A stretch of DNA of 64,000 nt, from positions 1-64,000 of the forward strand of contig NZ_AUPZ01000005.1 in NCBI RefSeq assembly GCF_000445475.1, written 5' to 3'. Source of the DNA: Sulfurimonas hongkongensis. Its GTDB lineage: Bacteria > Campylobacterota > Campylobacteria > Campylobacterales > Sulfurimonadaceae. Of the stretch, positions 1 through 64,000 are shown in pieces. The notes beneath the pieces were generated by a model. That model was not told the DNA's origin, did no database searches, and saw only the letters and a list, made by a program, of their open reading frames with translations. Positions within the stretch are counted from its first letter, which is position 1; each line of letters begins with the position of its first letter. The position numbers were made by a program, and so were the translations under genes.

Positions 1-35
1 ATTTCATCAAAATCAAAATCTACTTCTTCATTCAT
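1..35 (-). CDS. N-terminal fragment of an unidentified protein
   Basis: Only the first eleven codons are in the window, running off the left edge on the minus strand. They read MNEEVDFDFDE, an acidic start. An AAGGA ribosome-binding site lies about 7 nt upstream of the ATG at position 35, which makes a real start likely. It is co-directional with and downstream of bpt, so it may be in the same transcript. The product cannot be identified from so little sequence. Confidence 0.5.
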   Translation of the reverse strand, partial: MNEEVDFDFDE

Positions 36-102
36 TGTCAGTCCTTGATAGTATTTTATCAAACTGACACGAAATTTCTAACACTCCCAGTAAAAGAGTT
101 AG

Positions 103-816
103 CTAAACCCAACTAAAATCTTCATCTTCCTCAGGCCTTCCCTCAAGAGTTAGATATGGCTTGTATGAGGCTTTGTATGAGAGCGAGCCACAATCTTTAA
201 CATAGTAACCTAGATATATCCAATCTTTTTTTTGTCTCTTTGCAAACTCTATCTCGTAAAGTAGCGAGAGTTTTCCTAAAGAGTAACTACTGTAATCTGG
301 GTCGTAGTAAAAGTAGATAGATGAGATGCCATCTTTTAGCACATCTATAAGGTCAACTCCGATAAGTCTGTTTTCATCATAATACAAAACTTCATAGCCA
401 AACCCATTGTGCCCATTTACAAAAGAGCTGTAGTAATTTTGGGGATCTACATAGGAGTGTTCCCAACCCTTTTTATCTCTCATGTAGAGATGATACTTGT
501 CAAAGAGTTGAAGATGTTTTTTTGTCATACTTGGAGCTTGTATATAACTTTTTATATGTTTAGCCTTTTTCATAACTCTTTTATGAGATTTTGAAAACTC
601 AAAATTTTTCACATCTATCTTTATACTTTTACACTCATCACAATCTTTACAAATAGGTCTAAAATACATCTTACCAAATCTTCTGTAACCCCTCTGTATA
701 AGTGAAGAACACTGTCTTTCATCACAATTTTCTATGACTTTGTAGTGAGTAGTTTGGTCTTTGTTCTCAAGATATGAGCAACTATCGTTTAGATAAAATT
801 CTTTAAGTAAATTCAT
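103..816 (-). CDS. bpt: Aspartate/glutamate leucyltransferase (Bpt, arginyltransferase family)
   Basis: Leucyl/arginyl-tRNA-protein transferase of 237 aa. It moves an amino acid from aminoacyl-tRNA to the N-terminus of proteins bearing acidic residues and so feeds the N-end rule degradation pathway in the cytoplasm. Seen: the N-terminal cysteine-rich segment with CDECKS near residue 60, preceded by RGYRRFGKMYFRP, and the C-terminal half with YFYYDPDY and LGYYVKDC typical of the acyltransferase fold. Length matches the bacterial Bpt family (about 235-250 aa). It diverges from the small membrane protein at 863. Leucyl rather than arginyl specificity is inferred from the bacterial family. Confidence 0.9.
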   Translation of the reverse strand: MNLLKEFYLNDSCSYLENKDQTTHYKVIENCDERQCSSLIQRGYRRFGKMYFRPICKDCDECKSIKIDVKNFEFSKSHKRVMKKAKHIKSYIQAPSMTKKHLQLFDKYHLYMRDKKGWEHSYVDPQNYYSSFVNGHNGFGYEVLYYDENRLIGVDLIDVLKDGISSIYFYYDPDYSSYSLGKLSLLYEIEFAKRQKKDWIYLGYYVKDCGSLSYKASYKPYLTLEGRPEEDEDFSWV

Positions 817-862
817 ATCGTGATTTTGACATAATTTGCATTATGAATGCTTGAGTAGAGGA

Positions 863-1198
863 ATGATTTTGGAATTTTTAAAAAAATATAAGATAGTCTT
901 TTTTAGAGTTGCTGGCATTTTGATGCTTCTTATTGGTTTCGTTGTGCATTTTTGGCTTACTCCAAAAGAGGCTTATACCCAAAATGAGTTAGCTGCACTA
1001 AATGTAGCTAGGATGGAGGCACAGGTCTCAGGAGGCTCAGGCTCTAGTAGAAGTAAAAAAGCACAGCCAGATACATCAAAATATATAGAGGAGCTCAAAA
1101 ATGCTCAAGCTAAGCAGATGAAGTATTTAACTATCATAGCTATGATTTTTGGGGTTGGTTTTTTAGGATATAGTTTTATAAAAAAGAAAGAGGATTAA
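863..1198 (+). CDS. Small two-span membrane protein of unknown function
   Basis: A 111-aa protein with a hydrophobic segment near residues 12-32, a middle part rich in Gly, Ser and Lys, and a second hydrophobic segment near residues 86-104 ending in a KKKED tail. The pattern suggests an inner-membrane protein with two spans. The start at 863 is chosen because AGAGG lies just upstream of that ATG; an in-frame start at 836 lacks a convincing site. I do not recognise the family. It diverges from bpt and converges on prfB. Confidence 0.6.
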   Translation: MILEFLKKYKIVFFRVAGILMLLIGFVVHFWLTPKEAYTQNELAALNVARMEAQVSGGSGSSRSKKAQPDTSKYIEELKNAQAKQMKYLTIIAMIFGVGFLGYSFIKKKED

Positions 1199-1216
1199 GG
1201 ATTTAGGGAGAGTCTT

Positions 1217-1256
1217 TTTTGCAACCGCGAACTTGTTCGGGTTCCGTGGTGCAAAA
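1217..1256. terminator. Imperfect hairpin between convergent genes, probable bidirectional terminator
   Basis: TTTTGCAACC pairs imperfectly with GGTGCAAAA across an inner CGAAC/GTTCG stem. The element fills the gap between the stop of the 863 gene and the stop of prfB, which are convergent. On the plus strand a run of six T precedes the stem and on the minus strand A-rich sequence follows it, so it is not a textbook intrinsic terminator. Confidence 0.45.
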
Positions 1257-2354
1257 CTACGCTTTGTTCATGGAGATTAAGACATCCTCTAGCATCTTGT
1301 CTAGGTCACCATCTAAGATAGCAGAGACATTAGAGTACGCTTCGTTGCTTCTTGAATCTTTAATCTGCTGATATGGTTGCATCACATAAGAGCGAATCTG
1401 GTGTCCCCAACCAATCTCACTCTTACTCACTCCATCAGCTTCGGCTTTTTGAGCGTCAAGTTCTAGTTCATATAGACGAGACTTTAGCATCTTCATAGCA
1501 GTCGCTTTATTTTTATGCTGGCTTCTATCGTTTTGACATTGAACCACTACACCTGTTTTAATGTGCGTGATACGGATGGCTGACTCAGTTTTGTTAACAT
1601 GTTGTCCTCCTGCACCACTTGCTCGATATGTATCGATGCGGATATCTTTGTCTTCTACTACGATGTTTATATCATCATCAATCTCAGGTGAAACCATAAC
1701 CGAGGTAAAAGAGGTGTGTCTTTTTGCATTTGAATCAAATGGTGAGATGCGAACTAGTCTATGGATGCCATTTTCTACTTTTAAGTAGCCATAAGCATTT
1801 TCGCCTTTTATAATGATAGAAGCATCCTTGATGCCAGCTTCATCTCCAGCTTGATAGTCAAGAACTTCAACCGCAAAACCTTTTCTCTCTGCCCAGCGTT
1901 TATACATGCGAAGTAACATCTCTGTCCAGTCTTGAGACTCTGTTCCACCAGCTCCAGGATGGATGGATAAAATCGCATTGTTAGCATCTGTTTCGCCACT
2001 AAGCATTACTTCTACCTCCATATTGAGTATAAGTTCTTCAAGTCTCTCGCTATCACTAAAGCAAGCCTCTATAGTCTCTTCATCTGCCTCATCTTTTGCC
2101 ATCTCATAGAGATCTTTAGCATCTTGAAGTGCTTCGCTTGCTTTTTCGTACTTCTGTAGTTTTCTTTGAATTTGAGTTTTTTCTTTTTGAATCTTTGCAG
2201 CATAGCTAGCATCATTCCAAAAGTCTTGAGAAGCTTCTTCTTGCTCAATGGCATCTAATCTCGCACTGAGTTTAGCAGGCTCCACAACACCTTCAATGTT
2301 TTTCATCTTTAAGCTTAAGTTTTTTAACAGTTCTGTGTATTCATAATTATCCAT
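1257..2354 (-). CDS. prfB: Peptide chain release factor 2
   Basis: Class I release factor that recognises UGA/UAA and triggers peptidyl-tRNA hydrolysis on the ribosome. Seen: the SPF codon-recognition tripeptide ([15 protein letters not shown]), which marks RF2 rather than RF1, and the catalytic GGQ loop in [14 protein letters not shown]. The reading frame is continuous with no in-frame UGA near codon 25, so the autoregulatory frameshift of many prfB genes is absent. The ATG at 2354 is chosen because a GGA lies about 8 nt upstream; a TTG four codons earlier (2366) is the alternative. It shares a compact divergent promoter with panC. Confidence 0.95.
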
Positions 2355-2371
2355 AAAATAGTCCAATAGTG

Positions 2372-2387
2372 TATAATTGCGATTATA
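2372..2387. promoter_or_regulatory. Symmetric bidirectional promoter between prfB and panC
   Basis: A perfect TATAAT at 2372-2377 points toward panC and another perfect TATAAT on the minus strand at 2387-2382 points toward prfB. They are separated by four bases and form a palindrome. Predicted start sites fall near 2384 (panC) and 2375 (prfB), giving short leaders. No strong -35 boxes are seen, as is usual in Campylobacterota. Confidence 0.6.
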
Positions 2388-2404
2388 TAAAAAAGAGGCT
2401 TAAA

Positions 2405-3226
2405 ATGAAGATCATCACAACAGTAAAAGAGCTAAAAGAGTATGTCAAAAACATAGATAAAAGCATAGGTTTTGTGCCAACCATGGGAGCCTTGCATCAA
2501 GGACATACAAAACTTATAAAGCAAGCAAGGGAAGAAAATGAGATAGTTGTGGTCTCAATATTTCTTAATCCTACTCAGTTTTTAAAGGGTGAAGATTTAG
2601 ATAAGTATCCTAAAAAAGATGAAGCAGATAAGAAAATATGTCAATTAAGTGGTGTTGATGTTATGTTTTTTCCATCTGTAGATGAGATTTACACAGATGA
2701 TGAAGTTAGCATCCTAGCACCTTGTGTTCGTGGTTTTGTTTTAGAGGGTTTTAGCCGTCCAGGGCATTTCAATGGTGTTTTAACTGTAGTTATGAAGCTT
2801 TTAAATATAGTAAATCCAACAAGAGCTTACTTTGGTAAAAAAGATGCACAGCAACTATATCTCATAAAACTTATGGCTAGGCAGTTTTTTATGAGTGTGC
2901 AGATCGTAGCGGTAGATACACAAAGAGAGAGTGATGGACTAGCACTTAGTAGTAGAAACGTTTATCTCTCAAAAGAGGAGCGACAAGAGGCTCTTAAAAT
3001 TCCACAATCGCTTCATCTTTGTGCTAAGTTGGTCTCTAAAAATATAAGAGATAGGGATGAGATAGTGCAAAAGATGAAAGAGATTCTAAATCCTCTAGAA
3101 CTCTCTTATGTAGAGATTTTAAATCGTAACTTTGAAGTGATAAAAGAGGTTGAACTAGGCAATAGTGTAGTCTTAGTTGAAGCCAAGGTAGGCTCGACTA
3201 GGCTTTTGGATAACATTTGGCTTTAA
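2405..3226 (+). CDS. panC: Pantothenate synthetase
   Basis: Joins pantoate and beta-alanine using ATP to make pantothenate, the coenzyme A precursor, in the cytoplasm. Seen: FVPTMGALHQGH with the HxGH nucleotide-binding signature near residues 22-32, FLNPTQF, the SRPGHFNGV segment, and the FGKKDAQQL and LALSSRN motifs. Length 273 aa is normal for the family. Start chosen at 2405, preceded by AAGAGG; an upstream in-frame codon at 2369 lies inside the promoter. It is followed 63 nt later by a J-domain gene. Confidence 0.95.
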   Translation: MKIITTVKELKEYVKNIDKSIGFVPTMGALHQGHTKLIKQAREENEIVVVSIFLNPTQFLKGEDLDKYPKKDEADKKICQLSGVDVMFFPSVDEIYTDDEVSILAPCVRGFVLEGFSRPGHFNGVLTVVMKLLNIVNPTRAYFGKKDAQQLYLIKLMARQFFMSVQIVAVDTQRESDGLALSSRNVYLSKEERQEALKIPQSLHLCAKLVSKNIRDRDEIVQKMKEILNPLELSYVEILNRNFEVIKEVELGNSVVLVEAKVGSTRLLDNIWL

Positions 3227-3289
3227 TTGTCTACTTAGATGGAACTTTTTTTGCTTAAAGAGAGTCAAATATCTCAAAAAGGTAGGTTT

Positions 3290-4093
3290 ATGGACATTGT
3301 TTTACGTAACAATCTTATTCTTATCACGACAAGTTTTGAGACACTAAACAGAGAGTGGATGAAAAACTTTTTAAATCATCACTCAAGAGGTATGCTTTTT
3401 TTATCAAAGTCTGTTTTGGTATTTAGAAACGAGACGCTAACAGAGGTAAGAGATGAGTTTTTAAGAGAGCTCTCACAATATCATGCATCTACGCATGAGT
3501 ATGACCACAAGTTTTTTTTACGCTCAATGTTAAAGTTTGGAACTCAACCTATAAAAATAGAGCTAAAGAAACTTGATAAGACCCAAAAAATAAAAGTAAA
3601 TCTATATGCTTATGATAAAAACACAGTTTTAATAACACTAGAGAGTCCAAATTCATGGGTACTTAGCTATTTCCGTTCACAGCTTGAAGTCTACGTAGAG
3701 AGAGGTACAGATATCTCTTTAGTAGTAGATGTGAGTGACCATAGGGCAAAAGCAAGGTTGGAGAGAACACTCAACAAAAAAGATGTGCTTCACTATCATT
3801 TAGAGTATAGTTATGACAATCATTTTTTGAGTAAACTCTATAGTGACTTTGCAAATTATACTTTTGGAGATCTTTGTAGAGAGGAAGAACAGAGCCATCT
3901 AACACAACTCTATAGACTCTTAGAGTGTCCTGTTGGCGCTAGTGCTGATGATATTAAAAGAAACTATAAAAAGTTAGCAAGAGCCTATCATCCGGATAAG
4001 ATACTCCATGAGAATCCTACCATGATAGAGCACTACACACAAAAGTTCCAACTTCTACAAGAGGCATATACAACACTTAAAGAAGTTAGCTAA
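3290..4093 (+). CDS. DnaJ-like protein with C-terminal J domain
   Basis: A 267-aa protein whose last 65 residues form a J domain: LYRLLECPVGASADDIKRN, then the invariant HPD tripeptide in YHPDKI, then a final helix. J domains stimulate Hsp70 ATPase. The N-terminal 200 residues resemble no domain I know and lack the Gly/Phe and zinc-finger regions of DnaJ, so this is a specialised co-chaperone. The start at 3290 follows AAAGGTAGG; an alternative at 3239 would add 17 residues but has no good site. It is convergent with the DUF234 gene, with six bases between the stops. Confidence 0.8.
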   Translation: MDIVLRNNLILITTSFETLNREWMKNFLNHHSRGMLFLSKSVLVFRNETLTEVRDEFLRELSQYHASTHEYDHKFFLRSMLKFGTQPIKIELKKLDKTQKIKVNLYAYDKNTVLITLESPNSWVLSYFRSQLEVYVERGTDISLVVDVSDHRAKARLERTLNKKDVLHYHLEYSYDNHFLSKLYSDFANYTFGDLCREEEQSHLTQLYRLLECPVGASADDIKRNYKKLARAYHPDKILHENPTMIEHYTQKFQLLQEAYTTLKEVS

Positions 4094-4099
4094 GATTTT

Positions 4100-5038
4100 T
4101 TAAAAAAGAGAGTCTATTAGTTCATCACTTGAGGTGTTTTTTAGAAGCACTTCAAAGTCATCGCTACTGTAGAGAGCTAAGTCTTTTCCTTGCATTTGCT
4201 TTAACTCCTTTGAGAAGCCTCTTTTTGAAAAAAGTATGATCTGAGATGGTTCTATACCGAGTATTTCACACTTCTGTGTGAGTTTTTGCCACTCTTTTTT
4301 TGTGACCACATGGTTAGTCCATTTACACTCAGCTACATAAATCTTGTCATTATCAGCGATGGTTAAGATATCTATCTCTATCTTTGCATCCCAGTAACTC
4401 CCAGAGCTAACAATCTGAGCATCACGCAAATTATAGTTTAGCAAAACCTCTGATAACTCTTCAAAAACTAAGCTTGTGTAGCTATTTTGTCTCAGCTTAA
4501 AATTTTTAAATAGTCTGCTATACTTTTTGTTTCTTATATCTCTTATATTTGGATAGATAAAGTAAAACCAAAACCTTATAAAGGGGTGTGTGAAGAGCAC
4601 TTTGTGCGAAATTCTCTGCCTCGCTAACTCTCTTTTTAGTTTGTTTTTCGGATTTGGGCTTTTGTTGCACTCTTCTCTTGAGTACTCGATTTGAACTAAG
4701 CCTCGCTCTTGAAGGTAGTTAAGGGCTACCCCACCATTACTGTTGTTAAGCCCAGCTCTATTAAATGCAGAAAAAATCCTTCTATCGCCAACGGCTAGCG
4801 CATGCAGAAGTCTTTTGTTGATGGGATTGCCAAGAGTTAAATCTTCTATCTTTGCATTTAGATAGGTAAAGTTTTCTAAGATGAGATCTTCTATGAGAAA
4901 CGAGATAGGTTGTGTGGTATCAACCTCAAATCCAAGTCCGCCAAAGATAGCAAAGTACTCTATGTGAGTCTCCATATCATTGGGATAGTTTCTTATGTAA
5001 AATGAGCGAAATTGATCTAAAAGACTTGTATTTTTCAT
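4100..5038 (-). CDS. Stand-alone DUF234 protein with PD-(D/E)xK nuclease-like motif (copy 1)
   Basis: A 312-aa protein resembling the C-terminal part of DUF234 ATPases. Those usually carry an N-terminal AAA domain, which is absent here. Seen: a probable winged-helix region near residues 75-120 (AVGDRRIFSAFNRAG), the HPFIRFWFYFIYP motif near 151-163, and a nuclease-like core GSYWDAKIEIDIL...VAECKW with Asp223, Glu237 and Lys239 in the spacing of the restriction-endonuclease fold. Its function is not known. A paralogue at 28549 keeps the layout but loses the acidic residues. It is followed on the same strand, upstream, by a symporter gene. Confidence 0.75.
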   Translation of the reverse strand: MKNTSLLDQFRSFYIRNYPNDMETHIEYFAIFGGLGFEVDTTQPISFLIEDLILENFTYLNAKIEDLTLGNPINKRLLHALAVGDRRIFSAFNRAGLNNSNGGVALNYLQERGLVQIEYSREECNKSPNPKNKLKRELARQRISHKVLFTHPFIRFWFYFIYPNIRDIRNKKYSRLFKNFKLRQNSYTSLVFEELSEVLLNYNLRDAQIVSSGSYWDAKIEIDILTIADNDKIYVAECKWTNHVVTKKEWQKLTQKCEILGIEPSQIILFSKRGFSKELKQMQGKDLALYSSDDFEVLLKNTSSDELIDSLF

Positions 5039-5050
5039 ATTTTATTATCT

Positions 5051-6442
5051 TTATATTGAATTGTTTCTAGCTTTTGCATTTGCTCTGTCTGTAGAAAAAA
5101 AAGCTATAAAATTTGCAAGAGTCCCAACTACTAACCCATCGATTCCAAGCGGAGAATCTAAGAGATTACTCCATAAAAGTGTGGTGATGATGCCAGCTGA
5201 TGCACCTGATATAAAGCGTTTTTTACTAAGTTTTAAACCAAGCAAGGCGGCTGCAAGTGGGACTAAGGTAGTAGGTGCCCAAAAGTTATATGAGTAGATA
5301 AGGATATCTAAAATACTATCAATAGAGAGTGCAAAAATCACAGCTATAGTGCCAACAGCTAGAGTAGTCATACGAGCAAGTTTAAGCTCCGCATCTTGGT
5401 TAAGTGGAGTCTTTAGTATGGGCTTTATGATGTCGTTATTAAAAGCGATGGCAGCTGCGTTTAAAAATGAATCCGCAGAGGACATGATGATGGAGATGAT
5501 AGCTGAGATAACTACAGCTTGAAGTACTGGAGAGAGTGCTTCTTGGATAACATAAGGCATGGCAAGGTTTGCATCTAGTGATGGGTTTAGTGCTAATGCT
5601 ACAAGCCCGATTAACCCAGTGGTTGCAAAAAATGGGATGGAAAATAGTCCACTAAGCATTGTTCCTCTTCTTACATTACGATTTCTTTTACCAATAAGAA
5701 GCCTTTGAACATAGGGAGGAACTAGAGTCTCACCTAGTAAAAAGGTAAGAAAAAGAGAGATAAGGGCAATTAGTGCCATAGGTTCAAGTGAGATAGTAAA
5801 GTGGCTCTCTGGGACACGCTCAACAACTTCACTCCAGCCACCTAGATGCTCTATGCCAAAGTAAAGTGTAAGAGGAATACCAACAGATAAAACTATAAAC
5901 TGAACAATATCAGTCCAAACAACCGCTCTCATTCCTCCTATGGTTGAGTAGATGATAACGATGCTAATACCTAAGATGATGCCAGTTGAACGGTCAAGCC
6001 CTAGAAAAAGATTAAAAATATATCCCATAGCACCAATCTGAGCACCGAGAATTCCAGCACTTAAAATCACACCAAAAACACCTGCAAAGATTCTAGACTC
6101 TTTCCCATAAGCTGGCTCCATTATATCGCCTATAGATATGGCATCTGGATAGTGTCTTATGTTTGGAGCGATGTACTTTGCTACTAAGATCTCTTTTAGG
6201 CTAAATCCCCAAAGTGCTACAATATTTGAGATGCCAACTAAAAAAACCTTCTCAGCATTTCCCATAGAGAAGCCTCCTCCAATAAAAGAGGCACTAAGGG
6301 TTGCAAAGATAGCCATAGTTCCAAAGGACTTTGAAGCTACAGCGTAGTCTTTGATATCTTTGATACCACGACCTGCCCAGATTCCGATAAGTAGTACTAC
6401 GATGAGGTATGAAAATATTATAATGCTTTGGGTAGTAAACAT
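5051..6442 (-). CDS. Sodium:solute symporter (SSS family)
   Basis: A 463-aa inner-membrane transporter with about 12-13 hydrophobic segments, using a cation gradient to import an organic solute. Seen: the SSS signature region STIGGMRAVVWTDIVQF near residues 165-181, the sodium-site region SASFIGGGFSMGNAEKV near 50-66, and ISIIMSSADSFLNAAA near 317-332. The substrate (proline, acetate or similar) cannot be told from sequence. A GGAG lies about 9 nt before the ATG. The DUF234 gene lies 12 bases downstream, so both may be co-transcribed. Confidence 0.88.
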   Translation of the reverse strand: MFTTQSIIIFSYLIVVLLIGIWAGRGIKDIKDYAVASKSFGTMAIFATLSASFIGGGFSMGNAEKVFLVGISNIVALWGFSLKEILVAKYIAPNIRHYPDAISIGDIMEPAYGKESRIFAGVFGVILSAGILGAQIGAMGYIFNLFLGLDRSTGIILGISIVIIYSTIGGMRAVVWTDIVQFIVLSVGIPLTLYFGIEHLGGWSEVVERVPESHFTISLEPMALIALISLFLTFLLGETLVPPYVQRLLIGKRNRNVRRGTMLSGLFSIPFFATTGLIGLVALALNPSLDANLAMPYVIQEALSPVLQAVVISAIISIIMSSADSFLNAAAIAFNNDIIKPILKTPLNQDAELKLARMTTLAVGTIAVIFALSIDSILDILIYSYNFWAPTTLVPLAAALLGLKLSKKRFISGASAGIITTLLWSNLLDSPLGIDGLVVGTLANFIAFFSTDRANAKARNNSI

Positions 6443-6517
6443 CCCTTTTTGGCTCCATTTGCAAAAGTGGCTGTAGTATACTATATTATCTTAATTAAAT
6501 TCAATTTTTTTGAGGAC

Positions 6518-6543
6518 AAAAAGGAGGACATAGCCTCCCTTTT
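6518..6543. terminator. Intrinsic terminator downstream of the porin gene
   Basis: AAAAAGGAGG and CCTCCCTTTT form a ten-base stem with one mismatch around a six-base loop. Read on the minus strand it ends in a T run, placing a rho-independent terminator just after the porin stop at 6558. Confidence 0.7.
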
Positions 6544-6557
6544 AGAGGAGAGCTAGA

Positions 6558-7784
6558 TTAGAACTTATAAACTAGAGTACTACTAACTTGAGTCAAGTCA
6601 GTAGCAGCCCAACCAATGTCTTTTTCATCTTCATTTATTACTGTGAGAATAGCACTTAGATTTAGGTTTTTAGTGATGTCATAGCCTGCCCATAAACAAA
6701 ATTCGCTCATTTTATAATCGCCTGAACCATTAGGTAGTTTATAAGTACTATGACCATAAATAGCACTAAGGCTAAGCCCCATTATATTTTTAGAGAGAGT
6801 TATATATGGAGTACGAGTATCTATTGCTATATAGTTGTAGAGTTTATCTCCCTCTTCAAAAGGCGTGACATTTTCGCCACCCTTATAAGCAGAACCCCAA
6901 CCACCATCTTTTCCTGTTTGGATATATCCAAGTCCAAGATTGTAGCCATCAAGCTCAACATAGACTTTTGTATCTATAAGCGAGCCATCTTCGTTTTGTG
7001 CAAGTCTTTCATCTGTTTGCATATAGTGAAAAAATCCACCATATTTAAAATCATTTGACTCAAGAGCGAGGGTAGCTTTCGCGCCATAAACAGAGTAGTT
7101 ATCAGGAGCTACTAGAGTGTAGCCTTTGACTTTTAGTGAATCTAAAATATCGTAAGTTAAACCAACTTTATAGATTCCACCTCCTTCAGAGTTTATAGTT
7201 CCACTAAAACCATCCATATCAGGTCCATAAAACAACTCTCTTGCCCACATTCTATAGTGACTTTGTGACCAGATAAGCTCAACTTCAAGCTTTTCTATTG
7301 GGTTTGCATAGAGAGTTATTGCATCGTGGTGCTCATCTAGCCACTCAGTCTCAAGCTCTTGACGACCAGCTTTAAAGTGGATTTTTTCTGTGTCATAACC
7401 GATGTAAGCATTTGTTGTAACTGCAATCTCTCCACCATCAATATTCCAAAATCTTGAACTTGCATCACCTTTTCCTGCCGTAGGTCCATAAGCACCTATA
7501 GAGTTTTTATGATCTTCCCAGATAACTTTATAAGCTCTCATACCAAAGGCAAGATTGAAATTATGAAAAGAGTCAGTTTTATAGATAAGTTCCGCTGAAC
7601 CAACTGAGTAAGCGCTATCTCTATAGTAAACGTCTAAGTCTTTCTTAGAATCCCTCATCTCATAAGTTATAGTAGCATCACCACTTAACTTTCCGTTTTT
7701 AATCGCTTCATCAAACTCTGCTGCGCCAACTGAACTAGCCGCCATAAACATACATGCCACTAAACTTAAACTTTTTTTTCTCAT
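6558..7784 (-). CDS. Outer-membrane porin of the epsilonproteobacterial Opr/OprD-like type
   Basis: A 408-aa protein with a Sec signal peptide (MRKKSLSLVACMFMAASSVG, cleavage likely after GAA near residue 22). The mature part is made of alternating amphipathic beta strands and ends in aromatic F (TLVYKF), typical of beta-barrel assembly. Family members are general or substrate-biased porins. It lies downstream of torA on the same strand but is separated by a strong hairpin, so it is probably independently transcribed. An AAGGTAG site precedes the ATG. The exact family is inferred from overall character. Confidence 0.78.
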   Translation of the reverse strand: MRKKSLSLVACMFMAASSVGAAEFDEAIKNGKLSGDATITYEMRDSKKDLDVYYRDSAYSVGSAELIYKTDSFHNFNLAFGMRAYKVIWEDHKNSIGAYGPTAGKGDASSRFWNIDGGEIAVTTNAYIGYDTEKIHFKAGRQELETEWLDEHHDAITLYANPIEKLEVELIWSQSHYRMWARELFYGPDMDGFSGTINSEGGGIYKVGLTYDILDSLKVKGYTLVAPDNYSVYGAKATLALESNDFKYGGFFHYMQTDERLAQNEDGSLIDTKVYVELDGYNLGLGYIQTGKDGGWGSAYKGGENVTPFEEGDKLYNYIAIDTRTPYITLSKNIMGLSLSAIYGHSTYKLPNGSGDYKMSEFCLWAGYDITKNLNLSAILTVINEDEKDIGWAATDLTQVSSTLVYKF

Positions 7785-7825
7785 TATTTCTACCTTAGAG
7801 GATTTTTTATATAAAACATATATTT

Positions 7826-7851
7826 AAGAAGTAGAGAAAGCTCTACTTCTT
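7826..7851. terminator. Perfect 11-bp hairpin after torA
   Basis: AAGAAGTAGAG and CTCTACTTCTT form a perfect stem around the loop AAAG, eight bases past the torA stop. It should end torA transcription and shield the porin gene. The longer T run is on the plus strand, so it may act better against plus-strand transcripts. Confidence 0.65.
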
Positions 7852-7858
7852 TTTTAGA

Positions 7859-10339
7859 TTAAGGTTGTTTAAACATAGAGAGTTCAGGAGCTGCTTTAGT
7901 ATATTTTTCAATATTAACTAGAGCTGTATTTGAACTATTTCCATTTGCTAACTTAGATGTTGGGATATCTTTTGTTAGAACATTAACATTACCATTTAAG
8001 CAAAGTGAGCCTATCTTTCCTCTCTCCATTGGGTCATACCAAGCACCCTCATCAATTTTCACGACACTCTCTCTAACTTCATCAGATACAATAGCACCAA
8101 CTAAGATTTGTCCTCTATCGTTAAAGACTCTCACAATATCGCCACTTTTGATGCCCTTAGCTTTTGCATCTTTTGTATTGATCCAAACCGGTTCTCTGTT
8201 TGCTACTGCGTACTTTTCTCTTAAACTAGTATTGTTTAGTTGGGAGTGTAGTCTATGAGTTGAGTGTGGAGTAATAAGTGCAAACTCCGCAGTTTTTTTC
8301 TTCATACCCAACCACTCAGCTGGTTCTAACCAACTAGGATGCGCCTTACAATCATCATAGTTCATATCTTCAATTGTTTTAGAGTAGATCTCAATTCTTC
8401 CAGATGGAGTACCAAGTGGATCTAAGATAGGATCTTCTATATAGTCTGCATATCTTACGAATTGTGTATTTTCATAAGGAGTCCCAAAAGTTATAGGCTC
8501 ATTTTTACTCCAAAATTCTCTAAATTTTGGTATTTTCATATCCATTTTTACAGCTTGATCATAAGCCTTAGTATAGAACTCTTCTATCCACTCCATCTCA
8601 GTTTTGTTTTGTGTGTACTCTTTATGTACTCCAAACTCTTTTGCTAAATCACTAAAGATTTGATAATCATCTTTAGACTCAAACTGCTTTTTAACTGCTT
8701 GCTTCATTGGAACGATATTTAGGTTTGAGTAGTCTCCAGTTCCCGTAATATCATTTCTCTCATAACTCGTAGTTGTAGGCATTACAATATCTGCCATTCT
8801 AGCTGTTGGAGTCCAAAATGCTTCATTGACAACAACTGTTCTAGGTTTTCTCCAAGCTTTAATTAGAGTATTTGTATCTTGATGGTGAACCAATGGATTT
8901 CCACCAGCCCAGTAGATAAAATCAATCTCTGGATATGTTATCTCTTTGCCATTAAACTGGATTTTTTTACCAGGATTTAAAAGAGCATCTGCAACTCTTG
9001 CAACAGGGAAAGAAAATTTAGCTGCATTTTGTAGCCACTCTGCACCTTCTGCGTTCTCATTTGCTGTAACATTTGCAGTTATCCCACCAACTATAGCACT
9101 CTTAGCAGTTGGAACACCGCCGTTTGAGTAGTGATAAGAGAGTCCGAAACCACCACCTGGTTTACCGATTTGTCCAAGCATTGAAGCTAGAGTTATTAGC
9201 ATCCAGTGAGTTTGCTCTCCGTGATGAGCTCTTTGCATACCCCATCCAGACATAAACATAGTTGTGTTTTCAAAAAACAGCACTGCTAACTCTTTGATTG
9301 TTTTTTCATCAATTCCACATATTTTTGAAGCCCAAGCTGCACTCTTTACAACTTTGTCTTTTTTTCCATAGATATAATCTTTAAACTCATCAAAGCCTTC
9401 AGTGTACTCTTCTAAAAACTCTTTATCATATTTCTTAGCTTCAATTAGAGAGTGAGCCATACCTATCATTAGAGCGACATCAGTATTTGGAACAGGAGCT
9501 ACCCACTGTGCATTTAAGTATTCGCAAGTCTCCGTCTTAAAAGGGTCGATGCAGATGATTTTTTTACCTGAATTTTTTAATTCTTCAAGATATTTAAGCC
9601 CATAATCATCAGATGCAGTCCATGCAATTTTTAGAGTAGCCGCAGGATTTGCTCCCCAGATAACTACAGCTTTTGAGTGCTCTAACACAATTGGCCAAGA
9701 TGTTTGTTGTTCGTAAACTTCAAGAGTTCCTAAAACGTGAGGCATTATTACTTGTGAAGCACCTGTTGAGTAGTCTCCAACTGTTCCTGTAAAACCACCA
9801 GTTGCAGTCATAAATCTATGAAGTAGGATTCTACAGTTGTGCATATTTCCACTACTCTTCCAGCCATAACTACCAGCAAAAACACTCTCAGCGCCTTTGT
9901 CTTTTCTAGTCTTTTTAAGCTGCGATGCTATTAGTTTTATAGCATCATTATAAGAGACTCTAACCCACTCATCGCTACCTCTTAGTTCTGGCTTTGGATT
10001 GTTTGGATCTTTTAAGTAGGACTTTCTAACCATTGGGTATTTAACTCTATCTTTTGCATAGACTAAGTCTTGTGTATGGTGTTGAAGAGAGTTTTCAAGC
10101 CCTGATACTTTTTGATAAGGTTCAGATTTTGTTAGTACGCCATCTTTAATTGTTAACTTTAACATTCCCCAGTGAGCAGCAGTTAAGACCTCTCCATTTT
10201 GAACTAGTTTTGTGGAAAACTTTACAATTGTTCCAGCTAGCAGATGCCCTCTACTTGTGAGAACATCTATGAATGGAACAGCTGCAAAGAGTGCAGCAAA
10301 CTTTAGTACATTTCTTCTTTTTAAGTTTGTATTTTGCAT
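7859..10339 (-). CDS. torA: Periplasmic molybdopterin N-oxide/S-oxide reductase (TorA/DmsA type)
   Basis: An 826-aa molybdenum bis-MGD enzyme that would reduce trimethylamine N-oxide or dimethyl sulfoxide as terminal acceptor in the periplasm. Seen: a Tat signal with twin arginine (KRRNVLKFAALF, residues 7-18); no N-terminal Fe-S cysteine motif, as expected for TorA/DMSO reductase; the molybdenum ligand Ser191 in GDYSTGA; and Tyr158-Gly-Trp160, the active-site pair of DMSO reductases. SGWGMQRAHHGEQ and AGGNPLVHHQD match the family. It follows its cytochrome gene by one base, with its AGGAG site inside that gene. The tyrosine suggests S-oxide as well as N-oxide use. Confidence 0.9.
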   Translation of the reverse strand: MQNTNLKRRNVLKFAALFAAVPFIDVLTSRGHLLAGTIVKFSTKLVQNGEVLTAAHWGMLKLTIKDGVLTKSEPYQKVSGLENSLQHHTQDLVYAKDRVKYPMVRKSYLKDPNNPKPELRGSDEWVRVSYNDAIKLIASQLKKTRKDKGAESVFAGSYGWKSSGNMHNCRILLHRFMTATGGFTGTVGDYSTGASQVIMPHVLGTLEVYEQQTSWPIVLEHSKAVVIWGANPAATLKIAWTASDDYGLKYLEELKNSGKKIICIDPFKTETCEYLNAQWVAPVPNTDVALMIGMAHSLIEAKKYDKEFLEEYTEGFDEFKDYIYGKKDKVVKSAAWASKICGIDEKTIKELAVLFFENTTMFMSGWGMQRAHHGEQTHWMLITLASMLGQIGKPGGGFGLSYHYSNGGVPTAKSAIVGGITANVTANENAEGAEWLQNAAKFSFPVARVADALLNPGKKIQFNGKEITYPEIDFIYWAGGNPLVHHQDTNTLIKAWRKPRTVVVNEAFWTPTARMADIVMPTTTSYERNDITGTGDYSNLNIVPMKQAVKKQFESKDDYQIFSDLAKEFGVHKEYTQNKTEMEWIEEFYTKAYDQAVKMDMKIPKFREFWSKNEPITFGTPYENTQFVRYADYIEDPILDPLGTPSGRIEIYSKTIEDMNYDDCKAHPSWLEPAEWLGMKKKTAEFALITPHSTHRLHSQLNNTSLREKYAVANREPVWINTKDAKAKGIKSGDIVRVFNDRGQILVGAIVSDEVRESVVKIDEGAWYDPMERGKIGSLCLNGNVNVLTKDIPTSKLANGNSSNTALVNIEKYTKAAPELSMFKQP

Positions 10340-10340
10340 G

Positions 10341-10928
10341 TTATTTTTCTCCTATGTCTTTTGAGTGTTTTTGTAGAAACTGTGTTACAAGATATACATC
10401 TTCTTTTGTCATTGCCGTTCTATTTGACATCGACTTTATCATGCTTGGCCATTGGTTTGATGTATATTCATTGTTTGGATGTGCTGGGTGACAGATGGAG
10501 CAGTTATCTTTATATATAGCCTCTGCATTTTTATATAAAGAGCTTAAATCTTCTGTCAGATTGTCATTTACTGTATAAGCAGTAAGGGCTACTTTGCTCC
10601 ATTTTACGCCATCTTTGTCTTTACTAGTGGAGATAGTTTTGATATCAAACTTTGCCTTTTTACTAAGACCAGCAATTAAAATCCTTTTACCTGTTGTAAA
10701 ATAGACTGCACTTGAGACGCCTTCTCTCATAAAGCCCTCAATCTCAACTTTTACCTTGCCATCTTTTTTCTCTAAGATTTTTACTTCTGAAGTAGGAAGC
10801 AATCTCCCCTCACTTCTTTTACCATCTGGCGATGTATATAGATTCTTAACAGAACTTGAGTACAAAGACTCATTTGCAAACAGGGATCCACTTAAAAAAA
10901 TGAACCCGATCATTAAACTTTTTATCAT
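10341..10928 (-). CDS. Mono-haem cytochrome c with SH3-like domain, electron donor to TorA
   Basis: A 195-aa protein with a Sec signal peptide (first 18 residues), an SH3-like beta region near residues 25-125, and one haem site CSICH near residue 157. It would pass electrons from the quinol side to the periplasmic reductase. The arrangement matches Campylobacter jejuni Cj0265c beside Cj0264c, where one small cytochrome replaces the pentahaem TorC. GAGGAAG precedes the ATG. It is first in the operon; a TATTAT -10-like box lies near 10961 on the minus strand, downstream of a large inverted repeat. Confidence 0.85.
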   Translation of the reverse strand: MIKSLMIGFIFLSGSLFANESLYSSSVKNLYTSPDGKRSEGRLLPTSEVKILEKKDGKVKVEIEGFMREGVSSAVYFTTGKRILIAGLSKKAKFDIKTISTSKDKDGVKWSKVALTAYTVNDNLTEDLSSLYKNAEAIYKDNCSICHPAHPNNEYTSNQWPSMIKSMSNRTAMTKEDVYLVTQFLQKHSKDIGEK

Positions 10929-10976
10929 TTTACTTCCTCATAAGATTTTTAACTCTTTAAATGATAATAGATTAAA

Positions 10977-11025
10977 GTAGCAAAATAGTCGAATAAATTG
11001 TTGTTGTGTTCGACTATTTTGCTAC
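10977..11025. promoter_or_regulatory. Perfect 17-bp inverted repeat between torA operon and its putative regulator
   Basis: The arms at 10977-10993 (GTAGCAAAATAGTCGAA) and 11009-11025 are exact reverse complements separated by 15 bases. Centre-to-centre spacing is 32 bp, about three helical turns, so two regulator dimers could bind one DNA face. It lies between the divergent cytochrome/torA and response-regulator genes, near where the torA-side -35 would be. An operator role is inferred; a terminator is unlikely because both flanking genes point away from it. Confidence 0.55.
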
Positions 11026-11116
11026 ATTTTGTCAATACAATTTTTAAAATCGTAGATTAGGAATTTTTACTTGCTATTTTGGATGTAGGGTTTTAAAGTT
11101 AAAATGAGCATTAGAG

Positions 11117-11122
11117 TATAAT
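11117..11122 (+). promoter_or_regulatory. TATAAT -10 box of the response-regulator operon
   Basis: A perfect TATAAT ends one base into the first possible ATG (11121). A transcript from it would start near 11129, after that ATG, which supports the downstream GTG at 11142 as the real start. Confidence 0.5.
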
Positions 11123-11141
11123 GAGCAAGAAGGAATTGGTA

Positions 11142-11828
11142 GTGAAAAAAGAGCTTTTACATAAATTACAAAATCTAACTATTCTTTATGCAGAAGATGA
11201 AGAGGGTATACGAAAAAATATAGCTGATTCTCTTAGATATTATGTTAAAGAAGTTTATGAGGCAGGTGATGGCGAGGAGGCTTATCTTTTGTATGAGCAA
11301 AAAAAGCCCAATATTATATTTAGTGATATCCATATGCCAAAGATGGATGGTATCGAGTTTGTTAAAAAGGTGAGGGAAAAAGATTTAGAAACTGCTGTTG
11401 TTATGATAACTGCACACACAGATAAAGAGTATCTCTTAGATGCAGTTGAGCTTCACATGGAGAAATACTTTGTAAAGCCTATAAACTTTGAACAACTCTT
11501 AGGTGGGCTTGAGCGGTGTGTTCTTCAACTAGAACAAAACAAACTTGTTGTTTTGGATGTTGATAACTCCTATGTTTATGACTTTGATAACAAAAAATTG
11601 AACTACAAAGAGAAGTGGGTTACTCTTAACAAAAAAGAGATGCTTTTTTTTGAGGCACTTATCAAAAATCAAAACCGCATCACTTACTACGGCGAACTAC
11701 AAGAGAGTGTTTGGGTTGATGATGTAATGACTGATAGTGCTTTGCGTTCACTTGTTCGCAATCTTAGAAAAAAACTGCCAACAGATATCATCTACAATCT
11801 ATCAGGAGTAGGATATAAATTTATTTAA
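11142..11828 (+). CDS. OmpR-family response regulator, probable torA regulator
   Basis: A cytoplasmic two-component regulator of 228 aa. An N-terminal receiver domain (residues 7-118) has the acidic pair in YAEDEEG, phospho-acceptor Asp62 in FSDIHMP, Thr in MITAH and Lys in FVKPI. A C-terminal winged-helix DNA-binding domain ends in GVGYKFI. The start at GTG 11142 is chosen for an AAGGA seven bases upstream; ATG 11121 has no such site and overlaps a -10 box. It diverges from torA and overlaps the next gene, whose AGGAG lies within its last codons. Control of torA is inferred from position. Confidence 0.85.
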   Translation: MKKELLHKLQNLTILYAEDEEGIRKNIADSLRYYVKEVYEAGDGEEAYLLYEQKKPNIIFSDIHMPKMDGIEFVKKVREKDLETAVVMITAHTDKEYLLDAVELHMEKYFVKPINFEQLLGGLERCVLQLEQNKLVVLDVDNSYVYDFDNKKLNYKEKWVTLNKKEMLFFEALIKNQNRITYYGELQESVWVDDVMTDSALRSLVRNLRKKLPTDIIYNLSGVGYKFI

Positions 11829-13479
11829 ATACTTACTTATTTTACTTCTTTTTATTAATATAACTGATGCAAATGAGCTTCTAGTAAAAAAAACTCACTT
11901 TAGAGATGACGATGCAGCCTCTCGCGCTGCAACTCCTCTGCATCCAGACTCTCACATAAAGATATTTATCCCAAATGTTCCATATATTTACATTACCAAA
12001 GCCACAAATGCTGGACTTATTCGCTCTTATGATAATGAGAGAGGTTGGAAGTACGAACTAGCAAAAAGTCATAAAAGAGTGGACGATTTTACTTATGAGT
12101 TTGAGTTACGAAAGGGACTAAAGTTTCAAGATGGAAGCGAGTTTGATACTGCTGATGTGCTTTTGAACTTTGAGTACTTCAAGCGCTCTCCTTTTCTTTA
12201 TACAAACATAGATAACGTAGACTTTGAGGTTATAAAGATTGATAAGTACAAGTTCAAAATAGTGCTAAAAGAGAAGTATGAGATGTTTTTTACAGACCTC
12301 GCTAATATCTACTTTCATACAAGAGAGTATCTTAAAAAGTATGGCTTTAAGGGCAGTGAGACTGAATCAACAACACATGCACCAGGTGCTTATGGGATGG
12401 GGCCATACATACTCAAAGAGGGTTATGCTCTAGGCTCAAAACATACACCAATCATAGAGTTAGAGGCAAATCCATACTACTACAATAAAGAGTACCCAAA
12501 GATAAGAAGAGTAACAGCTTACACACAACTAAGTGCCACAAAAGCACTAGAGATGATAACTCAAAAAGAGGGAGAGCTTGACTTTGCCCCTATTGCCTTT
12601 AACAAAAAGATAGAAGTTCTAACATCAAAGTATGCAAAGTTAAATATTAGCAAATCCACAAACAATTTTATAATCTTTTTTAATCTTATAAATGCGAATG
12701 AGAGACTAAAATCAAAAGAAGTAAGAGTAGCACTAAACCAAGCACTAAACCAAGAAAACTTACTAAACTTTGTATATAAAAACGAGGGCTATATCGCACC
12801 ATTTGCAAGTTCTGTAAACTATGAGATAGTGAAAAAAGTCTTAAAAGATGCAAAACCAAAAGAACAAGAGAGTTATACAAAAGAGAAGATGCACAAACTA
12901 CTAAAGGGTCTGCATCTAAAGGTCTTTACGCAAGATAGTTTTATGTTTTTGTTTAAGGGCATAGAGTATCAGTTAAAGAAGTATGGAGTAACACTTAGTT
13001 ACACCATAACAAGTAGTGAAAAAGATATATATGAACAGTTGCTCACCACTCATAAATCGCAAAATACTCAAAAGTGGGACTTGCTTATCTGGGGAGATGA
13101 TGACTGGTACTATGGTAATCCATGGAGTGTTCTTTTCATCTATGAAGATGAGAGCGCATGGTCAACCATAGGAAAAGACAGACTTATGAAGAGCTATATA
13201 GATGAGTTTTTTGTAACAAAGGTTGATTCAAAAGAGTATGAAGAGATAGTTTCAAAAATACTATATAGAGCAAAAGAGATGGCGTACACGCTAAGGGTTC
13301 CATCACCGAACAAAGTTACAGCACTAAATAAAGAGATCATCTATAAGCCATACAAAGGAGCAGTTATCCCCATTTGGGAGATGCAAATTACAAAAGACCA
13401 CTACTCCATAAGAAAAACAAGAGAGTATCCTAAATACTTAGAACAACCCATAAAGCCAAAAAGAGGAAATTGTGAATAA
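11815..13479 (+). CDS. Periplasmic solute-binding protein (SBP_bac_5 type), probable sensor subunit; apparent AUA start
   Basis: A 554-aa extracytoplasmic binding protein of the peptide/nickel/opine ABC family. No ATG, GTG or TTG start precedes the conserved N-terminus: the frame opens at 11812, and the only well-placed initiator is ATA at 11815, six bases after AGGAG at 11804. It is followed by a signal peptide (NLFKYLLILLLFINITDA). Family features: NAGLIRSY near residue 65, then FTYEFELRKGLKFQDG near 92-107, and VRVALNQALNQENLL near 305. A GTG at 12079 would remove the signal peptide and is rejected. No permease or ATPase genes adjoin. It lies between a regulator and a kinase and overlaps both, which suggests ligand sensing rather than transport. 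Confidence 0.75.
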   Translation: MNLFKYLLILLLFINITDANELLVKKTHFRDDDAASRAATPLHPDSHIKIFIPNVPYIYITKATNAGLIRSYDNERGWKYELAKSHKRVDDFTYEFELRKGLKFQDGSEFDTADVLLNFEYFKRSPFLYTNIDNVDFEVIKIDKYKFKIVLKEKYEMFFTDLANIYFHTREYLKKYGFKGSETESTTHAPGAYGMGPYILKEGYALGSKHTPIIELEANPYYYNKEYPKIRRVTAYTQLSATKALEMITQKEGELDFAPIAFNKKIEVLTSKYAKLNISKSTNNFIIFFNLINANERLKSKEVRVALNQALNQENLLNFVYKNEGYIAPFASSVNYEIVKKVLKDAKPKEQESYTKEKMHKLLKGLHLKVFTQDSFMFLFKGIEYQLKKYGVTLSYTITSSEKDIYEQLLTTHKSQNTQKWDLLIWGDDDWYYGNPWSVLFIYEDESAWSTIGKDRLMKSYIDEFFVTKVDSKEYEEIVSKILYRAKEMAYTLRVPSPNKVTALNKEIIYKPYKGAVIPIWEMQITKDHYSIRKTREYPKYLEQPIKPKRGNCE

Positions 13480-15118
13480 AATAAGTATAAAATTTAAACT
13501 CAGAATCCTCTTTATCTTACTACTTCTAGCTATCTCAACTATAGGATATAAGTCTATATCTATAAGTCAAGATAACAAAGACAGACTTGAAGTGGTTCAT
13601 AGCAAATCACAAACGCTTCTAGGCTTGCAAGATAAAATCATCACTCCACTCTATAATCTAAGAGAGCTAAGCCAAGCCTTAGTTATGGCACCAAACCAAA
13701 AGATAAGAGAGTCTATACTAGACAATTTGACTACAGCGATAAATGAACTTGATGATGCATTTTTAGAGTATTCAAAAGAGAATAAAATAGTTTACGAGAT
13801 GTGGCTTCACTACAAGTCTCTTATAAAGGTGACAAAAGGCTATTTAAACTCAGAGTTTGAGGAAGGCGCTTATGTAAATATTACAACTGTTGGTAGAGCA
13901 CAATTTCAACTCTTAGTTAAAGAGCTTTTGGTTATCCAAAGTGACTTGTTAAGTAAATCATCCATAGCTTATAGCGAAGCGGTAAAAGATGTTGCAAATA
14001 TAAAAATAGAAATATTTGTTTCTCTATTTGTGATCTTGCTTTTTTCTATCATCATAGGTTCTTTAATATCAAATAATATCATCTCCTCTATATATAGAGT
14101 TCAAAATGGCTTAAGAGAGTTTTTTGAGTATATAAACCATAAGAGGGAAAAAGCAAACAGGATTGAACTTGTCTCAAATGACGAGTTTAGCGATATGGCA
14201 AACATGATAAATGAAAATGTTGAGACTATACAAAACAACATAGAAAAAGATGAGGCACTTATAAAAAATGCTACAAGAGTGCTACTAAGCATCAAAAGTG
14301 GGAACCTCGGAGACAGGCTTGATGGTCATACTCATAACATGGCTCTTGGTGAACTAAAAGAGATGATAAACGATATGATAGAAAACCTAGAAGAAAAAAT
14401 CCAGCAAGAGATAAATAAAAGACTTGAAAACGAACAGATATTACTACAACAGTCAAAGCTTGCATCTATGGGTGAGATGATAGGAAACATAGCACATCAG
14501 TGGAGACAACCACTCGCTCAAATCATAGCGATTTTTATGAATATGAAGGTTACTTATGACTTTGATAAGTTTACACCAATCTATCTAAACCAAAAGATAG
14601 AAGAGGCAGATAAACTAACACAATACATGTCACAAACCATAGATGACTTTCAGAACTTTTTCAATCCACATAGTGTAAAAGAGGTGTTTTGTGTTGAGAG
14701 AGCTTGTAGAGATGCGCTTTTTATAGTTGAGTCTTCACTTAAACACAACCATATAAAAGTAGAGTTTGAAGTCTTAGATGAGTTAAAGATTTTAGGACAT
14801 AAAAATGAGTACTCTCAGGTTGTACTAAATATCATAAACAATGCAAAAAATATCCTCTTAGAAAAAAAGATAAAAGAGCCACTTATAAAGATAGAGATAA
14901 AAGAGGGAGATAACTTTGCAATAGTGAAGATTTGGGATAATGGTGGAGGGATACCAGACGAGTTTTTAGATAAAGTGTTTGAGCCTTACTTCACAACTAG
15001 ACACAAAACTCAAGGAACTGGCATCGGTCTCTATATGTCAAAAAATATCATAGAGAAAAATATGCAAGGCTATTTGAATGTCAAGAATATTGGTGATGGA
15101 GCTTGCTTTACTATATAA
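13472..15118 (+). CDS. Membrane sensor histidine kinase, partner of the binding protein and regulator
   Basis: A 548-aa kinase: transmembrane segment 1 near residues 8-26, a helical periplasmic region to about 175, segment 2 near 178-198, a HAMP-like/coiled linker, a HisKA domain with phospho-acceptor His342 in IAHQWRQPLAQI, and an HATPase domain with N-box NIINNAKN, DNGGG and GTGIGLYMSK. It ends directly after the last beta strand (ACFTI). GTG start with AGAGGAA, overlapping the binding-protein stop by 8 bases. The periplasmic loop probably reads the bound state of that protein and phosphorylates the regulator at 11142. Confidence 0.88.
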   Translation: MNKISIKFKLRILFILLLLAISTIGYKSISISQDNKDRLEVVHSKSQTLLGLQDKIITPLYNLRELSQALVMAPNQKIRESILDNLTTAINELDDAFLEYSKENKIVYEMWLHYKSLIKVTKGYLNSEFEEGAYVNITTVGRAQFQLLVKELLVIQSDLLSKSSIAYSEAVKDVANIKIEIFVSLFVILLFSIIIGSLISNNIISSIYRVQNGLREFFEYINHKREKANRIELVSNDEFSDMANMINENVETIQNNIEKDEALIKNATRVLLSIKSGNLGDRLDGHTHNMALGELKEMINDMIENLEEKIQQEINKRLENEQILLQQSKLASMGEMIGNIAHQWRQPLAQIIAIFMNMKVTYDFDKFTPIYLNQKIEEADKLTQYMSQTIDDFQNFFNPHSVKEVFCVERACRDALFIVESSLKHNHIKVEFEVLDELKILGHKNEYSQVVLNIINNAKNILLEKKIKEPLIKIEIKEGDNFAIVKIWDNGGGIPDEFLDKVFEPYFTTRHKTQGTGIGLYMSKNIIEKNMQGYLNVKNIGDGACFTI

Positions 15119-15130
15119 GGTACAAAAACA

Positions 15131-16399
15131 CTAAAGTTCACTTGCCCATTTGATGGCATCTAGTCCATACTTTTCTCTAAGTTTATGTGTCTGCTCGCTT
15201 AGTGTTTTCATCTTTTGATCATCTTCAAAACCTATGAGGGAGAGCTCTTTTTTAGAGTCTCTTGTAAAGCTTGAGCAGTTGATGCTAAGCCTGATGGCGT
15301 GGAGTCTCTTGTGGATGTCTGCCTCATTAAAGAGGCTCAAGCAAAGAGAGTCAAACTTTTTTTCTGTAAATATCTCAGCTAGTGAGATGTTTTTATGTGA
15401 ACTTTGTCGCATCTCATAAGAGATGCTAAGATGAAAAACAGTTGGGATGACATCAAGTTTTAAGATAGCGTAACTTAGATGTCTGGCTAAGATATGCACT
15501 CTTCGTCTTAACTCACCTCTATCAAAGATGGGGTCAAATGTTCTTGAGATGCCGATGGACTTTCTTTTGTGAGTTGTCTTAATGTTCTCATCTGAGAGAC
15601 CGCAAACTCTTTTATAAAGCTCTTTTGCGTAAGGCCCCCACGACTCAATAGTGCCACGTCTCTGCTGTAACTCTCCTAAAGTACGAATCTGAACAGAGCT
15701 TAGCTTCTCCTGCATACTTTTACCAATGCCAGCAAACTCTTTAACAGGGATATCTTTTATAAAAGAGTCAACACCGTTTGCATAGATAGTTTTGCATCCA
15801 AAAGGTTTTGCGCTTGAAGTGGCTAGCTTTGCGATGAAGCGAGTGTTTGCCGCTCCGATGGATACTGGGAGTTTTAGCTCTCTTTTTATCTCATGTCTAA
15901 GGTTATCAATAAACTGCTCAACTTCATCATCTTCCACCCAACCAGACAAATCACCATAAAACTCATCGATGCTGGCTTGCTCAATGAGAGGGATTTTTGA
16001 CTGTAAAAACTCATGAAGCTTATGCGAGAGCTTTTGATATAGAGACATGTTTGGTGCTTTTATGATGAGATGTGGACAGAGCATCAAAGCCTCTCTTATG
16101 GTCATAGCAGTTTTAATCCCAAAAGAGCGAGCTTCATAAGATGAGGTAGTTAAAATCCCACGAACTCTTCCATCTGTATCTACAAAAGCATCTATATCAT
16201 CACTCTTCTCATAAGTTTTATAAAAAGTGCTAACAAAAGAGCCAGAGTTCTCAAGGTTAACACTCTGCTTCTTTGCTTCTTTTGTAAAAATCTGAGCATC
16301 ACTTCTCCCACCAATAGCCACAGGTTTCCCCTCCAATGATGGCTCACTAATGCGAACGGCACTTACAAAAAAGCAGTCTATATCTATGTGTATTTTCAT
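15131..16399 (-). CDS. Y-family DNA polymerase (DinB/UmuC-like)
   Basis: A 422-aa translesion polymerase. Seen: HIDIDCFFVS at the start with catalytic Asp5 and Asp7, the steric-gate region, SYEARSFGIKTAM, and the second metal site SIDEFYGDLSG near residue 145, then helix-hairpin-helix (FAGIGKSMQEKL) and the little-finger domain. The segment between AIGG (residue 31) and RGILTTSSYEAR (about 79) is some 40 residues longer than in Escherichia coli DinB, an insertion in the finger region. Transcribed alone; the stop is 13 bases from the kinase stop (convergent). Pol IV versus Pol V type cannot be settled. Confidence 0.88.
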   Translation of the reverse strand: MKIHIDIDCFFVSAVRISEPSLEGKPVAIGGRSDAQIFTKEAKKQSVNLENSGSFVSTFYKTYEKSDDIDAFVDTDGRVRGILTTSSYEARSFGIKTAMTIREALMLCPHLIIKAPNMSLYQKLSHKLHEFLQSKIPLIEQASIDEFYGDLSGWVEDDEVEQFIDNLRHEIKRELKLPVSIGAANTRFIAKLATSSAKPFGCKTIYANGVDSFIKDIPVKEFAGIGKSMQEKLSSVQIRTLGELQQRRGTIESWGPYAKELYKRVCGLSDENIKTTHKRKSIGISRTFDPIFDRGELRRRVHILARHLSYAILKLDVIPTVFHLSISYEMRQSSHKNISLAEIFTEKKFDSLCLSLFNEADIHKRLHAIRLSINCSSFTRDSKKELSLIGFEDDQKMKTLSEQTHKLREKYGLDAIKWASEL

Positions 16400-16441
16400 A
16401 GTTAGAATTATAGGGGATTTTAAATAAAGAAGTTAAAAATA

Positions 16442-16454
16442 TGACAAGTTGTCA
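16442..16454. promoter_or_regulatory. Palindrome TGACAAGTTGTCA in the polymerase-pyruvate kinase gap
   Basis: An odd-length perfect palindrome (TGACAA, central G, TTGTCA) lies 43 bases upstream of the Y-family polymerase start. Its position suits an operator for that gene. No LexA-type box is known to me with this sequence, so the role is open. Confidence 0.3.
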
Positions 16455-16601
16455 AGAAAAATAAAACTGCGAACTTTGGGATCAAGAGCAGTTTGTAAAG
16501 CCTCACTTCCGAGTTATTTCACACTCTCAGTGTAGAGGAGTGCTAAATAGAAGCAGAGAAATCTTATTTGAAAACTTAGATATTCATTTGTGGATAGATT
16601 A

Positions 16602-16610
16602 TGCTATTAT
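16602..16610 (+). promoter_or_regulatory. Extended -10 promoter of pyk
   Basis: TGCTATTAT, an extended -10 element with one mismatch from TATAAT, lies 32 bases before the pyk ATG. A palindrome TATAGCTATA follows it in the leader, and AAAAGG is the ribosome-binding site. Confidence 0.4.
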
Positions 16611-16642
16611 AACTTACTATATAGCTATAAAAAGGGGCATAC

Positions 16643-18094
16643 ATGAAAAAAAGAACCAAAATTATAGCCACTGTTGGCCCAGCATCTGATTCGCTTGAGG
16701 TTATAGAGGCACTTATCTTAGCAGGTGTTAATGTTTTTCGACTAAATTTTTCACACGGGACGCATGAGTACCATTATGAAGTTCTGCATAGAATTCGTCA
16801 AGCTGAAAAAAACACAGGGCTTTTAACTGGCGTTTTACAAGATATTAGCGGACCAAAGATTCGTGTGGGTAAGATTGATGAGCCTTTTAAGCTTAAAGAA
16901 AATGATACTGTAGAGTTTGTTGCAGAAGATATCTTAGGCGTGCAGCTCGGTGAAAATAGCTACCGCACTTGCATCAATCAGCCAACTATTTTAAAGCAGT
17001 TGCACATAGGCGATTATATATATCTTTATGATGGAATGATCCGTACAAAAGTTATCGAAGCCTCTGCATCTAATGTAAAAGTTGTTGTAGAAAATAGTGG
17101 AATGCTCTCCTCGAAAAAGGGTGTAAATTTTCCTAATACTCGTTTGGGCATAGAGATAATCACAAAAAAAGACAAAGAAGATATACTTTGGGGCATTGAA
17201 AATGATGTTGATTTTATGGCTATCTCTTTTGTTCAAAATGCATCAGATATGATTCAGGCAAGAGAGATTATCAAACAGAACAACGGCAGAGTGCAGCTCT
17301 TTGCAAAGATAGAAAAATTTGATGCAGTTGAGAATATTGATGCTATCTTAGAAGCTAGTGATGGCATAATGGTTGCGCGTGGAGACTTAGGTATAGAAGT
17401 GCCTTTTTATGAAGTGCCAAGCCTGCAAAAAATGCTAATTAGAAAAGCAAATGAGGTAGCAAAGCCAGTTATAACTGCAACCCAGATGTTGCTCTCAATG
17501 ACAGAAAAAGACAGAGCAACTCGCGCAGAGATTAGCGATATTGCCAATGCTGTTTTAGATGGTACAGATGCAGTTATGCTCTCAGAGGAGAGTGCAGTGG
17601 GGCACAACCCTGTATTGGCGGTAAAGACCATGTTTGAGGCGATTCAAGGAGCAGAAGAAATCTACTCTTTTAATGAGTTTTCAAAGTTTAAAGTCATAGA
17701 TGCAGCTGATAGCGTAAATCAAGCAGCGGCCAGACTGTGCGAAGATGTAGATGCTTGGGGAATCATAGCACTCACCACTTCAGGTACATCAGCTAGAAAA
17801 ATAGCTAGATATCGACCTCGTAGAGATATATATGGTGTAACGCATGACATAAAAGTATCAAGATTTTTAACTATTTGTTGGGGCATTGTTCCTGCTTTTT
17901 TAGTTAAAGAAGACTCTTTAGAGAAGATGCTCGCAGAGGTCATGAGACAAGGCTTTGATAGGAAAGCTCTTCACCTTGATAAAAGCTATGTATTAACAGC
18001 AGGCGACCCAATAGGCGTTGAGGGCTCAACAAATATGATACGAATACTAAGAGCCAATGAAATGGAATATTTTCACTCGTTGATAGATGCATAG
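16643..18094 (+). CDS. pyk: Pyruvate kinase
   Basis: A 483-aa cytoplasmic enzyme converting phosphoenolpyruvate and ADP to pyruvate and ATP. Seen: KIIATVGPAS at the start, NFSHG near residue 37, the ISGPKIRVG segment, the active-site signature IFAKIEKFDAVENID-like stretch near 218-231 with the catalytic lysine, MVARGDLGIEVP near 243-254, and ATQMLLSM with VMLSEESAVG. The C-terminal domain is complete. Length is normal (470-490 aa). In an autotroph it would serve glycogen or biosynthetic carbon use. It is followed 39 bases later by a kinase/regulator pair. Confidence 0.97.
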   Translation: MKKRTKIIATVGPASDSLEVIEALILAGVNVFRLNFSHGTHEYHYEVLHRIRQAEKNTGLLTGVLQDISGPKIRVGKIDEPFKLKENDTVEFVAEDILGVQLGENSYRTCINQPTILKQLHIGDYIYLYDGMIRTKVIEASASNVKVVVENSGMLSSKKGVNFPNTRLGIEIITKKDKEDILWGIENDVDFMAISFVQNASDMIQAREIIKQNNGRVQLFAKIEKFDAVENIDAILEASDGIMVARGDLGIEVPFYEVPSLQKMLIRKANEVAKPVITATQMLLSMTEKDRATRAEISDIANAVLDGTDAVMLSEESAVGHNPVLAVKTMFEAIQGAEEIYSFNEFSKFKVIDAADSVNQAAARLCEDVDAWGIIALTTSGTSARKIARYRPRRDIYGVTHDIKVSRFLTICWGIVPAFLVKEDSLEKMLAEVMRQGFDRKALHLDKSYVLTAGDPIGVEGSTNMIRILRANEMEYFHSLIDA

Positions 18095-18133
18095 CTCTTT
18101 AACGCTATAAACTAAACAAAGTTACGAGGTCTT

Positions 18134-19579
18134 ATGAGAAAAAAATCAGATATTTTAAAAAATATGCCAAAATCCATCATTGTTGAGACTAATGGTAAGG
18201 TAGTTGTTGGTGTCTATGGTGGCAAAAAGAGTTTAAAGAAATTAAAGCATAAAAAACTAAAAGACATATTTGATGCTAAAGCTTATAAGAGGCTGAAAAA
18301 GCTTAGGAAAAAAAAGTCTAAGAGTAGCGTCATTAGTTGGGATGGGCAGGAGTATGGGGCTTACTATAAGTCTGATGTTTTTTATTTTTATGATATTACG
18401 GCTTACTTTGAAGTTGAGTCAAAACTAAAGCAGAGTTTGAGTGAGCTTACTTCTAAAAAAGAGGAACTTCAAGCGGTCTTTGACCTTGCGGCAAATGGCA
18501 TCTCTATTTTAGATAGAGATGGAATGTTTTTGTATGCAAACAAGTTTTTTCAAAATATGATGGAGTATACGATGGAAGAGCTTTATAGTGAATCTTGCAT
18601 CTCTCTCTCATCTGCTGAATATGCGGCTCCATCAAAGACTGCGGTTGAAAAAGCCATAGAGTTTGGAAGTTTTGAGAAGTTTAAAAAGGTTTGTGTCACA
18701 AAGTCTGGAGTCCATTTAAATGCTAGTATGTCCTTGGCTTACCTAGAGAGTAGGGATGAGATTATCATGATAACCTCAGACATTACAGAAGATATAATGT
18801 ATCAAGACAAACTAAAAAAACAAGTTGAGATAGAAGTCGCAAAAAGATCACAACAGCATGAGATAATGTGCCATCAGTCAAGACTCGCTGCTATGGGTGA
18901 GATGATAGACTCTATAGCTCATCAATGGAGACAACCCTTAAATAGTCTAGGCATCATAGTACAAGGGCTTAGACACATATCAAGCCAAAAAAACATAGAT
19001 GCTAGGTTTTTAAAAGAGATAGAAGCAGAGATGATGCAAAAGCTAAACTACATGTCTCAAACCATCGATGACTTTAGTATGTTTTTTAGAATATCTAAAC
19101 AAAAAGAGAGTTTTAATGTTCTAAAAAGCATAGAAGATGCCATAAGACTTATAGATATACAACTAAAAAACTACAATATTACGATAAAAATAACAAAAGA
19201 TGAGAGCTTAGACTTGAGTGTTTTAGGCTTTGCAAATAAGTTTAGGCAAGTAATACTAAACATGATTCATAACTCAATGATGGCTATAGTCTCAAAAAGT
19301 GTGAAAAATGCAAAGATAGAGATAATCATTAAACGAGTCAAAAACAATCTTCATATAGAGATAGTTGACAATGGTGGAGGCATTTCAAGGGAGGATATGC
19401 CAAAGATATTTAACCCATACTTTACAACAAAAGACAAAGGAAGTGGGATAGGGCTCTATATGTCAAAAGTAATTATTGAGAGCCATATGAACGGGCTTTT
19501 AGCGGTTAAAAATATCAAAGATGGTGTGAAGTTTACTATCATGTTAAAAAAAGGTTATGAAGATGCAAGCCATTCATAA
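18134..19579 (+). CDS. Soluble PAS-domain sensor histidine kinase
   Basis: A 481-aa kinase with no transmembrane segment, so it senses a cytoplasmic signal. A very lysine-rich N-terminus (residues 30-65) is followed by a PAS domain near 112-230 (FDLAANGISILDRDG, then FFQNMMEYTMEEL), a coiled linker, a HisKA domain with phospho-acceptor His263 in IAHQWRQPLNSL, and an ATPase domain with NMIHNSMMAI, DNGGG and GSGIGLYMSK. It overlaps the regulator gene by 23 bases, which indicates translational coupling. Its proximity to the sulfide:quinone reductase gene hints at control by sulfur or redox state; this is inference. Confidence 0.88.
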   Translation: MRKKSDILKNMPKSIIVETNGKVVVGVYGGKKSLKKLKHKKLKDIFDAKAYKRLKKLRKKKSKSSVISWDGQEYGAYYKSDVFYFYDITAYFEVESKLKQSLSELTSKKEELQAVFDLAANGISILDRDGMFLYANKFFQNMMEYTMEELYSESCISLSSAEYAAPSKTAVEKAIEFGSFEKFKKVCVTKSGVHLNASMSLAYLESRDEIIMITSDITEDIMYQDKLKKQVEIEVAKRSQQHEIMCHQSRLAAMGEMIDSIAHQWRQPLNSLGIIVQGLRHISSQKNIDARFLKEIEAEMMQKLNYMSQTIDDFSMFFRISKQKESFNVLKSIEDAIRLIDIQLKNYNITIKITKDESLDLSVLGFANKFRQVILNMIHNSMMAIVSKSVKNAKIEIIIKRVKNNLHIEIVDNGGGISREDMPKIFNPYFTTKDKGSGIGLYMSKVIIESHMNGLLAVKNIKDGVKFTIMLKKGYEDASHS

Positions 19580-20240
19580 AAGACTGCAAGCACTTACACT
19601 TTTAATCGCAGAAGATGATGAGAGCACCCTAAAGTGGCTTAGTCGCGTTTTGTCCATCTACTTCAAAGAGGTCAGAGTTGCAAAAGATGCTATGCAAGCC
19701 TTAGAACTTTTTAAAGAGAGTCCATCAGACGTTATCATCTCAGATATAGAGATGCCACAAGTTGATGGCTTGCATCTACTACAAAAGATATCACAACTCT
19801 CACCAAACACCATAAGAGTGGTTATGACAGCTTATAATACGCCAGAGTATATAAACATAGCAGTAGAGTCTAATGTTGATTTTTATCTTAAAAAGCCCAT
19901 AGATATAGATGAGTTTCTAGTCGCAATATCTTCAAGTGTATCTAAAGGTAGCATACTAAGTGAGGAGATTTTTTTAAATGAAGATTACTCTTATAGCTAT
20001 AAACAAAAGTTAGTAAAAAAAGGGCAAGAGAGTATAAAGCTCACAAAAAAAGAGGTACTTCTTCTTGAGTTGTTGTTAAAAAATAGAAAATCTATAGTGA
20101 GTATAGAGCAGATTGAACATAGTGTTTGGCAAGAGAGTGTTAGTGCAGATGCCATTAGGATGGTAGTAGCTGGTATTAGGAAAAAACTCTATCAAGGTGT
20201 TATAGAAAATGTAAAAGGGCTTGGATACAGGATAGAGTAA
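19557..20240 (+). CDS. OmpR-family response regulator paired with the PAS kinase
   Basis: A 227-aa regulator with receiver domain: IAEDDEST, Asp63 in ISDIEMPQ, VVMTAYN and FYLKKPI. A C-terminal winged-helix domain follows and ends GLGYRIE. It resembles the regulator at 11142 in length and layout. Start at 19557 inside the kinase gene, just after AAAGG. Downstream, 86 bases carry a hairpin and then the SQR gene, a possible target. Confidence 0.87.
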   Translation: MKMQAIHKRLQALTLLIAEDDESTLKWLSRVLSIYFKEVRVAKDAMQALELFKESPSDVIISDIEMPQVDGLHLLQKISQLSPNTIRVVMTAYNTPEYINIAVESNVDFYLKKPIDIDEFLVAISSSVSKGSILSEEIFLNEDYSYSYKQKLVKKGQESIKLTKKEVLLLELLLKNRKSIVSIEQIEHSVWQESVSADAIRMVVAGIRKKLYQGVIENVKGLGYRIE

Positions 20241-20280
20241 AATCTTATGTAAACCTTATACACTCCTTATACTAAACTTC

Positions 20281-20317
20281 TTATTTTAAGTTAGCATTCA
20301 CCATAGCTAAAATAAGG
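20281..20317 (+). promoter_or_regulatory. Stem-loop directly before the SQR ribosome-binding site
   Basis: CTTATTTTA (20281-20289) pairs perfectly with TAAAATAAG (20309-20317), and the last G begins the GGAGAGAG site of the SQR gene. A nested TTAGC/GCTAA pairing is an alternative fold. It could be an operator or gate ribosome access. Confidence 0.4.
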
Positions 20318-20326
20318 AGAGAGAGT

Positions 20327-21517
20327 ATGAAGAAAAAGATTCTTATAGTTGGTGGTGGAACCGCTGGAACTATGACTGCGAACAATCTTGCAAAGAAATT
20401 GATGCCTGAGATAGATAGAGATGAGTTAGAGATTACGCTAATCTCTAACTCTAAATATCACTACTATAAACCAGGTGCAATGTATGTTGCTTTTGGAAAA
20501 TCAGAAGGATATGAGTTTGTAAGAGATCAACGCGCCCTTCTTATGAGTGAGATAAACTTTGAAGTAGAAGAAGCTACAGAGATAAGCACAAACGGCAACT
20601 TTGTTAAAACAAAAAAGGGTAAAAAGTTTGATTATGACTTTTTAGTCTTAGCTACTGGATGTGAGGTGGCGCCAGAGAGAATTCCAGGGCTTAGTGAGGC
20701 TGGAGACTGGTTTTATACTTACGAAGGCGCTACAAAGTTAGCAAAAAAGTTTCACGATATCAAAAAGGGAAGAGTCCTTGTTACTGTAAACTTTCCAAAA
20801 ACTCCAAATATTCCACATCAGTGTGGTATTGCACCAGTTGAGACAACTATGATGTTGCATGATTTCTTAACAGAGAGAGGTGTGCGAGATGATATAGAGA
20901 TAATCTATACCTATCCAACCGTGGCACAATCCGTAACTAACGGGCTTTTCATGCAAGAGCCTACTTCAAATGTACTGCCTTCTATTTTTGATAGTTTGGG
21001 TGTTAAGCATCAATCTGGTTTTACACTAAGTAAGGTAGATGCTAAAAAGAAAGTAGCCATCTCAGCTGAGGGCGAAGAGATAGAGTTTGACATACTAATG
21101 TCAACACCGCCTTTTACAGCTACAAAGTTTATAAGAGAGTCAGGAATCTCTCAAGCTTTAGATGATGAGGGTTGGCTTCCAACAGACAAAGAGACTCTAA
21201 AAGTAAAAGGCTTAGACAATGTATATACTCTAGGTGATACGGTGGATTTACCAGTCTCAAAAGCTGGTGGAACTGTACATAACCAAACAGATGTTGTAGC
21301 AGATAACATCGCATCTGAGCTTAGACATGGATATACGAGTGAGAGTTATGATGGCTTAGTAATTGCCATAGCTCAAATGGGACTCTCTTGTGGAATGCCA
21401 CTTTGGTATAACTATGATAAAGATGTAGCCCCAACACCTTGTAGCAAACTAGGTAGCTTTGTAAGAAAAGGTTTTAACAAAGGCATCTACTGGGCAGCAG
21501 CTCGTGGAATGGTATAG
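20327..21517 (+). CDS. sqr: Sulfide:quinone oxidoreductase-like flavoprotein
   Basis: A 396-aa FAD protein of the SQR/FCSD family that would oxidise sulfide to sulfane sulfur and reduce quinone at the membrane face. Seen: dinucleotide-binding GGGTAGTMTANNLA near residues 9-22, second FAD motif TLGDTVDLPVSKAGG near 301-315, and cysteines at 112, 166 (HQCGIAP), 355 and 372; Cys166 and Cys355 are placed like the redox-active pair of SQRs. No signal peptide. It lies ten bases before a DUF1641 gene, a frequent SQR partner. The SQR type is not assigned. Confidence 0.82.
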   Translation: MKKKILIVGGGTAGTMTANNLAKKLMPEIDRDELEITLISNSKYHYYKPGAMYVAFGKSEGYEFVRDQRALLMSEINFEVEEATEISTNGNFVKTKKGKKFDYDFLVLATGCEVAPERIPGLSEAGDWFYTYEGATKLAKKFHDIKKGRVLVTVNFPKTPNIPHQCGIAPVETTMMLHDFLTERGVRDDIEIIYTYPTVAQSVTNGLFMQEPTSNVLPSIFDSLGVKHQSGFTLSKVDAKKKVAISAEGEEIEFDILMSTPPFTATKFIRESGISQALDDEGWLPTDKETLKVKGLDNVYTLGDTVDLPVSKAGGTVHNQTDVVADNIASELRHGYTSESYDGLVIAIAQMGLSCGMPLWYNYDKDVAPTPCSKLGSFVRKGFNKGIYWAAARGMV

Positions 21518-21526
21518 GAGAAAATT

Positions 21527-21880
21527 ATGAGTGAAAAAGTAGAAGTATTAAAAACAAAAGAGATGCAAGAACTAGAAGCAAAAATGACAATGCTGATCCA
21601 AACAGGACGCATAGACAATCTTATAGACCTAATGGCGCTTATCTCAGACAACATAGAGATGACAACCTCACCGATGGTTGAGAAGATGATTCATACAGTA
21701 GACAACCTTGCATCTGCTGGGTTTATAACAGACAATGCAGTTCGCTATGCAAAAAGAGAGACAGCAAAAAATGAAGTACCATCACTCTTTGGCATCTTAA
21801 AGCTGATGGGGGATGAAGATACAAGAAAAGGCTTAAGTTTCATGCTAAACCTAACAAAAGGTATAGGTAAACAACTCTAA
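21527..21880 (+). CDS. DUF1641 protein, probable SQR partner
   Basis: A 117-aa, mostly helical protein with the DUF1641 pattern (GRIDNLIDLMALI near residue 26 and GLSFMLNLTKGIG near the end). Proteins of this family often lie beside SQR or formate dehydrogenase genes and may help membrane docking. It has no signal peptide or clear membrane span. It is co-directional with the SQR gene, 9 bases between the genes, with an AGGAG site. Specific role unknown. Confidence 0.75.
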   Translation: MSEKVEVLKTKEMQELEAKMTMLIQTGRIDNLIDLMALISDNIEMTTSPMVEKMIHTVDNLASAGFITDNAVRYAKRETAKNEVPSLFGILKLMGDEDTRKGLSFMLNLTKGIGKQL

Positions 21881-21898
21881 AGTCCTATTCGTTTTTCC

Positions 21899-22000
21899 TT
21901 CTCGTTCCCACGCTCCGCGTGGTAACGCATATAAGCCCCAACAAAATCAATCAGACCAATAAGTATATATACACTCCAACGCAGAGCATTGGAGCGAGAA
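21899..22000. repeat. REP-like intergenic palindromic element
   Basis: A structured element with outer arms TTCTCG/CGAGAA, a first hairpin CCACGC-tcc-GCGTGG (21908-21922), and a second CTCCAACGC-aga-GCATTGGAG (21974-21994). It is much richer in GC in its stems than the surroundings. Its CGTTCCCACGCTCCGCGTGG core resembles REP-type repeats spread by REP-associated transposases in many bacteria. No transposase gene is in the window. It may also end the SQR transcript. Confidence 0.6.
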
Positions 22001-22077
22001 AAAAGAGTTAAAAGATTATATAGCTTATAAAAATCCTCTAAATTTTACAACTTGTATTTGAAAAACACATATCTTGC

Positions 22078-22083
22078 TATAAT
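22078..22083 (+). promoter_or_regulatory. Extended -10 promoter giving a probable leaderless mRNA
   Basis: TGCTATAAT ends seven bases before the ATG at 22091, so transcription should begin at or one base before the start codon. No ribosome-binding site is present there. Confidence 0.55.
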
Positions 22084-22090
22084 CCTACTT

Positions 22091-22558
22091 ATGAAATATT
22101 TACTTATCGTTTTTGCGCTTTTATTTAGTGCTTGTAGTGTTAAAAATTATGAAATCACTCAGACTAAAGTTATCATCATAAAGACTAAAAAACTCAAATT
22201 TGCAGACTTGGGTTATGTCAGAAATACAGAGGATTCCATAGAGTTAGAACTCTTTGTTGCATCTAGGGCTATAGAGAAGATTAGCATTAACCACCTTATC
22301 TGCACAAGTGATGGATGTATGACAAAGTCTAACTTTAACAAAGAGTATCTGCATGAGTCTTATCCTAGTGAGATACTTCAAAATATCTTGTTAGCAGATG
22401 CGATTTATGGTGGCAAAAGTAGAGAGCAAACAGAGTCTGGGTTTGAGCAAAAGATAGTAGATGAAGATGTAGATATAATCTATAGAGTGAGCGAAGAAGA
22501 AACATTTTTTAAAGATAGAAAAAATAAAATTATATTTAAGATAAAGGATACAAAATAA
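22091..22558 (+). CDS. Small lipoprotein of unknown function
   Basis: A 155-aa protein with a lipoprotein signal: hydrophobic [15 protein letters not shown] with lipobox FSAC, so Cys15 would be lipidated. The rest shows no known domain; it has two further cysteines in LICTSDGCM. Start at 22091 fits the signal peptide; an upstream TTG at 22052 would spoil it. The stop overlaps the nfo start by one base (TAATG), so the two are coupled. The -10 box implies a leaderless transcript. Confidence 0.65.
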
Positions 22559-23409
22559 TGAGCAGTAAAAAGTTTGTAGGTGCACACACAAGTGCAAGTG
22601 GTGGAGTCTTTAACGCAGTTGAGAATGCAGTAAAAATTGGGGCTAGAGCTTTTGCCCTTTTTACAAAAAACCAGAGACAGTGGGTTGCAAAAGATTTAGA
22701 TAAAGAGACTATAGATAAGTTCAAAAAGGCACTTGCTGAGAGTGGGATTTTAGCTAAGCATGTTTTGCCACACGACTCATATCTTATAAACCTTGGCCAC
22801 CCAGAAGCTGATAAGTTGGAAAAATCAAGAGAAGCTTTTGTAGATGAGATACAAAGATGCGAACAGTTAGGACTTGTTAAACTAAACTTTCACCCAGGGA
22901 GCCACTTAAAGCAAATTAGTGAAGATGAGTGTATTGGCATCATTGCTGATTCTATAAATATGGCACTTGATAAAACAAGTGGAGTTAAAGCGGTTATAGA
23001 AAACACTGCTGGACAAGGGAGTAACTTAGGTTATACCTTTGAACATCTAGCACAAATCATAGAAAAGGTAGAAGATAAAAGTCGTGTTGGAGTCTGCATC
23101 GATACCTGTCATATGTTTGTAGCGGGATATGACATAAGAACAAAAGAGGCTTATGAGAAGACTTGGAATGAGTTTAGTGATGTTGTAGGATTTGAGTATT
23201 TGATGGGAATGCACATAAATGACTCTAAACCACCACTAGGTTCAAAAAAAGATAGACATCACTCCATAGGAGAGGGAGAAATAGGACTTGATGCTTTTAG
23301 ATTTATTATGAATGATGAGAGGATGAATGATATCCCGCTAATACTTGAGACCATAGATGCTAGCATCTGGAAAGAGGAGATAGAGCTACTCTACTCTTTG
23401 GAAAATTAA
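22558..23409 (+). CDS. nfo: Endonuclease IV (AP endonuclease)
   Basis: A 283-aa zinc enzyme that cuts 5' of abasic sites in base excision repair. Seen: GAHTSASGG at the start, FTKNQRQW near residue 37, metal-site motifs LNFHPGSH near 120, VIENTAGQG near 145, [13 protein letters not shown] near 180, [17 protein letters not shown] near 218, and ILETID near the C-terminus. Length is normal for the family. It is translationally coupled to the lipoprotein upstream. Confidence 0.97.
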
Positions 23410-23454
23410 GTTTAGTTCATGTACGATTGCAAGCAAATTAAAAAGAGTGAGACT

Positions 23455-24687
23455 ATGAAAAAAGTAGTGCTTTCGTCGTTAATGACTAGCTCAATGCTTA
23501 TGGCTGGAGGGTATAAAACACCAGAAAACTCCCTAAATGCTGTAGCTTTGAGCGCTGCGAATATTGCTCATAACAAGAGTGCAGATGCAGCTTATTATAA
23601 CCCAGCAAATATGGTTTTTATGGAAGATAAGCATATCGTAGAGCTTGACCTTACATATATAGGACTTGATAGAGTTGAGTATAGGGGCAAAGTCTCAAGT
23701 AGTGGGTCATATAGTTTAGAGTCAAAAAAAGAGTCGTTTATAGTCCCAAATCTTCATTATGTCTCAGGTAGGGCTGGAGAGACCCGCATAGGGCTTAGCA
23801 TAGTAGTACCTGCTGGACTCTCAAAGAGATGGCAGAGTGAGCCTGCAAAAACTTCAGCAGAGGAGTTTACGCTTGAAGTAATAGAGATAAATCCAACAGT
23901 AGCTATCCCTGTAAATGACAAACTCTCAGTTGCATTTGGCTTTAGAATTGTGCATACTTCTGGGGTTGTAAAGAGTGATGGAACTGCTCTTGTTGGACCT
24001 AGCACATATAGTAAAATAACTCGTGATATGACTGGAGATGGAATTAGCTATGGTTATAATCTAGCACTAGCATATAAACCTACAAACGAGTTAGAGTTAG
24101 CCACAACATATCGCTCAAAAGTTAACTTAAATTCAGAAGGAAATGCTAAACTAAGCTCTTTGCTAGATGGTGCTACTTATAATGGTGGCGGGGAAGTCTT
24201 TGTACCTCTTCCCGCACTCTTTAGTGCGGCAGTTGCATATACGCTTCCCTCGCAGACAACTATAGAGCTTGTTTATGAAAGAGTTATGTGGTCGGCATAT
24301 AAGGATTTGGATTTTGACTATGATGGAGCTTTAAATAGTGCTATTTTAATAGGAGCATTTGACAATGCAAAACCTAAAAACTGGAAAGATACAAACACTT
24401 TTCGCTTAGGTATCACTCAAGAGTTAGATACTATGACTTTAATGGCTGGAGTAGTTTATGATGAATCACCCGCTCCAGATGCAACTATTGGTTTTGAGCT
24501 TCCTGATTCAAATAGTTTTGCACTATCTTTTGGTGGTCGCTATAAGATAGGTGATAGCATGGAAGTGGGTTTAGCAACACTTTACTCTATGAGAGAAAAT
24601 CGCAAGATTAGAAGCTCAACCCTAGATGGCGAGTTTAGTGGTGGAGATGTACTTATAGTCTCAACAGGTTTGAGTTATAAATTTTAA
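23455..24687 (+). CDS. FadL/TodX-family outer-membrane transport protein
   Basis: A 410-aa beta-barrel with a Sec signal peptide (MKKVVLSSLMTSSMLMAGGY). Just after it comes the FadL-like hatch region containing SADAAYYNPANMVFM near residues 43-57, typical of hydrophobic-compound channels. The C-terminus STGLSYKF ends in Phe. It would carry hydrophobic molecules across the outer membrane; in sulfur oxidisers such proteins have been suggested to handle other hydrophobic compounds, which is open here. Start 23455 gives the clean signal peptide; a start at 23419 would not. Confidence 0.85.
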   Translation: MKKVVLSSLMTSSMLMAGGYKTPENSLNAVALSAANIAHNKSADAAYYNPANMVFMEDKHIVELDLTYIGLDRVEYRGKVSSSGSYSLESKKESFIVPNLHYVSGRAGETRIGLSIVVPAGLSKRWQSEPAKTSAEEFTLEVIEINPTVAIPVNDKLSVAFGFRIVHTSGVVKSDGTALVGPSTYSKITRDMTGDGISYGYNLALAYKPTNELELATTYRSKVNLNSEGNAKLSSLLDGATYNGGGEVFVPLPALFSAAVAYTLPSQTTIELVYERVMWSAYKDLDFDYDGALNSAILIGAFDNAKPKNWKDTNTFRLGITQELDTMTLMAGVVYDESPAPDATIGFELPDSNSFALSFGGRYKIGDSMEVGLATLYSMRENRKIRSSTLDGEFSGGDVLIVSTGLSYKF

Positions 24688-24695
24688 GGATAATA

Positions 24696-26432
24696 TTGAA
24701 AATACTAGTTGATTTTATACAGATAAAAAACATAGAAGAGTCTCAAATATTTACACAACTAAAGTGTAGTGCAAATGAAGCTTTATTGCTTCAAAATTTG
24801 ACGAAAAAATATCTTCAAGGTCAAGATGATGTTTTAGTTTTAGAGCTTTTAAGTGAGCTTTATCCAAATGATGATTTTAAGCATTTAGAGCATCTAAAAG
24901 AGGTAAAAGTTCTCTTAGAATTGGGTTGGTTACATCAACAAAGTTTTGCGCCTGTTAAGGTATCAGAGATAACTCCCCTAGAGCTTTTAAACACAGCAGT
25001 TGGACTAACTCCATCACTTTTAAAGCTACTTCAAGATGGAGCAAGTGAAGTTGAGTTGCCAGATATAAAGCCATATAGTGACCATCTAGAGTATCTTCAA
25101 GATCAGTTTTTTCGTATAGAACTTTATCAAAAGATGAGCACTATCCGCCAAGATGTGCATGAACACTCTTTGGGTATAGATAGGATTCAGCAAAAGCTTC
25201 AACTTTTAGAAAATAGAATAAACCAAAGAGTAGAGCAAACTCCTCAAAAACTTGTTTTAGACAAGTTTTTTAAACAAAAAAAGCTCGAATATAAAGAGGA
25301 GATAATATTTTTAGCACTTCTTCGTGAAGAGTATAGTGCATCTGACTCGTCACTAAGAGATATGAATACGCTTATCGATCTTATCTCATTAGATGAGTAT
25401 GATCGTATCAAAAACCGCTCACTTTTAGAAGAGAGTTCAAACCTTGTAAATGAGGGAATCATCGACTATGAGGAGATGTTAAATCCTTTTGGTGGCATCT
25501 CAAGAGCTTTTTATATTGTAGATGATGTGCTTCAAAGTATCATCCATCCTCACAAGAACAAAAAAGTTCGTAGGTTAAAATTAAATGCTCTTATAGAAGA
25601 ACAAGATATTTTTGAACTTATCGAGCCTGAGACTTCACTTGATGATGTGGTTTTAGCAAAAGATACTCAAACTACTCTAGAAAACTTGATGCGTCAAGTG
25701 GACAAAGAGGTAGTGGGGCGTTTAGTTGAGTGGGGCGTAAAAGATAAAAAAAGTGGTATAGATGCTAGAATAATCTTCTACGGACACGCAGGAACTGGTA
25801 AAACTATGACAGCTTACTCGCTCGCCAAATCACTTAAGCGTCAAGTTTTAGCCTTTGACTGCTCTAAAATCCTCTCTATGTATGTTGGAGAGAGTGAGAA
25901 AAATGTTCGCAAGATTTTTGACACCTTTTATGATTTAAGCCAGAAAACAAAAACAGAGCCAATACTACTTTTAAATGAAGCAGATCAGTTTTTAAGTTCA
26001 AGATCAAGTGGAGCAACAAGTGGCTCTGAGCAGATGCACAATCAGATGCAAAACATTTTTTTAGAGCAGATTGAAAACTTCAAAGGAATGCTTATAGCTA
26101 CTACAAACTTACTTGAGAACATTGACAAAGCATTCTCAAGACGCTTTAACTACAAGATAGAGTTTAAAAAACCAGATGAGGCTCAAAGACTTAGTCTTTG
26201 GAAAAAGATGTTACCAGATAACGCTCCATATACTGAGGATTTTAATGTAGCAGAACTTGCTAAGTACTCTTTAACTGGTGGTCAGATAAACTTGATTATA
26301 AAAAATACAGCTTATAAGGTAGCAGTCACACCAGAGCCAATCTTTAGCATAGAAGCCTTTGTTAGCGAGATAAGAAGAGAAAAAGATGCTAGCTTTGATG
26401 GCGAGAAGTCAATGGGGTTTTTAAACAAATAA
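24696..26432 (+). CDS. AAA+ ATPase with large N-terminal region
   Basis: A 578-aa cytoplasmic protein. Residues 1-325 are helical and charged with no domain I know; residues 345-520 form a classic AAA module: Walker A GHAGTGKT near 363, Walker B ILLLNEAD near 426 with Asn in place of the usual first Asp, sensor 1 ATTN, and arginine finger SRRFNY. It resembles substrate-remodelling AAA ATPases of the Cdc48/FtsH-like clade but has no protease. TTG start with AAGGA five to seven bases upstream. It lies nine bases after the FadL gene and 19 before a flavodiiron gene. Confidence 0.8.
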   Translation: MKILVDFIQIKNIEESQIFTQLKCSANEALLLQNLTKKYLQGQDDVLVLELLSELYPNDDFKHLEHLKEVKVLLELGWLHQQSFAPVKVSEITPLELLNTAVGLTPSLLKLLQDGASEVELPDIKPYSDHLEYLQDQFFRIELYQKMSTIRQDVHEHSLGIDRIQQKLQLLENRINQRVEQTPQKLVLDKFFKQKKLEYKEEIIFLALLREEYSASDSSLRDMNTLIDLISLDEYDRIKNRSLLEESSNLVNEGIIDYEEMLNPFGGISRAFYIVDDVLQSIIHPHKNKKVRRLKLNALIEEQDIFELIEPETSLDDVVLAKDTQTTLENLMRQVDKEVVGRLVEWGVKDKKSGIDARIIFYGHAGTGKTMTAYSLAKSLKRQVLAFDCSKILSMYVGESEKNVRKIFDTFYDLSQKTKTEPILLLNEADQFLSSRSSGATSGSEQMHNQMQNIFLEQIENFKGMLIATTNLLENIDKAFSRRFNYKIEFKKPDEAQRLSLWKKMLPDNAPYTEDFNVAELAKYSLTGGQINLIIKNTAYKVAVTPEPIFSIEAFVSEIRREKDASFDGEKSMGFLNK

Positions 26433-26450
26433 AAGTAAAAGGAGTCTAAA

Positions 26451-27644
26451 ATGTACTTTAATATTAAGAGCAATGTCTACCATGTTGGAAATGTTGACTG
26501 GGAGATAGAACATTATCAAGGTTTTAAATACTCAACACACAGAGGTTCTTCTTATAATGCTTACTTGATTGAGGAAGAAAAAACTGTCCTTATAGATACA
26601 GTCTCAGAGCCTTTTACTGATGTTTTTATAAAAAATCTTAAAAATAAAATAGACTTAAAAAAGATTGACTACATAGTTATAAACCACGGAGAAAAAGACC
26701 ATACAGGTGCACTTCCTGAACTTATGAGCTATATCCCCGATACTCCGATTTACTGCACAAAAAACTGTGTTAAGTCACTTAAGGGGCAGTATCATAAAGA
26801 TTGGAATTTTGTAGTAGTAAAGAGTGGCGACACCCTAAGCTTAGGCAAAAAAGAGCTAACCTTTGTTGAGATGCCAATGCTTCACTGGCCAGATAGCATG
26901 GCGTGTTATCTAAGCCAAGATAACATCCTCTTTAGTAACGATGCTTTTGGACAACACTATGCATCTTCGGCTCTATATAATGATGAAGTAGATCAGTGTG
27001 AACTCTTTATTGAGTGCCTAAAATACTACGCAAACATACTCACCCCATACAATAAACTAGTTACTAGAAAGATAAACGAGATACTCTCTATGAATCTTGA
27101 CATAGATATGATTTGCACCTCTCACGGAGTTATCTGGAGAGATAATCCCACTCAAATAGTGGAGCTTTACTTAAAATGGGCGGAAAACTATAAAGAGAAT
27201 CAAATAACAATACTATATGACACAATGTGGGATGCAACAAGGCTGATGGCAGAAGCTATTGCAAAAGGCTTGATACAAGAAGATAGCGAAGTAAGAGTAA
27301 AATTACTTCATCTAAGTAAAAAAGACAAAAATGATGTAATCTCTGAAGTCTTTAAATCAAAAGCTATACTAGTTGGCTCACCTACTGTTAACAAAGGAGT
27401 TCTAACCTCTTTAGCATCTATATTTGAGCTTATTAAATCACTAGGTTTTAAAGAAAAACAAGCAGCTTCTTTTGGTTCTTATGGTTGGAGTGGAGAAAAT
27501 ATAAAAGTGCTAAATGAAAAACTAAAAGAGAGTGGATTTGAGTTGGTAAACGATGGACTAAAAATAGCGTGGACACCAGATAAAGAAGGTATAGAGTCTT
27601 GCATGAATTTTGGTAGGGAGTTTGCAAAGAGTACGAAGTTTTAA
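26451..27644 (+). CDS. Flavodiiron protein (A-type flavoprotein, oxygen or NO reductase)
   Basis: A 397-aa cytoplasmic protein: N-terminal metallo-beta-lactamase domain with diiron ligands in NHGEKDHTG (HxExDH), LHWPDS, SNDAFG and TSHGVIW, then a flavodoxin domain from about residue 255 with phosphate-binding YDTMWDATRLMA and SFGSYGWSG. It reduces O2 to water or NO to N2O and protects anaerobic metabolism. No rubredoxin domain is fused, so it needs a separate donor. AAAAGGAG precedes the ATG. A DsbA-like gene follows 22 bases later. Confidence 0.93.
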   Translation: MYFNIKSNVYHVGNVDWEIEHYQGFKYSTHRGSSYNAYLIEEEKTVLIDTVSEPFTDVFIKNLKNKIDLKKIDYIVINHGEKDHTGALPELMSYIPDTPIYCTKNCVKSLKGQYHKDWNFVVVKSGDTLSLGKKELTFVEMPMLHWPDSMACYLSQDNILFSNDAFGQHYASSALYNDEVDQCELFIECLKYYANILTPYNKLVTRKINEILSMNLDIDMICTSHGVIWRDNPTQIVELYLKWAENYKENQITILYDTMWDATRLMAEAIAKGLIQEDSEVRVKLLHLSKKDKNDVISEVFKSKAILVGSPTVNKGVLTSLASIFELIKSLGFKEKQAASFGSYGWSGENIKVLNEKLKESGFELVNDGLKIAWTPDKEGIESCMNFGREFAKSTKF

Positions 27645-27666
27645 AGTTATTTTTAAAAGGATATAT

Positions 27667-28371
27667 ATGCAAACATGTGATAGTGAAACTGGCTTATGTT
27701 CCATAGCTAGTGTAGGTTCAAAAGATGTTAGTCTTGATATAAAAAAAGTAGAGCTTTTTTATGTAGGTGATCCTATGTGTTCATGGTGCTGGGGTATGTC
27801 AGAGGAGCTTAAAAAGATACAAGAGTTTTGTACAAAAGAGGGCATAAAGTTTAATGTTGTCTTAGGAGGGCTGAGAATTGGTGGAGGAGATGCTTGGAAT
27901 GATGAGTTTAAGGGTTTTTTAAAAAATGAGTGGCAAAATGTTCATAAAAGAACTAATCAAAAATTTGTTTACTCGCTGTTTGATTTAAAAGAGTTTAACT
28001 ATGACACTTTGCCCGCTTGTCTTAGCGTCTATATTGTAAAGAAAATCTTAAAAGACAAGGATGATAATGGCTCAACTGTACTAGGATTTTTCTCTAAAAT
28101 TCAGGAAAAATTTTACGCAAAAGGATTAGACCCAACAAAGCTAGATTTTTATCATGATATTTGTGAAGAATTTGATATTGATATTGATGAGTTTGAAAAG
28201 TATTTTAACTCTAAAGAGATGAAAAGAGAGCTTGAAAGTGATTTTGCACTAGCAGGAAAATTAGGAGCTAGAGGAATGCCTAGTCTAATCTATGTAAAAG
28301 AAAACAAAATTATAGATATGTCATCTGGATACAGAACATATAACGATGTTTTAAAAATGTTTAGTATTTAG
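27667..28371 (+). CDS. DsbA/FrnE-family thiol oxidoreductase-like protein
   Basis: A 234-aa protein with a thioredoxin-fold active site CSWC in DPMCSWCWGMSEE near residues 37-49 and a DsbA-type helical insert; GARGMPSLIYVKE near 202 carries the cis-proline loop. The first ten residues hold an extra pair CDSETGLC. There is no signal peptide, so it is cytoplasmic like FrnE rather than periplasmic DsbA. Start 27667 follows AAAGGA; an in-frame start at 27610 overlaps the flavodiiron gene and is rejected. Its neighbour suggests a role in oxidative or nitrosative stress. Confidence 0.8.
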   Translation: MQTCDSETGLCSIASVGSKDVSLDIKKVELFYVGDPMCSWCWGMSEELKKIQEFCTKEGIKFNVVLGGLRIGGGDAWNDEFKGFLKNEWQNVHKRTNQKFVYSLFDLKEFNYDTLPACLSVYIVKKILKDKDDNGSTVLGFFSKIQEKFYAKGLDPTKLDFYHDICEEFDIDIDEFEKYFNSKEMKRELESDFALAGKLGARGMPSLIYVKENKIIDMSSGYRTYNDVLKMFSI

Positions 28372-28382
28372 AGTTTAAAGGG

Positions 28383-28422
28383 ATTTGTTGGATTATACTC
28401 AAATTAAATCGCTCCAACAAAT
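28383..28422. terminator. Ten-bp inverted repeat after the DsbA-like gene
   Basis: ATTTGTTGGA and TCCAACAAAT form a perfect stem with a 20-base loop, 12 bases past the stop. It is followed by TTTGATTTT, so it may be a weak terminator; the long loop leaves room for a regulatory role. Confidence 0.4.
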
Positions 28423-28514
28423 TTGATTTTATAGTTTTGTACTGCTTTTTTATCCATAATCAGTTCTCTGTTTTTTTAAATTGTCTAATTATAGCCATCT
28501 TCGCATTATTGCTG

Positions 28515-28520
28515 TATAAT
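28515..28520 (+). promoter_or_regulatory. TATAAT promoter of the second DUF234 gene
   Basis: TGTATAAT lies 28 bases before the ATG at 28549, leaving a leader of about 21 bases with AAAGG as the probable ribosome-binding site. Confidence 0.5.
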
Positions 28521-28548
28521 TTCAAAAACAAAACTAAAGGCTTCCCTT

Positions 28549-29463
28549 ATGGCAAAGCATCCAACACTCTTAGAACAATTTCGTTCTTTTTACTTTCAAA
28601 ATAATCCTAAAAATATGGAACAAGCCATAAAGTACTTTTGTGTATTTGGCGGGATGGGCTGGAGTGTTGATGTGGATGTGCCACTAGAAGAGCTAATAGA
28701 GAGTAAGGTTTTAAATAACTACAGATATATCCACGCTGATATAACAAAGATTACCGAGAGTGACAGACACTCTCATCTGCTTTTAAGTGGCATAGCTATG
28801 GGAGATCGCAGGACTCATTCTGCTCTAAAAAAAGCTCGCATCTCAAGAACTGATGGCGAGTACGCTTTAGAGAATCTTTTTAAACGTGGTATGCTTGAAG
28901 CTGAGCACTCACTAGAATCTCCACCAAATTTAGATGACAATATAGATGAAAAACTAAACTTCACTAAACCCTTTATGCGCTTTTGGTTTGCTTTTGTATC
29001 TCCATATTTTAAAGGCATCAGAGATGGCGACTACAAAGAGTCAAAAGAGAGCTTTGCTAACCGACAACAAGAGTTTTTTGAGCTAACTTTTACAAAACTA
29101 GCAATGGAAGTTATGAAAAAAAGTTTTAAAGATGACCCAATTGTAGAGATAGGAAGCTACTGGGATAGAAATACAGAGATAGAGATACTAGCAAAAACAA
29201 AGTCTGGAAAAATCGTTGCGGGCATTTGTAAAAACTCTAATTCTAAAGCAAAAAAGACTGAGCTTACAAAACTAAAAGAGCAATGTAATAAAGCTGAGTT
29301 AACTGCTGATATAAATGTTGTTATCTCTAAAAATGGCTTCTCAAATGAACTTAAAAGTCTAAAAGGAACTGAGTTAAGACTATTTTCTTTAAAAAACTTC
29401 AAAATCTTAGTAGAAGATTTAGACGAAAAAGATTTTATAGAGTGTACAACAAAAAGGTATTGA
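28549..29463 (+). CDS. Stand-alone DUF234 protein, degenerate nuclease motif (copy 2)
   Basis: A 304-aa paralogue of the protein at 4100, sharing LLxQFRSFY at the start, GDRR near residue 86, PFMRFWFAFVSPYFKGIRD near 141-159 and GSYWD near 202. At the nuclease core it reads EIEIL...VAGICK where copy 1 reads EIDIL...VAECKW: Asp becomes Glu, the catalytic Glu becomes Ile, only the Lys stays. It is thus probably not a nuclease, though it may still bind DNA or a partner. It has no ATPase domain. It is followed four bases later by pheA. Confidence 0.72.
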   Translation: MAKHPTLLEQFRSFYFQNNPKNMEQAIKYFCVFGGMGWSVDVDVPLEELIESKVLNNYRYIHADITKITESDRHSHLLLSGIAMGDRRTHSALKKARISRTDGEYALENLFKRGMLEAEHSLESPPNLDDNIDEKLNFTKPFMRFWFAFVSPYFKGIRDGDYKESKESFANRQQEFFELTFTKLAMEVMKKSFKDDPIVEIGSYWDRNTEIEILAKTKSGKIVAGICKNSNSKAKKTELTKLKEQCNKAELTADINVVISKNGFSNELKSLKGTELRLFSLKNFKILVEDLDEKDFIECTTKRY

Positions 29464-29467
29464 ACAT

Positions 29468-30316
29468 ATGAAAAAGAGAGTTGCTTATCAAGGCGTAGAG
29501 GGTGCTTACTCTCATTTAGCTTGCTATAGCCAGTTTCCTGAGTATGAAACTATTGCATGCAAATCATTTGATGAGACTATGTATCTGGTTGAAGAGGATA
29601 AAGCAAATATTGCGATGATTCCAATGGAAAACTCGACAGCGGGAAGGGTTGAAGAGATATACAGACTCATACCAAAAATGAAACTATTTATCATTAGTGA
29701 GTATTATCAGCCAGTAAACCACTGTCTTCTAGCACTTCCTGGAACAAAGATAGAAGATTTAAAAAGTGTCTCATCACATCCTCAAGCACTTGCTCAATGT
29801 AAAGCTCATATAGAGAAGTACAATCTTGTGGCTCGTGCAAAGTTTGACACAGCAGGCTCAGCACAAGAACTTATAGATATGCAAGATAAGACTTGCGCTG
29901 CCATAGCATCTAGCTTAACAGCTGAGAAATATGACTTAGAAATTTTAGAAGAGGGATTTCAAGACATAAAAAACAACACTACTCGCTTTCTTGTCCTCTC
30001 TAAAGAGCATATTGTTCCTGCATTTCATGAACATCAAAAGTATATTACTTCCATCATCTTTGAAGTAAGAAACATACCAGCAGCGCTTTACAAAGTACTT
30101 GGTGGTTTTGCGACAAATAGTGTAAATATCATAAAAATAGAGAGTTACTCTGGGAGTGGAACTCTAACGCTTTCTCAATTTCACATAGATATAGATGGGC
30201 ATCCAGATGAAGCAAATGTAAGACTTGCACTTGAAGAGTTAGCCTACTTTGCCAGCACAGTTAAGATGCTTGGTACTTATATACCTCACTCTATGAGAGA
30301 GATATTACAAGCTTGA
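29468..30316 (+). CDS. pheA: Prephenate dehydratase
   Basis: A 282-aa enzyme making phenylpyruvate from prephenate for phenylalanine synthesis. Seen: AYQGVEGAYSHLAC at the start, MIPMENSTAGRVEEI near residue 50, the NTTRFLVL motif near 174-181, and a C-terminal ACT domain with IPAALYKVLGGFA and SINIIKIES-like NSVNIIKIES for feedback by phenylalanine. There is no N-terminal chorismate mutase domain, unlike the bifunctional PheA of many relatives, so the mutase must be elsewhere. It follows the DUF234 gene by four bases. Confidence 0.92.
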   Translation: MKKRVAYQGVEGAYSHLACYSQFPEYETIACKSFDETMYLVEEDKANIAMIPMENSTAGRVEEIYRLIPKMKLFIISEYYQPVNHCLLALPGTKIEDLKSVSSHPQALAQCKAHIEKYNLVARAKFDTAGSAQELIDMQDKTCAAIASSLTAEKYDLEILEEGFQDIKNNTTRFLVLSKEHIVPAFHEHQKYITSIIFEVRNIPAALYKVLGGFATNSVNIIKIESYSGSGTLTLSQFHIDIDGHPDEANVRLALEELAYFASTVKMLGTYIPHSMREILQA

Positions 30317-30656
30317 TTTAATGGGATGCATTTTTTTGCGTTACAAATATACACACATTGTCAATATTCGACAAAATAATTACATTATCTTGATATATCA
30401 CTAATATGTGATAAAATTACTGTTTATTTATTGTTTATTTCATCGAAAGCTCATTAAATAGGCACTTCTATATTTCAACGTTTAAAAACATGTTAATTTT
30501 AAGGTATGTAAAATAAGTAAAACTTATACTTTACAGCGATAAAAAATTAGTTTTGCTTATATTATTTTTTTAGTTTAAGTTTCTAATAATCTTAAAGCCT
30601 ATAGTATTGTTTATATCCTAAAGATTTGGATTTCTTATATCAACCAAGGAGAATGA
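30317..30656. promoter_or_regulatory. 340-bp AT-rich upstream region of the FCSD cluster with two palindromes
   Basis: No gene is seen here. TTGTC-N7-GACAA lies at 30358-30374 and TATCAC-N6-GTGATA at 30396-30413, both candidate operator sites. A weak -10-like TATAGT lies near 30600. AAGGAG at 30646 serves the FCSD gene. The length and palindromes suggest that the cluster is tightly controlled. Confidence 0.45.
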
Positions 30657-32045
30657 ATGAAAATGAATCGTCGAGAAGCACTTAAAATAGGTGCACTAAG
30701 CGTTGCAGCAGCTGCAACAATGGGTACAATAACAGGATGTAATGAGGGCGCTAAGCCAGCATCAGCTCCAGCAGCAGGTAAAAAACTTTGTAAACATAAG
30801 GTAGTAGTTATCGGTGGTGGTTTTGGTGGCTTAACTGTTGCTAAAGAGTTGAAGAAAAGAGATTCTACATTTGATGTTTTAGTAATTGAAAAAAACGATA
30901 CTTTTATGTCTTGTCCATTTTCTAATACTTACTTAGGTAAGTTAGAGGGTGTTAATCTTGGGACGTTTGTACATGATTATGCTCAGCCAGTTGAGGCAAA
31001 TGGTTATGGGATGCTTCATGCTGAAGTAACTAGTATTGATAGAGCTGCTAAGCAGATTCATACAACTAAAGGTGTAGTTGAGTATGAAATTTTAGTAATG
31101 TCTCCAGGAATTGGTTACGACTATAAAGGACAATTTCCAAATTGGGATGATGAAAAAATCAAGCATGTTCAGCGTGTAGCTCCGGGTGCACTTATCCCAG
31201 GAAAAGAGCATATTATTTTAGAACGTCAACTTGTTGATATGGATGATGGTAATGTTGTTATCACTGTTCCTTCAGATGGAAAATACCGTTGTCCGCCAGC
31301 TCCATTTGAACGTGCTAGTATGATAGCAGCTTATATGAAAAAAGAGGGCATTGAGGGTAAAGTTATAATACTAAATGCTACAAATAAAGTATCTAAAGGT
31401 GCTGCATTTAAAGAGTCGTGGAAAGACCTATATGGTGATAGAGTTGAGCATATTGACTTTGCTAAGATTCAAGATGTTGACCCAGTTTCAAAAACAGTAA
31501 CATATCATATTGCAGATGAGATGGAAGATAAAGGGTATAAAGTTAAGACTCTTAAGTACTCAGTTTTAAATCTTATACCTAACAATATATCTAACCCAGT
31601 TATAGAGATGAGTGGAGTTGAAACTACTACTGATAGCTTCAAAAGAGTTGTTATGAATGGTTGTTCATTCCAAACTAAAACAGATAAAGATATTTATGCT
31701 GTTGGTGATGTTATAGCTCATACTGTGCCACCAAGTGGACAAACTGCTAATTGGACTGGAAAACAATGTGCTCTTGAGATTGCTAATAGATTGCATAAAA
31801 AAGCTTTTGAACTTCCAGTTAAAAAGAGTACTATTAAAGTTGGAAATGTTTGCTACTCTATGGTTAGTGATAATCCAGAAGAGGCTATTATGGTTACGCA
31901 TGACTTTAGTTTTAGTGAAGAAAAAAATATTATCGTAAGTGCAGGTAATGTACCTAAATCTCCTAGTGGCAAATACCGCTCAAGTGGTACTGCAAAAGCA
32001 ACTCGTGACTGGTATGGTGGAATTATGAGAGATCTGTTCTCATAA
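30657..32045 (+). CDS. fccB: Flavocytochrome c sulfide dehydrogenase, flavoprotein subunit (FccB/SoxF-like)
   Basis: A 462-aa exported FAD protein that would oxidise sulfide or sulfane sulfur in the periplasm. Seen: a Tat signal (NRREALKIGALS, residues 4-15) followed by a lipobox-like ITGC ending at Cys28, FAD motif VVVIGGGFGGLTVAKEL near 49-65, and the redox-active cysteines Cys212 in YRCPPAPFERA and Cys371 in WTGKQCALE, matching the disulfide of the Allochromatium enzyme. Cys86 in SCPFSN is also conserved-looking. No di-haem FccA gene adjoins; a Rieske protein and a cytochrome c'-like protein follow instead. Confidence 0.87.
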   Translation: MKMNRREALKIGALSVAAAATMGTITGCNEGAKPASAPAAGKKLCKHKVVVIGGGFGGLTVAKELKKRDSTFDVLVIEKNDTFMSCPFSNTYLGKLEGVNLGTFVHDYAQPVEANGYGMLHAEVTSIDRAAKQIHTTKGVVEYEILVMSPGIGYDYKGQFPNWDDEKIKHVQRVAPGALIPGKEHIILERQLVDMDDGNVVITVPSDGKYRCPPAPFERASMIAAYMKKEGIEGKVIILNATNKVSKGAAFKESWKDLYGDRVEHIDFAKIQDVDPVSKTVTYHIADEMEDKGYKVKTLKYSVLNLIPNNISNPVIEMSGVETTTDSFKRVVMNGCSFQTKTDKDIYAVGDVIAHTVPPSGQTANWTGKQCALEIANRLHKKAFELPVKKSTIKVGNVCYSMVSDNPEEAIMVTHDFSFSEEKNIIVSAGNVPKSPSGKYRSSGTAKATRDWYGGIMRDLFS

Positions 32046-32056
32046 GCTATTTTAAA

Positions 32057-32080
32057 GCCCCTTCTCTTTTTAAGAGAGGG
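32057..32080 (+). other. Imperfect hairpin between FCSD and Rieske genes
   Basis: GCCCCTTCTCTT and AAGAGAGGG fold into a stem with a small internal bulge, 12 bases after the FCSD stop. Without a long T run it is more likely a processing or partial attenuation site than a full stop, since the Rieske gene follows on the same strand. Confidence 0.35.
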
Positions 32081-32124
32081 TCTTCATAAATAACTTAATA
32101 TTTAAAAAAAGGAAGATAGACAAA

Positions 32125-32850
32125 ATGGATAGAAGAAACTTTTTACGAGTAGTAGGTGCTACAGGTGCGCTAGTAGCAATCTCTCCATCAACCATATCTG
32201 GCAGGCTATATGCTAGCACAGGACTATACGAGTCATATGAGAGAGTACAGCTCATAGATGCACAAGGCTCACCTATAAAACTTACTGATTTAAAAAAAGA
32301 GACAAATTATGTTTTTAATTATCCTTATGTAGCTACACCTACTATACTTTTAGATTTAGAAGATACTACAGCTAAAGATGTAAGATTGAAGTCTGAGTAT
32401 GGTGAAGAGTATATCTGGAAGGGGGGAGTTGGTGAAGGCAGAACAGTTGTAGCGTATAGTGCTATATGTTCACATCAACTAGCTCATCCAACTCCCGATG
32501 ATAGTTTTTTGCAGTATGTCCAAAAAGATAAAAAAACTATGGCGTGTGATCATGGTGGCGTGATGGTTTGTTCATCCCATCTCTCTAGTTTTGAAGCTAA
32601 AGAGGGGTGCAAAAACATATCTGGACCAGCTTCAGAGCCTCTTGCATCTATAGTTTTAGAGATAGCAGATGATGACACTATCTATGCAGTTGGTGTACTT
32701 GGTCCAGACAAATTTCATGAGTACTTTAAAGCTTTTAAACCTGAGTTTAAAAAATATTATGAGGGCAGAAGAAAAGCAAAGAAAAAAGTAAAAACAAGTG
32801 CTACCATGGTTGAGTTAAGCCAATATACTAAAGAGATAATTCAATATTAA
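32125..32850 (+). CDS. Tat-exported Rieske-type [2Fe-2S] protein
   Basis: A 241-aa periplasmic or membrane-anchored iron-sulfur protein. Seen: a Tat signal MDRRNFLRVVGATGALVA, then cluster motifs Cys115-x-His117 (ICSHQ) and Cys149-x-x-His152 (CSSHL). The 31-residue gap between the two motifs is longer than the usual 15-17 and contains another cysteine, Cys141. A basic tail (KKYYEGRRKAKKKVK) ends the protein. It would carry electrons between the FCSD flavoprotein and the cytochrome or quinone pool; that path is inferred from gene order. Confidence 0.83.
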   Translation: MDRRNFLRVVGATGALVAISPSTISGRLYASTGLYESYERVQLIDAQGSPIKLTDLKKETNYVFNYPYVATPTILLDLEDTTAKDVRLKSEYGEEYIWKGGVGEGRTVVAYSAICSHQLAHPTPDDSFLQYVQKDKKTMACDHGGVMVCSSHLSSFEAKEGCKNISGPASEPLASIVLEIADDDTIYAVGVLGPDKFHEYFKAFKPEFKKYYEGRRKAKKKVKTSATMVELSQYTKEIIQY

Positions 32851-32859
32851 GGAAATAAT

Positions 32860-33267
32860 GTGAAAAAGATTATAATAACTACAGTTGTAACCTTGCTTCT
32901 TAGTTCATCTCTGCTAGCCAATGCTAAAGAAAAAGCGCAGCTTGCTTCAGATATGCGTGAGATGTTATCCGCAGTAGAATTAATACAAAAAGGTGGCTTT
33001 TACTCAACACCTAAGATGATGAAAGATGGTGTAGCAAAACTAAAAGCAAAACTAGCTATTTTAGAATCATCGGACGCATCTAAATACTTACCAGATGATA
33101 AAAAACAAGCAGATAAGTTTGCCAATAAAAGAGCAAGAATGATAGAGATGTATGCAGATGATTTAGTTCTATCTATAGATGCAAACAATCTAGATGACGC
33201 ACTTGAAGATTATACACAGATAATTAGACAGTGCACATCATGTCATATCCGTATGCGCTCATATTAA
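32860..33267 (+). CDS. Cytochrome c'-like mono-haem protein
   Basis: A 135-aa periplasmic protein with a Sec signal peptide (about 22 residues), a helical body and one haem site CTSCH at residues 125-129, close to the C-terminus as in cytochromes c' and c-556. In the four-helix fold the haem lies near the end of the last helix, which fits. GTG start with AAGGA seven bases upstream. It is third in the cluster after the FCSD and Rieske genes, and is the likely haem partner of the flavoprotein in place of FccA. Confidence 0.8.
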   Translation: MKKIIITTVVTLLLSSSLLANAKEKAQLASDMREMLSAVELIQKGGFYSTPKMMKDGVAKLKAKLAILESSDASKYLPDDKKQADKFANKRARMIEMYADDLVLSIDANNLDDALEDYTQIIRQCTSCHIRMRSY

Positions 33268-33326
33268 ACATCCCCAGGATAACGAAAACATTGTCGTTTT
33301 ACGTTCAACATCCACTCTCGTTTTGC

Positions 33327-33346
33327 ACTTGATACGGGATCTCATG
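33327..33346 (-). repeat. Dispersed repeat, copy A
   Basis: On the minus strand this reads CATGAGATCCCGTATCAAGT, matching 18 of 20 bases with copy B at 55830-55849 on the plus strand. It sits downstream of the cytochrome gene beside other short inverted repeats (such as AACGA/TCGTT at 33281-33298). Confidence 0.5.
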
Positions 33347-33481
33347 GGATCCTAAATCGAGTTTTATTATTTATGATAAAAATAAAAACACACAATCAGA
33401 TAAAAGATATAGAACCTGCTCTTTGTAAATCATGATATAATCCACAAATTAAAACAAATTGTACTCAGAAGTAGAAATCAA

Positions 33482-35389
33482 ATGATAGAAAAAGTTTTTT
33501 TAGTTATAACTAAAGATGAAGAACAAACTACAGCCTTTAACGACTTAGTTTTGCTTATAAAAACTCACTATAAGTTAAAAGTCGAGCTGAAATACTATAA
33601 TGATATTATTGACGCAGATGAGCAAAAGTCATTTGTGTTGGTGTATCTTAGCGATGAGAAGATAAAGAGATTTTTCAAAAATCATTTAAATAGTAGCATA
33701 AATATAGCTATTTTGCCAACTGGCAAAAACTCTAAAACTATTACAAGTTATGGGATCTCAAACGATGTACACGAAGCGCTTGAAGATGCACTTGATACTT
33801 CAAGGTATGCGAAAGTGGACATACTACTTTGTAATGGTGAGCCTACTTTTACAAATATCATTATAGGGAATGTTCACGGTTTAAATAATGCCAGCATAGA
33901 GAAGAAGTTTTTGCTCACAAAAATAAAAGAGTTCTTTGTGCATTTAACCAATCTAAGCTTTAGAGATTTTACGTTTACTACAGCAAAAGATTATAAACTC
34001 CATACTGCATCAACGGGCATCATGATACTAGAACACAGTGTTAAGCACGCTCGTAGCAACATGATTCATGAAGAGTTCTCATTTCAAGATGGCAAGCTAA
34101 ATGCATTTATACTCTCTCCTACTAGTATATTGTCATATGTTTACTATCTGTTTTCAGTGTTTTTTTATAGTAGATTTTCACTAAACAACCTCCCTAAAAG
34201 TATAGGTGTTATAAAAACTTCAAAGCTCAATATTACAAGTTCTAAACCTATGGACTTTACTATAGATGATAGTTTTGTAAGCTCAAAAACTATCGACTTA
34301 GAGATTATAAAAGAAGCTCTTCATATCGCCTTGGGTAGAAACATAAAAAATCTACCTGAGAAATCTACAACAGAAGATGAAAAAGATACTATAAAAACAA
34401 ATGACTTACCAAAGGGTGAGATGGTAGGCTCTTTACTAAGCGAGACCGTACCTTTGTTTAAAAGAGCGGATGAAGATGACTTTAAAGATTTGTTTTCATC
34501 GTTAAGAGAGAGTTCAAAGTTTAGCTCAATATTTATAGTGCTTATGGTACTAAGTACACTTCTAGCCACCACAGGTTTGTTTCAAAATTCTGCTCCTGTT
34601 ATCATCGGTGCAATGATTTTAGCACCACTTATGGGTCCTATAGTCTCACTTGCTATGGGAGTAGTTAGGGCTGAAAACCAACTCATAACAAACAGTATAA
34701 AAACCTTAGCCTACGCAGTAGTTACTGCTTTGTTTTTCTCATGTATATATACTTACTCTATGCCACTCTCAGAGTTAACACCAGAGATGCGAGGGCGACT
34801 AAACCCAAATGTACTTGATCTAATGGTAGCTATCATCTCAGGAATCGCTGGAGCCTATGCTAATTCAAAAAGCGAAGTAGCTAAAAGTTTGGCGGGTGTG
34901 GCTATTGCTGTTGCACTCATACCTCCGCTAAGTGTGACAGGTATAGGGATAGGTTGGGGTAACATAGACATTATCTATGGCTCATTTTTACTCTTTATCA
35001 CCAACCTTGTAGGAATCACACTCTCTGCATCTTTGACATTTTTAGTCTTAGGTTACGCGCCACTAAGAAGAGCAAAAAAAGGACTAGTTTATACATCTAT
35101 AATCTTAGCCTTAGTCACTATTCCTTTGATAATCTCTTTTACAAAACTAATAAAACAAAATAGTATCTTAAGCAGGCTAAACAACAAGACATACACAATA
35201 GATAACAAAAAAGTAGACATAGCAGTTTTAGAAGTAGATCTAAGTTCTAAAATTCCGCTTTTATACATAAAGACAAGAAGTAACACACTCTTAAGTAAAA
35301 AAGATTTAGTGAGTTTAAAGCAAAATATATCTGAGCATATAAATGATGAGGTTACGCTAAATGTTTCTATGAGAACTATAGTTGAGTGA
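33482..35389 (+). CDS. Fusion of a diacylglycerol-kinase-like domain with a DUF389 membrane domain
   Basis: A 635-aa protein. Residues 1-270 resemble the DAGK/LCB5 lipid-kinase fold: LPTGKNSKTITSYGI near 78-92 sits where the family has its GTxND-like loop, and VDILLCNGEPTFTNIIIGNV near 117-136 matches its second lobe. Residues 350-560 form a DUF389 (TIGR00341-type) domain with six to seven membrane spans, including IIGAMILAPLMGPIVSLAMG and ALIPPLSVTGIGIGWG. The Gly-Thr-x-Asn-Asp residues are not fully kept, so kinase activity is doubtful. It stands alone; function unknown. Confidence 0.72.
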   Translation: MIEKVFLVITKDEEQTTAFNDLVLLIKTHYKLKVELKYYNDIIDADEQKSFVLVYLSDEKIKRFFKNHLNSSINIAILPTGKNSKTITSYGISNDVHEALEDALDTSRYAKVDILLCNGEPTFTNIIIGNVHGLNNASIEKKFLLTKIKEFFVHLTNLSFRDFTFTTAKDYKLHTASTGIMILEHSVKHARSNMIHEEFSFQDGKLNAFILSPTSILSYVYYLFSVFFYSRFSLNNLPKSIGVIKTSKLNITSSKPMDFTIDDSFVSSKTIDLEIIKEALHIALGRNIKNLPEKSTTEDEKDTIKTNDLPKGEMVGSLLSETVPLFKRADEDDFKDLFSSLRESSKFSSIFIVLMVLSTLLATTGLFQNSAPVIIGAMILAPLMGPIVSLAMGVVRAENQLITNSIKTLAYAVVTALFFSCIYTYSMPLSELTPEMRGRLNPNVLDLMVAIISGIAGAYANSKSEVAKSLAGVAIAVALIPPLSVTGIGIGWGNIDIIYGSFLLFITNLVGITLSASLTFLVLGYAPLRRAKKGLVYTSIILALVTIPLIISFTKLIKQNSILSRLNNKTYTIDNKKVDIAVLEVDLSSKIPLLYIKTRSNTLLSKKDLVSLKQNISEHINDEVTLNVSMRTIVE

Positions 35390-35715
35390 GGCAGATCTAA
35401 ATTAAGAGGGTCTAAAAAACTGCATGATAGTAACTAAAGTGTCTCTATATTACACATTCTTATAATTATTTATATAAAATATAATCTCTCTCTTAAGCAG
35501 GTTTTCAGCACTTTTGCACCTATAAAAACTCTCAATGTTACAATTTTACACCTATGTTACAAACTGCAAATAAAGATGTATCATTTAGTGACATTTTAAA
35601 ATTCTTCTACTTTTTGTATATTATATTTAATACTCTTTTTGATATAGTGCAGTAACTGTTTTTTCTTGTCCCTCTTGCGAGTAAACAAGAAAAAAATTAT
35701 TTAAAGGTAGGTTGT
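35390..35715. promoter_or_regulatory. 326-bp upstream region of the nuo operon with -10 boxes and a leader hairpin
   Basis: No gene is seen. TATAAT occurs at 35480-35485 and a weaker TATAGT at 35643-35648. A hairpin in the leader has TTTTTTCTTGT at 35659-35669 and its exact complement at 35685-35695 with a 15-base loop, followed by AAAGGTAGG before nuoA. The hairpin could set transcript level or stability for the whole operon. Confidence 0.5.
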
Positions 35716-36105
35716 ATGGAGCATATAGTGACTTCAAATCCGTATTTTGGTGTCTTTGTACTATTTGTTATAACATTTGGTGCATTTACAGCTACAACGG
35801 TGATAGCTCGTTTAGCGAGTCGTGCATTAGCAGCTAAGGATAGTGAAAAAATCAAACTCTCAGTTTACGAGTGTGGACCAGAGGTAACTAAACAGCCAAA
35901 TAGAATTTCGCCACAGTTTTATCTATTTGCACTTTTGTTTTTACTTTTTGATGTTGAGATTATTTTTATGTTTCCATGGGCGGTAGATTTTAAACTACTT
36001 GGTTGGTTTGGTTTTGCTGAGATGTTGATGTTTATACTTTTATTGACTATCGGTTTTATATACGCATGGAAAAAAGGAGCGCTTGAATGGCACAACATAA
36101 AGTAA
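35716..36105 (+). CDS. nuoA: NADH-quinone oxidoreductase (complex I) subunit A
   Basis: A 129-aa membrane subunit at the junction of the hydrophilic and membrane arms. Three hydrophobic segments are seen, with the conserved loop YECGPEVT near residue 51 between the first two and [14 protein letters not shown] in the second. It is first of the nuo genes and overlaps nuoB by 19 bases. AGGTAGG precedes the ATG. Confidence 0.97.
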
Positions 36106-36596
36106 ACTATACACAAAATGCAGGTTTACCTGTAGCACTAACAAGTATAGATAAAATTGTTAATTGGGGTCGTTCAAACTCGCTTTGGGCACTGACTTAT
36201 GGTCTTGCATGTTGTGGGATTGAGATGATGGCATCTGGTGCTGCAAGATATGACTTTGACCGTTTTGGAACGATTTTTCGTGCATCTCCTCGTCAAGCTG
36301 ATGTTATGATAGTAGCTGGAACTCTTACAAAAAAACATGCTGAGTTTATTAAAAGACTTTACGACCAGATGACTGAGCCTAGATGGGTTATATCTATGGG
36401 CTCATGTGCAAATACTGGTGGAATGTTTAACACTTATGCAACTGTTCAGGGTGTAGATAGAGTGATTCCTGTAGATTTGTATCTTCCAGGCTGTGCACCA
36501 AGGCCTGAGACACTACAGTATGGCGTTATGCTTCTACAGAAAAAGATTCGTGCAAACCAAGCTTCAAGAGCACAAAAAGCAAAAAGGTTAATGTAA
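36087..36596 (+). CDS. nuoB: Complex I subunit B (cluster N2)
   Basis: A 169-aa subunit holding [4Fe-4S] cluster N2, the last electron carrier before quinone. Seen: the adjacent cysteines in [10 protein letters not shown], then [13 protein letters not shown] and LPGCAPRPE, giving all four ligands. It overlaps nuoA upstream and shares TAATG with nuoC. Confidence 0.98.
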
Positions 36597-37402
36597 TGAG
36601 AGCTTATAAACCTAAAGATGATGTACAGAAAAAACCATACTATACAGATAGATTTTATAAATCTCCACAAGTTCCTAAAAGTACTCCAGAGAGTGATGAA
36701 CTCTTTAGTGCAGACTTAGAGGCTATAAAGTCCAAATTTGAGGTACTTGATGCTTATATACAAGTTGGGCAGTTAGTTGTTTATATAAATCCACAAGATA
36801 ATTTTAAAGTGCTAGAACTTTTAAAAAATGAAAGAGCTTACTCTCAACTCTCTGAGATGAGTGCTATTGACTGGATTGCAGATCGCGGTGGGTTTGAGGT
36901 TTTTTACCAGATGCTAAGTATGCAAAAGAGAAGAAGAATCCGCATCAAAACTTTTATAAAAAAGAATCAAGCCATAAACTCAGTTGAGAAACTTTTTCGC
37001 TCGGCTGATTGGTCTGAGAGAGAGATGTTTGATATGTTTGGCATAGAGGCTAATGGACATCCGTTTATGAAAAGAATCCTTATGCCTTATGATTGGCAAG
37101 GACACCCACTTCTAAAGACTTATCCACTCCAAGGTGATGAGTTTGCGGCTTGGTATGAAGTAGATAAGATTTTTGGTAAAGAAGCAAGAGATATAATAGG
37201 ACCTGAAATTCGTGATACTGCGAGAGTTGATCGCTATGATTCTGAGAGATTTTCTCTTTTGGGTCATGAGGTGCCTAAGGGAACTAAGGTTACAGGCGAT
37301 GAGCCTAAAGTAAAAGAAGCTTACCAAGAAGAAGGTGGAGTTTTCTTGATTAAAAAATTTGATAGAAAGTCATCAGTAGTTATTGATGATCCTCAAAGAT
37401 AG
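36596..37402 (+). CDS. nuoC: Complex I subunit C
   Basis: A 268-aa peripheral-arm subunit. The 30-kDa subunit signature is seen in [18 protein letters not shown] near residues 140-157, followed by the RILMPYDW region. An extra tail of about 60 residues after [12 protein letters not shown] makes it longer than minimal NuoC, as in other Campylobacterota. It is separate from nuoD rather than fused. Confidence 0.96.
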
Positions 37403-37410
37403 GTAGAGAT

Positions 37411-38652
37411 ATGGCACAAATAAAAAATAGATTAACCCCGTTTTTTGAGAATATCACTTTTGATAGGGAAGATAATGAGCTTATCTTAAACTTCGGTCCT
37501 CAGCATCCATCAGCTCACGGACAGTTGCGTTTAATGCTTCATCTTCAACAAGAGATGATAACAAAAGCTCATCCAGATATTGGATATCTTCATCGTGGTA
37601 TGGAAAAAATGGCTGAAAACATGATTTACAATGAGTTTATGCCAACAACTGACCGCATGGACTATATCGCATCATCTGCAAATAACTACGGTTTTGCTCT
37701 TACAGTTGAAAAGCTTATAGGCTTAGAAGTTCCTCGCCGTGCAAAAATTATCCGTATGATGCTTTTGGAGATAAATCGTCTCATGTCTCATATCTTTTGG
37801 CTTGCAACTACTGCATTAGACATCGGTGCTATGACAGTTTTTCTTTATGCATTTCGTGAGAGAGAGTACTTGATGGATATAATCGAGGGTTATTGTGGAG
37901 CTAGACTTACTCATGCTGCCATTCGTATCGGTGGAGTTCCTTTAGACATTCAAGATAGTTTTATCACACAACTTAAGACGTTTTTAGATAAGTTACCAGA
38001 GAATATCAAGACTTATGAAGATCTACTTGATACTAACCGTATCTGGCTTATGAGAATGGAAGAGGTTGGTACACTATCTACGGAGATGGCACTTTCATGG
38101 GGCTGTACAGGTCCAATGCTTAGAGCTAGCGGTGTAGCTTGGGATATTCGTAAAGAAGAGCCTTATGAACTTTATGATGAAGTAGAGTTCAGTGTTCCTT
38201 ACTCTGACAAAGGTGATAACTTTGCAAGATATCGCATCTTTATGGAGGAGATGAGAGAGAGCGCAAAAATACTCTATCAAACCATAGATATGTATGAGAA
38301 GTGTGTAAAAGATGGACAAACTGAGCTTATGGCTCACGCTCCAAAGTATGTATCGGCTCCAAAGCTAGATATTATGACTCAAAACTACTCTTTGATGCAG
38401 CACTTTGTGCTTGTTACTCAAGGTATGAGACCTCCAGTTGGAGAGGTCTATGTAGCGACTGAATCACCAAAAGGAGAGCTTGGTTTTTTCATAAACTCTC
38501 AAGGTGGTCCATATCCATATAGACTAAAAGTTCGTGCTCCATCTTTTTGGCATACAGGAGTTTTAACAGATTTAATTCCAGGTCACTACATTCCAGATGT
38601 TGTCTCTATTATTGGTACTACAAATATAGTTTTTGGAGAAGTTGACCGATGA
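37411..38652 (+). CDS. nuoD: Complex I subunit D (quinone site)
   Basis: A 413-aa 49-kDa-type subunit that forms the quinone pocket with NuoB. Seen: [14 protein letters not shown] near residue 28, [33 protein letters not shown] and the C-terminal [11 protein letters not shown]. It is followed by a 91-base gap with a strong hairpin, the only real break within the operon. Confidence 0.98.
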
Positions 38653-38704
38653 TAAATTTAAATAATTTTTTTCTCATCGCTAGATGTAGCTTTAGTGAGG
38701 GGGA

Positions 38705-38733
38705 TTTTACAAAGAATTCACTTCTTTGTAAAA
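38705..38733 (+). other. Perfect 11-bp stem-loop between nuoD and nuoE
   Basis: TTTTACAAAGA and TCTTTGTAAAA form a perfect stem with a 7-base loop, ending exactly where the GGAG site of nuoE begins. With no T run after it, it is better placed for RNA processing, stabilisation or control of translation than for termination. Confidence 0.55.
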
Positions 38734-38743
38734 GGAGACAAAT

Positions 38744-38968
38744 ATGAAAAGATATGATTTAAGACACTTAAAGTCAGAGTTTGAACCTAGAATGAAAGAG
38801 ATTTTAGAAACTCATGGTGCTGGTGAAGTTGCAATATTTTTATTTGAGATAGGTGATTTCTCGCCTATTCAAAAATCAGCGGATTTGGTAAAGAAAAGCG
38901 GATATGAGTTGATGAACTCTTTAAAGTTTAACGAAGTCGATTGGACTATCGTGGCTAAAAAAGTTTAG
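38744..38968 (+). CDS. nuoE: Small NuoE-position subunit (HP1264-like)
   Basis: A 74-aa protein in the place of NuoE. It has no cysteines, so it cannot bind the [2Fe-2S] cluster of a true NuoE. Length and position match the HP1264 family of Helicobacter pylori. Key stretches are HLKSEFEPRMKEILETHG and AIFLFEIGDF. Its role in the alternative electron-input module is not known. AAAAGGAG precedes the ATG, right after a hairpin. Confidence 0.8.
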   Translation: MKRYDLRHLKSEFEPRMKEILETHGAGEVAIFLFEIGDFSPIQKSADLVKKSGYELMNSLKFNEVDWTIVAKKV

Positions 38969-38977
38969 GGATTTATT

Positions 38978-40972
38978 TTGAGTAAAGTATATTTTTCTAC
39001 TTGGAACGGTGAACTGGTTAATAATGTCGGCAAGCCACAAGAAGAGTGGGAAGAGTCAGCGTATAATCTACCTGCAACTTATGATGACCACCGCGAGTCT
39101 AAAGCTTTTATAGGTTGGGATGGAGTTTCACTCTTTAACGCGGATGTTGATGTTATCCGTTTGTGTATGGAGTACGCTGCACAGTATCAAGTATATTCTG
39201 AGGCTTGTGGAAGATGTGCACCTGGGAGATGGGGTGGTAGAATTCTTTACGACCAGCTAGATAAAATCGCTCGTGGAGAGGGAACTCTAAGCGATATGGA
39301 ACATCTCAAAGAGATTGGCAAGAGTATGCAGATCACCTCAAAATGTGAGATTGGAAAAACTGTTCCAAATCCTATCATTGATTTGATGACTCATTTTGAA
39401 GATGTTTTTATGGAGTGCATAAAGAGCCAAAAACCATCTAAACACTACAATGAGGATGTTAGTTATATCGCAAAAATAACTGCACCTTGTACTGATATGT
39501 GTCCAGCTCATGTTGATATTCCAGCTTATATAGAGGGTGTTAGAGATTTAAGATTTGATGACTCACTTGAAGCTACCAGACAGACTATGCCACTAGCTCA
39601 TGTTTGTGGACGCGTCTGTCCTCATCCATGTGAAGATGCTTGTAGAAGAACAAATCTTGATGAGCCTATATCTATCATGGAGTTAAAACGTCTTGGAGCT
39701 GACTATGAAACAGATCATGGCTTTGGCTTTTTTCATCCGATAGAGAAAAAACCTAAAAATGGCAAAAGAGTAGCAGTTATAGGTGCTGGTCCTGCTGGGC
39801 TTACAAATGCTTACTATCTTGCAGCCGAGGGTGTTGAAGTTGATGTTTATGAAGAGCTTCCAGTTCTAGGTGGTGAAGTTGCAGTCGGTGTTCCTGAGTA
39901 TAGAATGCCTGTAGATAAGTATAATCAAGACATTGAATGCGTTAGAGATATGGGTGTAAACTTCATAACCAATAGCAAAATTAATGCAGATGATATGAGA
40001 CGCTTTGAGAGCGAGTACGATGCTACCATGATTGCAACTGGTACTCGCATCTCAAAAAAAGTTCGATGTGACAATGAGAGACCTGAGATAAAAGGTTATT
40101 GGTCTGCTATTGAGATGCTAGACCAAATCAACCTTTGGGATAAGTATGAGATAGGACAAAAAGTAGATCTAACTGGCAAAACTGTTGTCTGCGTTGGTGG
40201 TGGATTTACTTCTATGGACGTTGTTCGTTGTGCCATTCGTGCAAATGCTAAAAAGGTCTATATGATTTATCGTCGTGATGAAGAAACTATTATCAAAAAT
40301 ACAACTTATGAAGAGTACCATGAAGCAGTGGAAGAGGGTGTTGAATTTTTGTTTCACTCAGCAGTTAATACTATGGTTGATGAAGAAGATGTTTTAAAAT
40401 CACTCCTGATAGATAAATTTGAATTAGTTCCAAATCCAGATGGTGGTCGTGCACAGTTAGTCAAAATTGAAGGTGCATCTTACAGCATCGAGACTGACTA
40501 TATAATCCCAGCTGTTTCTCAATCGGCTGACTTAGAGTTACTCCCAAAAGAGTGGGAGCTTGAGATGACTTCTTGGGGAACACTTAAAACAAATGGCAGG
40601 GACTATATGACATCAAAAAGAGGTGTTTTTGCATCAGGAGATTGTGAGTATGGTCCTATGACTATTGTAAATGCAGTAGGTCAGGCAAAACGAGCTGCAT
40701 CTGTTATGAGTAGATACTTGCAAAGTGGAGAGATTACTCTAAGCGATGATGAGATTATGGAAGACCATCTTCGCAAACTTAAGGTTTATGACAAAAAAGA
40801 AAAAATAGTAGGCTGGCTTCCAGGGCTACCTAGACAAAATAGTGAAAAATTAGCCGTTGATATTCGCAAAGACAATAACAAAGAGGTAAATCTAGGGTTT
40901 ACTCAAGAAGAAGCGATGAGTGAAGCTGATCGCTGTATGCGTTGCTACTATATAGCAATGGTAGCAACATGA
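38978..40972 (+). CDS. nuoF: GltD-like FAD/Fe-S oxidoreductase in the NuoF position
   Basis: A 664-aa composite. Residues 60-150 resemble the C-terminal Fe-S domain of NuoF (CGRCAPGRWGG) with Cys77, Cys80 and Cys123, but the third cysteine of the canonical motif is Gly83. Residues 168-245 are the GltD-type cysteine-rich domain (Cys171, 175, 210, 214, 218, 222). From 263 there is a two-dinucleotide flavoprotein: AVIGAGPAGLTNAYYLA and VCVGGGFTSMDVV, with YRRDEE after the second. There is no FMN-binding N-terminal NuoF domain. It probably brings in electrons from NAD(P)H. TTG start after TTTAGGG. Confidence 0.82.
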   Translation: MSKVYFSTWNGELVNNVGKPQEEWEESAYNLPATYDDHRESKAFIGWDGVSLFNADVDVIRLCMEYAAQYQVYSEACGRCAPGRWGGRILYDQLDKIARGEGTLSDMEHLKEIGKSMQITSKCEIGKTVPNPIIDLMTHFEDVFMECIKSQKPSKHYNEDVSYIAKITAPCTDMCPAHVDIPAYIEGVRDLRFDDSLEATRQTMPLAHVCGRVCPHPCEDACRRTNLDEPISIMELKRLGADYETDHGFGFFHPIEKKPKNGKRVAVIGAGPAGLTNAYYLAAEGVEVDVYEELPVLGGEVAVGVPEYRMPVDKYNQDIECVRDMGVNFITNSKINADDMRRFESEYDATMIATGTRISKKVRCDNERPEIKGYWSAIEMLDQINLWDKYEIGQKVDLTGKTVVCVGGGFTSMDVVRCAIRANAKKVYMIYRRDEETIIKNTTYEEYHEAVEEGVEFLFHSAVNTMVDEEDVLKSLLIDKFELVPNPDGGRAQLVKIEGASYSIETDYIIPAVSQSADLELLPKEWELEMTSWGTLKTNGRDYMTSKRGVFASGDCEYGPMTIVNAVGQAKRAASVMSRYLQSGEITLSDDEIMEDHLRKLKVYDKKEKIVGWLPGLPRQNSEKLAVDIRKDNNKEVNLGFTQEEAMSEADRCMRCYYIAMVAT

Positions 40973-40985
40973 AGTGGAGGGATAT

Positions 40986-43229
40986 ATGAGTAATTTAATT
41001 AACTTTAAAATTGATGGTATCTCTGTAGAAGCAAAGAGAGGCGAGACTATTTTGACTGTAGCTCGCAAAAATGAGATCTACATCCCGACTATGTGCTATA
41101 TCTCAAAAACCTCACCATGCGCATCTTGTCGTATGTGTGTAGTTGAAGCTAAGGGGATTGATGGTTTCGTTCTCTCTTGTAACACTCCTCCGACTGAGGG
41201 CATTGAGATAACAACAAACACTCCAGCGTTAGAGCTTGAGAGAACAAATATCATGAAACTCTACGATGTAAATCATCCGCTAGAATGTGGTGTTTGTGAT
41301 AAATCGGGCGAGTGTGATCTGCAAAATAAGACTTTAGAGTTTGGAGTAAGTAGACAAAATTTCTCAGCTCGTGACCAATTTCGTGAGACTAAAGATTGGG
41401 GACTCATTGGTTATGAGGCATCTCTATGCATTTTGTGTGAAAAGTGCGTTCATGTTTGTAATGAAGTAATCGGAGATGATGCAATAGAAGTCAAGTTTGG
41501 TGGTTATAGTTCAGTTATAATCCCTAAAAATTCTGAGGTTCTTGATTGTACTTTTTGTGGAGAGTGTATAGCAGTTTGCCCTGTTGGAGCACTTGTTAGC
41601 TCAAACTTTAAGTATAGTGCAAATGCTTGGGAGTTAAGTCGTGTACCTGCTACTTGTGCTCACTGCTCTGGCGGTTGCCCTTTAGAGTATGAGACAAGAC
41701 ACACATCAATAAATGGAGATGATTCTATCTATAGAGTAAAAAATAACTTTGAATTTACATCACTTTGTGGTGCAGGAAGGTTTGGTTTTGATTTTGATAA
41801 CAAAAACGTTAGTGATAAGGAAGCATTTTTAAGAGCAAAAGAGGCTCTCATGAGTGCTAAAGCGATTCGTTTTTCATCTATGATTACAAATGAAGAGGCT
41901 CATATCTTAAATCTTTTAAAACAAAAGCTAGGGCTTAAGCTTTTCAATGAAGATGCTAGAAAATATCAAGAGTTTATGCACTCTTATAGCTCTCTTAGCT
42001 CAAAACTTCATCATAGTGGTTCATTAGATGCCATAAAACAAGCAGATGCAGCTATAGTTATAGGAACTAAAATAGCAACTGACAACCCAGCTGTAAGATA
42101 TGCACTAACTACTGCAGCAAGGCATAATGGTGCAAAAATAGTCTATGCTCATCCTATAGAAGATGCACTTATGCAAAACACCATCACCCAACTTATGAAG
42201 TATGAGGTTGGAACTGAAGAGGGTGTGATGGCTCTTTTGGCAAATGCGATACTTGCAGATGCGGATCTCAGTGAGAGTGAGAGAGGATTCTTTAATGACT
42301 TAGATCTTGGTTATTTGGGTGCAGAGAGTAATATTGGAGAAGAAGAGCTTGAGTTTATGATGAAATCATTTGCTAGAGCTAAAAATCGTGTGCTAATTGT
42401 CGGAGACGATATTATCTCACATAAGCGGTCAAAAAACATAGCAAAACTAGCAGCGATCATAGAAAAATATAGTACTTTTTCTTTAGTTGTAGTACCAAAT
42501 GAAGTTAATACCCTTGGAGTCTCTTTGATTTGCAAGCTAGATATTGATGAGGATATAGATAGGGTTGTAGGCTATAACGCAAAAGCAGACTTTACTATTT
42601 CATCACTTGAAGAAGCAGACTTTTATGTTCCTGCACTAAACCAACAAGAGGGGACTTTTGTAAGCATTGATAATAGAGTCTTACCTACAAATGTTGCACT
42701 TAGTTATGCAGGTTATACCCTAAATGACTTAGCATCTGCTTGTGGAGTTAAGGCTAGAGAGACTATTGACTATACAGCTGAGTTAAGTAAAAGTGCTGGA
42801 TTTAAGACTATCGAATTTGATGAGCTAGAAAACTTTTTATCTAAAGATGGAGATGATAACAGAGGTTACATACTAGATGAAGTTGTGTGTGAAGCTAAGG
42901 CAGAGCTAGAAGAGATAGAAGATTTACCAGAATTCAATGGTACAATTATATATCATTCAAACCCAGTTTTACAGTTTAATGCATACACAAACAAAACAAA
43001 GCAACTTGAACGTGATACAACTCTAAGAGGCTCAGCTCAGTTTGCAGCAGCTGCTAAAATCTCTGATGGAGACAAAATAGAGATTACATTTAATTCTAAG
43101 ACTTTACAAAGAGAGTTTAAGCTCGATAGCGAGTTAAAGGGCACAATAGCACTAAATCCTACTTTTGATGGGGTACTTGATTCAAGTAGATATAGATTTG
43201 AAAAAACCAAAATAGTGAGAGTAGTATAA
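40986..43229 (+). CDS. nuoG: Complex I subunit G, copy 1
   Basis: A 747-aa iron-sulfur subunit. Seen: N-terminal [2Fe-2S] cysteines in MCYISKTSPCASCRMC, the HxxxC site NHPLECGVCDKSGEC, two [4Fe-4S] motifs CILCEKCVHVC and CTFCGECIAVCPVG, and an extra CAHCSGGC motif of the N7 type. The later molybdopterin-like domain is present. Start at 40986 follows GGAGGG; a GTG at 40974 lies within that site. It shares one base with the next nuoG (TAATG). Confidence 0.93.
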   Translation: MSNLINFKIDGISVEAKRGETILTVARKNEIYIPTMCYISKTSPCASCRMCVVEAKGIDGFVLSCNTPPTEGIEITTNTPALELERTNIMKLYDVNHPLECGVCDKSGECDLQNKTLEFGVSRQNFSARDQFRETKDWGLIGYEASLCILCEKCVHVCNEVIGDDAIEVKFGGYSSVIIPKNSEVLDCTFCGECIAVCPVGALVSSNFKYSANAWELSRVPATCAHCSGGCPLEYETRHTSINGDDSIYRVKNNFEFTSLCGAGRFGFDFDNKNVSDKEAFLRAKEALMSAKAIRFSSMITNEEAHILNLLKQKLGLKLFNEDARKYQEFMHSYSSLSSKLHHSGSLDAIKQADAAIVIGTKIATDNPAVRYALTTAARHNGAKIVYAHPIEDALMQNTITQLMKYEVGTEEGVMALLANAILADADLSESERGFFNDLDLGYLGAESNIGEEELEFMMKSFARAKNRVLIVGDDIISHKRSKNIAKLAAIIEKYSTFSLVVVPNEVNTLGVSLICKLDIDEDIDRVVGYNAKADFTISSLEEADFYVPALNQQEGTFVSIDNRVLPTNVALSYAGYTLNDLASACGVKARETIDYTAELSKSAGFKTIEFDELENFLSKDGDDNRGYILDEVVCEAKAELEEIEDLPEFNGTIIYHSNPVLQFNAYTNKTKQLERDTTLRGSAQFAAAAKISDGDKIEITFNSKTLQREFKLDSELKGTIALNPTFDGVLDSSRYRFEKTKIVRVV

Positions 43230-45724
43230 TGAGTAAAATTACTATAAATATAGATGGTAAAGAGGTACAGACGCAAGAGGGCGAGTATATTTTAAATGCC
43301 GCTCGTGCTAATGATATCTTTATTCCAGCTATCTGTTACTTAACAAGATGTAGTCCGACACTAGCTTGTCGTATCTGCCTTGTAGAAGCTGATGGAAAAC
43401 AAGTTTATGCTTGTAATGCAAAAAGCAAAGATGGCATGAACATAACAACAAAAACTGAAAATATAGCTAAAGAGCATCGTGCAATTATGGAAGTTTACGA
43501 TGTAAATCATCCTCTACAGTGTGGAGTGTGTGACCAGTCAGGCGAATGCGAGCTACAAAACTATACTCTAGAGATGGGAGTGGATTCTCAAAGCTATGCA
43601 GTAAAGGATGTAGATAGAAGTTCTCATGATTGGGGGCATATCCACTATGATCCAGGCCTTTGTATAGTGTGTGAGAGATGTGTAACTGTATGTAAGGATA
43701 TGATAGGAGATAACTCTTTAAAGACTGTTCCTCGCGGCGGAGATGCACTTGAGGCTGAGTATAAAGAGAGTATGCCAAAAGATGCTTACTCAATGTGGAA
43801 CAAACTTAACAAATCACTTATCGGGCTTACAAATGGAACTGATGTTCTTGATTGTACAAGTTGTGGAGAGTGTGCGGCGGTTTGTCCTGTTGGAGCATTA
43901 GTAGATACTCACTTTATGTATACTTCAAACGCATGGGAACTCACTCAAATCCCAGCAACTTGTGGACACTGCTCTGCAGGATGTCAAATCTACTACGATG
44001 TAAAACATACAAGTGTCTCAGATGATACGAAAAAAATCTATAGAGTTATGAATGAGTGGAACTATGTCTCACTTTGTGGAGCTGGTAGATATGGGTTTGA
44101 TTATGAAAATAGAGTTGCATCTAAAGATGAAAAAGCCTTTGCATCTGCTATAGAAGCTTTTAAGAAGGCTGATACTATAGAGTTTACTTCTACTATTACA
44201 AACGAAGAGGCTTTTATACTACAAAGTTTAAAAGAGAAGCGTGGATACAAACTTATAAACAAAGAAGCAAAATCATTTCAAACTTTCTTGAAAAACTATA
44301 GTGAAGTAAGTGGAAGTATGCTCTATAGTGGAGATTTAAAACTAACTCATAATTCTAACTTTGTTATCTCAATAGGAGCAGCACTTAAGAGTGATAATCC
44401 AAATGCGAGATATGCACTAAACAATTCAATGACTGTAAATAAAGGTGCAGGACTTTACTTTCATCCTGTAAAAGACCCTATCATAGAGGGACTTGGCAAG
44501 AGCATTATGACAGTAGAGCACGCTCCACTTCAAGAAGAAGTAGCTCTTTATCTTATCTTAGATTTGTTTGCAGACAGAGAAAAACTTCCTGCAAAAGTAA
44601 CTGAATACCTAGAAGGATTTCACACTAAGAAGATGATAACTATAGAAGAGACTATAAAAGAAGAAGTAGTTGAAATTGTTAAAGAGATGAAGCTCAATGA
44701 AGAAACGGGCGAAGAGGAAGAAGTTGAGATAGAAAAGAAAAAAATGATACCTAAGAAAATCTCTAAAGAGGTAGAAGTTGATGATAACGCTCTTTTAGAA
44801 ATCTTAGGATTAGATGATAGTTTTATGGAAACTCTAGAGAAAAATCTCAAGAAAAAAGATAGCTTTAGCATGATAGTAGGGGAGGATTTGTACAACCATC
44901 CAAACTCTAAAAATATAGCAAGACTCGTAGCTCTTGTAGAGAGATGCAGTGATATTAAATTAACGATAATTCCACCACTAACTAACTCTTTGGGTGTTGC
45001 TCTTATTTGTGAACTTGATGATGAGAGAGGCACGTTTACTATAGGCTATAACACAAAAGCAGATTTTACTCTAAGTGCTTTAGGTGATGGTGATTTGGAC
45101 ATGCCTGCAATGAATCAACAAGAGGGGACTCTAACTTCTATAAACAAAAGAGTAAACCCTACAAATGCAGCACTTCCTTACCATGGCTATGAGCTAAATG
45201 ATATAGCAAATGAGTTAGGACTAAATGCCAATGAGACTATAGAGTACACTCCATCTCTTGGACTAAAAGCTGGCTTTAGTGAGTTAAACTTTGATGACTT
45301 GCCAAACCATTATGAAAATGATGGAAGTGAGCATAGAGGTTATCTACTTGGTGAGATAAAAGTTAAAAGAAGTACAAACCAAAGTGTTGAGCCATTTAGT
45401 GATGAGAAACTGATAAAAGATAGTGAGATGATTATCTATCTTGCAAACCCTGTAAGACAGTTTACTGAGTTTACCCACAAGACTACAAATCTTGATGAAG
45501 TCTCAGGGCTCTACATGAGTGAAGAGTTTTTAACAAACTCAGAGTTTGAGGAAGGACAGAGTGTTCGTTTGAAAAACTCTAATGGAGAGATAGTTGTAAA
45601 TATTGTAAGTGATAATAAAATCGCTGGAGATATAGCAGTTCTACCAACATTTGATACTAAAATAAATTCAGAAGCACTTTTTAGCGGCTACCGCTTTAAT
45701 AAAGCTTCGATTGAAAGGGTGTAA
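43229..45724 (+). CDS. nuoG: Complex I subunit G, copy 2 with charged insertion
   Basis: An 831-aa paralogue of the preceding subunit with the same cluster set: ICYLTRCSPTLACRIC, NHPLQCGVCDQSGEC, CIVCERCVTVC, CTSCGECAAVCPVG and CGHCSAGC. It differs by an insert of about 30 residues between the two [4Fe-4S] motifs (near 172-205) and a strongly charged Glu/Lys stretch near 470-520. The two copies are clearly diverged and not a recent duplication. Both lie in the operon at the usual single-nuoG place. Confidence 0.92.
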   Translation: MSKITINIDGKEVQTQEGEYILNAARANDIFIPAICYLTRCSPTLACRICLVEADGKQVYACNAKSKDGMNITTKTENIAKEHRAIMEVYDVNHPLQCGVCDQSGECELQNYTLEMGVDSQSYAVKDVDRSSHDWGHIHYDPGLCIVCERCVTVCKDMIGDNSLKTVPRGGDALEAEYKESMPKDAYSMWNKLNKSLIGLTNGTDVLDCTSCGECAAVCPVGALVDTHFMYTSNAWELTQIPATCGHCSAGCQIYYDVKHTSVSDDTKKIYRVMNEWNYVSLCGAGRYGFDYENRVASKDEKAFASAIEAFKKADTIEFTSTITNEEAFILQSLKEKRGYKLINKEAKSFQTFLKNYSEVSGSMLYSGDLKLTHNSNFVISIGAALKSDNPNARYALNNSMTVNKGAGLYFHPVKDPIIEGLGKSIMTVEHAPLQEEVALYLILDLFADREKLPAKVTEYLEGFHTKKMITIEETIKEEVVEIVKEMKLNEETGEEEEVEIEKKKMIPKKISKEVEVDDNALLEILGLDDSFMETLEKNLKKKDSFSMIVGEDLYNHPNSKNIARLVALVERCSDIKLTIIPPLTNSLGVALICELDDERGTFTIGYNTKADFTLSALGDGDLDMPAMNQQEGTLTSINKRVNPTNAALPYHGYELNDIANELGLNANETIEYTPSLGLKAGFSELNFDDLPNHYENDGSEHRGYLLGEIKVKRSTNQSVEPFSDEKLIKDSEMIIYLANPVRQFTEFTHKTTNLDEVSGLYMSEEFLTNSEFEEGQSVRLKNSNGEIVVNIVSDNKIAGDIAVLPTFDTKINSEALFSGYRFNKASIERV

Positions 45725-45727
45725 TAT

Positions 45728-46714
45728 ATGGAAACAGCATATTTAATTGAGACAATTATAAAAATTGTTGTAGTTTTACTTGTCTTTTCTGCTCTAGCGG
45801 GTATTGGAACTTACTTTGAGAGAAAGGTTCTTGCTTTTATGCAAAGGCGACTTGGACCTATGAATGTTGGTCCTTATGGACTGCTTCAAGTAGCAGCAGA
45901 TGGTGTTAAACTATTTACTAAAGAGGATATTATTCCTAAGAATGTAGTAGCTCCTATCTTTAAGATAGCTCCGGTTATAACTGCAGCTACTGCATTTATG
46001 GCAGCAGCTGCCATTCCATTTTTACCACAATTTACTATCTTTGGATACACAGTTCATCCAATAGTAGCAGATATAAACATCGGTATCTTGTATATCTTAG
46101 GAGTTATGGGAGTTGGACTATATGGTCCACTTCTTGGTGGTATGGCATCTGCAAATAAGTTCTCACTTATCTCAGCTGCAAGGGGAGCTGCAGTTTTTAT
46201 CTCTTATGAGGTTGTAACTGGGCTTTCTATCTTAGCACCAATTATGATGGTTGGTTCACTCTCTCTTATCGACTTTAATGAGTATCAATCTGGTGGGATT
46301 ACGGATTGGATTATCTGGAGCCAGCCTGTTGCATTTGTACTTTTTTGGATAGCTGCTTTTGCAGAGACTGGAAGAACTCCTTTTCACCTTATAGCAAACG
46401 ACCATGAGATTATTGATGGGTTTGGTACTGAGTACTCTGGTATGAGATGGGGGCTTTTCTTCATAGGTGAATATGCAAATATGTTCTTTATGTCTTTTGT
46501 GATTCCTCTTCTTTTCTTAGGTGGTTTTGGTGATGGAAGTCTTTTAGGGGCTTTAGGACTCTTAGCTAAGATGGCATTTTTCTTCTTTTTCTTTTTATGG
46601 ACAAGAGCTGCATGGCCTGATATAAGACCAGATCAGTTGATGTGGTTATGTTGGAAAGTGCTTATGCCAATTGCAGTGCTGAACATCTTAGTTACTGCTA
46701 TAGTATTGATGTAA
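45728..46714 (+). CDS. nuoH: Complex I subunit H
   Basis: A 328-aa membrane subunit that completes the quinone chamber. Seen: about eight spans, the signature GPMNVGPYGLLQVAADGVKLF near residues 43-63, the acidic loop PFHLIANDHEIIDGFGTEYSG near 222-242, and WTRAAWPDIRPDQLM near the end. It begins three bases after nuoG copy 2. Confidence 0.98.
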   Translation: METAYLIETIIKIVVVLLVFSALAGIGTYFERKVLAFMQRRLGPMNVGPYGLLQVAADGVKLFTKEDIIPKNVVAPIFKIAPVITAATAFMAAAAIPFLPQFTIFGYTVHPIVADINIGILYILGVMGVGLYGPLLGGMASANKFSLISAARGAAVFISYEVVTGLSILAPIMMVGSLSLIDFNEYQSGGITDWIIWSQPVAFVLFWIAAFAETGRTPFHLIANDHEIIDGFGTEYSGMRWGLFFIGEYANMFFMSFVIPLLFLGGFGDGSLLGALGLLAKMAFFFFFFLWTRAAWPDIRPDQLMWLCWKVLMPIAVLNILVTAIVLM

Positions 46715-46724
46715 GGGGGTAGTG

Positions 46725-47333
46725 ATGGAACAATTTAACAACAGAAATATCTCTAATGAGTATTTTTTAGTAGACATAGAAGACTATCCAACTGATGGAT
46801 GGGGTAAATTTAAACGAGTAGTAAAGCGAACCTTTAGAGGCGAGCTTTTTGTGGGTCTTTGGGTTGTTTTGCGTGAGATGATCAAGTTTGATATCCACAC
46901 AGTAAGATACCCAGAGGAGAAGATGCCAATAGGTCCAAGATATCGTGCAGTTCATGAGATGAAGAGGCTTTGGGAATCAGATGCTGAGAGATGTATCGGT
47001 TGTGGACTTTGCGAGAAGATTTGTATCTCAAACTGTATCAGAATGGATACAAAAATAGATGAAGAGTCTCGTAAAGAGGTAAGTGAGTACACTATAAACC
47101 TAGGTCGCTGTATCTTTTGTGGATATTGTGCTGAGGTTTGTCCTGAGCTTGCGATTACGCATGGTGGGGAGTATGAAAATGCATCTGATCAAAGAGAGCA
47201 TTTTGTAGATTTCAAAACAATGTTAACACCACTAGAGAAGATGAAAGCGGGAACTCAAGCGGAGTTTGAAGGTTTTGGTGCGATTACACCACATGAAGAT
47301 GAGCGTGTTAAGAAAACACCTCTAGCATATTAA
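46725..47333 (+). CDS. nuoI: Complex I subunit I (clusters N6a/N6b)
   Basis: A 202-aa ferredoxin-like subunit with two [4Fe-4S] motifs: CIGCGLCEKICISNC and CIFCGYCAEVCPE. It wires electrons toward cluster N2. ATG 46725 is chosen for its spacing from AAGGGGG; GTG 46722 adds one residue. It could also contact ferredoxin-type donors in enzymes lacking NuoEF. Confidence 0.97.
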   Translation: MEQFNNRNISNEYFLVDIEDYPTDGWGKFKRVVKRTFRGELFVGLWVVLREMIKFDIHTVRYPEEKMPIGPRYRAVHEMKRLWESDAERCIGCGLCEKICISNCIRMDTKIDEESRKEVSEYTINLGRCIFCGYCAEVCPELAITHGGEYENASDQREHFVDFKTMLTPLEKMKAGTQAEFEGFGAITPHEDERVKKTPLAY

Positions 47334-47344
47334 GGAGTTTGATT

Positions 47345-47920
47345 ATGTTTGAAGCGATTGCTTTTTATCTGTTTGCTTTTCTAACAATAGCGATGTTCTA
47401 TATTACAGTTACAACATCGCAAGCATTATATGCTCTAACGGCATTAGCAGCAGGAATGATTTTTATATCAGCATTTTTCTTTATTTTAGGAGCTGATTTT
47501 TTAGGTGCGGTACAAATTGTCGTTTACTCTGGTGCTGTAATGGCTCTTTATGCTTTTGGAATGATGTTTTTTGACACAACTAGGGATGTAAAAGAAAAGG
47601 CTGGAAATAAGTACCTTATTGTAGGTCTATCTACACTAGCTGCTATTTTAGTAGTTGTGATAGTTTCTGCTCCTATTATAGGTGATAATATCAACGCTTA
47701 CTATCCTATGACTGAAGGAGTAGGAAATACTCAGGAGATAGGAATGGTTCTCTTTACTAAATACCTAGTTCCTTTTGAGCTTGCAGCTGTAATGTTACTA
47801 GTTGCAATGGTCTCAGGTATAGTACTCGCTGGTAAAAAGATGGACTTGTCTCTTACTCTTATGAGTGATAGAGAGATTATAGAGATGAGAGAAGAAAAAA
47901 ATAAAAAGGTACTTCTATGA
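47345..47920 (+). CDS. nuoJ: Complex I subunit J
   Basis: A 191-aa membrane subunit with five hydrophobic spans. The conserved AVQIVVYSGAVMALYAFGMM near residue 55 carries the pi-bulge helix tied to coupling. ATG 47345 follows AAGGAG by seven bases; TTG 47339 lies too close. It overlaps nuoK by four bases (ATGA). Confidence 0.95.
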   Translation: MFEAIAFYLFAFLTIAMFYITVTTSQALYALTALAAGMIFISAFFFILGADFLGAVQIVVYSGAVMALYAFGMMFFDTTRDVKEKAGNKYLIVGLSTLAAILVVVIVSAPIIGDNINAYYPMTEGVGNTQEIGMVLFTKYLVPFELAAVMLLVAMVSGIVLAGKKMDLSLTLMSDREIIEMREEKNKKVLL

Positions 47921-48225
47921 TGGAAATAGGACTAAACCACTATCTTGTACTTTCTACTATTTTATTCTCTATAGGTTTAGTAGGGGTAATGAGAAGAAAG
48001 AATCTGTTAATGCTATTTTTTGCAACTGAGATTTTATTAAACTCTGTAAATATCGCTTTTGCTGCTATTTCACACTTTTATGGTGATTTGACTGGTCAAA
48101 TGTTTGCATTTTTTGTGATTGCGATTGCTGCATCTGAAGTTGCTGTAGGACTTGGTTTGCTTATAGTTTGGCATAAACGACACAATGCAATAGATCTTGA
48201 CTTAATGTCAACGATGAAAGGATAG
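47917..48225 (+). CDS. nuoK: Complex I subunit K
   Basis: A 102-aa membrane subunit with three spans. The proton-path glutamates lie in FFATEILLNSVNIAF near residue 36 and AIAASEVAVGLGL near 72. It is coupled to nuoJ by overlap; a second ATG directly after the first is an alternative start. Confidence 0.96.
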   Translation: MMEIGLNHYLVLSTILFSIGLVGVMRRKNLLMLFFATEILLNSVNIAFAAISHFYGDLTGQMFAFFVIAIAASEVAVGLGLLIVWHKRHNAIDLDLMSTMKG

Positions 48226-48229
48226 ATAT

Positions 48230-50152
48230 ATGGAACTATTACTCTATACTGCACTATTTGCACCGCTTGTGGGCTCTTTGTTTGCTGCACTCTTTGGTGC
48301 ATCGCCTAAGACACTTGTGACAGGTGTTGTTACAAGTCTGCTTCTTGGTCTCTCATTTATTGCAAGTACTATTCTCTTGGTGTTTGTAATTTCAAGCGGA
48401 CAGTTTGTTCAAGTTGAGATGATGACATGGATTACTGCTGGTGATTTATATATTCCTTTTGGGTTTATTGTTGATCAGATAAGTGTTACTATGATGATGG
48501 TAGTAACTCTAGTCTCAACTGTAGTTCATGTCTATGCTATTGGCTACATGGATCACGATAAAGGCTTTAACAGATTTTTCTCATGGCTCTCAGCATTTGT
48601 TTTTTCAATGTTGGTTCTTGTCATGAGTGACAACTTTGCTGGTCTTTTTATTGGCTGGGAAGGTGTTGGTCTTTGTTCTTGGGGCCTTATCGGCTTTTGG
48701 TATAAAAAAGAGAGTGCTACATGGGCTGCTAATGAGGCGTTCATTATGAACCGTATCGCAGACCTTGGTATGCTTATCGGTATCTTTTTGATCTACTGGA
48801 ACACAGGAAGCTTGCAATATCACGAAGCTTTTGCAGCAATGCCAGCTTTAGATACTTCTGCTCTTACATGGATAGGAATCTTCTTGTTTGTTGGAGCTAT
48901 GGGTAAATCAGCTCAGTTTCCACTTCACACATGGCTTGCAGATGCTATGGAGGGACCTACTCCAGTCTCAGCTCTAATTCACGCAGCTACAATGGTAACA
49001 GCGGGTGTTTACTTAGTTATTCGCTCACATGAACTCTATGCTCTTATCCCAAATGTTGGACTATTTATCGCTAGTCTTGGTGCCTTTGTTGCTATTTTTG
49101 CGGCTTCCATGGCTCTTGTAAATCGGGATATTAAGCGTGTGATTGCTTACTCTACTCTGTCTCAGCTTGGTTATATGTTTGTTGCAGCAGGACTAGGCGC
49201 TTACTGGGTTGCACTCTTTCATCTAATGGCACACGCATTCTTTAAAGCACTTCTTTTCTTGGGTGCAGGTAATGTTATGCATGCAATGGATAGTGAACTT
49301 GATCCATTTAAGATGGGTGGTCTAGGTAAAAAAATGAAGGTAACTATGATAATGATGACATTGGCATCAGTAGCACTAGCTGGTATCTACCCATTTGCAG
49401 GCTTTTTCTCAAAAGATTTGATTTTAGAGGCAGCTTTTGTTGAACAGCACTACATCATCTACACTGTTTTACTTGTAACTGCAGGTCTAACTGCATTTTA
49501 CTCTTTTAGAATAATTGCTTTGATTTTTCATGGAGAGGAGAGATATAAACTATTTGGTTTTCATCCGCATGAAGCATATAAGTTTATGCTTGTTGCAATG
49601 AGTCCTCTTCTTTTATTGGCTATTATTGCTGGTTCATTTAAACTCTCATACTTTGAGATGGTAACTAATCTACTTCCGGCGATTGAATATCATATTCATC
49701 ATCCACTTACATATTGGGTCATAACAATAGGTACTCAACTTTTTGTAATTGCATCTATTATTTTTGCATACAAAAAATATATGAGTAAAAGTATAAAAGT
49801 GCCAGATGGGACAAGTGCAATGGAGAAGAGTTTTTTCTATAAACTACTAATCAACCAGTACTACATTCCACACTTTTATGAAGAGTATTTGGTAAAACCT
49901 TATAGAGAACTCTCAAGCGTGTTTTGGAAGCATCTAGATCAAAAAGTGGTTGATGCTACAGTTGATGGGATCGCAAATGTTATCTATGCAACGGGCGAAA
50001 ACAGTAGAGATATGCAAAGTGGTAATCTCTCAACAATGTTAAAGTGGATGGTAGCAGGTCTTGTTGCTCTTCTCTCTTTAGCGGTTGTTTTTGGATTAGC
50101 AACTAGACACTCTGATAAAATCATGTTGATTTTATCAGGCTTAGGAGTTTAA
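48230..50152 (+). CDS. nuoL: Complex I subunit L, proton-pumping antiporter-like
   Basis: A 640-aa subunit with about 16 spans and the long lateral helix at the C-terminus. Seen: FAGLFIGWEGVGLCSWGLIGF near residue 137 with the key Glu, LHTWLADAMEGPTPVSALIHAA near 228-249 with the key Lys region, and AFFKALLFLGAG. Length is normal for NuoL. Confidence 0.97.
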   Translation: MELLLYTALFAPLVGSLFAALFGASPKTLVTGVVTSLLLGLSFIASTILLVFVISSGQFVQVEMMTWITAGDLYIPFGFIVDQISVTMMMVVTLVSTVVHVYAIGYMDHDKGFNRFFSWLSAFVFSMLVLVMSDNFAGLFIGWEGVGLCSWGLIGFWYKKESATWAANEAFIMNRIADLGMLIGIFLIYWNTGSLQYHEAFAAMPALDTSALTWIGIFLFVGAMGKSAQFPLHTWLADAMEGPTPVSALIHAATMVTAGVYLVIRSHELYALIPNVGLFIASLGAFVAIFAASMALVNRDIKRVIAYSTLSQLGYMFVAAGLGAYWVALFHLMAHAFFKALLFLGAGNVMHAMDSELDPFKMGGLGKKMKVTMIMMTLASVALAGIYPFAGFFSKDLILEAAFVEQHYIIYTVLLVTAGLTAFYSFRIIALIFHGEERYKLFGFHPHEAYKFMLVAMSPLLLLAIIAGSFKLSYFEMVTNLLPAIEYHIHHPLTYWVITIGTQLFVIASIIFAYKKYMSKSIKVPDGTSAMEKSFFYKLLINQYYIPHFYEEYLVKPYRELSSVFWKHLDQKVVDATVDGIANVIYATGENSRDMQSGNLSTMLKWMVAGLVALLSLAVVFGLATRHSDKIMLILSGLGV

Positions 50153-50155
50153 TAG

Positions 50156-51697
50156 ATGTTAGATAATATATTATCAATTTTGGTTTTCTTTCCAGCAGTA
50201 GCGGCAATATTTGGTTTTGCTGTTGCAAAAGATAGTATAAGAGCTTATGGTGTTGCAGTTGCATTTATAGAGTTTGCTCTATCCTTGTTGTTGTGGTTCT
50301 CATTTGATTCTAGTATATCTGGAATGCAGTTTATGGAGATGGTTCCACTTGTTCCTTCTTTTGGAATCAACTACATACTAGGAGTAGATGGTATCTCACT
50401 TTTTATAGTCATACTGGCTTCATTTTTTACTATGATAGGTATAGCTTCTTTAGGTGAGACTAAGAATGTTAAAAACATGATAATCTCACTTCTGTTTTTA
50501 CAGATGACTATGGCTGGTGTTTTTGTGGCACTAGACGCTATTGTATTTTATGTATTTTGGGAGCTTTCACTTGTTCCGATGCTATATATCATTGGTGCAT
50601 GGGGTGGACCTCTTAGAATTTACGCCTCTGTAAAGTTTTTCCTCTATACTTTTACAGGCTCACTAGTTATGCTAGTTGGTATGCTATTTATGGCATATTT
50701 TTACTATCAAGCTACGGGATCGTGGAGTTTTGCATTTTTAGAGTGGTATAGACTTATACTTCCTGAGACCTTTCAACTATGGCTATTTATAGCATTTTTT
50801 GTTGGTTTTGCCATTAAAGTTCCAATGTTTCCATTTCATACATGGTTGCCATACGCTCATGGACAAGCACCAACCATTGGTTCAGTTATACTAGCTGCCA
50901 TCTTACTAAAGATGGGTACATATGCGTTTATAAGATTATCACTTCCGATGTTTCCTGATGCATCTGTATTTTTTATGTTTCCTATAGCGGTTATCGCTAT
51001 TATTATGATTATTTATACAGCTATGGTGGCTTATGCTCAAGAGGATATCAAGCAAGTTGTTGCATACTCATCCATCTCACATATGGGTGTTATCATATTG
51101 GGAACTTTTGCTCTAAATGTTGAGGGTATTACAGGTTCTATCTTTTTAATGATAGCTCACGGTGTAGTCTCAGGAGCACTATTTTTACTTGTTGGTGTTA
51201 TTTATGATAGAAGACATACTAAGATGATGGCTGAGTTTGGCGGGCTTGCTTCTGTTATGCCACGATATGCAACCATCTTTGGGATAATGCTTATGGCATC
51301 AGTTGGTCTTCCACTTACTATAAACTTTGTTGGAGAGTTTTTAAGTCTTTTAGGTTTCTATCAACAATCACACATCTTAACTCTTCTAGCTGGAATAGCT
51401 ATTATAGTTGGTGCTATATATATGTTGGCGGCTTATAAAAAGATGTTTTTTGGTGAAGTTACAAATGAAAAAAATAGAAACCTCCCAGATGTAAACAAAA
51501 GAGAGCTTGTAGCTTTAGTTCCTCTTGTTATCATCACAGTCTGGTTGGGTGTCTACCCTAAACCTCTCTTAGAGCCTATCAACAACTCAGTTGAATCAGT
51601 TGTTCAACTGATGCATGATAAGTCTATCAGCGAAGAAGCTAAAAAGAGAATCCCTAACCTGATGGATGGGGTTACTAGAGTTAAGGAGGCAAACTAA
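50156..51697 (+). CDS. nuoM: Complex I subunit M, proton-pumping antiporter-like
   Basis: A 513-aa subunit with about 14 spans. Seen: [21 protein letters not shown] near residue 131 with the key Glu, [20 protein letters not shown] near 231, and [17 protein letters not shown]. It begins four bases after nuoL and shares TAATG with nuoN. Confidence 0.97.
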
Positions 51698-53205
51698 TGT
51701 TAGAGCCAGTAAACGTTTCACTAGAGTCATTAAACTTGATGACTCTTGCACCAATGTTAATTCCTATCATTGGTGCTCTGCTAATCTTAATAATTGATAT
51801 TTTCAAGAGTGATTTAGATAAGACTCTTTATGTAATGATAAGTATCATTTTCTTACTTTTAGACTTTGGAGCAATAGCACAAACAGCAGGACTATTTAGT
51901 ACAGGTGGCACTATTATGGGTGTCTTTGATGTGATGCTAATAGATGGACTTGCAATCTTAGCACAACTCATCATAGTTGGTGCATCACTGCTTTTCATTC
52001 CATTAGCCTTAACACACAAAAGATTTCATGAGTTTTCTTACTCTGAATTTTTCGCACTCTTTTTGTTTATGCTTGGTGGTTTTCAGTTTATGGTTGCCAC
52101 AGACAATCTAATTCTAATCTTTGTAGGACTTGAGACTGCATCATTGGCACTATATACTATGATAGCTATGCATAACCGTGACAAATCTTTTGAAGCGGCA
52201 GTTAAATACTTTACTATGGGAGCCTTAGCAGCTGGTTTTTTTAGTTTTGGCTCGATGGTATTTTATGCACTTACAGGTTCAGTGGAGATTAACCAAATAG
52301 CTACAGTGCTTACAGAAAATGGCTTTGCTGATATGGGCTTTGTTCTTGTTGGTGTTACTTTTCTCTTAGGAGCTCTTGGATTTAAACTCTCTCTTGTTCC
52401 ATTTCATACATGGGCGCCTGATGTTTATGAAGGCTCCTCTGCGGCTCTGGCTGGATTTATGTCTATAGTTCCAAAAATAGCGGTGTTTATAGTGGCTATG
52501 AGGATGTTCGAGTTCTTGATTCATAGCGGTGTAGTATGGTTAGAGATAATTCTCTACATTGTAGTTGTAGTAACAATGACAGCTGCAAATATTTGGGCAC
52601 TAGTACAAAACGATGTTAAAAGAATGCTAGCATATAGCTCCATCTCTCATGCTGGTTTTGTAATGGCTGCGGTTCTTATCGGTACAACTCAGTCAAATAG
52701 TGCTCTTTTCTTATACTGGATACTATTTAGTTTTACTAATCTTGGTGCATTTAGTATGCTCTGGATTTCTCGTCAAAAACATCTACCGTTGCATCAAAGT
52801 TCAGACCATAGTTATAACAAGTTTGCAGGCATGGTTCAAACTGCACCAGTTGCAGCGACTATCATGGGACTTTTTATGCTAAGTTTAGCTGGGATACCTC
52901 CATTTGCACTATTTTGGGGTAAACTTTATATGATATCTTCTGCAGTCTCAGGTGGATATACAGTGTTAGCTCTTGTCATGGCGTTAAACTCTGCAATTGC
53001 TGGATATTACTACTTAAAATTAATAGTATTTATGTTTATGAGAGAGCCAGCTTTAAACAAAAATGGACACGTCTTTGCAGCAAATGCAACAAATCCACTA
53101 AGAACTATTATCGGCTTTGCAGCAGTGGGAACTATTTTTGCTTTTGTTGCTATAAATCCTGTTTTAGAGTTTATTACAGCACTAGTATTTAAAAGTGGTT
53201 ACTAG
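51697..53205 (+). CDS. nuoN: Complex I subunit N, proton-pumping antiporter-like
   Basis: A 502-aa subunit with about 14 spans. Seen: [20 protein letters not shown] near residue 137, [20 protein letters not shown] near 231, and [18 protein letters not shown]. It is last in the operon; several short inverted repeats follow. Confidence 0.97.
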
Positions 53206-53220
53206 CTTATTTTGTACACT

Positions 53221-53296
53221 AAAACGAACTTGTCCGTTTTAGCGGCAGGGACATTCTGTCCCTTGCAACCCCCTAAAGCTACGAAAAACAAGTTTT
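53221..53296. terminator. Cluster of three hairpins after the nuo operon
   Basis: Three stems follow nuoN: AAAACG/CGTTTT (53221-53240), GGGACA-ttc-TGTCCC (53248-53262), and CGAAAAAC/GTTTTTCG (53280-53297 approximately). Together they probably stop or process the long nuo transcript before pflA. None has a long T run directly after it. Confidence 0.5.
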
Positions 53297-53380
53297 TCGA
53301 GAGTGCAAGATAACCGTTATTTTGTACTAAATATCTTTGCTCTAGGATAGATTAATTATTAACAAGCAAAGGAAGAAGAT

Positions 53381-55747
53381 TTGTTAAAGTGGATGCTTTT
53401 AGCCTTTTTCTCTTTTAATCTTTTTGCACTTGATATCTCTATGCAAGGTGCAAGAGCAAATTTTGACGACTACTCAACACTCCATATAAAAGATAAAGAC
53501 AGATTTTTATGCAAAGAGATGATAAATGACTTTGAAGAAGTCATTCAGATAGTTTGTGCATTTTCAAAAGCTCCATCAGGAGGATTAAAACCAATCCAAA
53601 ATGATTTTTTTAAGATAGAATCTCAGATAAAGAAAAAAACATTTTTTTTAATAATAACACCTTTTAAAAAGATGAAACTCTATCCTGTTGTATTTAACCT
53701 AAGTCAAGATGATAGTGTTTTTGACGTAAATGCAGAGCTTGCATCTCATTGGGTGGTAGTTGGTTACCTTAAAGAAGTGCCATTTTTAAAAACTCAAGAA
53801 AGCTCAGATGTAGCTATAAATTTCCCATTTTTTTTAGATAAAAACAGACTTCCATATGTAGGAAGTCTTGATATAGAAGGTAAACCTGTTCATATCAAAG
53901 AAGTTAACGATGTAAGCGAATACTTAAAGATTAAAAAGCTTTATGCACAAAAAGAGTATGAAAAATCTTTAGACCTTATAAATGAAGTTATTCGCGAGTA
54001 CCCATCTTCACTCTTTAGAGCTGAACTTCTCTACTACAAAATAAAAGTAAATGCTAAGTTAGAGGGAAATAATGATGAAGTTATAGAACTATCAAAAATC
54101 TACCTAAGAGAGTATTCATCAGATGATAATGTAGCAGAGGTTTTATCTCTCATCGCTAGGGCTTATTCATTAGAAGGAGTTGGCACACAAGCTGACTACT
54201 TCTTTGATAGGCTCTTTAGCGAGCATGAAGAATCACCATTTGCAAAGTGGGGTTATATATATAAAGCCCAGATGCTAGAAGAATCAGGTGCAGCTTCAAA
54301 AGCTCTATCTTTTTATGAAAAAGCTCTTAATGAGACTAGGGACATAGACATAGCAGCTACTGCGGCTTTTAAACTTGCACAATACAATATTTATAGAGAA
54401 AAACATAAAATAGCTAGTGAGTATGCTATGAAAATAGTAAATGCAAAGCCAAGTTTTTTTGTCTCAAAGTATGAAGAGTCTCTTCGTATGATGGACTCCT
54501 TTGCCCAAAAGCAAGAGTATCTAACCGCGGCAGCTATTGCACAATCACTTTTAGATGAGATAAATTTAGAGTATATTGAGTATGAGTCTTTAGTTAAAGA
54601 TGTTGGTATTTGGCTTGCAAAAACTTCTAAAAAACAAGAGGCGTTAGAAGCTCTTAACAACTACTTTGAGACGTTTGTTGATGGGCTCTTTGAGCACGAG
54701 GTTCAAGTAGCAAAAGACTCTCTGTTTTTTGATGTAAGTGATGCAAATTTAAGCACAAAACTAGCTGATTATGACAAGCTTGAAGAGACTTATAGAGATG
54801 ATAGTATAGGCAAAAGAGCTATATACGAAAAAGCTAAATTAATGCTTGAAAACTCAATGTATAAGCAAGTCCTCGAATCTAAAGACAAACTCTTAGAATT
54901 AGATGCAACGGTTTATGAGGACATACAACAAATTATAAACGATGCAGCCGTTGGAGCAATGGAGGAGGCACTAAAAGAAAAAGAGTGTCATAGTGTTTTA
55001 AAAATCTCTACAGAGTACTCTATAAAACTCTCAGATAGTTGGGATGATGGCATCTATGAGTGTGCTATGAAAGGGGCTGATTTTTTACTTGCAAAAAATA
55101 TAGCTTTAAAAAACTTAAAATCAAAAGATTTAGAGGTAAGGAAAAAGTGGCTATATCGTTATATAAAAGTTGATTTTGCAACAGGAAACTATAGTGATGT
55201 TCTAAAGGCATCAAAAGATTTAGTGACACTTATAGCACAAGAGGTAGACTCAGAGTATAAAGATGTTTATAGAATTTTGTTTGATACTTACCAAAGGCTA
55301 GAGAATGAAAACAAGATGATAGAGACTATTGTAGATATCCAAAGGGTCTATGGAGATAGTTATATTGATATAGAGAGATATATTGCAGTGATGGCAATTG
55401 GGAGCCAGAGGAATGACGATAATCTAGTTATAAAGTACGCAAATGAAGTTATGAAGATACAAGAGGCTTCAAGCTCTTACGTACAGAGTCCTTTTGTAGA
55501 GTTTACGCTCTATCAAGCCTATATAAACAAAGAGGACTTAAACAAGGCACTAGAGGTTATAAAGTCTTTAGACGAGATAAAAATTTCAAACTCAAATAGA
55601 GCTAGACAGAAGTATTTGTTAGGGACTGTTTATGAGAAACTTTGGAGAGGCGAAGATGCTCAGAGGGCCTATGAAGACTCCATAGAAGCAGACAAAGATT
55701 CTGCATGGGCTAAGTTGGCTAAGGCGGCTAAAGAGAGCAAGTTGTAG
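53381..55747 (+). CDS. pflA: PflA-like TPR protein of the flagellar motor scaffold
   Basis: A 788-aa secreted or periplasmic protein: a short signal peptide (MLKWMLLAFFSFNLFA), an N-terminal beta-rich part to about residue 165, then many degenerate TPR-like helical pairs, with clear ones near 185-235, 290-330 and 730-785. Its length and its place right after nuoN match C. jejuni PflA (Cj1565c), whose loss gives paralysed flagella and which belongs to the motor's medial disk. TTG start after AAGGAAGA. No other flagellar gene is in the window. Confidence 0.82.
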   Translation: MLKWMLLAFFSFNLFALDISMQGARANFDDYSTLHIKDKDRFLCKEMINDFEEVIQIVCAFSKAPSGGLKPIQNDFFKIESQIKKKTFFLIITPFKKMKLYPVVFNLSQDDSVFDVNAELASHWVVVGYLKEVPFLKTQESSDVAINFPFFLDKNRLPYVGSLDIEGKPVHIKEVNDVSEYLKIKKLYAQKEYEKSLDLINEVIREYPSSLFRAELLYYKIKVNAKLEGNNDEVIELSKIYLREYSSDDNVAEVLSLIARAYSLEGVGTQADYFFDRLFSEHEESPFAKWGYIYKAQMLEESGAASKALSFYEKALNETRDIDIAATAAFKLAQYNIYREKHKIASEYAMKIVNAKPSFFVSKYEESLRMMDSFAQKQEYLTAAAIAQSLLDEINLEYIEYESLVKDVGIWLAKTSKKQEALEALNNYFETFVDGLFEHEVQVAKDSLFFDVSDANLSTKLADYDKLEETYRDDSIGKRAIYEKAKLMLENSMYKQVLESKDKLLELDATVYEDIQQIINDAAVGAMEEALKEKECHSVLKISTEYSIKLSDSWDDGIYECAMKGADFLLAKNIALKNLKSKDLEVRKKWLYRYIKVDFATGNYSDVLKASKDLVTLIAQEVDSEYKDVYRILFDTYQRLENENKMIETIVDIQRVYGDSYIDIERYIAVMAIGSQRNDDNLVIKYANEVMKIQEASSSYVQSPFVEFTLYQAYINKEDLNKALEVIKSLDEIKISNSNRARQKYLLGTVYEKLWRGEDAQRAYEDSIEADKDSAWAKLAKAAKESKL

Positions 55748-55810
55748 GTTAAAACTCTGAGAACTTTTTAGATGGCATACACTTCCGCCACTCCGTGCTT
55801 AGTACAGAGT

Positions 55811-55880
55811 CTCATGAACTCTTTAAAAGCATGAGATCCTGAATCAAGTTCAGGATGACGAAAAGTGACTCAGGATGACG
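55811..55880. repeat. Dispersed repeat copy B with nested palindromes and a direct repeat
   Basis: CTCATG/CATGAG arms (55811-55835) are followed by the palindrome ATCCTGAA-tcaag-TTCAGGAT (55836-55856) and then a tandem CAGGATGACG at 55851-55860 and 55871-55880. Bases 55830-55849 match copy A at 33327-33346 in 18 of 20 positions. It fills the gap between the convergent pflA and nuclease genes. Confidence 0.6.
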
Positions 55881-55893
55881 GTTGGTCATGTGT

Positions 55894-56328
55894 TTACTTT
55901 AGTTTCTCAAAAAATCCATTAAACTCTCTTAGAAGTTTTTTATCGTTTGTTATATATAAAACTTCATAATTTTTTTTAAAACTCTTCTTAGTCCAGTTTG
56001 GGCTTCCAAAGGCAACTATTTTTTTGTCAAATATAGCTATCTTTGTGTGGAGCTTTTTATCTAGTGTTTTGGCTTTTATATTTTTAAAATTAACATCTTT
56101 TTTATCATAAAAAACTTTTACTATAACGCCTCTTTTTTGGGCTTTTTGCAATAACTTTACTAGTTTTTTATCTCCAAAATTATACATGGCTATATCTATA
56201 CTATGTTTTGAAGAATTAATGAGTTTTTCAATATCATCTTTAGCTCTTTTAGCATCTTTTGGAAAAAAGTAAAGAGAGCTCTTGGCATATAAATTTATGC
56301 TTATTAGCAAGATTAAAAAGAGTTTCAT
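55894..56328 (-). CDS. Secreted phospholipase-D-family nuclease (Nuc/NucT-like)
   Basis: A 144-aa protein with a signal peptide (MKLFLILLISINLYA) and a single HKD motif, LHTKIAIFDKKIVAFGSPNW, near residues 93-112; such enzymes act as dimers to cut nucleic acid phosphodiester bonds. It is shorter than most (about 155-190 aa) but keeps the whole PLD core. H. pylori NucT is a comparable surface nuclease. Its start overlaps the miaA stop by four bases, so it is read with miaA. Substrate is inferred. Confidence 0.82.
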   Translation of the reverse strand: MKLFLILLISINLYAKSSLYFFPKDAKRAKDDIEKLINSSKHSIDIAMYNFGDKKLVKLLQKAQKRGVIVKVFYDKKDVNFKNIKAKTLDKKLHTKIAIFDKKIVAFGSPNWTKKSFKKNYEVLYITNDKKLLREFNGFFEKLK

Positions 56329-57218
56329 GTTAGTAAAACTTCTAGTTCATTTAGTTTTGCAGATCTAATATTTTCAAATTGTGTGCGGTTAAAAGTTTGT
56401 TGCCTTTTTGCAAGCTGCGCTGTGTGAGTTGAGATTAGCTCACTCATCTGCTCTTTTGTGCTCTTACCATCAAGAAAGTCTAAGACTTCAACTATGCCTA
56501 TGGCGCTCATAGAGTGGGGCGACCTTGTGTACTTTTGCTCTAGATAACAGACTTCATCAATAAGTCCGGAGTCAAGCATCTTTTTAGTTCTCTTTGCAAT
56601 TCTTTTGTGTAAAATATCTCTATCTACATCAATATTATAGATATCAAGATTTTTTATAATAGGCTTTGGAGGATTTGCTCTAAAGTACTCACTTGGAGTA
56701 AGCCCAGAAGCCCTATAGATGAAAAGTGCCTTTTCTATCCTGTATGAGTCGTTTGGACTTATGTTTTTCATGTACTCTTTGTCGGCATCATAGAGTAGAT
56801 TGTAGCACTCATTTAGCTCACAAAGCTCCTCTTTTACAAGAAGTTTTATCTTGGCATCTATAGTTGGGAGGGGCGATAATCCATTTAGAAGAGACTTTAG
56901 ATAAAAGGAAGTCCCACCAACTATGATAAGATTTTTGTTATCTTTTTGACACAGTTCTTTTACTTGTTTATAGAGGTTTATAAAAATCTCTACAGAAAAA
57001 TACTCATCTGGGTAGAGCATATCTATGCCAAAATGTTTAACACTTGCAAGTTCATCTTTTGATGGCTTTGCTGAGACAATATCGATCTCTTTGTAGATAC
57101 TAAGAGAGTCTATAGAGAGGATATAAGCATCAAATTTTTGTGCGACTTTGATAGCTAAATCACTCTTTCCTGATGCGGTTGGTCCTATGATTGAGAGTTG
57201 TTTTATGGGAGTGTTCAT
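56325..57218 (-). CDS. miaA: tRNA dimethylallyltransferase
   Basis: A 297-aa enzyme adding a dimethylallyl group to A37 of tRNAs that read UNN codons. Seen: P-loop GPTASGKSDLA near residues 12-22, DSLSIYKEIDIVSAKPS near 37-53, GGTSFYLKSLLNGL near 100-113, and the final SAIGIVEV region. Its start codon interlocks with that of divergent mqnP, and a minus-strand TATAAT six bases upstream predicts a leaderless transcript. Confidence 0.96.
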   Translation of the reverse strand: MNTPIKQLSIIGPTASGKSDLAIKVAQKFDAYILSIDSLSIYKEIDIVSAKPSKDELASVKHFGIDMLYPDEYFSVEIFINLYKQVKELCQKDNKNLIIVGGTSFYLKSLLNGLSPLPTIDAKIKLLVKEELCELNECYNLLYDADKEYMKNISPNDSYRIEKALFIYRASGLTPSEYFRANPPKPIIKNLDIYNIDVDRDILHKRIAKRTKKMLDSGLIDEVCYLEQKYTRSPHSMSAIGIVEVLDFLDGKSTKEQMSELISTHTAQLAKRQQTFNRTQFENIRSAKLNELEVLLT

Positions 57219-58146
57219 GGCAAAATTATATCATTTTAAATCAACTTTGGGTAAAATAAACTCAAAAATCTCTCAAGGCAAAAGCTTGCAAAAATATATC
57301 AACAAAATAAAAGACTTTAATGAACTTGTGATGTTTGAACACTCTATATTTTCTCTGCCATTTATATTTATAGCTATGATAGTTGCAGCTGATGGCTGGT
57401 TTGGTTTTTGGTTGCTTTTAATGGGCGTTTTAGCGGCTATTAGTGCTAGAAACTTCGCTATGGGTTTAAACAGATATGCCGATAGGGACATAGATGCCGC
57501 AAACCCTAGAACAAAGGCACGTCCAAATGTTGATGGCAGGCTTGATAGCACAAGCATTATGATTTTTGTAGTTGTAAATGCTTTGGTTTTTGTAGCAGTA
57601 GCTTACATGATAAATGATTTAGCACTAAAGCTTAGTCTTCCTATCTTGTTTATTTTAGGCTCTTACTCTTACTTTAAAAGGTTTTCTCATTTTGCACACA
57701 TGGTTCTAGGCATCTCTTTGGGTTTAGCCCCTATTGCTGGGGTTGTTGCAGTTGAGGCAAATATTCCACCTTGGTCGGTGATACTTAGTCTCGGTGTTAT
57801 CTTTTGGGTGGCTGGATTTGACCTACTCTACTCACTTCAAGATATAGAGTTTGATGTAAAACATTCACTCTATTCTATTCCTTCAAGATTTGGAGCTGAG
57901 GCTACCCTTTTTATCTCATTTTTGTTTCATATGTTAAGTGTTATATTTTGGGCTCTGTTTGTTTGGATAGCTGGACTTGGGCTTTTTGCTTATGTGGCAG
58001 TGATACTTAGTGCTATTATGCTAGGATATGAACACAAGATTGTAAGGCGTGACTTTACTCAGATAGATCGTGCTTTTTTTACAGTAAACGGCTACCTTGG
58101 AGTCGCTTTTTTAATCTTTATCATTTTAGATAAGGTTTTTTCATGA
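57217..58146 (+). CDS. mqnP: UbiA-family prenyltransferase of the futalosine menaquinone pathway
   Basis: A 309-aa inner-membrane enzyme with about eight spans. Seen: the first aspartate motif NRYADRDIDAANPRTKARP near residues 84-102 and the second, YSLQDIEFDVKHSLYSIP. It prenylates the naphthoate made by the futalosine route used by Campylobacterota. The MqnP name rests on lineage and family; UbiA proper is the alternative. Start 57217 follows GGGAG; a start at 57148 would lie inside miaA. It overlaps the next gene by four bases (ATGA). Confidence 0.85.
   Translation: MAKLYHFKSTLGKINSKISQGKSLQKYINKIKDFNELVMFEHSIFSLPFIFIAMIVAADGWFGFWLLLMGVLAAISARNFAMGLNRYADRDIDAANPRTKARPNVDGRLDSTSIMIFVVVNALVFVAVAYMINDLALKLSLPILFILGSYSYFKRFSHFAHMVLGISLGLAPIAGVVAVEANIPPWSVILSLGVIFWVAGFDLLYSLQDIEFDVKHSLYSIPSRFGAEATLFISFLFHMLSVIFWALFVWIAGLGLFAYVAVILSAIMLGYEHKIVRRDFTQIDRAFFTVNGYLGVAFLIFIILDKVFS
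57225..57230 (-). promoter_or_regulatory. -10 box of miaA inside the mqnP coding start
   Basis: On the minus strand TATAAT ends six bases before the miaA ATG at 57218, so the transcript should begin at the start codon. The box lies within codons 3-5 of mqnP, and no ribosome-binding site is evident for miaA. Confidence 0.5.
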
Positions 58147-58658
58147 ATGTCCGTCTAGTTGCATCTCATATTAGCATGGCTTATGATGAAGTTAGTGTAA
58201 ATGAAGAGGAATTTAAAAAAGAGTTCTCAAAACTAAGTGAGAGTGACGATGATCCTATAAGCCAATGGTTAAAACTAGCTAAAGGAAGAGGTGAGACAGC
58301 TGAGAGTGACCCAGTACTACTAAACTTAATTGTAGAGCTTCACAGAAAAATAGATGCACTTGAGATGTTTTTAAAAAATGAAAAACCAAAAAGAGTCTAT
58401 TTAGAACATAAGGTAGATATAGAATCTATAGGTTTTGAACACTTTAAAGTTAGCTCAGATGTTTTTGTTAGCGGAGTAGATTATTATGGAAGGGTTGAGA
58501 TGCCAGTACACCCAAAAAGAGATGTGCCGATTTTCTTTAAAGCCGTAGACTCATCACTTGCAGAGATCACAAAGATACATGAGAGAGACGAAAAAGAGTG
58601 GGGCGCATATCTGACAGCTAGAGAGAGAGTTCTTATACGCGAGGCTAAGGCTAAATGA
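58143..58658 (+). CDS. Conserved-looking cytoplasmic protein of unknown function
   Basis: A 171-aa charged protein with no signal peptide or membrane span. Residues 55-80 look like a short coiled helix (LLNLIVELHRKIDALEMFL); residues 88-130 (IGFEHFKVSSDVFVSGVDYYG) look beta-rich and vaguely PilZ-like, which I cannot confirm. It overlaps both neighbours by four bases, so it is translated as part of an mqnP-to-ftsW run. I do not recognise the family. Confidence 0.65.
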   Translation: MNVRLVASHISMAYDEVSVNEEEFKKEFSKLSESDDDPISQWLKLAKGRGETAESDPVLLNLIVELHRKIDALEMFLKNEKPKRVYLEHKVDIESIGFEHFKVSSDVFVSGVDYYGRVEMPVHPKRDVPIFFKAVDSSLAEITKIHERDEKEWGAYLTARERVLIREAKAK

Positions 58659-59176
58659 AGTATCTTGAGTTTTTAAATATAGAGTACATTGTAGTTGCAA
58701 TGGCTGCAATGATTTTGTATCTTATCTATTTTGTATTATCAAAAGACTCAGAATCACATAAAAATATCCGCTCAGTTGCATCAGTAGTTGAAGACTTAAA
58801 TAGGGAGATTTTCTACTTAAAAAAAGAGTTAGACACTACTAAAAAAGAGATAAAAGCACACAACACTCGTATGAGTGATGAAGATATTTACGCAGAGGTA
58901 GAGAGAACTACATATGACTTAGTAAAGCCAGTCTCTCTAGGGCTTAAAAGAGTTGAAGAGACTCTTGTAGTTATGGATGAGCAGCTAAATCTTAGAATTG
59001 CAACTATACAAAGTGGAGTAAAACAGATATCCATCCCTACCTCAGTTCATGGAAATGATGATGAGAAAATCATCTCACTTTTCAAACAAGGCGTCTCCCT
59101 AGAGACAATCTCAAAAGAGTTGCATATCTCAAAAGCAGAAGTAGAGTTTGTCCTAAAGATAAATAAAATCAAATAA
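58655..59176 (+). CDS. Membrane-anchored coiled-coil protein with C-terminal HTH-like segment
   Basis: A 173-aa protein: one hydrophobic span near residues 8-27, a coiled coil near 36-72 (VVEDLNREIFYLKKELDTT), a middle helical part, and a C-terminal helix-turn-helix-like stretch, IISLFKQGVSLETISKELHI, near 139-158. The orientation suggests an inner-membrane anchor with the helix-turn-helix in the cytoplasm. It sits directly before ftsW, sharing TAATG, so a cell-envelope or division role is possible. Function unknown. Confidence 0.65.
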   Translation: MKYLEFLNIEYIVVAMAAMILYLIYFVLSKDSESHKNIRSVASVVEDLNREIFYLKKELDTTKKEIKAHNTRMSDEDIYAEVERTTYDLVKPVSLGLKRVEETLVVMDEQLNLRIATIQSGVKQISIPTSVHGNDDEKIISLFKQGVSLETISKELHISKAEVEFVLKINKIK

Positions 59177-60336
59177 TGGCAGATAGAAAACTCTTTACAC
59201 TAGTCTCAATGATGATTTTAATAAGTATCATCCTTACCTACTCACTCTCAGCATATACAACTTTGCTCTTTGGGGTAAATGAGTTTCATTTTGCTCTAAG
59301 ACAAGCTATCTTTGGCTTTATTGCTATTGTTATCATTTGGTCGCTTGCTCAGTTAAATCCTGATAAATGGCTAAAAATAGTAGGTTTGACTCTATTTTTT
59401 GGCTCTATGCTTATGATGATAGCGATGCCATTTTTGCCAGAGAACCTAGTCTCAGAAGTTGGCGGTGCAAAGAGATGGATAAAGCTTTTTGGATTCTCCC
59501 TTGCTCCTGTAGAGTTTTTTAAAGTTGGTTTTGTCTATTTTTTGGCTTGGAGTTTTTCAAGAAAATTAGGCCATCACGATGGTATGGGAATCGGTGCAGA
59601 GTTCAAGCGCTTTACCCCTTATGCTTTAGTTTTTGTTGGAGCTATGTTTATGATAGCTTTTATACAAAATGATTTAGGACAAGTTGTTGTACTTGGAATG
59701 ACTCTGCTTTTTATGCTTATGTTTGCAGGGAGTAGTTTTAGATTTTTCCTCTCACTCCTCTCCATCTCTATGATATTTTTTGTCTTTTTTATTATGATGG
59801 CTGAGCATCGCATAAGTAGGATAAAATCGTGGTGGGCACTGGCTCAAAACAGCGTACTAGAGCTTTTTCCAGCAGCCATTGCTAGTAAGCTAAGAGTTCC
59901 AACAGAGATAGAACCATATCAGATAGGACACTCACTAAATGCTATACATAATGGTGGCATCTTTGGAACAGGTTTAGCAAATGGAACTTTTAAACTTGGT
60001 TTTTTAAGTGAGGTTCACACAGACTTTGTTTTAGCAGGACTTGCAGAAGAGTTTGGTTTTGTAGGTGTTTTTTTGGTGGTTATACTTTTTATGTGGATAC
60101 TGCAGAGAGTCTTTAAGATAGCAAACCGTTCAAAGGATAGATGCTCTTATCTTTTTTCACTTGGAGTTGGCTTACTTTTGTCATTTGCTTTTTTGATAAA
60201 TGCTTATGGTATAAGTGGAATAACCCCTATAAAAGGTATCTCTGTTCCTTTTTTAAGCTATGGTGGATCTGCCATTATAGCCTCAGCTATGGCGGTTGGG
60301 ATGGTGCTTATGGCATCTAGAAAAGCAAAGATGTAA
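59176..60336 (+). CDS. ftsW: Peptidoglycan glycosyltransferase FtsW (SEDS family)
   Basis: A 386-aa inner-membrane protein with about ten spans that polymerises lipid II at the division site. Seen: GGAKRWI near residue 96, the SEDS core HSLNAIHNGGIFGTGLANG near 256-274, EVHTDFVLAGLAEEFG near 281-296, and SVPFLSYGGSAI near 356-367. The neighbouring murG supports FtsW over the paralogue RodA. Confidence 0.92.
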   Translation: MADRKLFTLVSMMILISIILTYSLSAYTTLLFGVNEFHFALRQAIFGFIAIVIIWSLAQLNPDKWLKIVGLTLFFGSMLMMIAMPFLPENLVSEVGGAKRWIKLFGFSLAPVEFFKVGFVYFLAWSFSRKLGHHDGMGIGAEFKRFTPYALVFVGAMFMIAFIQNDLGQVVVLGMTLLFMLMFAGSSFRFFLSLLSISMIFFVFFIMMAEHRISRIKSWWALAQNSVLELFPAAIASKLRVPTEIEPYQIGHSLNAIHNGGIFGTGLANGTFKLGFLSEVHTDFVLAGLAEEFGFVGVFLVVILFMWILQRVFKIANRSKDRCSYLFSLGVGLLLSFAFLINAYGISGITPIKGISVPFLSYGGSAIIASAMAVGMVLMASRKAKM

Positions 60337-60348
60337 AGAGGTGTTTAT

Positions 60349-61368
60349 TTGAAGTTATGCATAACAGGTGGAGGAACAGGAGGGCATTTGATGATAGCTG
60401 ATGCACTAGCTACCAAAGCACTAGAGAATGGATTTGAAGTGATTTTTATAGGCTCAACAAGTGGGCAGGACAGAAAATATTTTGAGGGTAAAAGCAACTT
60501 TTCTTATGTCTATTTTTTAAACAGTAGTGGTGTGGTAAATAAAAGGGGTTTTGCTAAAGTAAAAGCCATGTGGAATATCTTTCGTGCATTTTTAGTTTCA
60601 AGAGAGATACTAAAAAGACATAAAATAGAGGCTACTTATAGTGTGGGAGGTTTCTCAGCAGCTGCAGCATCTTTTGCCTCGTTAAGCCTAAGAATCTCAC
60701 TCTTTATCCATGAACAAAATGCAGTTCTTGGGAGGCTTAACTCTCTTTTAAAGCCATATGCAAAGAGGTTTGTCTCAGCTTATGATAAAGATTCGTCCAT
60801 AAAAGGTTACCCCGTAAAAGATGTGTTTTTTAAGAGTCAAAGAATAAGAGAGAGTTTAAAGTGTATCATATTTTTAGGTGGCTCTCATGGGGCAAAAGCC
60901 ATTAATGACCTAGCTCTTAGCGTGGCACAAGAGCTTAAAAAAAGAGATATAAAAATCATCCATCAAGCGGGAGAGAGTGATTATGAGAGAGTCAAACAAG
61001 AGTATAAGGACTTAGGTGTTGAAGTAGAACTTTACGGATTTACTAAGGACTTAGACAAGCTTATCTCTAGAGCAGACTTAGCGGTAAGCCGCGCAGGAGC
61101 TAGTACACTTTGGGAGCTTAGTGCAAATGGACTCCCAGCTCTTTTTGTTCCATATCCTTACGCTGCATCTGACCATCAGTATCACAATGCTAGTTTTATT
61201 GTAAAAAATGAACTAGGTTGGTGTCAAAGAGAGGGAGATGAATTAAGAGAAAAACTCCTTAGCACCGTTGGTAAGCCATTAGAGCAAAAGAGTAAAAAAC
61301 TTATAGAGTACTCGATAAAAGGAGTTGCAGATATGATGATAAAAGATATAAAAGAGACACTTAAATGA
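60349..61368 (+). CDS. murG: UDP-GlcNAc:lipid I transferase
   Basis: A 339-aa peripheral membrane glycosyltransferase that makes lipid II. Seen: the G-loop TGGGTGGHLMIADALA at the start, YSVGGFSAAAASFAS near residue 102, HEQNAVLGRLN near 125, FLGGSHGAKAIND near 178, and SRAGASTLWELSANGLPALFVPYPYA near 244. TTG start with AGAGG. Coupled to the DedA gene by a four-base overlap. Confidence 0.96.
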   Translation: MKLCITGGGTGGHLMIADALATKALENGFEVIFIGSTSGQDRKYFEGKSNFSYVYFLNSSGVVNKRGFAKVKAMWNIFRAFLVSREILKRHKIEATYSVGGFSAAAASFASLSLRISLFIHEQNAVLGRLNSLLKPYAKRFVSAYDKDSSIKGYPVKDVFFKSQRIRESLKCIIFLGGSHGAKAINDLALSVAQELKKRDIKIIHQAGESDYERVKQEYKDLGVEVELYGFTKDLDKLISRADLAVSRAGASTLWELSANGLPALFVPYPYAASDHQYHNASFIVKNELGWCQREGDELREKLLSTVGKPLEQKSKKLIEYSIKGVADMMIKDIKETLK

Positions 61369-61967
61369 TAAAAGAGTTAGCACAAGGTTTAGTTGACTTA
61401 ATATTTGACTGGGGATACCTTGGTATCTTTTTGCTGATGGCAATAGAGAGTTCATTTATCCCTTTTCCAAGTGAGATTATTCTTGTTCCAGCGGGATATT
61501 TAGCATCACAAAATCAGATGAGTATATCTATGATAATGTTTAGTGGGCTTAGTGGCTCAATGCTTGGAGCATTTATAAACTACTATCTTGCTCTTAGTTT
61601 GGGTAGGAGGTTTTTAAAAAAGTATGGAAAGTATTTTTTTATTAAAGGGAGTGCACTAGATAAGATGGACAATTTCTTTTATAAACATGGTCATATCTCC
61701 ACTTTTACTGGAAGGCTTATCCCAGGGATTAGGCAACTTATATCTATCCCAGCGGGTTTAGCTCGCATGAATATAGTCACTTTCTCCATCTACACAGCAT
61801 TAGGAGCTGGCATCTGGGCGTTGATACTTACTATGCTTGGATATTTTATAGGCGAAAATCAAGAGCTACTAAGTATTTACTTAAAACAGATTATTATTGT
61901 GGTCTTGGTTATCTTAGCCCTGTTGACATCTTGGTATGTTTACTATCAAAAAGGAATTAAAAGTTGA
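61365..61967 (+). CDS. DedA-family membrane protein
   Basis: A 200-aa inner-membrane protein with about five hydrophobic spans. Seen: ESSFIPFPSEIILVPAGYLA near residues 28-47 and the conserved FTGRLIPGIRQLISIPAG near 114-131, both typical of DedA/SNARE-associated proteins. Family members act in undecaprenyl phosphate or lipid recycling in several bacteria, which suits its place after murG. Confidence 0.9.
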   Translation: MIKELAQGLVDLIFDWGYLGIFLLMAIESSFIPFPSEIILVPAGYLASQNQMSISMIMFSGLSGSMLGAFINYYLALSLGRRFLKKYGKYFFIKGSALDKMDNFFYKHGHISTFTGRLIPGIRQLISIPAGLARMNIVTFSIYTALGAGIWALILTMLGYFIGENQELLSIYLKQIIIVVLVILALLTSWYVYYQKGIKS

Positions 61968-62428
61968 ACAATTTACAATATATGTTTCACTCAGGATTTT
62001 TAGGAACAAGAGCACCATTTTTTATGGATGTGGTCACACTTATAGTAGCGTTATTACCGCTTTTAGTAGCAAGTGTCATCTTTTTAGCTAGAGCTAAAAA
62101 GTATAAACTTCACTCCTATGCACAGATATTTATATTTGCATTTTCTGTTATAATTTTAGGATATTTTGAGACTGGTGTGAGAATGGCTGGCGGATTTAAC
62201 GTGTTTATGCAAGAGAGTTCAGTCTCACACAACTACGCTTTTATAGTCTTAGTGTTTCATATAGCAATCTCCATCATTACGCTAATAATTTGGGGTATGG
62301 CTATTTTTATGGCCAAAAAGCTACTTCGTCAAAACAAACACAAAAAGATAGGGCTCATAACATTTATGGGAGTAACACTAACTTCACTAACAGGCATCTG
62401 GGTTTACTTTTTGATGTTTGTTTATTGA
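61964..62428 (+). CDS. DUF420-like four-span membrane protein
   Basis: A 154-aa inner-membrane protein with four hydrophobic spans near residues 20-42, 52-70, 90-115 and 128-150. His and Glu residues in the spans (SHNYAFIVLVFHIAIS, GYFETGV) fit the DUF420 type, sometimes tied to cytochrome oxidase assembly or haem-related roles. TTG start overlaps the DedA stop (TTGA) with AAGGA eight bases upstream; ATG 61982 is the alternative. Family assignment is tentative. Confidence 0.65.
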   Translation: MNNLQYMFHSGFLGTRAPFFMDVVTLIVALLPLLVASVIFLARAKKYKLHSYAQIFIFAFSVIILGYFETGVRMAGGFNVFMQESSVSHNYAFIVLVFHIAISIITLIIWGMAIFMAKKLLRQNKHKKIGLITFMGVTLTSLTGIWVYFLMFVY

Positions 62429-62481
62429 GGTGTTAAGTGTTGAGAAATGTGAGATTTTGAAGCTTGTCAAGATTTTTGCAA

Positions 62482-62499
62482 GCGAGGCTTCAGCCTCGC
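62482..62499. repeat. GC-rich hairpin in the DUF420-bcp gap
   Basis: GCGAGGC-ttca-GCCTCGC is a perfect seven-base stem, much richer in GC than its surroundings. It starts about 54 bases after the DUF420 stop. It may be a remnant repeat or a terminator lacking a T run. Confidence 0.45.
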
Positions 62500-62634
62500 C
62501 TAGTATGGCTTGAAAGCTTTTTTGCGGGACTCATCTTGAAGAACGCCATAGGTTAGTATTCCTAAAAGACGCACTTCCAGGGTGTATTGAGTTTTGAGAA
62601 AGCTGCAAGGTTAAAAAAATAAAGGAAAATAATT

Positions 62635-63105
62635 ATGTTAAAAATAAATGACAAAGCACCAGAGTTTTGCTTGGCAAATCAAGATGATATTGAGATATGT
62701 TTAAGAGATTTAAAAGGCAAATGGATAGTTTTATACTTTTATCCAAAAGATAATACTCCAGGATGTACAACTGAGGCTTGTGAATTTACCGAGGCTGCGC
62801 CTGACTTTAGTGAGTTAGATGCCATCATCTTAGGCGTTAGTGCAGATTCTACTAAAAAGCATCGCAATTTTATAGAAAAAAAAGAGCTTGGCATTACACT
62901 TTTGAGTGATGAAGAGACTACTATGATGCAGGAGTACGGCGTTTGGCAAAAGAAGAAAAATTTTGGCAAAGAGTATATGGGGATAGTTCGCACTACTTTT
63001 ATTATAGATCCCCATGGAGTTATAAAAGCTGTGTTTGAAAAAGTAAAAGTAAAAGATCATGTTGCAAAAGTTAAAGTTGAACTTCAAGAGTTGCAAAAGC
63101 TTTGA
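62635..63105 (+). CDS. bcp: Thioredoxin-dependent peroxiredoxin (Bcp/PrxQ)
   Basis: A 156-aa cytoplasmic peroxidase that removes hydrogen and organic peroxides. Seen: YFYPKDNTPGCTTEACEF with peroxidatic Cys44 and resolving Cys49, five residues apart as in atypical two-cysteine PrxQ, and RTTFIIDPHG near residue 120. AAAGGA precedes the ATG. Confidence 0.95.
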   Translation: MLKINDKAPEFCLANQDDIEICLRDLKGKWIVLYFYPKDNTPGCTTEACEFTEAAPDFSELDAIILGVSADSTKKHRNFIEKKELGITLLSDEETTMMQEYGVWQKKKNFGKEYMGIVRTTFIIDPHGVIKAVFEKVKVKDHVAKVKVELQELQKL

Positions 63106-63112
63106 GAAAAAG

Positions 63113-63140
63113 TTGTTTTTAAATTAAACTTTAGTATAAT
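63113..63140 (+). promoter_or_regulatory. Promoter of the rpsB transcript
   Basis: TTGTTT at 63113-63118 and TATAAT at 63135-63140 are separated by 16 bases, the best -35/-10 pair in the window. It implies a leader of about 240 bases before rpsB. Confidence 0.6.
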
Positions 63141-63146
63141 TCGCGG

Positions 63147-63390
63147 ATTTTTCTTTTATAAAAGAAAATATTAACAGATTGTGTCAAAAAGTTAGTGCAA
63201 CTCTCTTTTTTAAGAGATGCTTGTTCGGGCACTCTCAAAGCTAACTAACTACTATTTAAACGCAAGTCGGGACAAAGTTCCGCTTTGCTTCGCTAGTCGC
63301 TAAGACACTAAAGCTTGTCTCTCTTGTAGAGACAAAAACTTGCATAGCAAGTAAAAAAACTCTGGCTGAAAAAGCCTTTAAGGATACCTA
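63147..63390 (+). other. Long structured leader of rpsB
   Basis: The leader holds several stems: TTGTCTCT/AGAGACAA (63315-63335), ACTTGC/GCAAGT (63338-63352) and GGCT/AGCC just before the AAGGA site. A leader this long and structured suits autogenous control by ribosomal protein S2, known for rpsB in other bacteria, but no known S2-binding motif was matched. Confidence 0.4.
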
Positions 63391-64000
63391 ATGGTAACTA
63401 TGAAAGACCTATTGGAATGTGGTGTACACTTTGGACACCAAACTCGTCGTTGGAACCCGAAAATGAAAAAATACATCTTTGGTGTTCGTAAAAATATCTA
63501 CATCATTGACTTACAAAAGACTCTTCGTTATTTTCGTAATACATACACTATTGTTATGGACGCGGCACACGAGGGCAAAACTGTACTTTTTGTTGGTACA
63601 AAAAAACAAGCTCGTAACTCAGTTAGAGATGCAGCTATCGCTTGTGATATGCCATATGTTGATAACAGATGGTTAGGTGGAATGCTTACAAACTTTCCAA
63701 CTATTCAAAAGTCTATCCGTAAACTTGATGTTATTACTGAGATGCAAGAGAGTGGTCAAATCGATCTTTTAACTAAAAAAGAAGCTTTAATGCTCTCAAG
63801 AAAAAAAGATAAACTTGAAACATACTTTGGTGGTATTCGTAAGATGAAAAAACTACCAGATATGCTTTTTGTTGTAGATGCTGTAAAAGAGCATATTGCA
63901 GTTTTAGAAGCAAGATGTTTAGGCATCCCTGTTATTGCTCCACTAGATACAAACTGTGACCCAGATCTTATAACTTACCCAATCCCTGGAAATGATGATG
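63391..64000 (+). CDS. rpsB: 30S ribosomal protein S2, N-terminal part
   Basis: About 203 codons are present before the window ends; the C-terminus is missing. Seen: [20 protein letters not shown] at the start, [11 protein letters not shown]-like [13 protein letters not shown] near residue 30, FVGTKKQA near 68, [14 protein letters not shown] near 90, and [17 protein letters not shown] near the cut. AAGGA lies seven bases before the ATG. Confidence 0.97.

Follow-up and report, generated by a model that had tools for sequence, protein, structure and literature searches.

An SBP_bac_5-based candidate three-component respiratory sensor next to an S/N-oxide reductase in Sulfurimonas hongkongensis and related Campylobacterota

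In the TorT-TorS-TorR system of Escherichia coli, which responds to TMAO, a periplasmic binding protein, a membrane kinase and an OmpR-family response regulator go together with a TorA-family reductase and a c-type cytochrome. TorS has a helical periplasmic domain and is a hybrid phosphorelay kinase. In the same organism, binding proteins of the SBP_bac_5 family dock on helical-bundle chemoreceptors in DppA-Tap and nickel taxis, where they are shared with ABC transporters. In Vibrio cholerae, CBP is encoded in the chitobiose uptake operon and acts, in an unrelated process, on ChiS, a hybrid kinase that itself binds DNA. CBP is also an SBP_bac_5-family protein, and it controls this membrane histidine kinase in chitin sensing (PMC10208484). 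Finally, in the AioX-AioS-AioR, ArxXSR and ArrXSR systems for arsenic oxyanions, genes for a binding protein, a kinase and a regulator form a cluster adjoining the molybdoenzyme that it controls, and the AioX-type binding protein is used for signalling only (PMC5908839). In other words, control of a kinase by an SBP_bac_5 protein (CBP-ChiS) and sensors of molybdoenzymes made of a binding protein, a kinase and a regulator (TorTSR, AioXSR) are both already known. In Campylobacterota the sensing of TMAO, DMSO and other S- or N-oxides is poorly understood: a 2019 review of their respiratory control describes induction by substrate and, in the passages located, names no dedicated sensor of these acceptors (PMC6682613). 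Open-access searches returned no report of the gene trio described below, an absence that is in itself no proof.

The case described here is a candidate variant of the molybdoenzyme sensor, based on an SBP_bac_5 protein. It lies in a stretch of DNA of the marine-type bacterium Sulfurimonas hongkongensis (GCF_000445475.1, contig NZ_AUPZ01000005.1, positions 1-64,000), which we refer to as the window, and its features are the following:

6558-7784, minus strand: Opr-family porin, downstream of the reductase (NF033923, 360 bits)
7859-10339, minus strand: periplasmic molybdenum S/N-oxide reductase of the TorA/DorA/BisC family, with Tat-type N-terminus KRRNVLKF and active-site motif AGSYGWKSSG
10341-10928, minus strand: monohaem c-type cytochrome, like the TorC C-terminal domain, with CSICH at residue 143
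10974-10993, minus strand: predicted regulator box facing the cytochrome-reductase operon, TTCGACTATTTTGCTACTTT, an inverted-repeat arm
11009-11028, plus strand: predicted regulator box facing the RR-SBP-HK operon, TTCGACTATTTTGCTACATT
11121-11828, plus strand: OmpR-family response regulator (RR), Pfam Response_reg and Trans_reg_C
11821-13479, plus strand: SBP_bac_5 (cluster C) periplasmic binding protein (SBP) with an N-terminal hydrophobic segment, PF00496, start codon TTA
13472-15118, plus strand: membrane histidine kinase (HK), HATPase_c and weak TarH, phospho-acceptor His342

The RR and SBP genes overlap by 8 nt, assuming that the SBP starts as in its relatives (codon 11821), the SBP and HK genes also by 8 nt (13472-13479), and the trio diverges from the TorA/BisC-type reductase and its cytochrome; coordinates and Pfam matches agree in this with the arrangement given by the initial annotation. 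The phospho-acceptor of the RR is Asp69 when numbered from ATG (relatives align from GTG 11142), and the protein is 60-88% identical to the RRs at loci of the same clade. In the HK, hydrophobic helices span approximately residues 10-30 and 176-200, the periplasmic sensor between these two transmembrane helices is predicted to be all-helical (secondary structure in a model with a mean pLDDT of 68), and His342 falls within IAHQWRQP. The confidence of this model is middling. Foldseek/VIA comparison of the sensor-domain fold with TorS gave no TorS match, the lists being filled by the catalytic domain. What is more, TorS carries a receiver and an Hpt domain, whereas the window HK has HATPase_c and weak TarH only, and TorT belongs to a binding-protein family other than PF00496. 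TorT itself (TIGR02955) had no match in the window genome at E<=0.001, and a survey of 298 genomes from the order gave nothing above its cut-off. The AioX systems differ as well: AioX is a PhnD-type protein and AioR works with an RpoN promoter (PMC5908839), while here an OmpR-type RR is combined with an SBP_bac_5 protein.

We consider it quite probable, at approximately 0.78, that the window trio belongs to a family of three-component respiratory sensors spread across the order and working as follows. Namely, a transport-free periplasmic SBP_bac_5 protein would bind an S- or N-oxide electron acceptor, or a compound related to it, and would dock on the HK's helical periplasmic domain. The HK would then phosphorylate the OmpR-type RR, whose binding site, two 11-bp direct repeats in tandem, would lie immediately before the reductase promoter. 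From there the RR would turn on the reductase, the cytochrome and, often, the Opr porin. In the window genome, one predicted box faces the divergent DorA/MtsZ-type reductase and the other the operon of the trio itself. The ligand binding, the docking, the phosphotransfer and activation as opposed to repression are what we infer.

We turn next to the family of the SBP and to whether it could be an ordinary transport protein. PF00496 matches it with 118.3 bits (curated cut-off 32.4), and its AlphaFold2 model (pLDDT 81.8, pTM 0.81, with loop 427-431 below pLDDT 50) has the cluster C fold, with VIA Z scores of 27-32 to AppA, DppA, OppA, NikA and relatives over 438-461 residues, and of 32 to 7kz9, a family-5 binding protein. 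Members of SBP_bac_5 usually partner with an ABC permease and ATPase; by profile search, however, PF00528 is absent from the 64-kb window, in line with the initial annotation, and by blastp no OppB-like permease is found among the open reading frames of any locus of the trio family. It would be conceivable that the SBP feeds a permease encoded elsewhere, since the genome, with six PF00528 permeases in total, carries one lone OppB-like permease on the same contig (118177-118785, the nearest) and another SBP_bac_5 protein, C7. That said, proteins of the C7 type match in about half of the genomes of the genus, while the trio SBP is present in 4 of 100, and the lone permease is for this reason more likely the partner of the C7 protein. 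Moreover, the scanned relatives of the SBP in Gammaproteobacteria are neighbours either of hybrid kinases or of MCPs, two of which have 4HB sensor domains, and this supports a signalling role. Those beside MCPs recall DppA-Tap and nickel taxis, except that no transporter was found here. We therefore reject transport as highly improbable; our searches found no permease genes pairing with this binding protein elsewhere. A search for the trio SBP in plasmids gave no match.

Of 299 genomes in the order, 28 have this SBP family. Wherever a Campylobacterota locus was inspected in full, the gene order is RR-SBP-HK and a molybdenum reductase lies 1.2-2.9 kb from the SBP, be it upstream, downstream, divergent or convergent (at L108 it is a 230-aa TorA2 fragment near a contig end, which was left unscored). 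Within the genus, 4 of 100 genomes have the SBP family, and exactly these 4 have a TorA-type reductase (hypergeometric P 2.6e-7, ignoring relatedness). Across the order, a BisC-family reductase is present in 27 of the 28 genomes with the SBP versus 87 of 298 overall, 60 genomes having such a reductase and no trio. On the SBP tree, reductase type changes 8 times, compared with a shuffled mean of 35. Chance neighbourhood is ruled out by the genome survey and this match of tree and reductase. Co-linear SBP, HK and RR genes linked to a molybdoenzyme in diverse genomes are one mark of a molybdoenzyme three-component sensor, and they are found here. The Opr porin is a frequent companion (a neighbour in L013, L014 from Malaciobacter halophilus, L017, L019, L022, L111, L112 and L115-L118), with a facing box in several trio loci. 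In short, the order of genes that the initial annotation proposed to look for beside torA is a recurrent module, tied to reductases of various types and not found away from reductases. The idea that the adjacent torA was its original partner fares less well: the window SBP groups in a clade linked to a second reductase, TorA2, which the nearest relative, L012, has kept and the window genome lacks.

The predicted operator is a phased 22-bp box, a tandem 11-bp direct repeat (TTCGAYTWTTT-TGCTAYTTTTT type), upstream of most TorA2-type and several Fe-S reductase operons. The two window boxes have 0 mismatches and are the sole sites with <=1 mismatch in the 2.3 Mb genome; in 100 genomes of the genus, sites with 0 mismatches occur at trio loci only. 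Scored with a matrix built from other genera, the torA-facing box, 10974-10993(-), reaches 17.1 bits and the RR-facing box, 11009-11028(+), 21.2 bits, the best match in the region and a score reached by none of 60 shuffles. Most TorA2-type promoters score 29-32 bits, some of them being training loci, and six Fe-S reductase operons of family f20, outside the training set, 27-28 bits (none of 60 shuffles in either case). Boxes are weaker at Arcobacter-type Fe-S loci (15.9-20.4 bits) and upstream of TorA2 in L118, and only weak variant repeats are seen in clades with a TorA-type reductase downstream or with a second upstream TorA type. This matrix found no box upstream of TorA2 in L108 and L110, where a contig end or a misannotated start is possible. 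As a small negative control, a distant TorA-like reductase in G025 (L161), away from the trio, has no box. The boxes are predicted RR target sites at reductase promoters, seen in some clades and not in every one, and the boxes shared by the two window operons suggest that this trio, from the TorA2-linked clade, now faces the adjacent torA.

The nature of the reductase bears on which compound would be sensed. The window enzyme scores 1100.6 bits with bisC_fam (TIGR00509, cut-off 1017.55), which places it in the BisC/DorA/MtsZ family, and falls below the TorA equivalog cut-offs (NF011682, 887.3 versus 909; TIGR02164, 850 versus 1465). The Tyr and Trp of S/N-oxide reductases are present, aligned to SYGW of DMSO reductase. 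Its cytochrome matches TorC (TIGR02162) with 127 bits, over profile positions 207-384 only. Among solved chains, the reductase is closest to 7l5i (1041 bits), which we take to be H. influenzae TorZ/MtsZ, followed by DMSO reductase (886) and the TorA chains 9h4t (698) and 1tmo (665). In TMAO-specific TorA the active-site Tyr is absent, and for the H. influenzae enzyme methionine sulfoxide has been put forward as the natural substrate (PMC5122715). The window reductase, with its S-oxide-type Tyr and scores under the cut-offs, is therefore no member of the TMAO-specific group, and its nearness to an MtsZ-like enzyme leaves a reading of the trio as a TMAO sensor unproven. The ligand could instead be a sulfoxide, such as methionine sulfoxide or a peptide containing this residue; a ligand of this kind would fit both the reductase and the SBP, peptide binding being predicted for most SBP_bac_5 members (PMC9602780). 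However, judging by the titles of structural matches, members of this family also bind nickel complexes, sugars and other compounds, the usual W..PDP loop is swapped in the trio family for a conserved DDWY..PW loop, so that specificity is not transferable, and the reductases adjoining the trio vary in type. We hold a sulfoxide ligand to be a tentative possibility, short of an even chance.

The sign of the control deserves similar care. The closest functional precedent within the SBP's own family is CBP, which keeps ChiS repressed as long as chitin is absent; deleting cbp activates the kinase (PMC10208484). By analogy, the unliganded SBP could keep the HK off, with the ligand freeing it. The second-best PDB profile match of the SBP, 1zty, is a chitin-oligosaccharide binding protein. 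Against such a brake, TorT is needed for induction. The same is true of AioX (PMC5908839), and sequence gives no clue to the sign. We regard a brake as unlikely.

As for the condition of the window copy, the SBP gene has no ATG, GTG or TTG to begin from at its 5' end. Codon 11821-11823 reads TTA, and at this place TTG stands in 15 of 15 Campylobacterota relatives compared. Two codons further upstream, preceded by AGGAG, there is an ATA, a weak near-cognate start. The HK frame ends a few to approximately 20 residues short of relatives, after an apparent TA insertion. Full working order is not borne out, and the copy may be failing. A frameshifted SBP pseudogene, as an open reading frame listed only from 12079 might imply, is ruled out: no stop interrupts the frame between the position where relatives start and 13479, and the start codon alone differs. 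One could go further and see a relic, in which loss of the TorA2-cytochrome operon, both genes of which persist in L012, was followed by loss of the SBP start codon and the HK end, the family being a sensor and this copy no longer one. The altered start and the truncation speak for it. On the other hand, dN/dS of RR, SBP and HK versus L012 is 0.08-0.09, the SBP frame is open, both boxes are intact, the ATA behind AGGAG could serve as a start, and assembly error is possible at the altered sites. A relic is, in our view, somewhat unlikely, and the window copy is presumably still expressed.

The initial annotation had the SBP in TorT's role. What stands is an SBP_bac_5-based sensor of SBP, HK and RR tied to S/N-oxide reductases, the SBP probably detecting the reductase's compound in place of E. 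coli's TorT; the replacement is to be read as a functional analogy only. More broadly, there is perhaps an even chance that a dedicated transport-free SBP_bac_5 lineage is a general receptor for S/N-oxide acceptors, re-paired with different molybdenum reductases, on two or more occasions with the Fe-S type, and with chemoreceptors in Gammaproteobacteria, the DWxxxPW type of loop being kept, as a third unrelated solution beside TorT and AioX. In the control of molybdoenzymes, the module would be a case of a third family of binding proteins recruited convergently, and its parts could be used directly in biosensors of oxidised sulfur or nitrogen compounds. Together with its predicted operator, it makes directly testable how Campylobacterota perceive sulfoxides and N-oxides, TMAO and DMSO among them.

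The initial annotation had described a reductase and its cytochrome on one strand, with genes for a response regulator, a binding protein (SBP) and a histidine kinase (together, the trio) diverging from them on the other, and this description is correct:

6558-7784, reverse strand, Opr porin
7859-10339, reverse strand, molybdenum reductase
10341-10928, reverse strand, monohaem cytochrome
11121-11828, forward strand, OmpR-type response regulator, divergent from cytochrome and reductase
11821-13479, forward strand, SBP_bac_5 protein (frame)
13472-15118, forward strand, membrane histidine kinase

The genome is Sulfurimonas-type, 2.3 Mb in size, and its nearest named relative in the scan of species genomes is Sulfurimonas sp. 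STCSWMC_194 (SBP identity 89%). Downstream of the porin lies a PutP-like sodium:solute symporter (5051-6442), and a second histidine kinase/response regulator pair (18134-20240), similar in sequence to those of the trio, has a PAS domain but lacks a binding protein.

Scanning 84,980 species genomes gave 29 loci with SBP relatives, and within the order Campylobacterales a profile search covering 299 genomes placed the family in 28, spread over 10 genera. Gene neighbourhoods were read at 31 loci of the order and in the earlier locus set. The proposed arrangement recurs: at every Campylobacterota locus inspected in full, the order is regulator-SBP-kinase, with a molybdenum reductase 1.2-2.9 kb from the SBP (at L108, close to a contig end, a fragment of the second TorA-like type, TorA2, alone remains; L036 and L040 are contig ends carrying part of the SBP). 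Namely, in type a, TorA2 (60-87% identical to that of L012, the nearest relative's locus, and about 40% to the window reductase) and its cytochrome lie directly upstream of the trio; in type b, downstream of the trio come a cytochrome and a reductase sharing 58-80% identity with that of the window; in type c, a chaperone (PF02613), an Fe4S4 molybdoreductase and an FeS subunit are upstream of or divergent from it; and in type d, another TorA-like enzyme (44-47%) is upstream, two loci having two tandem SBPs per kinase. L119 is convergent. These reductase types form clades in a tree of 60 SBPs (8 changes versus a shuffled mean of 35), in which the Fe-S pairing arose at least twice. At L122 and L135, the tandem SBPs serving one kinase fall in different subclades, and are possibly two ligands' routes into one sensor. 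At L017 (13334-15880), a kinase to which NMT1 and SBP_bac_3 domains are fused adjoins the trio.

The SBP probably serves in signalling rather than in transport. A search of the window genome found six PF00528 permeases, none of them in the window. In Enterovibrio, Grimontia, Shewanella and other Gammaproteobacteria, SBP relatives adjoin large receptors: a dCache MCP in Grimontia (L028), MCPs at L155-L157 (with 4HB_MCP_1 sensor domains at L155 and L156; L157 by similarity only) and two flanking hybrid kinases at L158, the neighbours of similar size at the other Enterovibrio, Grimontia and Shewanella loci being assigned by length and N-terminal sequence, with domain scans on part only. What is more, the periplasmic part of the window kinase is all-helical in the predicted model, from which it is reasonable to infer that the SBP would dock on this helical bundle.

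The trio today adjoins the window reductase, but the SBP tree and the L012 locus point to another original partner, TorA2. The window SBP is sister to that of L012, inside the TorA2 clade, and L012 retains both reductases, with the window-type enzyme and cytochrome on the reverse strand and TorA2, its cytochrome, regulator, SBP and kinase on the forward strand. TorA2 and its cytochrome are absent at the window locus, and a search of the window's own genome found no TorA2. Compared with L012 across window 7859-15118, the reductase has a synonymous divergence of 0.18 and the trio genes 0.69-0.95; the histories of the two halves therefore differ, which suggests that the reductase was transferred or recombined separately. 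Taken together, these observations argue that the trio did not originate as the window reductase's sensor.

The window copy also looks damaged. The SBP has TTA (11821-11823) in place of a normal start codon, which is TTG, overlapping the regulator gene end, in 15/15 Campylobacterota relatives compared; the next in-frame ATG/GTG/TTG, at 12079, is inside the protein. Compared with L012, the kinase ends early (window 15100-15118, ACTATATAAGGT versus ACAATAAAGGT): what looks like an inserted TA has cost it its last residues. However, dN/dS against L012 is low (regulator 0.077, SBP 0.088, kinase 0.082). Three readings fit: recent damage, initiation at a weak codon (ATA or TTA, following AGGAG), or an assembly error in this region.

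The intergenic region between cytochrome and regulator carries a pair of 20-bp arms, reading TTCGACTATTTTGCTAC in opposite orientations, with 15 nt between them. The matrix for the predicted regulator box derives from six boxes in Arcobacteraceae promoters, TTCGATTTTTT-TTCGATTTTTT or TTCGATTWTTT-TGCTMYTTTTT, an 11-bp tandem repeat of the sort used by OmpR-family regulators. The box occurs upstream of most TorA2-type operons at 29-32 bits (training loci included), and six f20-family Fe-S operons, outside training, have it at 27-28 bits; it lies about 38-60 bp ahead of the start. A further box is directed at the Opr porin in several genomes. The matrix found none upstream of regulator genes inside operons or of the L108 and L110 TorA2, a weak one at L118, and only weak variant repeats in types b and d. 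Window copies score 21 and 17 bits, L012 copies 26 and 22. The two window copies are the window genome's sole sites with at most one mismatch, and exact sites over 100 genus genomes number two at the window and one at the L012 locus, with no others; G025, another genome, has two 2-mismatch sites, both just upstream of its TorA2 operon, and the remaining such sites look like background.

Against the PDB, the window reductase has its top score, 1041 bits, with 7l5i, followed by 886 with Rhodobacter-type DMSO reductase, and 698 and 665 with the TMAO reductases 9h4t and 1tmo. We take 7l5i to be Haemophilus influenzae TorZ/MtsZ, with methionine sulfoxide as proposed substrate; candidate ligands are therefore TMAO, DMSO and methionine sulfoxide, among other oxides. 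In nearly all clades a conserved WGNDDW(Y)..PW loop replaces the usual SBP_bac_5 W..PDP loop (QNTxDWYGRHPW in clade d); it may form the pocket, but the stretch is modelled with low confidence.

TorTSR and AioXSR/ArxXSR/ArrXSR are binding-protein-dependent kinase systems beside molybdoenzymes (PMC5908839), but they use two binding-protein families other than SBP_bac_5, while in CBP-ChiS, as in the trio, an SBP_bac_5 protein is paired with a kinase, which it controls (PMC10208484). The open-access literature searched held no report of SBP_bac_5, kinase and regulator beside a molybdoenzyme, and we file the trio as a putative sensor of a known kind, a binding-protein-dependent kinase at a molybdoenzyme, in a new combination. 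Within the genus, SBP family and TorA-type reductase share the same 4/100 genomes (P 2.6e-7, uncorrected for relatedness). Across the order, a BisC-family enzyme is present in 27/28 SBP genomes, the 28th being a truncated contig, versus 87/298 overall. Sixty genomes of the order have the enzyme and lack the trio, which is therefore one of several modes of control.
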